Shown: in pieces, positions 1-37,031 of the stretch
Numbering within the stretch: the stretch's first letter is position 1
Layout of the letters: each line of letters starts with the position of its first letter
Assembly: GCA_017624085.1 (NCBI GenBank)
Contig: JAGANU010000014.1
Coordinates: 1-37,031, forward strand
Length of the DNA: 37,031 bases
Reading direction: 5' to 3'
DNA from: Coprococcus sp.
GTDB lineage: Bacteria > Bacillota_A > Clostridia > Lachnospirales > Lachnospiraceae
Notes under the pieces: model-generated
Seen by the model: the letters and a program-made list of their open reading frames with translations, nothing else
What the model was told of the DNA's origin: nothing
The model's database searches: none
Position numbers and translations under genes: made by a program

Positions 1-834
1 ATTGTAGCCATATGACTCTGAAGCAGCAGCCTTCATTGCAGCGTTGATTCCTTCCTTAGTAACGTCTGTACCCTTAACTACAGCTGTAAGGATAGTTGTT
101 GAACCTGTAGGAACTGGAACTCTCTGAGCTGATCCGATAAGCTTTCCATTAAGCTCTGGAATAACAAGACCGATAGCCTTAGCAGCACCTGTTGAGTTAG
201 GAACGATGTTAACTGCAGCAGCACGTGCTCTTCTTAAATCGCCCTTTCTGTGTGGTCCATCAAGTACCATCTGATCACCTGTGTAAGCGTGAATTGTTGA
301 CATGATACCTGACTGAATTGGAGCATAGTCATTGAGAGCCTTAGCCATAGGAGCTAAACAGTTTGTTGTACATGATGCAGCTGAGATGATTGTGTCATCC
401 TTTGTAAGTGTTTTCTCGTTAACTGAGTAAACGATTGTAGGAAGATCGTTTCCAGCTGGAGCTGAAATAACTACCTTCTTAGCACCTGCATCAATGTGAG
501 CCTGTGACTTAGCCTTTGATACATAGAAGCCTGTACACTCAAGTACAACGTCTACATCAAGCTCGCCCCATGGAAGGTTCTTAGCGTCTGCCTCAGCATA
601 AATCTTTAATGTCTTACCACAAACTGTGATGGTACCAGCCTCATCATCTGCTGAAACCTGGTCAGCGTACTGATACTTACCCTGTGATGAGTCATACTTT
701 AAAAGATGTGCAAGCATTGAAGGCTTTGTAAGGTCGTTGATTGCAACTACCTCATATCCCTCTGCGTCAAACATCTGTCTGAATGCAAGACGTCCAATAC
801 GTCCAAATCCATTGATTGCTACTTTTACTGCCAT
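1..834 (-). CDS. gap: Type I glyceraldehyde-3-phosphate dehydrogenase, C-terminus cut by window edge
   Basis: This glycolytic enzyme oxidises glyceraldehyde-3-phosphate with NAD and phosphate to 1,3-bisphosphoglycerate in the cytoplasm. The reverse-strand frame opens with the N-terminal Rossmann motif [10 protein letters not shown] and carries the active-site block SCTTNCLAP with the catalytic cysteine, followed by the substrate-binding stretch around HAYTGDQ. The frame is open for 278 codons to base 1. The family is about 335-340 residues, so roughly 60 C-terminal residues lie outside the window. The ATG at 832-834 has a strong upstream AGGAGG. A good sigma-A promoter lies about 90 bp upstream, and the gene is divergent from the PHP phosphatase. 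Identity is certain from the motifs; the NAD versus NADP preference was not determined. Confidence 0.96.
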
Positions 835-929
835 TTTTTATTCCTCCTAAGTTTTGAATAATAAAAGTATTTATCAATCTACCGCGCGTGTTAAGCGTGG
901 CAAATAAATCGTGTTAAATACACAAGCTA

Positions 930-958
930 ATCATACCTTCTTTATGTGGAAATTTCAA
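930..958 (-). promoter_or_regulatory. Sigma-A promoter of gap
   Basis: On the minus strand, TTGAAA (953-958) and TATGAT (930-935) are separated by exactly 17 bp. This predicts a leader of about 90 nt before the gap ATG. The leader holds two direct copies of an 8-bp word (CGTGTTAA on the plus strand, at 887-894 and 910-917) and a GC-rich imperfect hairpin around 881-900. Their role is unknown. Confidence 0.75.
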
Positions 959-1019
959 GCCTTAATATGATTTTTTTGATATATGGCATATACAAATACA
1001 CCAAAAGACTTTACACAAT

Positions 1020-1047
1020 TTGACTATAACTAATATGAAATTAATCT
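1020..1047 (+). promoter_or_regulatory. Possible weak promoter of the PHP phosphatase gene
   Basis: TTGACT at 1020-1025 is a good -35 box. The best -10 at acceptable spacing is TAATCT at 1042-1047 (16 bp), which is poor; TCTAAT at 1045-1050 is an alternative with 19-bp spacing. The call rests on position, upstream of an orphan plus-strand gene, as much as on sequence. Confidence 0.35.
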
Positions 1048-1115
1048 AATTGTGGCTTGTAAACATTATTATTACCATTATAATAATGTGTATAACTTTA
1101 TTTGGAGGAAATAAT

Positions 1116-1931
1116 ATGATTATATGCGATTCCCATGTTCATTCAGAATTTTCCAGCGATTCAAAGGCTTCTCTTGAATCAATCATAAATAGAGCTTTAG
1201 AGCTTGGACTTCCTAAGATTTGTATTACAGACCACCATGATATTGATTTCCCTGCAAGCCTTGATGGATATGATTTTCAGCTTGACGCCCCGCGCTATCT
1301 TGCCGCCATGAAGGAGCTGAAGGAAAAATATAAGGATGTTATAGATATACGAATAGGTGTTGAGCAGGGGCTGATGACGTCTGTTGCAGAAAAGGTAAAG
1401 GACTTTGCAAAAAAATATACTGAGCTTGATTTTATCATAGGCTCATCACATCTTGTAAGAGGAATGGATCCATACTATTCCTCCTACTATGAGGGTCGAA
1501 CCGAAAAGGAAGGTATTGCCGATTACTTTAAATCAATACTTGAAAATGTTTCGGTTATAGATGACTTTGATGTATACGGTCATCTTGACTATGTTGTAAG
1601 ATACTGCCCTTCAGGGGAAAAGATATTTGATATGAATGACTACAAGGAGCTTTTTGAGCAGATTTTTAAGCTCCTGATATATAAGGGCAAGGGAATTGAG
1701 ATTAATACCGGCGCCCTGTATAAGAATATGAGCTATGCCCATCCTCACATGGATATTCTTAAGCTGTACAAGGAAATGGGCGGGGAAATAATAACTGTCG
1801 GCTCTGACGCCCATAGCCCTGACCGAATCTGCTATGACTTTGAAACCTACGCAAGGGAGGCTCTCTTATCTCTTGGATACAAGTATTACTGCACCTTTAA
1901 GAACAGAAAGCCTGAGTTTAATCCTTTGTAA
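1116..1931 (+). CDS. PHP-domain histidinol-phosphatase (HisJ/HisK type)
   Basis: Predicted to remove phosphate from L-histidinol phosphate in histidine synthesis, a cytoplasmic metal-dependent reaction. The 271-residue product has the PHP metal-binding motifs in order: DSHVHSEFS at the N-terminus, TDHHD near residue 38, an internal GSSH and GHLDYVVRY block, and GSDAHSPDRI near the C-terminus. The length fits the HisJ family. The ATG at 1116 is chosen because GGAGGA lies 9 bp upstream; a TTG at 1050 would add 22 hydrophobic residues with no ribosome binding site. It stands alone rather than in a his operon, so another PHP phosphoesterase role is possible. Its last 14 bases overlap the end of the convergent gene at 1918. 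Confidence 0.82.
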   Translation: MIICDSHVHSEFSSDSKASLESIINRALELGLPKICITDHHDIDFPASLDGYDFQLDAPRYLAAMKELKEKYKDVIDIRIGVEQGLMTSVAEKVKDFAKKYTELDFIIGSSHLVRGMDPYYSSYYEGRTEKEGIADYFKSILENVSVIDDFDVYGHLDYVVRYCPSGEKIFDMNDYKELFEQIFKLLIYKGKGIEINTGALYKNMSYAHPHMDILKLYKEMGGEIITVGSDAHSPDRICYDFETYAREALLSLGYKYYCTFKNRKPEFNPL

Positions 1932-2577
1932 TATAGTACGGGCTGTTAGGAATATCATGTATGTCCGTATTACGCATTTGGGCCAGATGATTTCCACCGG
2001 CTCCGTCTAATTCTCCGTACACAGCATTTGGACAGTATTTTAAGAGCGTTTTCAGAACATTTTCATATTCCTGGTCTGAATATGGCGGCTTCAAATTTAC
2101 ATGCAACACATGGCGCTTATCTCTAGTATGAAGGCTGAAAAACTTAGTCGGAGTATACTGTCCATATGTACAGGACATTACCGTATGAAAGGTTATAAGG
2201 TATACATCCCACCTGTATGCCATGTCATATCCATCTGTGGCTATTACCTTTGGAGAAACACGAATATAATCGTCTTTATACTCTATTTTTCCATAAAAAT
2301 CCTCAGACATATCCAGTATATTTCCGTAGCCTTTTTTTCTGGCAACCTTCTCCGTATTCACATAATAATTGAAACCTACATAGGAATATATAACAAAAAA
2401 AATGAAAGACGGCATAAATATAACGATGTATCCTATCATTTCGTTATCATAGGAATCATAGTACCCGTAAAAGCATAGTATAAATATAACCAAAAGTATT
2501 ATTATACAAGGTACGCATGTTATTAAAATCTTTTTTCCTCTGTTCTTTATAGTATTTAAAATTTTAAACTTATTCAT
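1918..2577 (-). CDS. Hypothetical membrane protein with two N-terminal transmembrane helices
   Basis: The function is not recognised. The 219-residue product has a short basic N-terminus and hydrophobic segments at about residues 17-38 and 47-68. A soluble C-terminal domain of about 150 residues follows, rich in Tyr and Asp, which may lie on the cytoplasmic side. The pattern of two helices followed by a beta-rich cytosolic domain recalls YcxB-like proteins, but this is only an impression. The ATG at 2575-2577 is preceded by GAGGGG at good spacing. The gene starts 15 bp after the mnmA stop and is probably the last cistron of the desulfurase-mnmA operon. Its 3' end overlaps the convergent phosphatase gene. 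Confidence 0.7.
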   Translation of the reverse strand: MNKFKILNTIKNRGKKILITCVPCIIILLVIFILCFYGYYDSYDNEMIGYIVIFMPSFIFFVIYSYVGFNYYVNTEKVARKKGYGNILDMSEDFYGKIEYKDDYIRVSPKVIATDGYDMAYRWDVYLITFHTVMSCTYGQYTPTKFFSLHTRDKRHVLHVNLKPPYSDQEYENVLKTLLKYCPNAVYGELDGAGGNHLAQMRNTDIHDIPNSPYYITKD

Positions 2578-2592
2578 TATATGCCCCTCATA

Positions 2593-3681
2593 TTAACAAA
2601 TAACGCCGCCGCCAAGTATATGGTTATCCTCATAGAACACAACAGCCTGCCCCTTTGTCACTGCTCTCACAGGCTCATCAAATATGGCTTCAACAAGACC
2701 GTCCTTCGTCTTTCTTATGGTACACATGCTTCCTTTATGGTTATACCTTATCTTTGCCTTCACGTGCATTTCTCCTGTAAGGTCCTCAATTGACATAAAA
2801 TGAACCTTGTTACATATAAGACGGTCCGAAAACACATCTCCATTATCACCAATTACTACCTGATTTGTCTCCGGAACAATATCAACAACAAACACAGGAT
2901 GTCCCATGGCAAGTCCCAGGCCCTTTCTCTGGCCTATAGTGTAATGAATAATTCCTTTATGTTTTCCAATTACATTTCCTTGTATATCGACAAAATCACC
3001 GGGAACTGCATTTATCCCTGCTTCAGACTCAAGATATCCTGCATAATCTCCATCCGGTACAAAGCAAATATCCTGGCTGTCAGGCTTATGTGCCACCATC
3101 AGTCCATTTGCCTCGGCAATTCTCCTTATCTCAGGCTTGCTGTACTCTCCCACCGGCATAAGAGTTCTCGTTAACTGCTCCTGTGTAAGATTATACAGTG
3201 CATATGTCTGATCCTTCTCTATTCCCTTTGCCTCCCGAAGCGTATATCTTCCGTTTGGAAGCTTTAGAATTTGGGCATAATGTCCTGTGGCAATGTAATC
3301 ACCGCCAATGGCCATACACCTTGCAAGAAGCGATTCCCATTTTACATATCTGTTGCAGGCTATACACGGATTAGGTGTCCTTCCCTGTCTATATTCATCA
3401 ACAAAATAATCTATGACGTACCTTTTGAATTCTTCTTTAAAATTCATGACATAATATGGTATATCAAGCTGAGCTGCTACACGCCTTGCATCATCTACAG
3501 CAGAAAGTCCGCAACAGCCTCCGTGAGCGCTTGCAACATCACGGTCTTCGTCCTGCCATATCTGCATGGTTACACCTATCACATTGTATCCCTGTTCCTT
3601 TAGAAGCAGTGCAGCAACGGAAGAATCTACTCCACCGGACATGCCAACACAAACTGTTTTATTATTATTTATTTGTAACAT
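2593..3681 (-). CDS. mnmA: tRNA-specific 2-thiouridylase MnmA
   Basis: MnmA adenylates and thiolates uridine 34 of tRNA-Lys, -Glu and -Gln, using sulfur delivered from a cysteine desulfurase. The 362-residue product shows the PP-loop SGGVDSS at residues 15-21, the first catalytic cysteine in NPCIACN (Cys106) and the second in DSQDICF (Cys206). The tRNA-binding block GHYAQ near residue 133 and the C-terminal beta-barrel domain are also present. Length is normal for the family. The ATG overlaps the end of the cysteine desulfurase gene by 13 bases, which implies translational coupling and a dedicated donor-acceptor pair. An AGGAG lies just upstream of the start. Confidence 0.96.
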
Positions 3682-4859
3682 CCATTTCTCCTGATATAAT
3701 CCTGATAAACCGGTGACAGACCTCTCAATCTGCCAACAATTTCCTTTAGCTTATCTACAACAAAATCTATTTCTTTTTTTGTATTTTCATAGCCTAAAGT
3801 AAATCTCACTGACCCACGTATTATTTCCTGAGGCAGTCCTATAGCTGTGAGCACATGGGACGGCTCCACTGAGCCGGTCATGCATGCAGAACCTGCAGAT
3901 GCACATATTCCTGCCATGTCAAGCATTATAAGAATAGACTCCCCTTCAACGAACTGAAAGCTGACATTAATATTATTTGGGAGTCTTTTTATTCGATGTC
4001 CATTTAACCTGGTGTATGGTATCTCTCGCAATATACGGTTAATGAAATAGTCTCTAAGGCAGGCTTCCTTCACCGATCTCTCATCAAGACTTGATATAGA
4101 AAGCTCAGCAGCCTTGCCTATACCTATGATTCCCGGAACATTTTCAGTGCCGGCTCTTCTTCCCCGCTCCTGTCCTCCTCCGTGGATAAAGCTTCCTATG
4201 TTCACAGATTTTCTAATGTACAAAAAGCCAACGCCCTTTGGACCGTTAAACTTATGTCCGCTGGCACTGAGCATGTCAATATTCATATCTTCCACATCAA
4301 TAGGAATCTGTCCATAAGCCTGTACCGCATCTGTGTGAAATACAATATCATGTTCGTGGGCAAGCTGTCCAATCTCCCTGATTGGCTGTATTGTACCAAT
4401 CTCATTGTTTGCAGTCATTATAGATATCAGTATGGTGTCCGGTCTTATTGCTTTTCTTATACTGTCTACATGAACCATACCCTTCTCATCAACACCTACA
4501 TAGCTAACCTCGTAGCCGTTTTTTTCAAGGTAACTACATGTGTGAAGAACAGCATGATGTTCTATCCTTGAGGTTATTATATGTTTTCCTTTGCTTTTAT
4601 AGCTATCGGCAATTGCTTTAATAGCCCAATTATCAGATTCAGATCCACCGGCGGTAAAGAATATTTCATCTGAGTCTGCACCAATGGATGCCGCTATGAT
4701 GTCTCTTGAAGCGTTTATTTCATTTTTGTTGTGTGATGCAAATGTATATATGCCTGACGGATTTGCAAATTTATCAGTAAAGTAAGGAAGCATAGCTTCA
4801 ACAACCTCAGGTCTTACTGCTGTGGTTGCTGCATGATCAAGATAAATCATATCATCCAT
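3669..4859 (-). CDS. Cysteine desulfurase (NifS/IscS family, class V aminotransferase)
   Basis: This PLP enzyme converts cysteine to alanine and holds a persulfide for transfer to acceptors. The 396-residue sequence shows LDHAATT at the N-terminus, the EHHA histidine (His101), HTDAVQ (Asp177 and Gln180), the PLP lysine in [10 protein letters not shown] (Lys203) and the mobile-loop cysteine in [10 protein letters not shown] (Cys326). The 13-base overlap with mnmA suggests its main client is MnmA, as for the small desulfurases paired with mnmA in Firmicutes. No iscU, iscR or thiI is adjacent. The ATG at 4859 has AGGAGAG upstream; an in-frame ATG three codons later is a less likely start. Confidence 0.93.
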
Positions 4860-4925
4860 AATTTTTCTCTCTCCTAATATACATGTATGTAGGCTGTATG
4901 AAAGTATGTTTATATTATTATATAC

Positions 4926-6326
4926 TTAACACTCATTTATGCCACTATTTTCACCGCTATATTCCTTGCGCAAGGGAGCAACAATTTTCTTATACAATCT
5001 GACAAGTAATAATGCTGATACAGTTACACTTGCAATTTCAGCAACAGGGAAAGCAGCCCATACACCATTAACACTGTTAAACACTTTTGAAAGTATGTAC
5101 GCAGCAGGTAAAAGTACCACAAGCTGTCTTGCAAAGGAAACAATCATACTGTAAACACCCTTGCCCATGGCCTGGAATGCACCGGAGCATACAACAGAAA
5201 ATCCGGCAAACACAAATGCTATGCTCATAATCCTAAGTGCAGGAATTCCCATGCCCAGCATATCATCCTTTGCATCAAATATTTCTAAAATTGTGCCTGG
5301 AATGAGCTGCATAATTATGAGACAGAAAATCATAATTGAGCAAGCGACAATTACTCCATACTTAAAGGTTTTTATCATTCTTTCCGGCTTTCTCGCACCA
5401 TAATTATATGAAATTATAGGAATAAGTCCATTGTTCAGTCCAAATACAGGCATAAATGCCATACTTTGGATCTTAAAATACACTCCAAATATGGCAACTG
5501 CCATAGCTGAAAATGTGAATAACAGCTTATTTAGAAGATAAGTCATTACTGAACCAATTGATACCATAATTACCGAAGGGATTCCGACACTTAATATGCT
5601 TGTTATCTCAGTCATTCTGGGCTTAAAGCCTTTATAGGATATCTTTAAGTCCGTATTAAATCGAATATTAAAAATAACAGCCATAATTCCGGCAATACAC
5701 TGTCCTATTACAGTTGCAACAGCTGCACCTGCTATACCCATTTCAGGCATACCAAAGTATCCAAATATTAGTATTGGATCTAGTATAATATTAATAACGG
5801 CACCGGTTATCTGTGTAATCATGCTGTACATTGTCCTTCCTGTGGACTGAAGAAGTCTTTCAAATGTCATCTGTGCAGCAATTCCAAAGGCTCCACAGCA
5901 GCATATTTCCAGGTACTGTCTGCCGTACTTAATAATATCTGCATTATCTGTCTGGCTTCTCATAAAGCTTTCTGCAAAAAAAAGACCTATTACAAGGAAT
6001 ATTGCGTAGCCAATTGCCTCCAAAAAAATACCCTGCCTTGCAGTTTCATTTGCCTTATCAAACTGCTTTTCTCCAAGTGCTTTGGATATAAATGCATTTA
6101 TACCTACACCAAGGCCTGAAAAAATACCAATCATCAGATTCTGAATAGGAAAAGCTGTAGAGACAGCTGTAAGTCCGTCCAAACTGTAATGCGATACAAA
6201 TACACTGTCTACAATATTATACATTGCCTGAAAAAGCATAGATATAATCATTGGCAGTGACATTGTGAAAAGAAGCTTACCTTCAGACATTACTCCCATT
6301 TTATTCTCTGTTCTTACTTCATTCAT
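4926..6326 (-). CDS. MATE-family multidrug/sodium antiporter
   Basis: Predicted cation-coupled exporter of organic compounds in the cytoplasmic membrane. The 466-residue product is hydrophobic throughout, with about 12 predicted helices. It has the typical MATE opening (EGKLLFTMSLPMIISMLFQAMYN, split here by family consensus into a short cytosolic lead and helix 1), the DSVFVSHYSLDGLTAVS region after helix 1, and the two-fold internal repeat starting again near residue 240. The substrate cannot be read from sequence. The ATG at 6326 is preceded by AGAGGTG. No terminator is evident in the 66 bp before the desulfurase gene, so read-through into that operon is possible. Confidence 0.9.
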   Translation of the reverse strand: MNEVRTENKMGVMSEGKLLFTMSLPMIISMLFQAMYNIVDSVFVSHYSLDGLTAVSTAFPIQNLMIGIFSGLGVGINAFISKALGEKQFDKANETARQGIFLEAIGYAIFLVIGLFFAESFMRSQTDNADIIKYGRQYLEICCCGAFGIAAQMTFERLLQSTGRTMYSMITQITGAVINIILDPILIFGYFGMPEMGIAGAAVATVIGQCIAGIMAVIFNIRFNTDLKISYKGFKPRMTEITSILSVGIPSVIMVSIGSVMTYLLNKLLFTFSAMAVAIFGVYFKIQSMAFMPVFGLNNGLIPIISYNYGARKPERMIKTFKYGVIVACSIMIFCLIIMQLIPGTILEIFDAKDDMLGMGIPALRIMSIAFVFAGFSVVCSGAFQAMGKGVYSMIVSFARQLVVLLPAAYILSKVFNSVNGVWAAFPVAEIASVTVSALLLVRLYKKIVAPLRKEYSGENSGINEC

Positions 6327-6361
6327 AAAAACACCTCTTAAGTAATAGTTTTAGCTAATAT

Positions 6362-6390
6362 ATATTACAACATATAATTACTTTTCACAA
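6362..6390 (-). promoter_or_regulatory. Candidate promoter of the MATE gene
   Basis: On the minus strand, TTGTGA (6385-6390) and TAATAT (6362-6367) are spaced by 17 bp. They lie between the etfA terminator and the MATE ATG. Each box has four of six consensus bases, so this is a moderate call. Confidence 0.45.
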
Positions 6391-6392
6391 GA

Positions 6393-6429
6393 AAATAAAG
6401 AAAAACCCTCCGAACATAAGTCCGGAGGG
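6393..6429 (-). terminator. Rho-independent terminator of the butyrate operon
   Basis: CCCTCCG (6406-6412) and CGGAGGG (6423-6429) form a seven-pair GC-rich stem with a 10-nt loop. On the minus strand it is followed by TTTTTCTTTATTTTC. It lies 27 bp after the etfA stop codon. Confidence 0.88.
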
Positions 6430-6456
6430 AAAATATAGCAAACAACACAAAATATA

Positions 6457-7518
6457 TTACTTGCTGGCAAGCTCTGCCTTGATAGCCTCTGTAAGTGCAG
6501 GAACAATCTTATTAAGATCTCCAACAACACCGTAATCAGCTACATCAAAGATAGGAGCATCAGCATCTTTATTGATAGCAATGATGATATCTGACTCCTC
6601 CATACCTGCAACGTGCTGGATAGCACCTGAAATACCGATTGCGAAGTAAAGCTGTGGACGAACTGTCTTACCTGTCTGACCAACCTGAAGATCTCTTGGC
6701 ATCCAGCCTGAGTCTACAACAGCACGTGAGCATGATACCTGTCCGCCGAGAACCTCTGCAAGCTCCTCAAGAATCTTGAAGTTCTCTGGTGAACCAACTC
6801 CACGACCACCTGAAACAAGAATCTTAGCGTCCATGATATCCTTGATATCTGAAACTGCCTTAGCGACCTCAAGAATTTCAACATACTTGTTGTTAGGTGT
6901 GAAGCCTGGATTGTAGTTAATAACCTCAGCCTTTGCACCCTCTACCTTGTCAAGCTTCTGCATAACACCCGGACGAACTGTAGCCATCTGTGGACGGTTG
7001 TCAGGACATGCGATTGTAGCGATTGTGTTACCACCAAATGCCGGACGAGTCATAAGAAGCTGATTGTGCTTCTGCTCCTTTCCAGGAATTGGATTAACAG
7101 GGAAATCACCAATCTCAAGTAATGTACAGTCAGCTGTAAGACCGGTTGCTACTCTTGCTGAAACTGTAGGACCAAGATCTCTACCGATAGCAGTTGCACC
7201 AACTAACATAATCTCTGGCTTGTACTCATTGATAACTGAAGCAAGTGCATGTGCATATGGCTCAGTTCTGTAGTTCTTTAATTCAGGATCGTCAACAACG
7301 ATTACCTTATCTGCACCGTAAGCAGCAAGCTCATCAACAAGGCCTGAAACCTCAGAACCAACTAAAACTGCTGTTACCTGTGTATCTAACTGCTGTGCAA
7401 GTCTCTTACCCTCGCCAATAAGCTCGAATGAGATACCGCTTAAAACATTATCTACCTGCTGTGCAAAGACGAATACGCCCTTGTACTTTGCTAATTCTTC
7501 TGCGTTCATTGCGCCCAT
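6457..7518 (-). CDS. etfA: Electron transfer flavoprotein alpha subunit
   Basis: With EtfB it forms the FAD heterodimer that works with butyryl-CoA dehydrogenase. In Clostridia the complex is known to bifurcate NADH electrons to crotonyl-CoA and ferredoxin. The C-terminal FAD domain shows [12 protein letters not shown], the [10 protein letters not shown] block and IGISGAIQH, all classic EtfA motifs; the N-terminal alpha/beta domain resembles EtfB. The start is uncertain. ATG 7518 is used here, but GTG codons at 7530 and 7527, just after AAAGGAAA, and ATG 7509 are alternatives in the same frame. The gene follows etfB after a short gap and ends at the operon terminator. Confidence 0.95.
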
Positions 7519-7539
7519 TTTATTCACCACTTTCCTTTT

Positions 7540-8319
7540 CTAGATTACGTGCTTGTCTTTTAACTTTCCTACAATGTATGCTACCGGATCTGCATCCTCA
7601 GGAGCCATTTCGCCCTGACCCTTCTTAACCTTGTCAGATGCTCTTGCAATCTTTGTAGGTGAACCGTTCAAACCGATGTTAGAATCATCAACATCAACAA
7701 GATCAGCTCTGCCAAGTGTTGTGATCTCTGCATTTACTGCATCAAAGATTCCACCTGGAGTCATGTATCTAGGCTCATTTAACTCTGCAAGTGCAGTGAT
7801 GAGACATGGCATCTGAGCCTTAACCATATGATAACCATCATCGTACATACGCTTAACAATAACGCTGTCACCATCGATCTTAATATCCTGTGCATATGAA
7901 ATAACAGGAAGTCCAAGATGCTCAGCAATCTGCGGTCCAACCTGAGCTGTATCTCCATCGATAGCCTGACGGCCTGTGATAACTAAATCATAATCAAGCT
8001 TTCTAAGAGCACCGGCAATTGTTGTTGATGTAGCCCATGTGTCAGCTCCACCAAGTACACGATCTGTTACAAGAACACCCTTGTCAGCACCCATAGCAAT
8101 AGCTTCCTGAAGAACATCTGCAGCCTTTGGAAGACCCATTGTAAGAACTGTAACCTCTGCGCCATACTCATCCTTCATTCTAAGAGCAGCCTCAAGACCA
8201 GCCTTATCATCAGGGTTCATGATTGTGAGCATTGCTGCTCTGTTTAATGTACCATCCGGGTTGAACTGAACGCCACCCTTAGTATCAGGTACCTGCTTTA
8301 TACAAACTATAACCTTCAC
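7540..8319 (-). CDS. etfB: Electron transfer flavoprotein beta subunit
   Basis: EtfB is the partner of EtfA and holds the second nucleotide or flavin site of the bifurcating EtfAB-Bcd complex. The 259-residue product begins MKVIVCIKQVPDT, typical of EtfB. It carries the binding signature TGRQAIDGDTAQVGPQ near residue 120 and a C-terminal recognition-loop region. It starts with GTG at 8317-8319, chosen because AGGAGG lies 9 bp upstream and no better start exists. It sits between bcd and etfA with short spacers, as expected for translationally balanced subunits of one complex. Confidence 0.96.
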   Translation of the reverse strand: MKVIVCIKQVPDTKGGVQFNPDGTLNRAAMLTIMNPDDKAGLEAALRMKDEYGAEVTVLTMGLPKAADVLQEAIAMGADKGVLVTDRVLGGADTWATSTTIAGALRKLDYDLVITGRQAIDGDTAQVGPQIAEHLGLPVISYAQDIKIDGDSVIVKRMYDDGYHMVKAQMPCLITALAELNEPRYMTPGGIFDAVNAEITTLGRADLVDVDDSNIGLNGSPTKIARASDKVKKGQGEMAPEDADPVAYIVGKLKDKHVI

Positions 8320-8336
8320 GTTAAGTACCTCCTAAT

Positions 8337-9503
8337 TTACTTTAATAAGTTAGCAGAAATAACCATACGCTGAACCTCTGAAGTTCCCTCGTAGATCTCT
8401 GTAATCTTAGCATCACGCATCATACGCTCAACATCGTACTCCTTGATGTAACCGTAACCACCGTGTAACTGTACACACTTTGTAGTAACCTCCATAGCAA
8501 CCTCAGCTGCGTAAAGCTTAGCCATAGCTGCCTCTACTGAGTATGAAACCTTAGCACCGCTCTGGAACTCATCCTTCTTTCTTGCAGCCTTGTATACAAG
8601 AAGCTTAGCTGCCTCTACCTTTGTAGCAAGGTCAGCAAGTACAAACTGAGTATTCTGGAACTGAGCGATTGATCTTCCAAACTGCTTTCTTTCCTTTACA
8701 TAGTTGATTGTTGTCTCAAGAGCGCCCTCTGCAATACCAAGAGCCTGAGCAGCGATACCGATACGTCCACCGTCAAGTGTATGCATAGCGATGTTGAAGC
8801 CCTTGCCCTTCTGTCCAAGAAGTGCATCCTTTGGAATACGGCAATCTGTGAAGATAAGCTCGTATGTAGAAGAACCACAGATACCCATCTTGTTCTCCTT
8901 TGTACCAAATGTAAAGCCAGGAGTATCCTTCTCTACGATAAATGCTGAAATCTCCTTCATCTTTCTGCCACGCTTCTCAACGATACCTGTAACAGCAATA
9001 ACGATATATACATCAGCTTCCTTACCATTTGTAATGAAGCACTTTGAACCATTGAGTACCCACTCGTCACCGTCAAGTACAGCCTTTGTCTGCTGACCCT
9101 GTGCATCTGTACCGGCACCTGGCTCAGTAAGACCAAAAGCACCAAGCTTCTTTCCTGAAGCAAGATCAGGAACATACTTAGCTTTCTGCTCCGGTGTACC
9201 ATATGTTACGATTGGATCAACACAAAGTGATGTATGTGCTGAAACAATAACACCTGTAGTACCACAAACCTTTGAAAGCTCCTCAACGCACATAGCATAG
9301 GTGAGAATATCACAGCCCTGTCCGCCTAACTCCTTAGAAACAGGTATTCCTAAGAAACCATACTTTGCCATCTTATCAACAGTCTCTCTAGGGAATCTGT
9401 GCTCTTCATCAATTTCCTGAGCAAGAGGCTTTACTTCATTCTGCGCGAACTCTCTAAACAGATTCTGCGCCATTTCATACTTCTTGTCTAAAGCGAAATC
9501 CAT
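8337..9503 (-). CDS. bcd: Butyryl-CoA dehydrogenase (short-chain acyl-CoA dehydrogenase)
   Basis: Reduces crotonyl-CoA to butyryl-CoA with FAD and EtfAB, the key energy-conserving step of butyrate formation. The 388-residue sequence has the acyl-CoA dehydrogenase blocks [14 protein letters not shown] (flavin and substrate contacts), [13 protein letters not shown], the [10 protein letters not shown] region and the C-terminal [11 protein letters not shown]. The catalytic base is in IYEGTSEVQ (about Glu372). Length is normal. A GGAGGA ribosome site precedes the ATG. The placement between hbd and etfB is the common order in butyrate-producing Lachnospiraceae. Confidence 0.97.
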
Positions 9504-9533
9504 TCTAATTATTCCTCCATAAATATATTTCTA

Positions 9534-10406
9534 TTACTGAGCATCAACTGGTGTCTTTGTACGATCAGCATTGTAGATATAGAAACCTCTGCCGCTCTTA
9601 ACACCAAGATTGCCGCCACGTACCATCTTACGAAGTAATGGACATGCACGATACTTGCTGTCACCTGTCTCATTGTAAAGAACATCCATAATTGCAAGAC
9701 AGATATCAAGACCTACAAAATCACCAAGCTCAAGTGGTCCCATTGGATGGTTAGCACCAAGCTTCATGGCTGCATCAATACCTGCGATATCTGAAACGCC
9801 CTCCATCTTGATGAATGCAGCTTCGTTAATCATAGGAATAAGAATTCTGTTTACAACAAAGCCGGCAGCCTCATTAACCTGTACAGGTGTCTTGCCAATC
9901 TCCTCTGAAATCTTAACAATCTGATCAACTGTCTCAGCTGGTGTATTAACACCTGCAATAACCTCAATAAGCTTCATTCTGTCAGCCGGATTGAAGAAAT
10001 GCATACCGATCATAGGACGTGTAAGACCATTTCCAATCTCTGTAATAGAAAGTGATGATGTGTTTGAAGCAAAGATACACTCTGGCTTGCAGATCTTATC
10101 AAGCTCAGCAAATGTTGTTTTCTTTACTTCCATATTCTCGAAAGCAGCCTCAACTATAAGGTCACAATCTGCACATAAATCTTCCTTAAGACCCGGAGTA
10201 ATGCTTGCAAGTATAGCATCAACCTTCTCCTGATCCATCTTACCTTTTTCTACAAGTCTTGCATAGCCTTTAGCAATCTTATCCTTTCCGCCTTCAGCCC
10301 ACTCCTGCATGATGTCGCAGAGTGCAACCTCGTATCCGTCAACCTGAGCAAATGCCTTTGCAATGCCCTGACCCATGGTACCTGCACCAATTACGCCAAC
10401 CTTCAT
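9534..10406 (-). CDS. hbd: 3-hydroxybutyryl-CoA dehydrogenase
   Basis: Reduces acetoacetyl-CoA to 3-hydroxybutyryl-CoA with NAD(P)H. The 290-residue product opens with the Rossmann motif GVIGAGTMGQGIA. It carries FASNTSSLSI, the catalytic histidine in IGMHFFNPADRM (His136) with its partner glutamate in the EVIAG region, and the C-terminal helical domain with NHPMGPLELGDFVGLD. It follows crt after a 148-bp spacer that holds a long hairpin, and precedes bcd by 30 bp. The ATG has TTAGGAGG upstream. Confidence 0.97.
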   Translation of the reverse strand: MKVGVIGAGTMGQGIAKAFAQVDGYEVALCDIMQEWAEGGKDKIAKGYARLVEKGKMDQEKVDAILASITPGLKEDLCADCDLIVEAAFENMEVKKTTFAELDKICKPECIFASNTSSLSITEIGNGLTRPMIGMHFFNPADRMKLIEVIAGVNTPAETVDQIVKISEEIGKTPVQVNEAAGFVVNRILIPMINEAAFIKMEGVSDIAGIDAAMKLGANHPMGPLELGDFVGLDICLAIMDVLYNETGDSKYRACPLLRKMVRGGNLGVKSGRGFYIYNADRTKTPVDAQ

Positions 10407-10488
10407 TCTAATTTCCTCCTAAAATCATAATTTGTGGTATACATGAGAAATTCATATACGTTTCGTTTAACATGCTACCATATATCAC

Positions 10489-10533
10489 ACATTTAGGATG
10501 GATTACCTTATTCAGATTCCCCACCCTAAATGT
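10489..10533 (-). other. Intercistronic hairpin between crt and hbd
   Basis: Arms at 10489-10501 (ACATTTAGGATGG) and 10521-10533 (CCACCCTAAATGT) pair over 13 positions, with one mismatch that becomes a G-U pair in the minus-strand transcript. The loop is 19 nt. No T-tract follows, so it is probably an mRNA processing, stability or partial attenuation element rather than a terminator. Confidence 0.7.
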
Positions 10534-10554
10534 TAATACCAAAAATATATAAAA

Positions 10555-11346
10555 CTATTTGTTCTGGAACGGAACAACCTTAAGCTTCTTTTCCTTATCC
10601 TTCTCAAGGAAGTTACCCATTCCTGCCTTCTGGTCTTCAGTCTCGAAGCAGTCACCAAAGAGCTTCTCCTCAATAACGATTGCCTGATCCATATCAACCT
10701 GTAATCCCTCGTTAATTGCCTTCTTACAGTTTCTTACTGCAATAGGTGCATTTGCAGCGATGCCGGCTGCCATCTTCTTTGCTGCCGGAAGGAGCTCTTC
10801 AAGTGGATATACGGCATTTACAAGACCTATTCTGTAAGCCTCATCAGCCTTAATGTTTCTGGCTGTATAGATAAGCTGCTTAGCCATACCGGCACCTACG
10901 AGACGGGCAAGTCTCTGTGTACCGCCAAAACCTGGTGTAATTCCAAGGCCTACCTCAGGCTGACCGAATACTGCATTCTCTGAGCAGATTCTGATATCAC
11001 AGCTCATTGATATCTCACAACCGCCACCAAGTGCAAACCCATTGATAGCAGCAATTACAGGGATTGGGAATATCTCGATTGCTCTGAATACATCGTTCCC
11101 CTTCTTTCCGAAGGCCTCTCCCTCTGCCTTTGTGAGAGTTGACATCTCACCGATATCGGCTCCGGCAACAAATGACTTCTCGCCGGCACCTGTAAGGATA
11201 AGACATCTTGTTGTCTCAAGGTCAACTGCCTTAAATGTAGCATCAAGCTCCTCGAGAACCTGACTGTTAAGAGCATTAAGAGCCTTTGGACGGTTGATAG
11301 TTATAATTCCTACATATCCTTCCTGTTCGTATGTAACAAACTCCAT
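10555..11346 (-). CDS. crt: Crotonase, short-chain enoyl-CoA hydratase
   Basis: Dehydrates 3-hydroxybutyryl-CoA to crotonyl-CoA. The 263-residue product shows the crotonase fold motifs: the oxyanion-hole segment FVAGADIGEM (about residues 59-68), NGFALGGGCE with catalytic Glu111, and GQPEVGLGITPGFGG with catalytic Glu131. The C-terminal helix region ends VPFQNK. Length is normal. It lies 55 bp after thl with its own AAGGAG site. Its position between thl and hbd supports crotonyl-CoA as substrate over longer-chain enoyl-CoA. Confidence 0.96.
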   Translation of the reverse strand: MEFVTYEQEGYVGIITINRPKALNALNSQVLEELDATFKAVDLETTRCLILTGAGEKSFVAGADIGEMSTLTKAEGEAFGKKGNDVFRAIEIFPIPVIAAINGFALGGGCEISMSCDIRICSENAVFGQPEVGLGITPGFGGTQRLARLVGAGMAKQLIYTARNIKADEAYRIGLVNAVYPLEELLPAAKKMAAGIAANAPIAVRNCKKAINEGLQVDMDQAIVIEEKLFGDCFETEDQKAGMGNFLEKDKEKKLKVVPFQNK

Positions 11347-11401
11347 GATAAATCTCCTTTATATTGTAATTAGTCTCGATTTAATACTATACAGATATGT
11401 A

Positions 11402-12586
11402 TTAGTCCTCAATCTTAACAACTGTAGAACATCCCATTCCACCACCGATACAGAGTGTAGCAAGACCTGTCTTAGCTCCCTTAGCCTGCATCTCATGAAG
11501 AAGTGTAACAAGGATACGACAGCCTGAAGCACCAACAGGATGTCCGAGAGCGATTGCTCCACCATTTGGATTGAGCTGCTTTTCTACATCAATTCCAAGG
11601 TCCTTACCTACTGCAACTGACTGTGCAGCAAATGCCTCATTTGCCTCGATGATATCAAAGTCTTCAATCTTAAGACCTGTCTTAGCCATAACCTTCTTTG
11701 TTGAAGCAACAGGTCCGATACCCATGATTGAAGGATCAACTCCACCAAGAGCTCCTGCTACCCAAGTAGCCATAGGCTTTACGCCAAGCTCCTTAGCCTT
11801 CTCCTCGCTCATAACAACGATAGCTGCTGCACCATCGTTGATACCTGAAGCGTTACCAGCTGTAACAAATCCATCAGGGTTTATTGTTCTAAGTCTGGAA
11901 AGTGTCTCAACAGTTGTGCCAGGTCTTGGTCCCTCGTCCTTCTTGAACTCAACCATTTCCTTCTTCTTCTTTACCATAACCGGTACGATCTCTGCGTCAA
12001 ATGCGCCTGCCTCCTGAGCTGCTACTGCCTTCTGCTGGCTGTTTGCTGCAAACTCATCAAGCTCCTCACGTGTAAGACCCCACTGCTCACAGATGTTGTC
12101 AGCTGTCTTAATCATGTGATAGTTGTTGAATGCATCCCAAAGAGCATCATTAACCATTGTATCAACGAGTGTACCATTGTTCATTCTGTAACCAAAACGT
12201 CCCTGCATCATAGCGTATGGTGCCATAGACATATTCTCCATACCACCTGCAACAACAATGTCAGCATCTCCTGCCTCAATCATCTGTGCAGCCATATTTA
12301 CACAGTTAAGACCTGAACCACAGACAACGTTAACTGTAACAGCAGTTGTCTCGATTGGAAGTCCTGCCTTAATTGAAGCCTGACGTGCTACATTCTGTCC
12401 AAGACCAGCCTGGATAACACATCCCATATATACGTGGTCTACCTGATCTGCAGGAACTCCTGCTCTCTTGATAGCCTCCTTGATAACGATTGCGCCAAGC
12501 TCTGGTGCTGGTGTTGTGCTGAGTGAACCACCCATTGTTCCGATAGCTGTACGACATGCGCCTGCTAAAACAATCTTCTTTGCCAT
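11402..12586 (-). CDS. thl: Acetyl-CoA acetyltransferase (thiolase)
   Basis: Condenses two acetyl-CoA to acetoacetyl-CoA, the entry step of butyrate synthesis. The 394-residue product has the acyl-accepting cysteine in NVVCGSGL (Cys89), NEAFAAQ near residue 317, the catalytic histidine in ALGHPVGASG (His349) and the second cysteine in LCIGGGMG (Cys379). It is the first cistron of the operon, with GGAGG upstream of the ATG and a sigma-A promoter about 65 bp upstream. Confidence 0.97.
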   Translation of the reverse strand: MAKKIVLAGACRTAIGTMGGSLSTTPAPELGAIVIKEAIKRAGVPADQVDHVYMGCVIQAGLGQNVARQASIKAGLPIETTAVTVNVVCGSGLNCVNMAAQMIEAGDADIVVAGGMENMSMAPYAMMQGRFGYRMNNGTLVDTMVNDALWDAFNNYHMIKTADNICEQWGLTREELDEFAANSQQKAVAAQEAGAFDAEIVPVMVKKKKEMVEFKKDEGPRPGTTVETLSRLRTINPDGFVTAGNASGINDGAAAIVVMSEEKAKELGVKPMATWVAGALGGVDPSIMGIGPVASTKKVMAKTGLKIEDFDIIEANEAFAAQSVAVGKDLGIDVEKQLNPNGGAIALGHPVGASGCRILVTLLHEMQAKGAKTGLATLCIGGGMGCSTVVKIED

Positions 12587-12648
12587 TTTTCAAATCCTCC
12601 ATTAATATTTATTTTAGTGTGACATAAGACTACACACAATCTGTCGTA

Positions 12649-12677
12649 ATTTTATCACAAAAGGAACATACACGCAA
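12649..12677 (-). promoter_or_regulatory. Promoter of the thl-crt-hbd-bcd-etfB-etfA operon
   Basis: On the minus strand, TTGCGT (12672-12677) and TAAAAT (12649-12654) are spaced by 17 bp. A TGA immediately before the -10 makes it an extended -10 promoter. It lies between the ygiQ stop and the thl start, so the butyrate operon need not depend on read-through. Confidence 0.65.
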
Positions 12678-12716
12678 CTAAAAAGAATATGCATACAACA
12701 TACATAATATGTAAAA

Positions 12717-14693
12717 TTAGCGTTTGCTTTTACTATTTCTGTTCTTTTTTTGTGTGCGGTTTTTCTTTTTTGTGCTATTTATAGTATTCCTTTTATTATT
12801 ATCAACAATATTCGTTGTTTTTTCTATATTATTCTTTTTATTTCCGGCTCCACTGTTAAGGCCTCTGATTTTCTTAAAATCCCCTTTTTTTGCCATTTTT
12901 CTTGGCTTAATCAGACAATTTTTGTCAAAACCGATCAGATCTGTTCTTCCTTCCTTGATAAGAGCCTCCTTGACAAGCTCATAGTTTTCCGGTTTTTTGT
13001 ACATCATAAGAGCCTTCTGCATTGCTTTTTCATGGGGACTTCTTGGAACGTAAACCTTTTTCATCGTGCGAGGGTCTACACCTGTATAATACATGCATGT
13101 AGAGATTGTTGAAGGCGTTGGATAAAAATCCTGAACCTGCTCCGGCATATACCCGATATCTCTGACGTACTCGGCAAGCATTATAGCGTCCTTTAAGGTT
13201 GAGCCCGGATGAGATGACATCAGGTATGGAACTACATATTGTTCCTTTCCTGTTTTTTTATTTACCCTTTGATATCTCTCAATAAATCTTCTATACACAG
13301 AATGATCCGGCTTGCCCATAAGATTAAGAACATTGTCTGATACATGCTCGGGAGCAACTCTAAGCTGACCACTTATGTGATCACTGCATAGCTGAATAAG
13401 AAAATCATCCTTCTTATCTGCCATAAGATAATCGAACCGAATACCTGATCGGATAAAAACCTTTTTAACTCCGGGGATTTCCTTTAGCTTTCTTAGCAAA
13501 TCCATATAATCACTGTGGTCTACAATAAGATTATCACAAGGCTTTGGAAACAGACATTGCTTATCTCTGCAAACTCCATATTTCTCCTGCTTTTTGCAGG
13601 ATTTGTGCCTAAAGTTTGCGGTAGGACCTCCCACATCATGTATATAGCCCTTAAAATCCTTATTATGAGTCATGCATTCAGCTTCCTTCAATATAGATTC
13701 ATGACTTCGTGTTTGAACGATCCTTCCCTGGTGAAAGGTCAATGCGCAAAAGCTGCATCCGCCAAAGCAGCCTCTGTTGCTTGTAATACTGAAACGGATT
13801 TCATCTATAGCAGGCACGCCGCCCTTCTCCTTGTACATAGGATGATAACTGTTCATGTAAGGAAGATCATATATATCATCCATCTCCGATGTACTTAAAG
13901 GATATGAAGGAGGATTTTGAACAACAAAACCTCTGTTGCCATAGTCCTCAATTAAGGTTTTAGCTGTGTATGGATCAGTATTCTGATACTGTGTATAAAA
14001 GCTTTTTGCATAAACAAGCTTATCTGTATTAAGCTCCTCGAAGCTTGGAAGAAGAATCTTATTATCAATACCGGATATATCCTTTGTCTTATAGCAGGTT
14101 CCCCGGATAAAGGTAATATCCTTAACGGCAATACCGCTGTCTAAGGCTTCTGCTATCTCGATAATACTCTTCTCGCCCATCCCATAGGAAATAATGTCTG
14201 CGGCAGAATCTAAAAGTATGGAACGCTTCAGCTTATCTGACCAGTAATCATAGTGGGCAAGTCTCCTTAAACTGGCTTCTATACCACCTATAATTATTGG
14301 AACATCCTTGTAGGTTCTCCGAATCAGATTACAATATACTGTGACAGCATAATCAGGTCTTAGACCCATCACGCCACCCGGAGAATATGAATCACTATGT
14401 CTACGTTTCTTTGAAACAGTATAGTGATTTACCATGGAATCCATATTTCCACTGCTAACTAAAAATCCAAGTCTTGGCCTGCCATATATATCGATGCTTT
14501 TATCATCCTTCCAGTCGGGTTGGGATATTATACACACCTTATAGCCATATCCTTCAAGAAGCCTGCTTATTATTGCAGGACCAAAGGAAGAATGATCAAC
14601 ATAGGCGTCCCCTATTATATACACAAAATCAGCCTGTTCCCAGCCTCTTTCATCCATATCCTTTTTACATATTGGTAAGAAATTTTGTGTCAT
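12717..14693 (-). CDS. ygiQ: YgiQ-family (UPF0313) radical SAM protein
   Basis: A radical SAM protein whose substrate is unknown for the family. The 658-residue product has the N-terminal UPF0313 region ([11 protein letters not shown]), [18 protein letters not shown], and the 4Fe-4S cluster motif CFGGCSFC (cysteines about 309, 313 and 316). It also has the C-terminal family block with [17 protein letters not shown]. The last about 60 residues are a Lys/Asn/Arg-rich low-complexity tail. The ATG at 14693 is preferred because GAGG lies 6 bp upstream; a TTG at 14705 would sit inside that site. The spacer to mreB is only 32 bp, suggesting co-transcription. Confidence 0.92.
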
Positions 14694-14725
14694 AATATAC
14701 CTCAATCAGAGCAAATGCCTCACTA

Positions 14726-15718
14726 CTATTCTTCTTTTTTGTCAGCCAGATTAACTGACATTCCTGCGCCAAGAGCAACAGCCTCAAGCGCCTTTTCAGA
14801 TACATAGGCCTCTATTCCTGTTTTCTCTTTTATTAGGGCGTCCATACCATATATTAAGCTTCCCCCACCTGTAAGCACAATACCGGATACAGCAATATCT
14901 GACACAAGCTCAGGTGGTGCTATCTCAAGTACATTATGAATAGCAGCCAAAATATGATTTGTTGTCTCTTCAAATGCAACAACAGTCTCATTTGCTGTTA
15001 TTGTCACAGCTTTAGGCAGCCCTTTAATCAGATCTCTTCCTTTTATTACATACTCAATATCATCTTTTCTTGGCATAACAGAGCCAATTTCAATCTTTGC
15101 AGTTTCTGCAGTCTGCTCGCCAATCAACAGATTATATTTTCTTCTAACATATTTAATCAGTGAACTGTTGAAATCATCCCCGGCATATTTAATTGAGCTG
15201 CTTTCTACCGCACCTCCAAGTGAAATCACGGCGATATCTGTCGTACCACCGCCTATGTCAACTACCATATTTCCTTTTGCTTCAGATATATCAACATTTG
15301 CACCTACAGCAGCAGCAAGAGGCTCCTCCATAACATACACAGTCTTTGCACCTGTTTTATACACAGCCTCTTCCACAGCACGCCTTTGAACCTCAGTTAC
15401 ACCGCTAGGTACACATACACATATTCTTGGTCTTCCTACACCGGATCTTTTTTCCATAGCGCTTCTAATATAAGCCTTTAACATAATTTCTGTTATGGTG
15501 TAATCCGAAATAACGCCCTTATTTAAAGGACGTACTACCTCGATATTTTCCGGGGTTTTACCGAGCATCTTTTTTGCCTTAGTGCCAACTGCAATTATTC
15601 TTTTTGATGGCAACTCATAGGCAACAACCGATGGTTGGTTTACAACAACTCCTTTTCCTTTTACACTAATAAGCACATTTGATGTACCCAAATCTACTCC
15701 AATATCAGTTGAAAGCAT
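14726..15718 (-). CDS. mreB: MreB/Mbl-type bacterial actin
   Basis: An actin-like ATPase that guides cell-wall synthesis in rod-shaped cells. The 330-residue product has the phosphate-1 loop GVDLGTSN (residues 7-14) and the phosphate-2 loop VDIGGGTTDIAV (about 153-164). It also has the MEEPLAAAVGA segment and the adenosine motif VLTGGGSLIYGMD. Length matches MreB. No mreC or mreD follows, so it may be Mbl or another paralogue rather than the main MreB. The ATG has TTAGGAG upstream. It begins 52 bp after a strong hairpin that ends the coiled-coil operon, and I see no clear promoter in between. Confidence 0.92.
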   Translation of the reverse strand: MLSTDIGVDLGTSNVLISVKGKGVVVNQPSVVAYELPSKRIIAVGTKAKKMLGKTPENIEVVRPLNKGVISDYTITEIMLKAYIRSAMEKRSGVGRPRICVCVPSGVTEVQRRAVEEAVYKTGAKTVYVMEEPLAAAVGANVDISEAKGNMVVDIGGGTTDIAVISLGGAVESSSIKYAGDDFNSSLIKYVRRKYNLLIGEQTAETAKIEIGSVMPRKDDIEYVIKGRDLIKGLPKAVTITANETVVAFEETTNHILAAIHNVLEIAPPELVSDIAVSGIVLTGGGSLIYGMDALIKEKTGIEAYVSEKALEAVALGAGMSVNLADKKEE

Positions 15719-15764
15719 ACAAATCTCCTAAAGTATGGCTCATCGCCGTTTTTTTAAATTGCAG

Positions 15765-15820
15765 GCATAAAAATACCAGTGCTATAACAAAATCATTATA
15801 AGCACTGGTATTTTATTTTT
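15765..15820 (-). terminator. Terminator after the coiled-coil/AAA-like operon
   Basis: AAAATACCAGTGCT (15770-15783) and AGCACTGGTATTTT (15801-15814) form a perfect 14-pair stem with a 17-nt AT-rich loop. The minus strand continues with TTTTTATG. The symmetric A and T tracts could allow it to work in both directions. Confidence 0.85.
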
Positions 15821-15855
15821 CAACATAATTCTAAGTCCATAAAATCATGTAAGGA

Positions 15856-18800
15856 TTATTTAATTTCTTTCTTGAGAACCTTTTTATCGATAGGGTCTCT
15901 TGTCTCAGCAAGCTTCATAGCCTCATCCATTGCTGTGAGAAGTCTGTCTATATTACCTGACTCAATAGTCATAAGAACATTCTTTATAGCAGCATCTGTA
16001 CCGCTTTCAAGCTTAAAGCCCTTTTCTTCAAAGTAATGCTCAGCAATATCAACCATGCCTGCCTCTGTAATCTGGTCAAAGTATACTCTGTTGTTAAAGG
16101 TCTTTGCCTGCGCCATATTCTGTGCAAGCATATTGCTAAGTGCAACCTTCTCTCCTGTAAGAATAATCTTAATGTCATTCTTCTCAGGCGAGCACATATC
16201 AACCATCTCTTTAAAACGCTCCGGAGTAATAAGTCCTGCGCTCTCAATAATAAGGCATCCGCCCTTAAGCTTTGCTACAGCACCTGCCAGCTTACCGCTA
16301 TTTATTACCTTCGCTTTAACCTTTGCCTTGGCCTGTGACTTTACAATACCCATATCATAGTAGAATTTAGCAAAATCCTCACCAACAGTTGTAAGTCCAA
16401 ATCCATGTAAACCAAGGATAACTATGTTCTTTGATCTCTTAGGATCAACCTTGAGAGTCTGAAGTACATTTACTATCTGTGCACCTGCAGGCTCAATACT
16501 GAGGTACTTAAACAGATACTTTGCCTTATCAGGAAGCGACTTACGTCTTGCAGCTACAGCTTCACTAACTGATGCTGCCATAGTAGCTTCTTCATCCTGG
16601 GAAATAACCTTTGAAGCCTCTTCAATCTTTCCGGCCTTGAGGAGTTCTTCCTGCTTCTTGTATTCTTCTTCTCTCTTTATAGCTTTTTCAAGAACCTTAG
16701 TCGCAGCAGTTGCCTTGCTTCTAATATCATCAAGTTGCTTCTTTAAATCAGCCTCGGTCTTCTCGATGGACGCCAGATCGCTCTTCTTCTTTGCTTCAGC
16801 CTCAGCCTTTGCCTGCTTGGCTGCTTCTTTTCTAGCAACAACACGTTCAGCCTGCTCTGTCTTAAGTTCAGATATCTTAGATAATAAATCATTTTCCTTC
16901 TTCTTGGCATCATCAAGAAGCTTCTTGGCATCAGACTTAGCCTTCGCCTTCATATCAGCTGCATCCTTTTCTGCCTTCATTGCAGCTGTCTTAACCTTAT
17001 CAAGCTCTGTAGATTCAGCCTCTGCGTACCTTTCATCCTCAGATGCAAGATATGCCTCATGATTCTCCTGTCTTGCCTTGCTAGCTGCATTTACCTTATC
17101 AGTTTCTTCCTTGGCATGGGATTCAGCATTCTTGATTTCAACATCCTCAGCTATCTTCGCTTCTTCTACAATCTGTTCAGCTTCCTCTGCAGCAGCTTCA
17201 GCCTTTGAAAGGAGATCCTCAGCTTCAACTCTTGACTTCTTAGCCAGGTTAAGTGCTTCAAGAGCTTCCGCCTTTGCTGACTTAAATGAGTTGTTCTCTT
17301 TTTCAGCTGCAGTTACTTCGCCTGCAACATTCCTGTTTTCTTCCTCTGCAGTCTTTATGTCAGAATCCAGCTTTGCAATATTTGATTCACTATCAGAAAT
17401 CTTCTTTAGTACATCTTCCTTTGCCTTCTTGGCAGCTTCAAGAACCTTTAATGCCTCTGCCTCTGCATTCTCAGCTTTCTTAAGCTCTTCCTTCTGAATT
17501 GCAAGCTTTGTATTTGCATCATTTCTGCTGTTCTTTGTATCCTTGACCTTTTTATCTGATTCAGAAAGCTTTTTCTTGAGCTCATCAAGATTCTTCTGTG
17601 ACTGTTGCTCAAGCTCTGTTGTGTTTTTCAGATTTGCATCTGCCTCAGACTCAGCCTTCTTTGAATCACTGAAGATTGTTCCTGCCTTTGCTTTATCAGC
17701 CTCTGCATCCTTAGAAAGCTTAGTAGCCTTTGCTTCCTCGTCGGAACGTTTTTTCTTTGCTGCATCTATGGCCTTATTCTTAGCATTCTCAATTTCGGCA
17801 AGCTTCTTCTTGTCCTCATCACACGCCTTATTGTACTCGGCAATGCTCTTTTCTACGTTTGCCTTCTTTGTTTCAGAAAGAGCCTTTATTGCCTTATCAG
17901 CAGCAACCTGTGCATCAGAAATCACCTTATCCTTGTATGCTTCAGGATTGCTCTCCTTAAGAATCTTGTCTGACTCAGCTTTTGCCTTATCGTTTGATTC
18001 AGCTATCTCCTTCTTTATTTTAGAAACTGCAGCCTCCAGCTCCTTTTCTTCGCGCTCAAGCAGCTCGGAGTCACTCTTCTTTTTAGCCTCTGCCTCCTGA
18101 GCAAGCTTAGCATCATAGCTATCCTTCTTTGCCTTGAGCTCTTCAAGCTGTTTTGTAAGCTCCTTCTCAGTAGCTTCACACTCTTCAATTGTTTTCTTTG
18201 ATGTTTCAGCATGCTTTCTGGCTTCACTTGCATTCTTCGCTGCTTCATCTATTGAACGCTGCTTCCTAGCCTCAGCCTCAGCCTTTGCCTTTTCTTCAGC
18301 AGCCTTCTTTCTGGCCTCCTCGGCTTCCTTACGCTTCTTTTCTTCCTCTGCCTTTCTCTTAGCTTCTTCCTCAGCCTTCTTCTTGGCCTCTTCCTCAGCC
18401 TTCTTCTTAGCTTCCTCTTCAGCTTTCTTTTTAGCTTCCTCTTCAGCCTTCTTCTTGGCAATTTCCTCCGGGCTTTCCTCATCAATATTTGAAAGGTTCT
18501 TTATACCTGCGCCGAGGAAATCATCATCTTCTTCATCATCAAAGTCGTATAATGAATCTTTGTTGTTTCCTTTATTATCTCTATCCGGTAATATGCTAAA
18601 CAAATCTCCGTTGGCATCGCTACCCTTTTTTGGTGACTCAACCTTCTTAACCTTAGCATCCTTATCGGTTACCCACAAAAGTGACTCATCCTCTGTTGCT
18701 TCTGCTTCATCATCTGTCAGGATAATATTACTTCCTCCCTTAGACTTAACAGAACCGAACATATCCTCTTGCTTACTAAAGTCAGGCTTCGGCTCGCTCT

Positions 18801-19449
18801 TTTTAACAGACTCAGCTTTTGCGCTGTCAGCTTTCTTAGCTCCAAGGCCTCTGCCGAGACCACCCTCAGGCTTTGCTCCAAGACCACCGCCGAGGCCACC
18901 CTCAGGCTTTGCTCCAAGACCGCCGCCAAGACCGCCCTCAGGCTTTGCTCCAAGACCACCACCGAGGCCGCCCTCAGGCTTTGCTCCAAGACCACCGCCA
19001 AGACCACCCTCAGGCTTTGCTCCAAGACCACCGCCCTTCTTAGCTCCAAGACCGCCGTCACTTACATTGTCGGCAATACCGCCAAGATTAAGACTAAGCT
19101 TTGGTGCCTGTGTCTTTTCTTCTTTATTCTCTTTCTTTTCAGCAGTATCTTTGACCTCCTGCTGCGCATCATCCTTATTGTCCTCTTCGGCTTTTTCCGG
19201 CTTATCTTCATGAATTATGCCAAGAGCTTCTTCCCTTTTACGACGCTTTTTGGCCTCTATTCGTTCAAGCTCCTCCTTGGACAAAATCTTATGCTGGCTT
19301 TTGTTCCCTTCAGATTCCTTTTTCTTGCCGCCACTCTTTAAGAGTTCTTCCTCAGCCTGTCTTTTCTTTTTGGCAGCTTCGGCAGCTCTTTCTTTTTCAA
19401 GCTGAGCTTTAATCGCAGCAATCATAGCTTCTGTCTGATCTACAGCCAA
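15856..19449 (-). CDS. Giant Lys/Glu-rich coiled-coil protein with a C-terminal degenerate AAA+ (CbbX/SpoVK-like) domain
   Basis: The 1197-residue protein is not recognised as a whole. Residues 1-140 are charged and low in complexity. Residues about 143-203 are five near-identical 12-residue Gly-rich repeats (GLGAKPEGGLGG type). Residues about 325-960 are Lys/Glu/Ala coiled coil, opening with 8-residue KKKAEEEA repeats. From about 970 to the end is a folded domain: VILGLHGFGLTTVG at the Walker A position (1011-1024), GGCLIIESAGLI at Walker B (1063-1074), then DIKIILTGEK at the sensor position, in the order seen in CbbX/SpoVK ATPases. The Walker A lysine is Leu1019 and the DE pair is Glu-Ser, so ATP hydrolysis is unlikely. 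The TTG start at 19449 is supported by AAAGGAGG 8 bp upstream. No signal peptide is seen. Last cistron of its operon. Confidence 0.85.
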   Translation of the reverse strand: MAVDQTEAMIAAIKAQLEKERAAEAAKKKRQAEEELLKSGGKKKESEGNKSQHKILSKEELERIEAKKRRKREEALGIIHEDKPEKAEEDNKDDAQQEVKDTAEKKENKEEKTQAPKLSLNLGGIADNVSDGGLGAKKGGGLGAKPEGGLGGGLGAKPEGGLGGGLGAKPEGGLGGGLGAKPEGGLGGGLGAKPEGGLGRGLGAKKADSAKAESVKKSEPKPDFSKQEDMFGSVKSKGGSNIILTDDEAEATEDESLLWVTDKDAKVKKVESPKKGSDANGDLFSILPDRDNKGNNKDSLYDFDDEEDDDFLGAGIKNLSNIDEESPEEIAKKKAEEEAKKKAEEEAKKKAEEEAKKKAEEEAKRKAEEEKKRKEAEEARKKAAEEKAKAEAEARKQRSIDEAAKNASEARKHAETSKKTIEECEATEKELTKQLEELKAKKDSYDAKLAQEAEAKKKSDSELLEREEKELEAAVSKIKKEIAESNDKAKAESDKILKESNPEAYKDKVISDAQVAADKAIKALSETKKANVEKSIAEYNKACDEDKKKLAEIENAKNKAIDAAKKKRSDEEAKATKLSKDAEADKAKAGTIFSDSKKAESEADANLKNTTELEQQSQKNLDELKKKLSESDKKVKDTKNSRNDANTKLAIQKEELKKAENAEAEALKVLEAAKKAKEDVLKKISDSESNIAKLDSDIKTAEEENRNVAGEVTAAEKENNSFKSAKAEALEALNLAKKSRVEAEDLLSKAEAAAEEAEQIVEEAKIAEDVEIKNAESHAKEETDKVNAASKARQENHEAYLASEDERYAEAESTELDKVKTAAMKAEKDAADMKAKAKSDAKKLLDDAKKKENDLLSKISELKTEQAERVVARKEAAKQAKAEAEAKKKSDLASIEKTEADLKKQLDDIRSKATAATKVLEKAIKREEEYKKQEELLKAGKIEEASKVISQDEEATMAASVSEAVAARRKSLPDKAKYLFKYLSIEPAGAQIVNVLQTLKVDPKRSKNIVILGLHGFGLTTVGEDFAKFYYDMGIVKSQAKAKVKAKVINSGKLAGAVAKLKGGCLIIESAGLITPERFKEMVDMCSPEKNDIKIILTGEKVALSNMLAQNMAQAKTFNNRVYFDQITEAGMVDIAEHYFEEKGFKLESGTDAAIKNVLMTIESGNIDRLLTAMDEAMKLAETRDPIDKKVLKKEIK
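18340..18470 (-). repeat. Tandem 24-bp coding repeats (KKKAEEEA helix)
   Basis: About five 24-bp units encode successive KKKAEEEA octads within the coiled-coil gene. Alternating blocks of positive and negative charge favour a single charged alpha-helix like that of TolA. Unit boundaries are approximate because the array decays at both ends. Confidence 0.8.
18842..19021 (-). repeat. Five tandem 36-bp coding repeats (Gly-rich, GLGAKPEG units)
   Basis: Five contiguous 36-bp units, beginning at 18842, 18878, 18914, 18950 and 18986 on the plus strand, encode 12-residue GLGAKPEGGLGG-type repeats. Differences are mostly synonymous third-position changes. A partial sixth unit follows from 19022. The array is prone to copy-number change by slippage or recombination. 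Confidence 0.9.
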
Positions 19450-19514
19450 TACCCTCGCCTCCTTTACGTATGATCAAATAAAAAGCAATACCATATATAT
19501 TATGCTAATTTATT

Positions 19515-21863
19515 TCATTTTGAATGGCCTTTCAATGTAAAAGACCTTTTTTTCTTATGACCTTCAAGTCCATCTGACTCATCATCTGTTTTTTGTTCGT
19601 CATAAGCTTTTTCATTCTCCTTGGAGTTATCTGCTACAGAAGCAGCTCCAACAGAGGTTGTAGCTTCTTCCGCATTCGCATTATCTTCTTCATTAAAATC
19701 GAATATGGAATTAAATTCTGTATTGAGCTTTATGCCAAGTCTGGCCAGCAGCTTATCTGTTTCACTAAGAAGGTCTTCCTCCTTCTTAAGATTCTCATTT
19801 ATCTCTGCTTCCTTTTCATCAATAAGTGAACTGCCACTATCCCTCTTTATATCATAAAGCTGAGCATTATCCGTATTGTAATCAGGGAAAAGGCTTGACT
19901 TAAATACAGGAAATTCTTTATCCTTTTTAGGCTCTTTATGAGTATCAATAGCTTCTTCCTTACAAATACCCTCATCTTCATGATTGGCTTCTTGTACTGA
20001 GTGCATCAAAACATCGCTATCAGACTCATCTATTGATGCATCAGAAATCTCACTATCATTATCAGAATCATTCTGCGTCTGTGATGCATCATCACTCTTC
20101 AAGCTTTCATCAACTTCAAACTCTGCCAATGCCTCATATGCTTTTTCAAAATCAAAACCCTTTTTCATATCATCACCAGACTCTTCTTCATTAACTTGCT
20201 TCTCGTCAACAGAATCTTCATCTAAATTATCATCGATTGTTTCTGCGCTATCCTCTGATTTCTCAATAGTTGCCTCATCTATTTCATACAAAATATCTGT
20301 TTTTGCATCTGTTTCAAACGCATCTTCCGGTATTTCTGTGTCAAAGGCTGCATCAAAATCCTCATCAAAGCTCTCCGTCTGTTCATCAACACCAAGGGCT
20401 TCTTCCTGAAACTCTTCATCAAACTCCCCGTCGAAGTCCTCTGTTTGAGCCTCCTCGACAAATTCCTCAACCGGAGCCAGCTCAACAGATTCTTCAACCT
20501 GAACCTCTTCGTCATAGTCCTCAGCCTGAATATCTTCGTCAAAGGAATTTTCGAAATCCGCCGGTTGTTCATCCTGGGAAAAGACCTCATCGAATTCTTC
20601 TTCTAAAGGTTCTCCGGCTTGAGCAGAAACATTCGGCTCATTAAAATCTTCATCAAATGCTTCATCAAAATTTACCATGACAAGCTCTTCAGGTTCTTCC
20701 TCAAGCACATATGTATCTTCCTCAGGCATTTCCTTTAGCTCATATTCAGTATTCATAATATTGGGAATATCTGATGCCTGGCCCACTGACTTACTGTAAT
20801 CGGTCTGATCAGGTACACTGTCGGTATGGTCAAACGCTTTATTAGCATCACCCGAATCAGCTTCGCCCGGTGAATGATCGTCGTTACCGGTGATAACCTC
20901 CTCAAGTAGCTTTTCTCTATCTATATTCTCACCAGATAATTCCTCAAACTCCTGCTTAATAAGAGCATCTTCCTTTTTTGATAATCTTCCAAATAACTTC
21001 TTTTGCTTTTTCGTATCATCTGAGATAGAATCATCTTCAAGCTTCTGCTCTTTTTTTTGCTCTTTTTTTAGTTCTTTTTTATCCTTGGATCTTATAAACA
21101 TCTGTTTTATCTTCATGGAGCTTGATACCGGAGCATCATCTTCTACCATGATCATAATCTTTGCATCCTTTGGATGTAATCTAAGGTCATCCTCTTCAAG
21201 AACCTTTGCCTCTGTAAGTCTGATGCTCTCCTGGGAGGGATCTTCATCAGCAATTTCCTCTTCAGGGTAACAGTATATCATAGATTCCAAGTCGGTATCA
21301 CCACTCATTAGATTATCCAACATATAAAGTCTGGAGGAGTTTTTATGATTTGCTTTGAATTCTATACATGCGCTCTGAAACTTTTCTTTATTTCGTATAT
21401 ATGCATGCAGTAGCAGCATCTCAAAATCCCACTGTTCATCTGACTCTATATCATTTGCTGATAAAAGAATGCTATAAAGCTCATTAACAGGCTTTCTATA
21501 TGACTTTGCAATCATATACTCAACTCTTAGGGTAAATACATCCTTGCTATCCTGATTAAATTTAAAAATCTCATAATACTTTTCTGCAAGAGTTCTGTAT
21601 CCCATTGTAAGGTATAGGTTAATGAGTGAATAAACAATCTTATTACCAACAGGAGCCATAGCGTGAGCTCTGACTAAAGCCTCTCTTGCTTTAGCATATT
21701 TTTTATTTTCAAAATATACCTCACCGCATATTCTAATAAACTGTGGACTAAGTGACTTTGACAGGTCCTGATGTTCCAGAATATCAAGAGCAAGGCTGTA
21801 ATCACCGTTTTCTGCAAGCTCTTTTATTTTGTTGACACTTGACATACTGATTCCTGTACCCAT
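19515..21863 (-). CDS. TPR-like protein with long acidic, FDE-repeat disordered region
   Basis: The function is not recognised. Residues about 9-185 of 782 form helical pairs that look like tetratricopeptide repeats (GDYSLALDILEHQ, KKYAKAREALVRAHAMAP, GYRTLAEKYYEIFKFNQ), a protein-binding scaffold. Residues 250-300 are a basic patch. Residues about 320-700 are highly acidic and probably disordered, with a run of FDE-type motifs (FDEAFDEDF, FDEVF, FDEDI, FDGEFDEEF, FDEDFDAAFD) at 399-510. A helical segment near 700-740 (LLSETDKLLARLGIKL) follows, then a basic C-terminus. The ATG at 21863 has GGGAGG upstream. It lies between the rhomboid and coiled-coil genes, 65 bp before the latter, so a shared complex is plausible. 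Confidence 0.82.
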   Translation of the reverse strand: MGTGISMSSVNKIKELAENGDYSLALDILEHQDLSKSLSPQFIRICGEVYFENKKYAKAREALVRAHAMAPVGNKIVYSLINLYLTMGYRTLAEKYYEIFKFNQDSKDVFTLRVEYMIAKSYRKPVNELYSILLSANDIESDEQWDFEMLLLHAYIRNKEKFQSACIEFKANHKNSSRLYMLDNLMSGDTDLESMIYCYPEEEIADEDPSQESIRLTEAKVLEEDDLRLHPKDAKIMIMVEDDAPVSSSMKIKQMFIRSKDKKELKKEQKKEQKLEDDSISDDTKKQKKLFGRLSKKEDALIKQEFEELSGENIDREKLLEEVITGNDDHSPGEADSGDANKAFDHTDSVPDQTDYSKSVGQASDIPNIMNTEYELKEMPEEDTYVLEEEPEELVMVNFDEAFDEDFNEPNVSAQAGEPLEEEFDEVFSQDEQPADFENSFDEDIQAEDYDEEVQVEESVELAPVEEFVEEAQTEDFDGEFDEEFQEEALGVDEQTESFDEDFDAAFDTEIPEDAFETDAKTDILYEIDEATIEKSEDSAETIDDNLDEDSVDEKQVNEEESGDDMKKGFDFEKAYEALAEFEVDESLKSDDASQTQNDSDNDSEISDASIDESDSDVLMHSVQEANHEDEGICKEEAIDTHKEPKKDKEFPVFKSSLFPDYNTDNAQLYDIKRDSGSSLIDEKEAEINENLKKEEDLLSETDKLLARLGIKLNTEFNSIFDFNEEDNANAEEATTSVGAASVADNSKENEKAYDEQKTDDESDGLEGHKKKRSFTLKGHSK

Positions 21864-21900
21864 AATCAGCCTCCCACATATTAATCGTCGTATTATTTTA

Positions 21901-22923
21901 TCATATTGAACTATTCTTTACAACCTTTTGATTTGTCACGATTAGCAATATTCCCACAATTAATCCACATATAAAGCCGGTTAAATGTGCAATATTATCT
22001 ATCCCCTCAGACAGGTATCCGTTAATCATTGTAAAAACAAATAATATAACCATATTGATTAACGATAGATCCTTGACAACGCCTTTATTCTTTACTGCAA
22101 TTGCAACCAAAACTCCAAGAAGTCCGAATATTGCTCCGGATGCACCGGCGGAAAATTCATAGCTTCCGTTGAAATAACAATCAACATACGACGCAAATGC
22201 GGAAGCAAGTCCGCATATGAGATAGATAATAATAAAATTTATCTTTCCTACGATATTCTCCACTCTTGCGCCAAGGGCAATCAATACAACCATATTACCA
22301 AATAAATGGGCAAAGCCAAAATGTGTAAAAAATGAGGATATAAAACGATAATACTCTCCTTTTTCAACAATCCCATATACATTTATAGCTAAAATCCGTG
22401 ATATATCTAATCCATTATAAATTTCAGAGATAAAAATTCCAGATACATATACAAGAATATTGAGAACAACTAGAATAGGCGTAACAACCCCAAACATTCT
22501 CCTTAGCTGATTGTGAGTTTTTTCATTTTCATAATTTGACTGCTTATCGAGAATGTAAAACAGTCCATCAAAATCTGCAGGCTGATTCTCATATATATAC
22601 AGCTTTCCATAATCTTCAGTAAAAAGCCATACGTTATTCATATTCTCAACAATTTCCTTTGTATTATCGTCAAACATGCCGTTTTGTGCCAGCAAAATGT
22701 TGAGTATACAAATCTTTTTTTGAGAATCTGTTAACAAATCGTGTCGGATTTTATCATTAAAATCAATAAGTGCCTGTGCACTAAGATTATAATTGCTACC
22801 TATAACAACAACGTACACGGCATCATCATCCGTTCTGCCGTATACGTTGTTGCTTTCAGGATTAAGTCTCCTGTATCCTTTTTTTTCTAAAATGTTAATA
22901 ATATGTACAATATTATGTTGCAT
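21901..22923 (-). CDS. Rhomboid-family intramembrane serine protease
   Basis: Predicted to cleave transmembrane substrates inside the cytoplasmic membrane. The 340-residue product has a soluble N-terminal domain (1-145) like the YqgP branch, then about seven helices. Hallmarks are HFGFAHLFGNM (His201, His206, Asn210), the catalytic serine in SAGASGAIFG (Ser262) and the catalytic histidine in HLTGFICG (His313). The ATG at 22923 is chosen because AAGG lies 5 bp upstream. An upstream in-frame start at 23004 would overlap the previous gene and adds residues lacking domain similarity. It is the second cistron of the four-gene operon. Its catalytic residues are intact, so it should be active. Confidence 0.93.
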   Translation of the reverse strand: MQHNIVHIINILEKKGYRRLNPESNNVYGRTDDDAVYVVVIGSNYNLSAQALIDFNDKIRHDLLTDSQKKICILNILLAQNGMFDDNTKEIVENMNNVWLFTEDYGKLYIYENQPADFDGLFYILDKQSNYENEKTHNQLRRMFGVVTPILVVLNILVYVSGIFISEIYNGLDISRILAINVYGIVEKGEYYRFISSFFTHFGFAHLFGNMVVLIALGARVENIVGKINFIIIYLICGLASAFASYVDCYFNGSYEFSAGASGAIFGLLGVLVAIAVKNKGVVKDLSLINMVILFVFTMINGYLSEGIDNIAHLTGFICGLIVGILLIVTNQKVVKNSSI

Positions 22924-22978
22924 ATTTACCTTCCGCTCGTTAGAAATAATTAGCCTTCCTGCAACCTTTGTATATACA

Positions 22979-24088
22979 TTATAATCCAAGGAACAGGTTC
23001 TCAACCTTCTCTATAACTGAGTCCTTCATAGAACCTCTTGTCTTTTCGTAATGAAGACCTGACTCCATAATTTCAAGAAGCTGCATTCTAAGTCCTGCAT
23101 CAATCTCTGAGATATACTTCATCAGAACATCCTTAATCTCTACTACATATTCCTTTGTCTTCATCTCATCAAGCATCGGCTCGTAGTTAAAGCTTATGGA
23201 ATTCTTCATCTCATCCTGTTTTCTTCCGCATATTACGCACTCTTCTGCGCCGCCTTCGTTGACATGACCACAGTTACATGTCCAAACAAGACCATCTGAC
23301 TTATAATTTGAAACAGCATCTATACCCTTCTTTGCCTTGAGCGCCTTAAACTTAATCTCTGACATCTCAACGCCAACAGGATCAGCATCGATCTCGTATA
23401 CACCGCTGGACTTAACATACTTCTTGATATATACCTTTGCAGATGTAATCATCTTTATATACTTTTCAGGAAGCTTACATTCAACGTAATCTGATTTAAG
23501 AAGATTTACACTTGATTTATCAAATGTGAAATCAATATCAGGTAATGTGATGTTATCTCCGTATATATTTGTAAACTGAATGTCTGTCTTGATAGCGCGA
23601 ATATCGTCATTATTATAATTGTTGAACCAAAGGCTTACCTTTGTACCCTTGCCCTCAGATGCAATAATTACCTTTGAGGCCCTTGGAACAAGAAGGTCAT
23701 AATAGTTTCTTACATACACTTCGTTCTTCACATAACTGCTGGTATCAAGCTCAGACTTCGGATGCTTTTTAACAGTCACAAGTGTACCGCTTGCAACAAC
23801 AGCAGTTACATTGTTAGTATATACCTCAACTCCTGTTCTGAAGCCAACTACAGCATTGTAATTCGATTCACTTACAATGTGCTGAAAATTCTTGATTGTC
23901 TCATTGAGAATCTCGTCAATCTTCTCCTGGTAAACTCCTCTTCTGTCTGTAGCAATATCAGCCAGTGATGTTCCCAAATCCTTTAAAAAGTTTGAATTGA
24001 TAATCGTCTGAGTAAACTTATATTTACCATACTCCACGATATCATAGCCCTCAAAGCTGTTTCCTGATGTAATTAAAATGTTGCTCAT
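22979..24088 (-). CDS. YbjQ-like N-terminal domain fused to a zinc ribbon, hypothetical
   Basis: Residues 1-110 of 369 resemble the YbjQ/UPF0145 fold: a 'GYDIVEYGKY' opening, a central helix with RRGVYQEKIDEI, then NAVVGFRTGVEVYTN and a VVASGTLV end strand. Residues about 110-260 are a beta-rich region without a name. A four-cysteine zinc ribbon (WTCNCGH...ECVICG; Cys271, 273, 284 and 287, with CxC spacing) follows, then a helical C-terminus. The ATG at 24088 has GGGAGGT 7 bp upstream; the GTG at 24097 lies against the ribosome site. It heads the operon that includes the rhomboid, TPR and coiled-coil genes and has its own promoter. UPF0145 function is unsettled, so none is assigned. Confidence 0.75.
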   Translation of the reverse strand: MSNILITSGNSFEGYDIVEYGKYKFTQTIINSNFLKDLGTSLADIATDRRGVYQEKIDEILNETIKNFQHIVSESNYNAVVGFRTGVEVYTNNVTAVVASGTLVTVKKHPKSELDTSSYVKNEVYVRNYYDLLVPRASKVIIASEGKGTKVSLWFNNYNNDDIRAIKTDIQFTNIYGDNITLPDIDFTFDKSSVNLLKSDYVECKLPEKYIKMITSAKVYIKKYVKSSGVYEIDADPVGVEMSEIKFKALKAKKGIDAVSNYKSDGLVWTCNCGHVNEGGAEECVICGRKQDEMKNSISFNYEPMLDEMKTKEYVVEIKDVLMKYISEIDAGLRMQLLEIMESGLHYEKTRGSMKDSVIEKVENLFLGL

Positions 24089-24115
24089 GTTGTGCACCTC
24101 CCAAATAATACTAAA

Positions 24116-24144
24116 ATTGTATCACATCAAAATCCAATAAACAA
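24116..24144 (-). promoter_or_regulatory. Promoter of the YbjQ-like/rhomboid/TPR/coiled-coil operon
   Basis: On the minus strand, TTGTTT (24139-24144) and TACAAT (24116-24121) are spaced by 17 bp, with TGA before the -10 (extended). The predicted start is about 20 bp before the ATG. Confidence 0.65.
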
Positions 24145-24219
24145 TATTTTTTGTGTATTTTATATTAATTCAACCAAACTTTTTGTGAATTTTATCGATG
24201 CACATAACATTTTTAACGT

Positions 24220-24711
24220 TTACAACCTCTTTTTATATGTAACAAATGTATAGTTGACGTCGCATTGCTCTGTTTTTTCTTTCTCATTTGCCACATACCA
24301 TGATTCATCCTTGTCAAGATTTGCAATATATGCATCAGCATCATACGCCTTGTCTATCTTAGTTATTATACCCTCATTGCAATATGGAATAAGAGCTTCA
24401 TATACACTCTGACCGCCTATAATATATATATCGTCCTCCTGATAACTGTTCAGAACCTCCATCAGCTCGTCAATCGAATGAACAACAAGAGCGCCCTCAA
24501 CCTCAAAACCAGTATTTCTGCTAAGGATGATATTCGTTCTTCCCTTTAATGGCTTTCCTCCCGGGAACTCCTCAAGAGTTTTTCTACCAAGTACAACCAC
24601 GTGTCCCATGGTTGTTTCCTTAAAGAACCTCTGATCCTCTTTTATTCTTACAAGAAGCTTTCCTTTGTTTCCTATAGCCCAGTTCTTGTCTACTGCAGCA
24701 ATAAATTTCAT
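24220..24711 (-). CDS. folA: Dihydrofolate reductase
   Basis: Reduces dihydrofolate to tetrahydrofolate with NADPH, recycling the product of thymidylate synthase. The 163-residue sequence shows AAVDKNWAIGNKG, the substrate-binding helix with the acidic residue in KEDQRFFKETTMG, VVVLGRKTLEEF, TNIILSR, and IYIIGGQSVYEALIPYC before the C-terminal sheet. Length is normal. The usual LPWHLP stretch is replaced by LLVRIK, a substitution next to the active site. It starts 38 bp after thyA with GGAGG upstream, a common folate operon. Confidence 0.95.
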   Translation of the reverse strand: MKFIAAVDKNWAIGNKGKLLVRIKEDQRFFKETTMGHVVVLGRKTLEEFPGGKPLKGRTNIILSRNTGFEVEGALVVHSIDELMEVLNSYQEDDIYIIGGQSVYEALIPYCNEGIITKIDKAYDADAYIANLDKDESWYVANEKEKTEQCDVNYTFVTYKKRL

Positions 24712-24749
24712 ATTAAATAACCTCCAAAACCTTATAACAAATACATTAA

Positions 24750-25580
24750 TTATATTGCAATAGGTATGTTCTTTATTTGCGGACCAGTTACATAATCCTC
24801 AATAATAAAATCGTCCAAAGTAAATTTATAAAAATCCTTTATATCAGGATTCATACGAAACCTTGGAGCAGGATATGTAGGTCTTGAAATCAGCTCCTTC
24901 ACAAGCGGAATATGTCTGTCATATATATGAGCATCCGCTATTACATGAACAAGTTCGCCTGGCTTAAAGCCGGTAACCTGAGCTATCATATGCACAAGAA
25001 CTGCATACTGAACAACATTCCAATTATTTGCCGCAAGCACATCCTGAGACCGTTGGTTTAGGATCGCATTTAATCGATCCCCTGTAACATTAAAGGTCAT
25101 GCTGTACGCACAAGGATACAGATTCATTTCGCAAAGATCCTGATGAACATATATATTTGTAATCATTCTCCTGCTGTATGGGTTCGTTTTTAAATCATAA
25201 ATGAGTCTGTCTACCTGGTCCATCATACCTTCCTTATACTGATGTTTTACACCTAACTGGTAGCCATATGCTTTTCCTATGGAACCATCTTCGTCAGCCC
25301 AACTATCCCATATATGACTCTTTAAATCATGAACATTGTTTGACTTTTTCTGCCATATCCACAGAAGCTCATCAATAGCAGACTTAATATATGTTTTTCT
25401 CAAGGTGATAGCGGGAAACTCCTTTGACAGATCATATCTGTTTACAACGCCAAATCTCTTGACTGTATATGCGTAAGTTCCATCCTCCCACTTAGGACGC
25501 ACCTTCTCCCCCTCTGTACTATATCCATTTTCGATTATATCCCTGCACATATCAATAAATACGTTATCGGCGTAGCTCAT
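24750..25580 (-). CDS. thyA: Thymidylate synthase ThyA
   Basis: Methylates dUMP to dTMP with methylene-tetrahydrofolate. The 276-residue product has the phosphate-binding RR pair in NPYSRRMI (137-138), the catalytic cysteine in NLYPCAYSMTFNV (Cys157), the second phosphate arginine in NQRSQD, ANNWNVVQYA and HIYDRH. The motif is PCAY rather than the more familiar PPCH, a variant known in Firmicutes. The ATG at 25580 is taken because GGGAGG lies 7 bp upstream; the TTG at 25595 is inside that site. A promoter abuts a tandem palindrome array upstream. Confidence 0.96.
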   Translation of the reverse strand: MSYADNVFIDMCRDIIENGYSTEGEKVRPKWEDGTYAYTVKRFGVVNRYDLSKEFPAITLRKTYIKSAIDELLWIWQKKSNNVHDLKSHIWDSWADEDGSIGKAYGYQLGVKHQYKEGMMDQVDRLIYDLKTNPYSRRMITNIYVHQDLCEMNLYPCAYSMTFNVTGDRLNAILNQRSQDVLAANNWNVVQYAVLVHMIAQVTGFKPGELVHVIADAHIYDRHIPLVKELISRPTYPAPRFRMNPDIKDFYKFTLDDFIIEDYVTGPQIKNIPIAI

Positions 25581-25633
25581 TTCTAATCCTCCCAAATTTA
25601 AATCATATGCATTATGCGTGCATAGTATGTTTT

Positions 25634-25662
25634 ATTATAACATTATATTTATCATCTGCAAA
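25634..25662 (-). promoter_or_regulatory. Promoter of thyA-folA, abutting the repeat array
   Basis: On the minus strand, TTTGCA (25657-25662) and a perfect TATAAT (25634-25639) are spaced by 17 bp. The -35 box touches the edge of the first 30-bp repeat, so proteins bound to the array would sit directly upstream of RNA polymerase. Confidence 0.7.
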
Positions 25663-25780
25663 TGTAATAAATGCACTTTATTACATAGGAAATGTAACAA
25701 ATACACTTTATTACAAAGGACATGTAACATATGCACTTTATTACATAAAAAATGTAACAAATGCATTTTATTACAATAAA
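25661..25780. repeat. Four tandem 30-bp palindromic repeats, probable operator array
   Basis: Units start at 25661, 25691, 25721 and 25751, each about 30 bp and 80-90% identical to one another. Each contains a TGTAA...TTACA dyad. In the first unit the arms TGTAATAAA and TTTATTACA are perfect 9-bp inverted repeats around a 5-bp centre. The 30-bp period is close to three helical turns, which would place all sites on one face. The array separates divergent thyA and XRE genes. A trailing half-site (TTACA) lies near 25791. Confidence 0.85.
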
Positions 25781-25858
25781 CTGTCTTTTTATTACATAAA
25801 TATTCGTAAGCAACAATTATGATATAGAATTATCAAAAAACAAAAGGAGGTGATTTTT

Positions 25859-26296
25859 ATGCAGTACATAAGCTCAAATCCACTGCCTGCTTTATTAAGG
25901 CATTTTAGAACCAAGCTGAATCTGACTCAGGCAGAAGTAGCAAAGACAATATCAATATCAAGATCTGCATACGGAAATTATGAACAGGGACGGGCAATAC
26001 CGACAATCGAGCAGACAATAAAGCTTTCTGATTTATTGCAGCATGATTTGCTGTATGCTTATACCTTGTCGTCCAGGTATATGAAATTGCATGGGGGTAA
26101 CAACAGCGAAGGTGTAAACGAAGACAACAACTACGTAACCTCTGTTGAAGAAAGCATATTTACATCGCAGCTTCTTGTGAATTACAAAAAGCTGAGTGAT
26201 GTGGATAAAACTCTTGTGAATAGCTTTGTGGAGCTGTTATGTGACAAAAAACAGTACATAAATGAGGAGGAACATACTGATGAAAGATGCGAATAG
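25859..26296 (+). CDS. XRE-family helix-turn-helix regulator, first of a pair
   Basis: A probable DNA-binding regulator. The 145-residue product has a Cro/CI-type HTH at about residues 11-65 (LRHFRTKLNLTQAEVAKTISISRSAYGNYEQGRAIPTIEQTIKLSDLL, given here as family context). The C-terminal half is helical (SVEESIFTSQLLVNYKKLSDVDKTLVNSFVELL) and could be a dimerisation module. The ATG at 25859 has AAAGGAGG upstream; a GTG at 25850 is part of that site. It overlaps the next regulator by 17 bp and is divergent from thyA across the palindrome array, so it may bind that array. No signal-sensing domain is recognisable. Confidence 0.88.
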   Translation: MQYISSNPLPALLRHFRTKLNLTQAEVAKTISISRSAYGNYEQGRAIPTIEQTIKLSDLLQHDLLYAYTLSSRYMKLHGGNNSEGVNEDNNYVTSVEESIFTSQLLVNYKKLSDVDKTLVNSFVELLCDKKQYINEEEHTDERCE

Positions 26297-26753
26297 CGAT
26301 GATTATTCTGTAGATAATAAGAGCCACCAGAATAATAAGGAAAACAAAAAAGGCCCTCGTTTTAATGGATTCCTTCCAATTACACTAATTGGCGCAGCAT
26401 TAAAATCACTGAGATGTACAAAGAATTACACACAATATGACGTGGCAGAGATTGTTAATATTAAAGTATCCGCATACTCACATCACGAATGCGGTTCCAG
26501 AATCCCGGATCTTCTCATGCTAATAAAATACTCTAATTTATACTGTATTAATATTAACTATCTTATTATGCTGGCATGTCTGGATCTGGCATCAAGAAGA
26601 GAAATAAGTGATACGGATGTATTTACTGCATTCTGTTATGGAAAAACAATAAGTGAAAACGAAGCCGAATTGATAAGGGGCTACAACATGCTGTCAGAGG
26701 ATGGAAAAGAAAATCTAAAGATGTTTCTTGAGGCTGCAACAAGACTGTCATAG
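26280..26753 (+). CDS. Second XRE-like helix-turn-helix protein
   Basis: The 157-residue product has an acidic/Asn-rich N-terminal extension (1-33). An HTH-like domain follows at about 40-95 (LIGAALKSLRCTKNYTQYDVAEIVNIKVSAYSHHECGSRIPDLLMLIKYSNL in outline). A C-terminal helix with EAELIRGYNMLSEDGKENLKMFLEAA resembles the tail of the first regulator. The ATG at 26280 has GAGGAGG 9 bp upstream; ATG 26262 lacks a ribosome site. The 17-bp overlap with the previous gene implies coupled translation. The recognition helix departs from the usual XRE pattern (SHHECG in place of YxxYExG), so it could be a partner or antagonist of the first protein. Confidence 0.8.
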   Translation: MKDANSDDYSVDNKSHQNNKENKKGPRFNGFLPITLIGAALKSLRCTKNYTQYDVAEIVNIKVSAYSHHECGSRIPDLLMLIKYSNLYCININYLIMLACLDLASRREISDTDVFTAFCYGKTISENEAELIRGYNMLSEDGKENLKMFLEAATRLS

Positions 26754-27626
26754 CTCCCTGATTCTTTTGTTCAGGTAATTTAGCACGCTTTTTTTATCCG
26801 AACTCCAAAGGGGGACCACAAGTATATTCTTTGGGCCATCTCCTGTATACCTGTGAATGACCATATCTTTGGGTAAAACCTTTATACAATCACATAATAT
26901 GTCTGCATATTCTTCAAGTGTTAAAACATCGAGCTCTCCCTTAAGGTACATATGCTCAAGGACAGTATTTTTCAGCACATGAAGAAGCTGCAGTTTTATT
27001 CCGTTTGCACCACTATTTGCTATATAGCGGGCTGTATCAATAATATCTTCCTTGGTTTCTCCCGGCAGTCCTATTATCATGTGGACAATAATATGAACAT
27101 TAAGAGGTAGTAGTCTTGCCATAGTTTCTTCAAATACATATAGAGGATATCCACGATTTATAATATCGGCAGTACGGTCATGTATTGTCTGAAGTCCAAG
27201 CTCAATCCATACCGGCTTTATAAGTGAAAGCTGTCTTATTACTTCTATTATCTCATCACTAAAACAGTCTGGTCTCGAGGCAATCGATACAGCCGCTATA
27301 TCATCCCTCATTGCAGCTGCCATAAACTTATCTTTTAGAATGACCGGGTCTCCATAGGTGCTCGTAAACGCCTGAAAATATGCAATATATCTATTACATT
27401 TGCATTTGCCCGAAATTCTCTTCTTCTCTTTTTCTATCTGAGCATCAATGTCAAGTGATGCATCTCCTGCAAAATCTCCAGAGCCACTGGCACTGCAAAA
27501 AATACATCCACCTGTTCCGACCTTACCATCACGGTTCGGACAGGTGGTGCCTGCATTTAGCGAAAGCTTGTAAAGCTTTTCTCCAAACTTGTCCATCACA
27601 TATTGATTTGTAGTATATATATACAT
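26748..27626 (-). CDS. TIGR01212-family (YhcC/YtqA) radical SAM protein
   Basis: A radical SAM protein of unsettled substrate. The 292-residue product has the family's cysteine pattern C-P-N-R-D-G followed by GGCIFCS (Cys29, Cys41, Cys44), where the first cysteine lies 12 residues before the CxxC pair. The signatures AYFQAFTSTYGDP, ASRPDC, VWIELGLQTIHDRT and HMIIGLPGE are also typical. GAGGTAA precedes the ATG. The 3' end overlaps the convergent second XRE gene by 6 bp. It begins 57 bp after the pyrophosphatase stop, so the two may be co-transcribed. Confidence 0.92.
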   Translation of the reverse strand: MYIYTTNQYVMDKFGEKLYKLSLNAGTTCPNRDGKVGTGGCIFCSASGSGDFAGDASLDIDAQIEKEKKRISGKCKCNRYIAYFQAFTSTYGDPVILKDKFMAAAMRDDIAAVSIASRPDCFSDEIIEVIRQLSLIKPVWIELGLQTIHDRTADIINRGYPLYVFEETMARLLPLNVHIIVHMIIGLPGETKEDIIDTARYIANSGANGIKLQLLHVLKNTVLEHMYLKGELDVLTLEEYADILCDCIKVLPKDMVIHRYTGDGPKNILVVPLWSSDKKSVLNYLNKRIREL

Positions 27627-27683
27627 TAGCTTACCTCAAATCTGTCATCAAAGCCCGCAAAAATGTAACACAAAATATGTCTG

Positions 27684-29330
27684 CTACATTTCATGGGCTG
27701 CCTTGACGAGAGAAGGCACAATCTGCTTCTTTCTTGACACAACACCATCAAGATAAGTGTAGCCATCCTCCAAAGAAACACCAAAGGCTTTCTCGACAAG
27801 TCCATCCGCTCCGTGTCCTTTGCATATAACTCCGGAACCCTCTTTAAGAATATTGGTCATTACAAACATCATCATATCACAATCAGGCTCCATGAAATCC
27901 TTAAAATAGTTTTTCATATCAGCCTTTATACGCTCTATCTCTTTTTCGTTGACTGATGTAATTTGACCTATTGCTACAACAGTATCCCCAATATCAAACT
28001 TCTTAAAATCCTGATGAAGTATGTCATCTACCGTTTTGTCCTTAAGATTGCTTCCCGCATCAAACATCTCCATAGCAAATTCATACATATCTATTCCGGC
28101 TAATGTAGCAAGCTCCTTTGCAGCAGCTTCATCAACAGGAGTGCAGGTTGGCGACTTAAAAGCAAGTGTATCGGATAGTATTGCACCACAAAGCAGTCCT
28201 GCAATATGTCTCTTCGGTATTACATTTGCCTCCTTATACATCTGATATACAATTGTAGCAGTACATCCAAGAGGCTGGTTTCTAAAATAAACAGGTCCCA
28301 TAGTTTCTATGTTTGCTATTCTGTGATGGTCAATAATCTCTAATATTTCAGCATTCTCAACGCCGTCTACAGACTGAGTTCTCTCGTTATGGTCAACAAG
28401 AATAAGCTGTTTTTTCCTTGCGTTGATGTAATTTCGCCTTGAAACAAGTCCCTTGTAGTTACCATAGCTGTCTGTTACAGGAAAGTATCTCACTCTTGTC
28501 TGAGCCATGGTGGTCTTTAATGTATCAATATCATCATCCTCATAGAAGGTCATGATATGATCCTTAATCATAAAAAAGCTTATTGGGATACTCTGTCCAA
28601 TAAGTCTTGCAACATTATATGTATCCACGTGGGTAATAATAACTGTGCAGCCTTTGTTTTTTGCAAATTCCAGCACAACATCCGATATTGCATTAACAAG
28701 GCAAACAACAAGAATACTGGCACCACAATTTATTGCAGCAAGCTGAGCCTCTACTCTATCGCTTACAATCACAATATCATTTTCATTGACAAGCTTTTCA
28801 AGAATATCAACCTGAGCAGCACCTACTATTACACGACCATTCTTCACATATTCGTCTGCACTTCCCCAAATTAGCTTTCCGGAAATTGTATCAATAATAT
28901 GTGAAACCTTTGTTTTTGCTACATAAAAGTAATTGTCATCCTTTTCAAGCATATATGCTTCCGCAATATCGCCTACAGTAATAAGGCCCTTTATTTTATT
29001 GTTAGACACAACAGGAAGTGTGGTAGCATCGTTTTCCTGCATTATCTCAAAGGCCCTTTTCATTGTTATATCCCCAGATACTCCGTCTACAATTCTGTAC
29101 GCAATATCCTTAACCTGAATATTCACATTACTCACGAGCTCCGGAGGCTCTACACCAAAATAATCCAGAATAAACTGGGTCTCCTTGTTTATACTTCCTG
29201 CTCTTTTTGCTATATACTTATTATCATTTATATTCTTTAAATTGGCATAAGCGATAGCCGAGCATATGGAATCTGAATCGGGATTCTTATGACCAACTAC
29301 AAAAACCTCGTCCTTTGGAACATTATGCAT
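27684..29330 (-). CDS. ppaC: Family II (DHH) manganese-dependent inorganic pyrophosphatase with CBS-DRTGG insert
   Basis: Hydrolyses pyrophosphate to two phosphates. The 548-residue product has the metal-site motif VGHKNPDSDS (His14, Asp18, Asp20), a regulatory insert with two CBS segments (DITMKRAFEIMQENDATTLPVV and VRYFPVTDSYGNYKGLVSR) around a DRTGG-like middle domain, then EIIDHHRI with the DHH motif. The DHHA2 C-terminal domain (SGVICKGHGADGLVEK) follows. Canonical family II enzymes are about 310 residues, so this is the nucleotide-regulated form known from Clostridia, where CBS ligands such as AMP and diadenosine polyphosphates tune activity. GGAG precedes the ATG. Confidence 0.95.
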   Translation of the reverse strand: MHNVPKDEVFVVGHKNPDSDSICSAIAYANLKNINDNKYIAKRAGSINKETQFILDYFGVEPPELVSNVNIQVKDIAYRIVDGVSGDITMKRAFEIMQENDATTLPVVSNNKIKGLITVGDIAEAYMLEKDDNYFYVAKTKVSHIIDTISGKLIWGSADEYVKNGRVIVGAAQVDILEKLVNENDIVIVSDRVEAQLAAINCGASILVVCLVNAISDVVLEFAKNKGCTVIITHVDTYNVARLIGQSIPISFFMIKDHIMTFYEDDDIDTLKTTMAQTRVRYFPVTDSYGNYKGLVSRRNYINARKKQLILVDHNERTQSVDGVENAEILEIIDHHRIANIETMGPVYFRNQPLGCTATIVYQMYKEANVIPKRHIAGLLCGAILSDTLAFKSPTCTPVDEAAAKELATLAGIDMYEFAMEMFDAGSNLKDKTVDDILHQDFKKFDIGDTVVAIGQITSVNEKEIERIKADMKNYFKDFMEPDCDMMMFVMTNILKEGSGVICKGHGADGLVEKAFGVSLEDGYTYLDGVVSRKKQIVPSLVKAAHEM

Positions 29331-29388
29331 ATCTTAAGCTCCTTTATACAAATAAAATTTTTCAAATACTATCACAATAAGGCTATAC

Positions 29389-30024
29389 TTACAATGGTTT
29401 TTTGATATTTCTTCTGCTATATTCACAGCCACAAAAGCTTTGCCTGTACAAATCATATTCCTTAGAGAGCAAAATAGAATGTCTGTAGCCATCCTTTTTC
29501 TTAAAATCGCTGTACAAATAATCAACCCCAAATTCCAATGAAGCTTTTTCGCCTATCTCGTTAAGCCATTCTGCATTTTTATGAGGGCTGATGGATAATG
29601 TTGTAGTAAAAATATCATACCCATTCTCCTTTGCAAAGGCTGCACTTTTATAAAGTCTTAACCTGTAACAGTCGTAGCACCTGGCACCTCGTTCAGGCAA
29701 ATGCTCTTTGCCTTTAGCCATATCAATAAAAACCTCAGGTTCATGATCTTCCATGTATACAGAAACTCCTGATACATATACTTTATTAACAAACCGGTTT
29801 AGTTCATCAAATCTCTTAATATATTCACTGTAATCTGTAATATTTGGATTATAAAAATAAGCAGTTATATCGAAATGCCGGGCAAGTATGTATAAGCAAT
29901 GACTGGAGCAGGGTGCACAGCAGCAATGAAGTAAAAGGCGTTTTTTTTCTCCATTTGCGCTCATTTTATCATATAATTCAAGCTGTTCTTCCATTTTTTT
30001 ATAATAGTTTGAATTCTGCATCAT
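29389..30024 (-). CDS. queH: Epoxyqueuosine reductase QueH
   Basis: Carries out the last step of queuosine synthesis in tRNA, reducing epoxyqueuosine in organisms without QueG. The 211-residue product has the QueH cysteine motifs: LLHCCCAPCSSHC (residues 32-43), GARCYDCYRLRL near residue 111 and FCGCEYSRR near the C-terminus. These hold its Fe-S cluster and metal site. Length is normal. GGAG lies just before two consecutive ATG codons, so 30024 or 30021 could be the start. A 58-bp spacer separates it from ppaC. Confidence 0.94.
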   Translation of the reverse strand: MMQNSNYYKKMEEQLELYDKMSANGEKKRLLLHCCCAPCSSHCLYILARHFDITAYFYNPNITDYSEYIKRFDELNRFVNKVYVSGVSVYMEDHEPEVFIDMAKGKEHLPERGARCYDCYRLRLYKSAAFAKENGYDIFTTTLSISPHKNAEWLNEIGEKASLEFGVDYLYSDFKKKDGYRHSILLSKEYDLYRQSFCGCEYSRRNIKKPL

Positions 30025-30073
30025 ATAAACTCCTTTTTTTGTAACAATTACACATCGTATTTTCTAAAAAAAT

Positions 30074-30103
30074 GTAATAATCACGTACTTTGTACATTAT
30101 TAC
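30074..30103. promoter_or_regulatory. Inverted repeat between queH and the small plus-strand gene
   Basis: GTAATAAT (30074-30081) and ATTATTAC (30096-30103) pair perfectly, and inside them GTAC-TTT-GTAC pairs again with a 3-nt bulge. The minus strand continues with a run of seven Ts, so it could act as a weak terminator or attenuator ahead of queH. It also ends 4 bp before the -35 of the divergent promoter, which suits an operator. The outer arms resemble those of the 25661-25780 array. Confidence 0.55.
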
Positions 30104-30106
30104 TAG

Positions 30107-30135
30107 TTGACTTTGTTATATGTTTACAATATACT
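30107..30135 (+). promoter_or_regulatory. Strong sigma-A promoter of the 76-residue gene
   Basis: TTGACT (30107-30112) and TATACT (30130-30135) are spaced by exactly 17 bp, about 54 bp before the start codon. Confidence 0.85.
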
Positions 30136-30188
30136 GTTAATAGTTACATTAGCACGTATATAATCATTTATCAATGGAGGTGTGGATT

Positions 30189-30419
30189 ATGACAGTTCAG
30201 CAGGCAATCAAAAAGTATAAACTGGAACCGCTAAGTGTCAGTGTTGCTAAGATTAAAGCTAAAGAGCTCAATGTAGATGAAGTTCTATATATGAACGTGC
30301 AAAAAAACAAGTATGCATACATTGTTAAGGATTCCCGTGGAATTATGCTTTATTCCGATGAGCGCAGCTTGTATACAAAGCTGTATAAAGGTCTTAAGGT
30401 TACTCCGCTCGATCCATAA
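30189..30419 (+). CDS. Small hypothetical protein (76 residues)
   Basis: No family is recognised. The product begins MTVQQAIKKYKLE, is basic (many Lys), and appears to combine an N-terminal helix with a beta-hairpin (YAYIVKDSRGIMLYSDERSLYTKLY). The ATG at 30189 is chosen because TGGAGGTG lies 8 bp upstream; an earlier ATG at 30174 overlaps that site. Reality is well supported by a consensus promoter, a strong ribosome site and an intrinsic terminator, so it is an isolated monocistronic unit. Confidence 0.82.
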   Translation: MTVQQAIKKYKLEPLSVSVAKIKAKELNVDEVLYMNVQKNKYAYIVKDSRGIMLYSDERSLYTKLYKGLKVTPLDP

Positions 30420-30464
30420 TACATATATTTTTATAGTACACACACACTTTATATCAGCGATTAT

Positions 30465-30494
30465 GGGAAACTGTCATAACAGTTTCCCTTTTTT
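30465..30494 (+). terminator. Rho-independent terminator of the 76-residue gene
   Basis: GGGAAACTGT (30465-30474) and ACAGTTTCCC (30479-30488) form a perfect 10-pair stem with a CATA loop, followed by six Ts. It lies 45 bp after the stop codon. Confidence 0.93.
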
Positions 30495-30506
30495 CATACC
30501 TTTATA

Positions 30507-30923
30507 TCATATAATATGATACTTTACTTTCTTTTCGCCAAACAATCTGTGTCTTATCATGTCGTCTAATAAAATAATACCGGGTGATAAGATCATCCAT
30601 AATATAGAGTACGGCAGGCATATCTGTCCTCCAAGATTAAAAGGCATATCAGAATAATCCCACACCGAAAGTCCCATTTTTATATTTACAATATACCCTG
30701 TAATATACTCCAGCTCCGTGATTACTATAGAAGATAGAATCATCTGCCATAAAAGCCCCATATGTCTAAATGTCTGATTGAGGCCTCCACACAGTACCAT
30801 GGCCAGGCCGCCACATATTATCATAGAAACATGCGAGTAATGCCTGACAGTTATCTCAAGAAAATAATAAAAAAGACCGCCTGTCATAAACAGTGTTAAA
30901 TATTTTAACAAAAAATCCTTCAT
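30507..30923 (-). CDS. Putative CmpB-type (PF06541-like) membrane protein
   Basis: The 138-residue membrane protein has about four helices. The block ITELEYITGYIVNIKMGLSVWDYSDMPFNLGGQICLPYSILW is characteristic of the family annotated as putative ABC-transporter permease CmpB; a true transport role is unproven, and no ATPase gene is adjacent. The ATG at 30923 has GGGAGGTG upstream; the in-frame start at 30938 lies beyond that site. It is 48 bp after the neighbouring membrane-protein gene on the same strand and may be co-transcribed with it. Confidence 0.78.
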   Translation of the reverse strand: MKDFLLKYLTLFMTGGLFYYFLEITVRHYSHVSMIICGGLAMVLCGGLNQTFRHMGLLWQMILSSIVITELEYITGYIVNIKMGLSVWDYSDMPFNLGGQICLPYSILWMILSPGIILLDDMIRHRLFGEKKVKYHII

Positions 30924-30971
30924 AGTGTCACCTCCCAAGTAATGGTAGTATGCCCCATGAAGGATAAATTA

Positions 30972-31493
30972 TTACTGCTTATACTTTCCTTTAAAAAAGC
31001 TGTTCACATGATCTATTGTTTTGTCAGAAAGCTCAAGTTTAACAAATTCTGTTCTTCCATTTTTATTTACTACAAATACATAAACGCCCTCCTCATAGGC
31101 AGAATCCTTTGAGGTAAAATCTCTAACCTTTATGGATGAATTCTGCTGCTGTTCATTATCAAGATATATGGAACCATCCTTCGTTATAAGCTTTACATCT
31201 CCATTACAAAAGGTATATATGGATTTTCTGCTTTTTTTTGCTACTATTCTTGCAATCTCAACATCTTCATTTACCATGATATACTCATATTCCGTTTCTT
31301 TTCTCGACACAAACAGTCCAAAAATGACAGCTCCAATTATAGTAATCAAAAGTCCCAAGGCTGCCATACCCGGAACCATCATAAAAGAACCGAAGCCGGC
31401 AATAATTGTTACTATTCCAAGGGCCATGCCAAGCAACACTGATATCGGTGTTTTAGACTTAACTATGTGTTCTGCATATCCATCATTTAACAT
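30972..31493 (-). CDS. Hypothetical membrane protein with two helices (DUF6106-like)
   Basis: The 173-residue product has hydrophobic segments at about residues 17-38 and 42-63, then a soluble C-terminal domain of about 105 residues. That domain has alternating beta strands (EYIMVNEDVEIARIVAKKSRK, YVFVVNKNGRTEFVKLELS). The layout matches the DUF6106 family of Lachnospiraceae as I remember it, but this is an unverified match. The ATG at 31493 has AAGGAG upstream. The function is unknown. It is followed by the CmpB-like gene on the same strand. Confidence 0.75.
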   Translation of the reverse strand: MLNDGYAEHIVKSKTPISVLLGMALGIVTIIAGFGSFMMVPGMAALGLLITIIGAVIFGLFVSRKETEYEYIMVNEDVEIARIVAKKSRKSIYTFCNGDVKLITKDGSIYLDNEQQQNSSIKVRDFTSKDSAYEEGVYVFVVNKNGRTEFVKLELSDKTIDHVNSFFKGKYKQ

Positions 31494-31624
31494 GTTGTTT
31501 CTCCTTATTTGTTATTTCTGTACATTCTAACATAAAAATACAAAATATAATATTGCTTAACATATTTTTTTATATTTTTATCACTTTTGCACGGTAGGAC
31601 TGCGATGATTCGAAAATCATAAAT

Positions 31625-32170
31625 TTATCTTCTGCAGCCGGGACAGCCCCCACAACCTGATATACCATCTATATATGATGTAGTATTCTGATATTCATAG
31701 GCAGACTCAATAAGGCAGACGGCCTGAGAGCTTATACCAAGACCTTCGCCCGTAAAACCGAGCTTTTCCTCTGTAGTAGCCTTAATATTTACTCTATCCT
31801 TTTCAATATCGAGACAATTAGCTATATTTTCACGCATCTGGTCAATATATGGCGCAAGCTTAGGTCTCTGTGCTATTACTGTGGCATCTATATTCTCAAT
31901 CAGATACAGCTTATCCATAAGCAGCTTCTTAACGTGCGCTAGAAGCTTCATACTGTCTGCACCTTTATATTCTTCATCGGTATCCGGGAAATGCTGTCCA
32001 ATATCACCTAATGCAGCAGCACCAAGCAGCGCATCCATAATTGCATGTACAAGTACATCAGCATCGCTGTGTCCAAGCAGACCTTTCTCATAAGGAATAT
32101 CAACACCACCTAGAATTAGCTTTCTCCCTTCAACTAATCTGTGAACATCATAGCCCATTCCAACTCTCAT
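31625..32170 (-). CDS. ispF: 2-C-methyl-D-erythritol 2,4-cyclodiphosphate synthase with Cys-rich C-terminal tail
   Basis: Cyclises CDP-methylerythritol phosphate in the MEP isoprenoid pathway. The 181-residue product has the zinc ligands in GYDVHRL (Asp8 and His10) and His42, the [19 protein letters not shown] block, [10 protein letters not shown], and the C-terminal [24 protein letters not shown]. Typical length is about 157. An extra about 25-residue tail ends [12 protein letters not shown] with a CxxCxxC cluster, which is unusual. The ATG at 32170 has GGGGTGA upstream; a longer reading frame running into the tRNA genes is not coding. It lies after the tRNA terminator, so its promoter is unclear. 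Confidence 0.93.
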
Positions 32171-32189
32171 ACTTTTCACCCCATAATAT

Positions 32190-32225
32190 CTAAAAAATAA
32201 AAAAGACGAAAGAACCCTTTCGTCT
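32190..32225 (-). terminator. Terminator of the tRNA-Val/tRNA-Met unit
   Basis: AGACGAAAG (32204-32212) and CTTTCGTCT (32217-32225) form a perfect 9-pair stem with a 4-nt loop. On the minus strand they are followed by TTTTTTATTTTTT. It starts 10 bp after tRNA-Met and lies upstream of ispF. Confidence 0.92.
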
Positions 32226-32234
32226 AATCTAAAG

Positions 32235-32308
32235 TAGCGAGAGGGGGATTCGAACCCTCGACACTGCGGGTATGAACCGCATGCTCTAGCCAACTGAGCT
32301 ATCTCGCC
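32235..32308 (-). tRNA. tRNA-Met (anticodon CAT)
   Basis: The 74-nt cloverleaf reads, on the minus strand: acceptor GGCGAGA/TCTCGCT, D-stem GCTC/GAGC, anticodon stem TGCGG/CCGCA with loop TTCATAC, and T-loop TTCGAAT. CCA is not encoded. CAT could be elongator Met, initiator or Ile2. The G1 pairing with U72 and the lack of three consecutive G-C pairs at the anticodon stem base favour the elongator. There is one A-C mismatch in the T-stem. Confidence 0.95.
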
Positions 32309-32320
32309 ATATTACGTAAA

Positions 32321-32393
32321 TGGGACCTATAGGGCTCGAACCTATGACCCTCTGCTTGTAAGGCAGATGCTCTCCCAGCTGAGCTAAGATCCC
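32321..32393 (-). tRNA. tRNA-Val (anticodon TAC)
   Basis: The 73-nt cloverleaf reads, on the minus strand: acceptor GGGATCT/AGGTCCC, D-arm GCTC/GAGC, anticodon stem CTGCC with loop TTACAAG, and T-stem ATAGG/CCTAT with loop TTCGAGC. CCA is not encoded. It is 12 bp upstream of tRNA-Met and shares its promoter. Confidence 0.96.
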
Positions 32394-32426
32394 ATATTAC
32401 TGTATGCCATCGCTGACACCTTTGTT

Positions 32427-32455
32427 AGTATACTCAAGCAAGTACTATTTGTCAA
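32427..32455 (-). promoter_or_regulatory. Consensus sigma-A promoter of the tRNA unit
   Basis: On the minus strand, a perfect TTGACA (32450-32455) and TATACT (32427-32432) are spaced by 17 bp, ending 33 bp before tRNA-Val. This is the strongest promoter in the window. Confidence 0.93.
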
Positions 32456-32533
32456 CAACTTTTTCAACTTTTTTACAATACAACTCAGCAACCTGTTTTT
32501 CTCATCCCATATATTGTTTTTCGGTCAGCCCTT

Positions 32534-33070
32534 TTATTCTCCATATAACAGATACTTAATCAGTTTATATAAGAATAGTATAACAAGAACAGGGAGAACT
32601 ATATATATAATCACATACATTCCAAAATATACCACTCCGAGGGCCAGAGCAATTACAACCGCAAGAGCAAATACTGCAATGATAACCAGAACTATCTTGC
32701 CTAATGTAGTACTAAAATCAAGCTTTCCAAAGGCTACGCTTGGTTTTCCGTTTTCGTTTATGTTTATGTGCCAGCCTTTTTTTGTATTATCTTGATCGTT
32801 ATAGCTGTCATTATTTTCGGAATCATAATAATAGCTGTTATCATTCTCATAATGCCGGTTTCCGTTTTTTTGATTCTCCGTTTCGATAATGGTTTTTGCT
32901 ATAAGTCTTGCAGAGCCCAGCTTTGCACATATCTCATTCTCTGACAAACCACCTTGTTTTTCTTTATTAAAATAATCTTCATAGTACATCATCGTTTCAT
33001 TATAGGTTTTTGCTGAGACATTTCCTGAAAGTGCTGTCTCAAGTTCATCCATAAATTCTCTTTTCTTCAT
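32534..33070 (-). CDS. DUF1700-like (HAAS-domain) membrane protein
   Basis: Residues 1-70 of 178 match the pattern of the helical HAAS/DUF1700 domain (MKKREFMDELETAL, YYEDYF, LGSARLIAKTIIE). A Tyr/Asn/Asp-rich linker (about 75-100) follows, then hydrophobic helices at about 125-150 and 152-172. Such proteins are often membrane regulators paired with PadR repressors, but none is present here. The ATG at 33070 is chosen because AAGGAG lies 9 bp upstream; an in-frame ATG at 33079 sits directly against it. It starts 20 bp after the transglutaminase-like gene and is its operon partner. Confidence 0.82.
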   Translation of the reverse strand: MKKREFMDELETALSGNVSAKTYNETMMYYEDYFNKEKQGGLSENEICAKLGSARLIAKTIIETENQKNGNRHYENDNSYYYDSENNDSYNDQDNTKKGWHININENGKPSVAFGKLDFSTTLGKIVLVIIAVFALAVVIALALGVVYFGMYVIIYIVLPVLVILFLYKLIKYLLYGE

Positions 33071-33090
33071 TAAAATCATCTCCTTAAAAG

Positions 33091-34164
33091 CTATGGCAGA
33101 TTCAAATATACAATAATAACCTTGTATTCACCCAAATCTTCCACCACATAATTAATTGAATTCATATTGCCATAATCAAATAAAAATGACAAGTCAAAGG
33201 AACTGTCAGGTGTTTCAACAGCCGCTTCAAGCACCTTTCCTTTACTTACCTGAAGTCTTATACCTTTTTTGTAATCCTCAAAGGAACTGTAATAATAGAA
33301 TCTCTTATTGTAAAAACTGCAGTCATCATAAATACACTCTCTGTAAAACTGCTTTTCCCAAGTATGGGTAGCTTCAAATATGCGGTCAGGAAGATTAACA
33401 TATGTGTGCTTAACATATGACCCCATATCCGGGAGCGAATCATCCCAGGTGAGATCCACATTATACCAGTTGTCTTCTATCTTAACCTGATTCCAGGCAT
33501 GAAGTCCATCCTTCGTATCTCCTACAACTATATCACAATCTATTTTCAGGCATGACATCATGAGAAAGAACGCTTCAGCATAGCCATCACAGACACATTT
33601 GCCTGAAACAAGCGCGCCATAGGCAGTATAGGCGTCCTCTGTATCAGCCGGATATCCATAAGAGCATTTTTTAACAATGTAGTCATGTACTGCTATTTCC
33701 TTGTCAAAATCACTCATGCCCGGCTTGATATTTTTTGCTATGAAGGAATCTATAACGTTGTAAATCTCACTTGCTTTTTCCATATCAGGGGGAATATCAA
33801 TTCCATTTTGATATTTTCTAGCAACATAGTAGTTGTCAGAAAGTACATAGTTAAGCATAATATGCAGATACTGTCCTGATTCAATGATAACTCTGTATGT
33901 ATCTACAACCCCATAAGCAGAATCAATGTATTTATTTATATTATGAACATCAGCCTTCTTAACATTCTTTACGTAATATACGCCTACGCTGTTGCCCTCC
34001 TCCATGTCCTTAACAACTGCCGCCCTGAAGCTTACAAGTCCGTCAAGGACCTCATCTTTCATAATTACATTAAACAGAAACCATCTGCTCCCGCTAAGCA
34101 ACGCAATAAGAATCACAACTATAAAGAACGCCCAGGCAAATTTTTTTCCGATTTTCAAAAACAT
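33091..34164 (-). CDS. Membrane-anchored transglutaminase-like protein
   Basis: The 357-residue product has an N-terminal uncleaved signal-anchor (about residues 9-25), so the rest is probably outside the membrane. The transglutaminase core is clear: GKCVCDGYAEAFF with catalytic Cys192, DGLHAWNQV with His222 and WYNVDLTWDDS with Asp237, the usual papain-like triad. Its reaction could be cross-linking or proteolysis of envelope proteins; the substrate is unknown. The ATG at 34164 has GAGGATA upstream, and a good promoter lies just before it. Confidence 0.9.
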   Translation of the reverse strand: MFLKIGKKFAWAFFIVVILIALLSGSRWFLFNVIMKDEVLDGLVSFRAAVVKDMEEGNSVGVYYVKNVKKADVHNINKYIDSAYGVVDTYRVIIESGQYLHIMLNYVLSDNYYVARKYQNGIDIPPDMEKASEIYNVIDSFIAKNIKPGMSDFDKEIAVHDYIVKKCSYGYPADTEDAYTAYGALVSGKCVCDGYAEAFFLMMSCLKIDCDIVVGDTKDGLHAWNQVKIEDNWYNVDLTWDDSLPDMGSYVKHTYVNLPDRIFEATHTWEKQFYRECIYDDCSFYNKRFYYYSSFEDYKKGIRLQVSKGKVLEAAVETPDSSFDLSFLFDYGNMNSINYVVEDLGEYKVIIVYLNLP

Positions 34165-34189
34165 TATCCTCTTTCATAGTCTTTTACGT

Positions 34190-34218
34190 ATAATAACATT
34201 TGCTGTAAATTGCTTCAA
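34190..34218 (-). promoter_or_regulatory. Promoter of the transglutaminase/DUF1700 operon
   Basis: On the minus strand, TTGAAG (34213-34218) and TATTAT (34190-34195) are spaced by 17 bp, with TGT before the -10 (extended). Confidence 0.7.
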
Positions 34219-34273
34219 GCACTTAAGATTTTTTTATGTTTTCAGTTATTTCAGTTATTTGATTACTATTTAG

Positions 34274-34302
34274 TTGATTAAGGCTTGTATATGTTGTAAA
34301 AT
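34274..34302 (+). promoter_or_regulatory. Promoter of argH
   Basis: TTGATT (34274-34279) and TAAAAT (34297-34302) are spaced by 17 bp. The predicted leader is about 70 nt. Confidence 0.65.
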
Positions 34303-34311
34303 ATGGTGATA

Positions 34312-34356
34312 GTTTGCTCTGATATACAAAATAATGTATGAAATAAGAGCGCAAAC
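34312..34356 (+). promoter_or_regulatory. Inverted repeat in the argH leader
   Basis: GTTTGCTCT (34312-34320) pairs with AGAGCGCAAAC (34346-34356) with a 2-nt bulge, and ATACA/TGTAT can pair inside. It overlaps the expected transcription start. It could be an ArgR-type operator or a leader hairpin; the sequence does not clearly match an ARG box. Confidence 0.45.
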
Positions 34357-34380
34357 AATACATAGAAAAGAGGAAACATT

Positions 34381-35808
34381 ATGGCTCAACTATGGGGCGG
34401 TCGCTTCACAAAGGAAACAGATAAATTAGTATACAATTTCAACGCGTCAATAACCTTTGACCAGAAGTTTTATAAGCAGGATATAAAGGGAAGCATTGCA
34501 CATGTTACTATGCTTGCGGCATCAAACATTCTTACCGAGGCTGAAAGAGATCAGATAATCGAGGGACTTAACAGTATACTGAACGATGTTGAGAATGGTT
34601 CACTTGTAATCAGCTCAAAGTACGAGGATATTCACAGCTTTGTTGAGGCAAACCTTATTGACAGGATCGGCGACGTTGGAAAGAAGCTTCATACAGGAAG
34701 AAGCAGAAATGATCAGGTAGCTCTTGACATGAAGCTTTATGTCAGAGATGAGATCATTGAACTTAAGAAGCTTATATGTGCACTTCTTGATACATTGCAC
34801 GAACTAATGAAACAGCATACACATACATATATGCCAGGTTTTACTCATCTTCAGAAGGCACAGCCAATCACACTCTCCCATCATTTTGGTGCATATATGG
34901 AGATGTTTAAAAGAGACTACACAAGACTTGATGATATATATGAAAGAATGAATTATTGTCCACTAGGTTCCGGCGCCCTTGCAGGAACAACCTATCCACT
35001 CGACAGAGAGCTTACTGCAAGTTTACTTGGCTTTTATGGACCTACTCTCAACAGTATGGATTCTGTTGCTGACAGGGATTACTGTATTGAACTGCTTTCA
35101 GCTCTTGCCACGGTAATGATGCATCTCTCTCGTTTCTCAGAGGAGATAATAATCTGGAATTCAAATGAGTATCAGTTTGTTGAGCTTGATGATTCCTACA
35201 GCACAGGAAGCTCTATTATGCCACAGAAGAAGAATCCTGACATTGCTGAGCTTGTGAGAGGAAAAACAGGTAGAGTTTACGGTGCGTTAACCTCCCTTTT
35301 AACTACAATGAAGGGTATTCCGCTTGCATACAACAAGGATATGCAGGAGGATAAGGAGCTTACCTTTGACGCCATAGACACCGCAAAGGGCTGTCTTGCC
35401 CTGTTTACCGGCATGATTTCCACAATGACAGTCAACAAAAACAGAATGGAAAATTCAGCTCAAAATGGGTTTACAAATGCAACGGATGCTGCAGATTATC
35501 TGGTTAACCACGGCGTTCCTTTTAGAGACGCCCATGGTATTGTAGGACAGCTTGTACTAAAATGTATCGAGGAAGGTATTTCATTAGATCAACTCAGCTT
35601 AAAGGATTATAAAGATATTTGCCCTGTATTTGAGGAGGATATCTATAAAGCTATAAGTATGGAGGAATGCGTTGAAAAGCGTAATACGATCGGTGCTCCT
35701 GGTCCTATTGCAATGGACAATGTAATTAAAATAAATGAGCGTTTCCTGAAGTGGGCACATGAAGACTCAGAAAAAAATACGAATAAGGAAGTGTATAAAA
35801 ATGAATAA
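34381..35808 (+). CDS. argH: Argininosuccinate lyase
   Basis: Cleaves argininosuccinate to arginine and fumarate, the last step of arginine synthesis. The 475-residue product has [10 protein letters not shown] at the N-terminus, GRSRNDQV, the catalytic [13 protein letters not shown] region, and the fumarase-superfamily signature [12 protein letters not shown] near residue 279. Length is normal. AGAGGA precedes the ATG by 6 bp. No argG is adjacent. The stop overlaps the next small gene by 8 bp, and sigG follows beyond a hairpin. Confidence 0.96.
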
Positions 35809-35995
35809 CACAACGAAAAAAAAGTATGAAACAGCCGAAAAGATGCTAAAGGTTAAGATATCTGATGATGAGGTTGCCCTTATGACAGGACTTAGTCTTG
35901 ATGAGATAAGGAGTATAAAATCTACCATGTCACATGACGACATGTTCACCCAGGTCACAGAGTTAACCTTAGACAAGGCAGAATCAGAGGATTAA
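35801..35995 (+). CDS. Small protein translationally coupled to argH
   Basis: The 64-residue product is not recognised. It is predicted helical ([35 protein letters not shown] in outline). The [16 protein letters not shown] segment resembles the helix-turn-helix of sigma-factor or transposase-like small proteins, but only weakly. The ATG at 35801 overlaps the argH end by 8 bp and has AAGGAAG 9 bp upstream, so it is probably translated with argH. An upstream in-frame start at 35759 lacks a ribosome site. Confidence 0.7.
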
Positions 35996-36020
35996 TAATA
36001 TATAAACTCTATTTAAGCTG

Positions 36021-36051
36021 TGAATAAAACCTCTACAGTATGTCAATTCTA
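36021..36051 (+). promoter_or_regulatory. Sigma-G/F-like promoter of sigG
   Basis: TGAATA (36021-36026) matches the sigma-G -35 pattern TGHATR. AATTCTA (36045-36051) matches the -10 pattern CATNHTA at six of seven positions, with 18-bp spacing. The transcript would begin near 36058, after the left arm of the overlapping hairpin. This is inferred from B. subtilis consensus knowledge. Confidence 0.6.
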
Positions 36052-36083
36052 TTTATAGAATAATCACACTGTGGAGGTTTTTT
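36026..36083 (+). terminator. Terminator-like hairpin that masks the sigG ribosome binding site
   Basis: The left arm 36026-36039 and the right arm 36068-36081 pair over 14 positions with one G-U, followed by a T run to 36083. An inner ATTCTA/TAGAAT hairpin (36046-36061) stacks within. The right arm contains the GGAGG (36073-36077) that serves the sigG ATG at 36085. Only a transcript read through from argH contains both arms. Confidence 0.8.
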
Positions 36084-36084
36084 C

Positions 36085-36864
36085 ATGTCACTTAACAGAG
36101 TTGTTATTTGCGGAGTAAATACATCAAAGCTGCCAAACCTTACAGAGGATGAAAAAAACAAATTATTTGATAGAATTGATAAAGGAGACTTAAGTGCCAG
36201 AGAAGAATTTATAAAAGGTAATCTAAGGCTTGTGCTTAGTGTTATACAACGTTTCGGTAACTCCAATGAAAATCCTGACGATTTATTTCAGGTAGGATGT
36301 ATCGGTCTGATAAAAGCGCTGGATAATTTTGACAGAAGCCTTGGTGTTAAGTTTAGTACTTATGCAGTTCCAATGATTATAGGGGAATGTCGAAGATATC
36401 TGAGAGACAACAACTCAATCAGAGTATCAAGACACCTGAGGGATATTGCGTACAAAGCCATCTATGCCAAAGAGCAGCTTCAGAAAACAAAGGACAAAGA
36501 ACCTACTATAGAAGAAATATCTAAGGAAATAAGTATATCAAAGGAAGAAATCGCCATGTCCTTAGACGCTATCTCCGCTCCTCTCTCACTATACGAGCCT
36601 GTATATCAGGAAGGTGGAGACACCTTGTATATAATGGATCAGATTAAGGATAACAAAAACAGAGAAGCACTGTGGGTATCAAATCTTGATCTCAGGGAGG
36701 CCTTGAATAAACTGGACAAAAGAGAACAAAGTATTATTAGACTAAGATTTTTTGAGGGAAAAACTCAAACCGAAGTAGCCGAGGAGATTTCAATATCCCA
36801 GGCACAGGTTAGCCGACTTGAAAAAAATGCAATAAAGACCATGAAACGTTATCTTGAGACATAA
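36085..36864 (+). CDS. sigG: Forespore sigma factor SigG
   Basis: RNA polymerase sigma factor that drives late forespore gene expression in sporulation. The 259-residue product begins like known SigG proteins (NRVVICGVNTSKLPNLTEDE). It has region 2 (GNLRLVLSVIQRF, DDLFQVGCIGLIKALDNFD, KFSTYAVPMIIGECRRYLRDN), region 3 (IRVSRHLRDIAYKA) and region 4 with the HTH (TQTEVAEEISISQAQVSRLEKNAI). The N-terminal CGVNTSKLP segment separates SigG from SigF. Its GGAGG lies 7 bp before the ATG inside a hairpin. spoIIGA and sigE are not upstream; argH and a small gene are instead. An IS element lies 27 bp after the stop. Confidence 0.95.
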   Translation: MSLNRVVICGVNTSKLPNLTEDEKNKLFDRIDKGDLSAREEFIKGNLRLVLSVIQRFGNSNENPDDLFQVGCIGLIKALDNFDRSLGVKFSTYAVPMIIGECRRYLRDNNSIRVSRHLRDIAYKAIYAKEQLQKTKDKEPTIEEISKEISISKEEIAMSLDAISAPLSLYEPVYQEGGDTLYIMDQIKDNKNREALWVSNLDLREALNKLDKREQSIIRLRFFEGKTQTEVAEEISISQAQVSRLEKNAIKTMKRYLET

Positions 36865-36935
36865 AATAAGCCTGCATTTTACATGTAATATGAACCGCTC
36901 CCCGTCAAGTAGACAATTAAAAAAACAAAAACTTT

Positions 36936-36961
36936 CTGCCATCGGATTCGTCTGATGGCAG
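36936..36961. terminator. Hairpin inside the IS end
   Basis: CTGCCATC (36936-36943) and GATGGCAG (36954-36961) form an 8-pair stem with a 10-nt loop. It is flanked by A-rich and T-rich sequence, so it may terminate the transposase transcript (-) and also read-through from sigG (+). Confidence 0.75.
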
Positions 36962-36965
36962 ATTT

Positions 36966-37031
36966 TTATGCTACCATCAAATAGTTGTTATGTTTCTCCA
37001 TCGGTGTGAGAACACCCAGTTTCCTTTGTAA
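36966..37031 (-). CDS. IS3-family transposase C-terminus, partial
   Basis: The reverse-strand frame from the window edge to a TAA at 36966-36968 encodes 21 residues ending LGVLTPMEKH...LMVA, the usual end of an IS3/IS150-type OrfB integrase (compare the common KLxxLTPxE pattern). The rest, including the DDE catalytic region, lies outside the window. Intactness is unknown. Confidence 0.65.
   Translation of the reverse strand, partial: LQRKLGVLTPMEKHNNYLMVA

What the first reader, a model, noticed from the sequence alone, without database searches (positions are those of the whole stretch)
15856..19449. Giant coiled-coil protein capped by an apparently dead AAA+ domain
The C-terminal ~230 residues keep the block order of CbbX/SpoVK AAA+ ATPases, with degenerate catalytic motifs. 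The Walker A region is GLHGFGLTT (Leu at the lysine position). The Walker B region is GGCLIIES (Glu-Ser instead of Asp-Glu). The sensor-like DIKIILTGEK and an arginine at FNNRVYF remain. Losing both nucleotide motifs while keeping the fold suggests a pseudo-ATPase used as a binding or assembly module, tethered to about 630 residues of charged coiled coil. I know of no described protein of this architecture.
Basis: partly seen in the sequence, partly recalled or inferred. Interest (0 to 1): 0.78.

Follow-up and report, generated by a model that had tools for sequence, protein, structure and literature searches.

The report
Dead AAA+ half of split TPR protein
This gut-bacterium gene makes a long helical protein ending in an ATPase-like domain whose ATP-using residues have been lost across its whole lineage, and relatives show that it is one half of a bigger protein whose other half is encoded by the neighbouring gene.

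Summary

New here: the domain belongs to a family in 285 of 397 sampled genomes of one family (Lachnospiraceae) and 14 of 391 of its class. Relatives carry it at the C-terminus of one long protein that begins with a TPR domain, the domain encoded by the window's upstream gene (19515-21863). In 19 of 19 carrier genomes tested the TPR profile hits that gene alone. So the window pair is a split form of one protein. Many relatives keep the lysine, few (5 of 109) the catalytic glutamate; the tree needs three lysine losses.

A dedicated MreB paralogue lies downstream in 43 of 45 loci, but a terminator-like hairpin intervenes in 28 of 43.

Most likely: a nucleotide-independent docking/assembly module working with the TPR protein. 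A cytoskeletal role is plausible but unproven.

The parts
15856..19449 (-). Long helical protein with C-terminal pseudo-AAA+ domain (pAAA), 1197 aa, TTG start
15856..16554 (-). Pseudo-AAA+ domain (residues 966-1197, with stop codon)
16387..16413 (-). Degenerate Walker A GLHGFGLTT (residues 1013-1021), Leu at the Lys position
16240..16263 (-). Degenerate Walker B GGCLIIES (residues 1063-1070), Glu-Ser in place of Asp-Glu
16150..16167 (-). Sensor-1-like strand IILTGE (residues 1095-1100); the Gly-Tyr signature of the SpoVK/CbbX/EccA clade is Gly-Glu here
   Evidence: signature from PMC10659427 (passages)
16570..18237 (-). Charged helical/coiled-coil region (residues about 405-960)
18250..18459 (-). 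E-A-K octad repeats resembling a single alpha helix (residues about 331-400)
18835..19035 (-). Gly/Leu-rich 36-bp tandem repeats (5.6 copies) in the low-complexity N-terminal part
19345..19446 (-). Conserved N-terminal stretch AVDQTEAMIAAIKAQLEKERAAEAAKKKRQAEEE, found in the split-type proteins
19515..21863 (-). Upstream partner: N-terminal TPR domain plus strongly acidic tail (782 aa), 65 bp upstream of the pAAA gene
21234..21863 (-). TPR domain of the partner (residues 1-210)
14726..15718 (-). MreB paralogue (MreB2), downstream neighbour
15773..15811 (-). Terminator-like hairpin between the pAAA and MreB2 genes
   Evidence: not listed by the scan, which limits the loop to 8

Best explanation
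The C-terminal domain is a former SpoVK/CbbX/EccA-type AAA+ domain that has become a nucleotide-independent docking or assembly module. It is one half of a two-part machine: the other half is the TPR/acidic-tail protein of the next gene upstream, and in other Lachnospiraceae both halves are one polypeptide. Shown by computation: the predicted fold, the lineage-wide motif loss, purifying selection, the TPR-AAA fusion, tight same-strand linkage. Inferred: the two proteins bind each other; the pAAA domain packs AAA-style without ATP cycling; the long charged helix acts as a spacer; the TPR recruits a client. Weakest step: that the client or anchor is the neighbouring MreB2 filament, i.e. a cell-shape or envelope scaffold.
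For: Fold and ancestry. Motif loss fixed in the lineage: Lys in 0 of 137 proteins, Walker B EN 123, ES 16, DN 1 of 140 (window included; from the 19 proteins and the 120 listed of 183). Purifying selection: dN/dS 0.03-0.11 in 6 of 9 domain pairs (dS is 1.4 and 2.2 in two of them, so those ratios are rough). Fusion: 19 of 19 carrier genomes have exactly one hit of the TPR profile at E <= 1e-4, in the AAA-carrying open frame. One of them (G142/L120) is a TPR fusion to the Lys-less window-type domain itself (TPR E 6.6e-54). Linkage: TPR partner recognised upstream in 34 of 40 loci with an upstream ORF, the other 6 being the first ORF of the held DNA; no terminator-like hairpin in 33 of 33 TPR-pAAA gaps scanned. 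MreB2 directly downstream in 43 of 45 loci, its own clade, bootstrap/SH-aLRT 100/99. In 11 of 12 genomes a separate SpoVK/CbbX-type match is found, and the 13 such proteins read have intact motifs, so the loss is specific to this family.
Against: No interaction or activity was measured. 85 of the 137 proteins have a lysine two positions further on (GRNGFGTVK type); I judge it not equivalent, and the window has none there. MreB2 adjacency is weak evidence: the whole region from thymidylate synthase to the butyrate-pathway genes is syntenic in these loci, and a terminator-like hairpin lies between pAAA and MreB2 in 28 of 43. Of 8 further window-type loci, 6 have MreB next to the domain and 2 (L081, L082) do not. 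In G014 the split pair has no MreB beside it and the one MreB found is on another contig; in G142, with the fused window-type protein, only one MreB was found. A mirror-tree test did not single out MreB2: DHFR correlated better. PcdA shows that degraded motifs need not mean zero activity.
Confidence: 0.55

Rival explanations
1. Degenerate but still nucleotide-responsive: the domain binds ATP or another ligand weakly through the kept GxxGFG loop and the acid at Walker B, and ligand binding controls assembly, as in PcdA.
For: P-loop glycines are invariant in the 11 aligned members and an acid at Walker B is present in 140 of 140; PcdA with similar losses keeps weak, needed NTPase activity (PMC10602043 passages).
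Against: Lysine not in place in any of 137 proteins and lost three times on the tree; hydrolytic Glu present in only 5 of 109 family domains; arginine fingers and sensor-2 Arg lost.
Confidence: 0.25
2. Dedicated chaperone/regulator of the neighbouring MreB2: the TPR and pAAA proteins recruit or position an MreB2 filament at a special envelope site. (Not exclusive of the best explanation; it names the client.)
For: MreB2 next door in 43 of 45 loci; MreB2 is its own clade with, by eye, longer branches than the MreB kept elsewhere in the 12 genomes compared; precedents: SpoVK acts on MurG (PMC10659427, abstract), PcdA on FtsZ (PMC10602043, passages).
Against: Terminator-like hairpin between the genes in 28 of 43; general synteny of the region; no MreB recognised in the 1.5-10 kb read on either side of the TPR-AAA fusions; G142 and G014 as told above; unspecific co-variation.
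Confidence: 0.25
3. Decaying relic: the domain is on its way to loss and has no function.
For: The catalytic motifs are gone.
Against: dN/dS 0.03-0.11; 51 invariant columns among 11 members, ten of them at 40-72% identity to the window; 44 loci in a one-genome-per-species collection.
Confidence: 0.03

Closest known systems
CbbX (red-type Rubisco activase)
   Different: No Walker A Lys, no Walker B Asp-Glu, no arginine fingers, no sensor-2 Arg; long helical N-terminal part; no Rubisco domain among the 20 window ORFs scanned with Pfam.
SpoVK (sporulation AAA+ chaperone of MurG)
   Same: Best NCBIfam match for the window domain (1.5e-7); also a Bacillota protein.
   Different: Far below the equivalog cut-off (30.8 vs 422.95 bits); catalytic motifs lost; SpoVK has a short N-terminal domain and measured ATPase activity (PMC10659427, passages and section list).
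EccA (type VII secretion TPR-AAA+ chaperone)
   Same: EccA has N-terminal TPRs and an AAA+ domain of this clade (PMC10659427, passages), the same order as the Lachnospiraceae TPR-AAA relatives.
   Different: Long acidic linker here; split into two genes in the window; motifs lost; no other type VII secretion component among the 20 window ORFs scanned with Pfam.
PcdA (McrB-family AAA+ of Staphylococcus aureus division)
   Same: Works-like precedent: AAA+ with degraded Walker A and lost catalytic Glu that binds a cytoskeletal filament protein (FtsZ) and a coiled-coil protein (DivIVA) (PMC10602043, passages).
   Different: Different AAA+ branch (McrB, with EVE domains) and architecture; still hydrolyses NTP weakly.

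Membership tests
AAA+ superfamily (fold) | Alpha/beta core with C-terminal helical lid | tested here: met
AAA+ ATPase (function) | Walker A GxxxxGK[ST] | tested here: not met
   GLHGFGLT; Lys in place in 0 of 137 proteins
AAA+ ATPase (function) | Walker B hhhhDE | tested here: not met
   LIIES; EN 123, ES 16, DN 1 of 140
AAA+ ATPase (function) | Arginine finger | tested here: not met
   CbbX R-S-R aligns with profile a-e-k, A-K-T in the window
AAA+ ATPase (function) | ATP binding and hydrolysis | not testable with these tools
   needs purified protein
SpoVK/CbbX/EccA clade (features as given in PMC10659427, passages) | Bihelical hairpin just upstream of Walker A | tested here: met
   Two helices (8-16, 22-35) before the first strand in the model; adenine contact not tested
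SpoVK/CbbX/EccA clade | Gly-Tyr signature at sensor 1 | tested here: not met
   Gly-Glu in the window
SpoVK/CbbX/EccA clade | Asn four residues before the first arginine finger | tested here: inconclusive
   An Asn is at about that place in the window (QNMAQAKTF) but not across the family, and the alignment is loose there
SpoVK/CbbX/EccA clade | Second arginine finger (sensor 2) present | tested here: not met
   GNAR of an active relative aligns with GNID (only one active row reaches this far)
SpoVK/CbbX/EccA clade | Sequence relationship | tested here: met
   Wider-family profile hits CbbX 2.2e-20 and EccA1 2.9e-14. Verdict: derived from or sister to this clade, not a standard member
SpoVK equivalog (TIGR02881) | Score above curated cut-off 422.95 bits | tested here: not met
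   30.8 bits
Coiled-coil protein | Heptad-type hydrophobic periodicity | tested here: inconclusive
   Peaks at 3.5-3.67 residues in the segments of 405-965; 331-400 is E-A-K single-helix type
MreB (neighbour) | MreB profile and actin phosphate motifs | tested here: met
   PF06723 1.5e-123; DLGTSN, DIGGGTTD

The most novel reading that the evidence does not exclude
Lachnospiraceae use a lineage-specific TPR-acidic linker-AAA scaffold in which ATP hydrolysis was given up early and ATP binding was then lost repeatedly. In the window's lineage it split into two proteins and became the dedicated organiser of a second MreB filament: a pseudo-ATPase-based cytoskeletal scaffold of common gut bacteria.
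Probability: 0.25. Interest if true: 0.8.

Novelty: new variant of a known kind. Interest (0 to 1): 0.62.

Why it matters
One bacterial family gives a series on a single tree: domains with the Walker A lysine and a Glu after the Walker B acid (3 of 109), domains with the lysine only (38), and domains without it (68), the lysine being lost three times on the tree, under a shared TPR-AAA architecture. That makes the order and cause of catalytic loss in AAA+ proteins testable. The family is in 285 of 397 sampled genomes of its bacterial family, gut bacteria among them, yet no Pfam model matched the window protein at E 0.1 or its domain at E 10, and the library searches named in the report found no paper on it.

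Tried and rejected
Sequence error or local pseudogene: rejected, 0 of 137 proteins have the lysine in place, and open frames without stops are seen in many genomes.

Mirror-tree coupling of pAAA with MreB2: partial r 0.66, but DHFR gave 0.88, YbjQ 0.92 and TPR 0.78, so the test mostly reflects fast-evolving genes (23 loci with all genes present). Not used as support.

Charge pairing of coil and acidic partner tail: the tail is strongly acidic in all 34 pairs computed (-82 to -225), but the coil part is itself near neutral or acidic (-1 to -86). Rejected.

Phage or plasmid origin: one weak hit in each collection, no support. Rfam: two tRNAs in the window, nothing in 15650-24300 at E 0.1. Pfam: no family on the window protein at E 0.1 or on the domain at E 10.

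Limits of counts: and 61/106 scored at most 6 candidates per genome, so presence counts are lower bounds. The 109 distinct domains (111 before removing repeats) are not a random sample: best hits and window-type loci are over-represented. One search thinned 110 rows to 69. Of 34 weaker-scoring genomes, 20 loci were read; a TPR was recognised in 18, the other two (L091, L105) beginning at or near a contig end. The 19 genomes were picked because they carry a TPR-AAA protein; the test is that no other gene matches. The root of the tree beside the window clade rests on a branch of 91/60 support.

Library searches for prior description; no listed title or abstract start described this family. Only two papers were opened (passages). 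Most subscription papers are not held, so 'undescribed' is limited to that.

The promoter/terminator scan found about as many terminator-like sites as shuffles (6 against a mean of 6.7) and does not list the pAAA-MreB2 hairpin, as its loop limit is 8. The hairpin count is from my own looser script without shuffles; some of the 28 are weak, such as L004 and L027. The TPR-pAAA gaps (0 of 33 scanned, but shorter) are a rough control.

Full report
WHAT IS THERE. The minus-strand ORF 15856-19449 encodes 1197 residues from a TTG start. Most homologues whose N-terminus is held start at the same residue, so the start is probably right. Residues 1-330 are low-complexity with a conserved first stretch and a Gly/Leu tandem repeat. 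Residues about 331-400 are E-A-K octads typical of single alpha helices. Residues 405-965 are charged helix with coiled-coil-like periodicity. Residues 966-1197 are a folded domain.

THE LOSS IS FIXED AND SELECTED. Among the proteins (120 of 183 listed there) and the window's own, the lysine position is T 81, L 38, S 16, M 2 of 137 proteins, and Walker B is EN 123, ES 16, DN 1 of 140. In 85 of the 137 a lysine sits two positions further on; the window has none there. Domain dN/dS is 0.061 (window vs L001), 0.045, 0.039, 0.030, 0.106 and 0.110 in the pairs that gave a value; three other domain pairs failed, two by saturation and one by an ambiguous base.

THE FAMILY IS A TPR-AAA FAMILY. A scan of one genome per species gave 44 loci with the window-type domain, mostly titled Lachnospiraceae, Eubacterium or Coprococcus. 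In 250 genomes of the family of G005 (L018, titled Eubacterium sp. MSJ-21), 44 match at 1e-20; 10 of these score at 4e-57 or better and are window-type. Of the other 34, 20 were read: 18 are single proteins of about 650-1400 residues with a TPR domain at the N-terminus, an acidic or charged linker in those printed, and this AAA domain at the C-terminus; two begin at or near a contig end. With a wider profile, 285 of 397 genomes of the family of G017 match at 1e-35 (357 at 1e-15). G017 carries a protein listed as Suipraeoptans intestinalis on a contig of the same length, a Lachnospiraceae species. In the class sample 14 of 391 match at 1e-35, ten of them also in the family sample; 73 match at 1e-15, most of the weak ones unread and probably active paralogues.

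HOW THE LOSS WENT. Of 109 distinct family domains, 41 keep the Walker A lysine, 5 have Glu after the Walker B acid, and 3 have both. On a tree of 69 thinned family domains plus 5 active SpoVK-like ones, the lysine label needs three changes: the window clade (100/99), a clade of eight TPR-type rows (99/96), and one K-to-R row. Loss of the catalytic Glu looks earlier than loss of the Lys; deep branches are long and the three K+E rows could be retention or regain, so this is an inference. In 11 of the 12 genomes a separate SpoVK/CbbX-type match is found; the 13 such proteins read have intact motifs.

THE MreB NEIGHBOUR. A second MreB lies 3-359 bp downstream on the same strand in 43 of 45 loci; the exceptions are L029 (none recognised) and L008 (pAAA frame not called). 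Of eight further window-type loci, six have MreB adjacent and two do not. All 12 genomes tested have two MreBs. The adjacent ones form a clade of their own (100/99, 17 rows) with, by eye, longer branches. Against a tight link: the whole neighbourhood is syntenic, a terminator-like hairpin separates the genes in 28 of 43, only one MreB was found in G142 and in G014, in G014 none lies beside the split pair, and co-variation was unspecific.

MECHANISM. I read the pair as a two-part scaffold: TPR for client recruitment, acidic tail and charged helix as spacers, pAAA as an assembly or docking surface that no longer cycles ATP. Relatives in the same AAA+ branch are described as dedicated chaperones of narrow targets (CbbX, EccA, SpoVK on MurG; PMC10659427, abstract and passages). 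PcdA shows a degraded AAA+ recruiting FtsZ, and warns that weak activity can persist (PMC10602043, passages). Which client is bound is not known.

NOVELTY. The fold is known; the TPR-linker-pseudo-AAA family, its split form and its repeated loss of the lysine were not found in the listings. I file it as a new variant of a known kind.

Noticed in passing
L189-L192: 18 of 19 TPR-AAA genomes tested carry, besides a normal MreB, a very divergent MreB (30-37% identity to the window's). In the four read, none matches my pattern for the DIGGGTTD phosphate motif and two do not match DLGTxN, so they may be pseudo-actins; the pattern also missed the first motif in two normal MreBs (L178, L179).
   Followed up: partly
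L085-L088, L123; P0122, P0138: Some genomes (Eubacterium ruminantium, AC2031, NE2001 and G171) hold a second, shorter Lys-less paralogue of about 370-434 aa, with no MreB recognised in the stretch read around it. Two of the proteins read (P0122, P0138) start with a basic, amphipathic-looking stretch.
   Followed up: partly
window 22979-24097: Protein with an N-terminal YbjQ domain and a C-terminal CxCGHVNxxxxxxCxxCG zinc-ribbon-like motif; its family is in 35 of 45 loci, upstream of the TPR gene.
   Followed up: no
window 21901-23004: Rhomboid-family protein between the YbjQ gene and the TPR gene in the window and L001-L003, also in L119 and L121; in other loci that show both genes no gene lies between them.
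   Followed up: no
L142: TPR-AAA-family relative with Lys-to-Arg in Walker A (GMQGSGRT) and a Glu after the Walker B acid, an intermediate state worth testing.
   Followed up: no
window 6457-12586: Thiolase, enoyl-CoA hydratase, hydroxyacyl-CoA dehydrogenase, acyl-CoA dehydrogenase and ETF genes in a row, a butyrate-type pathway, syntenic beside the finding in most loci.
   Followed up: partly
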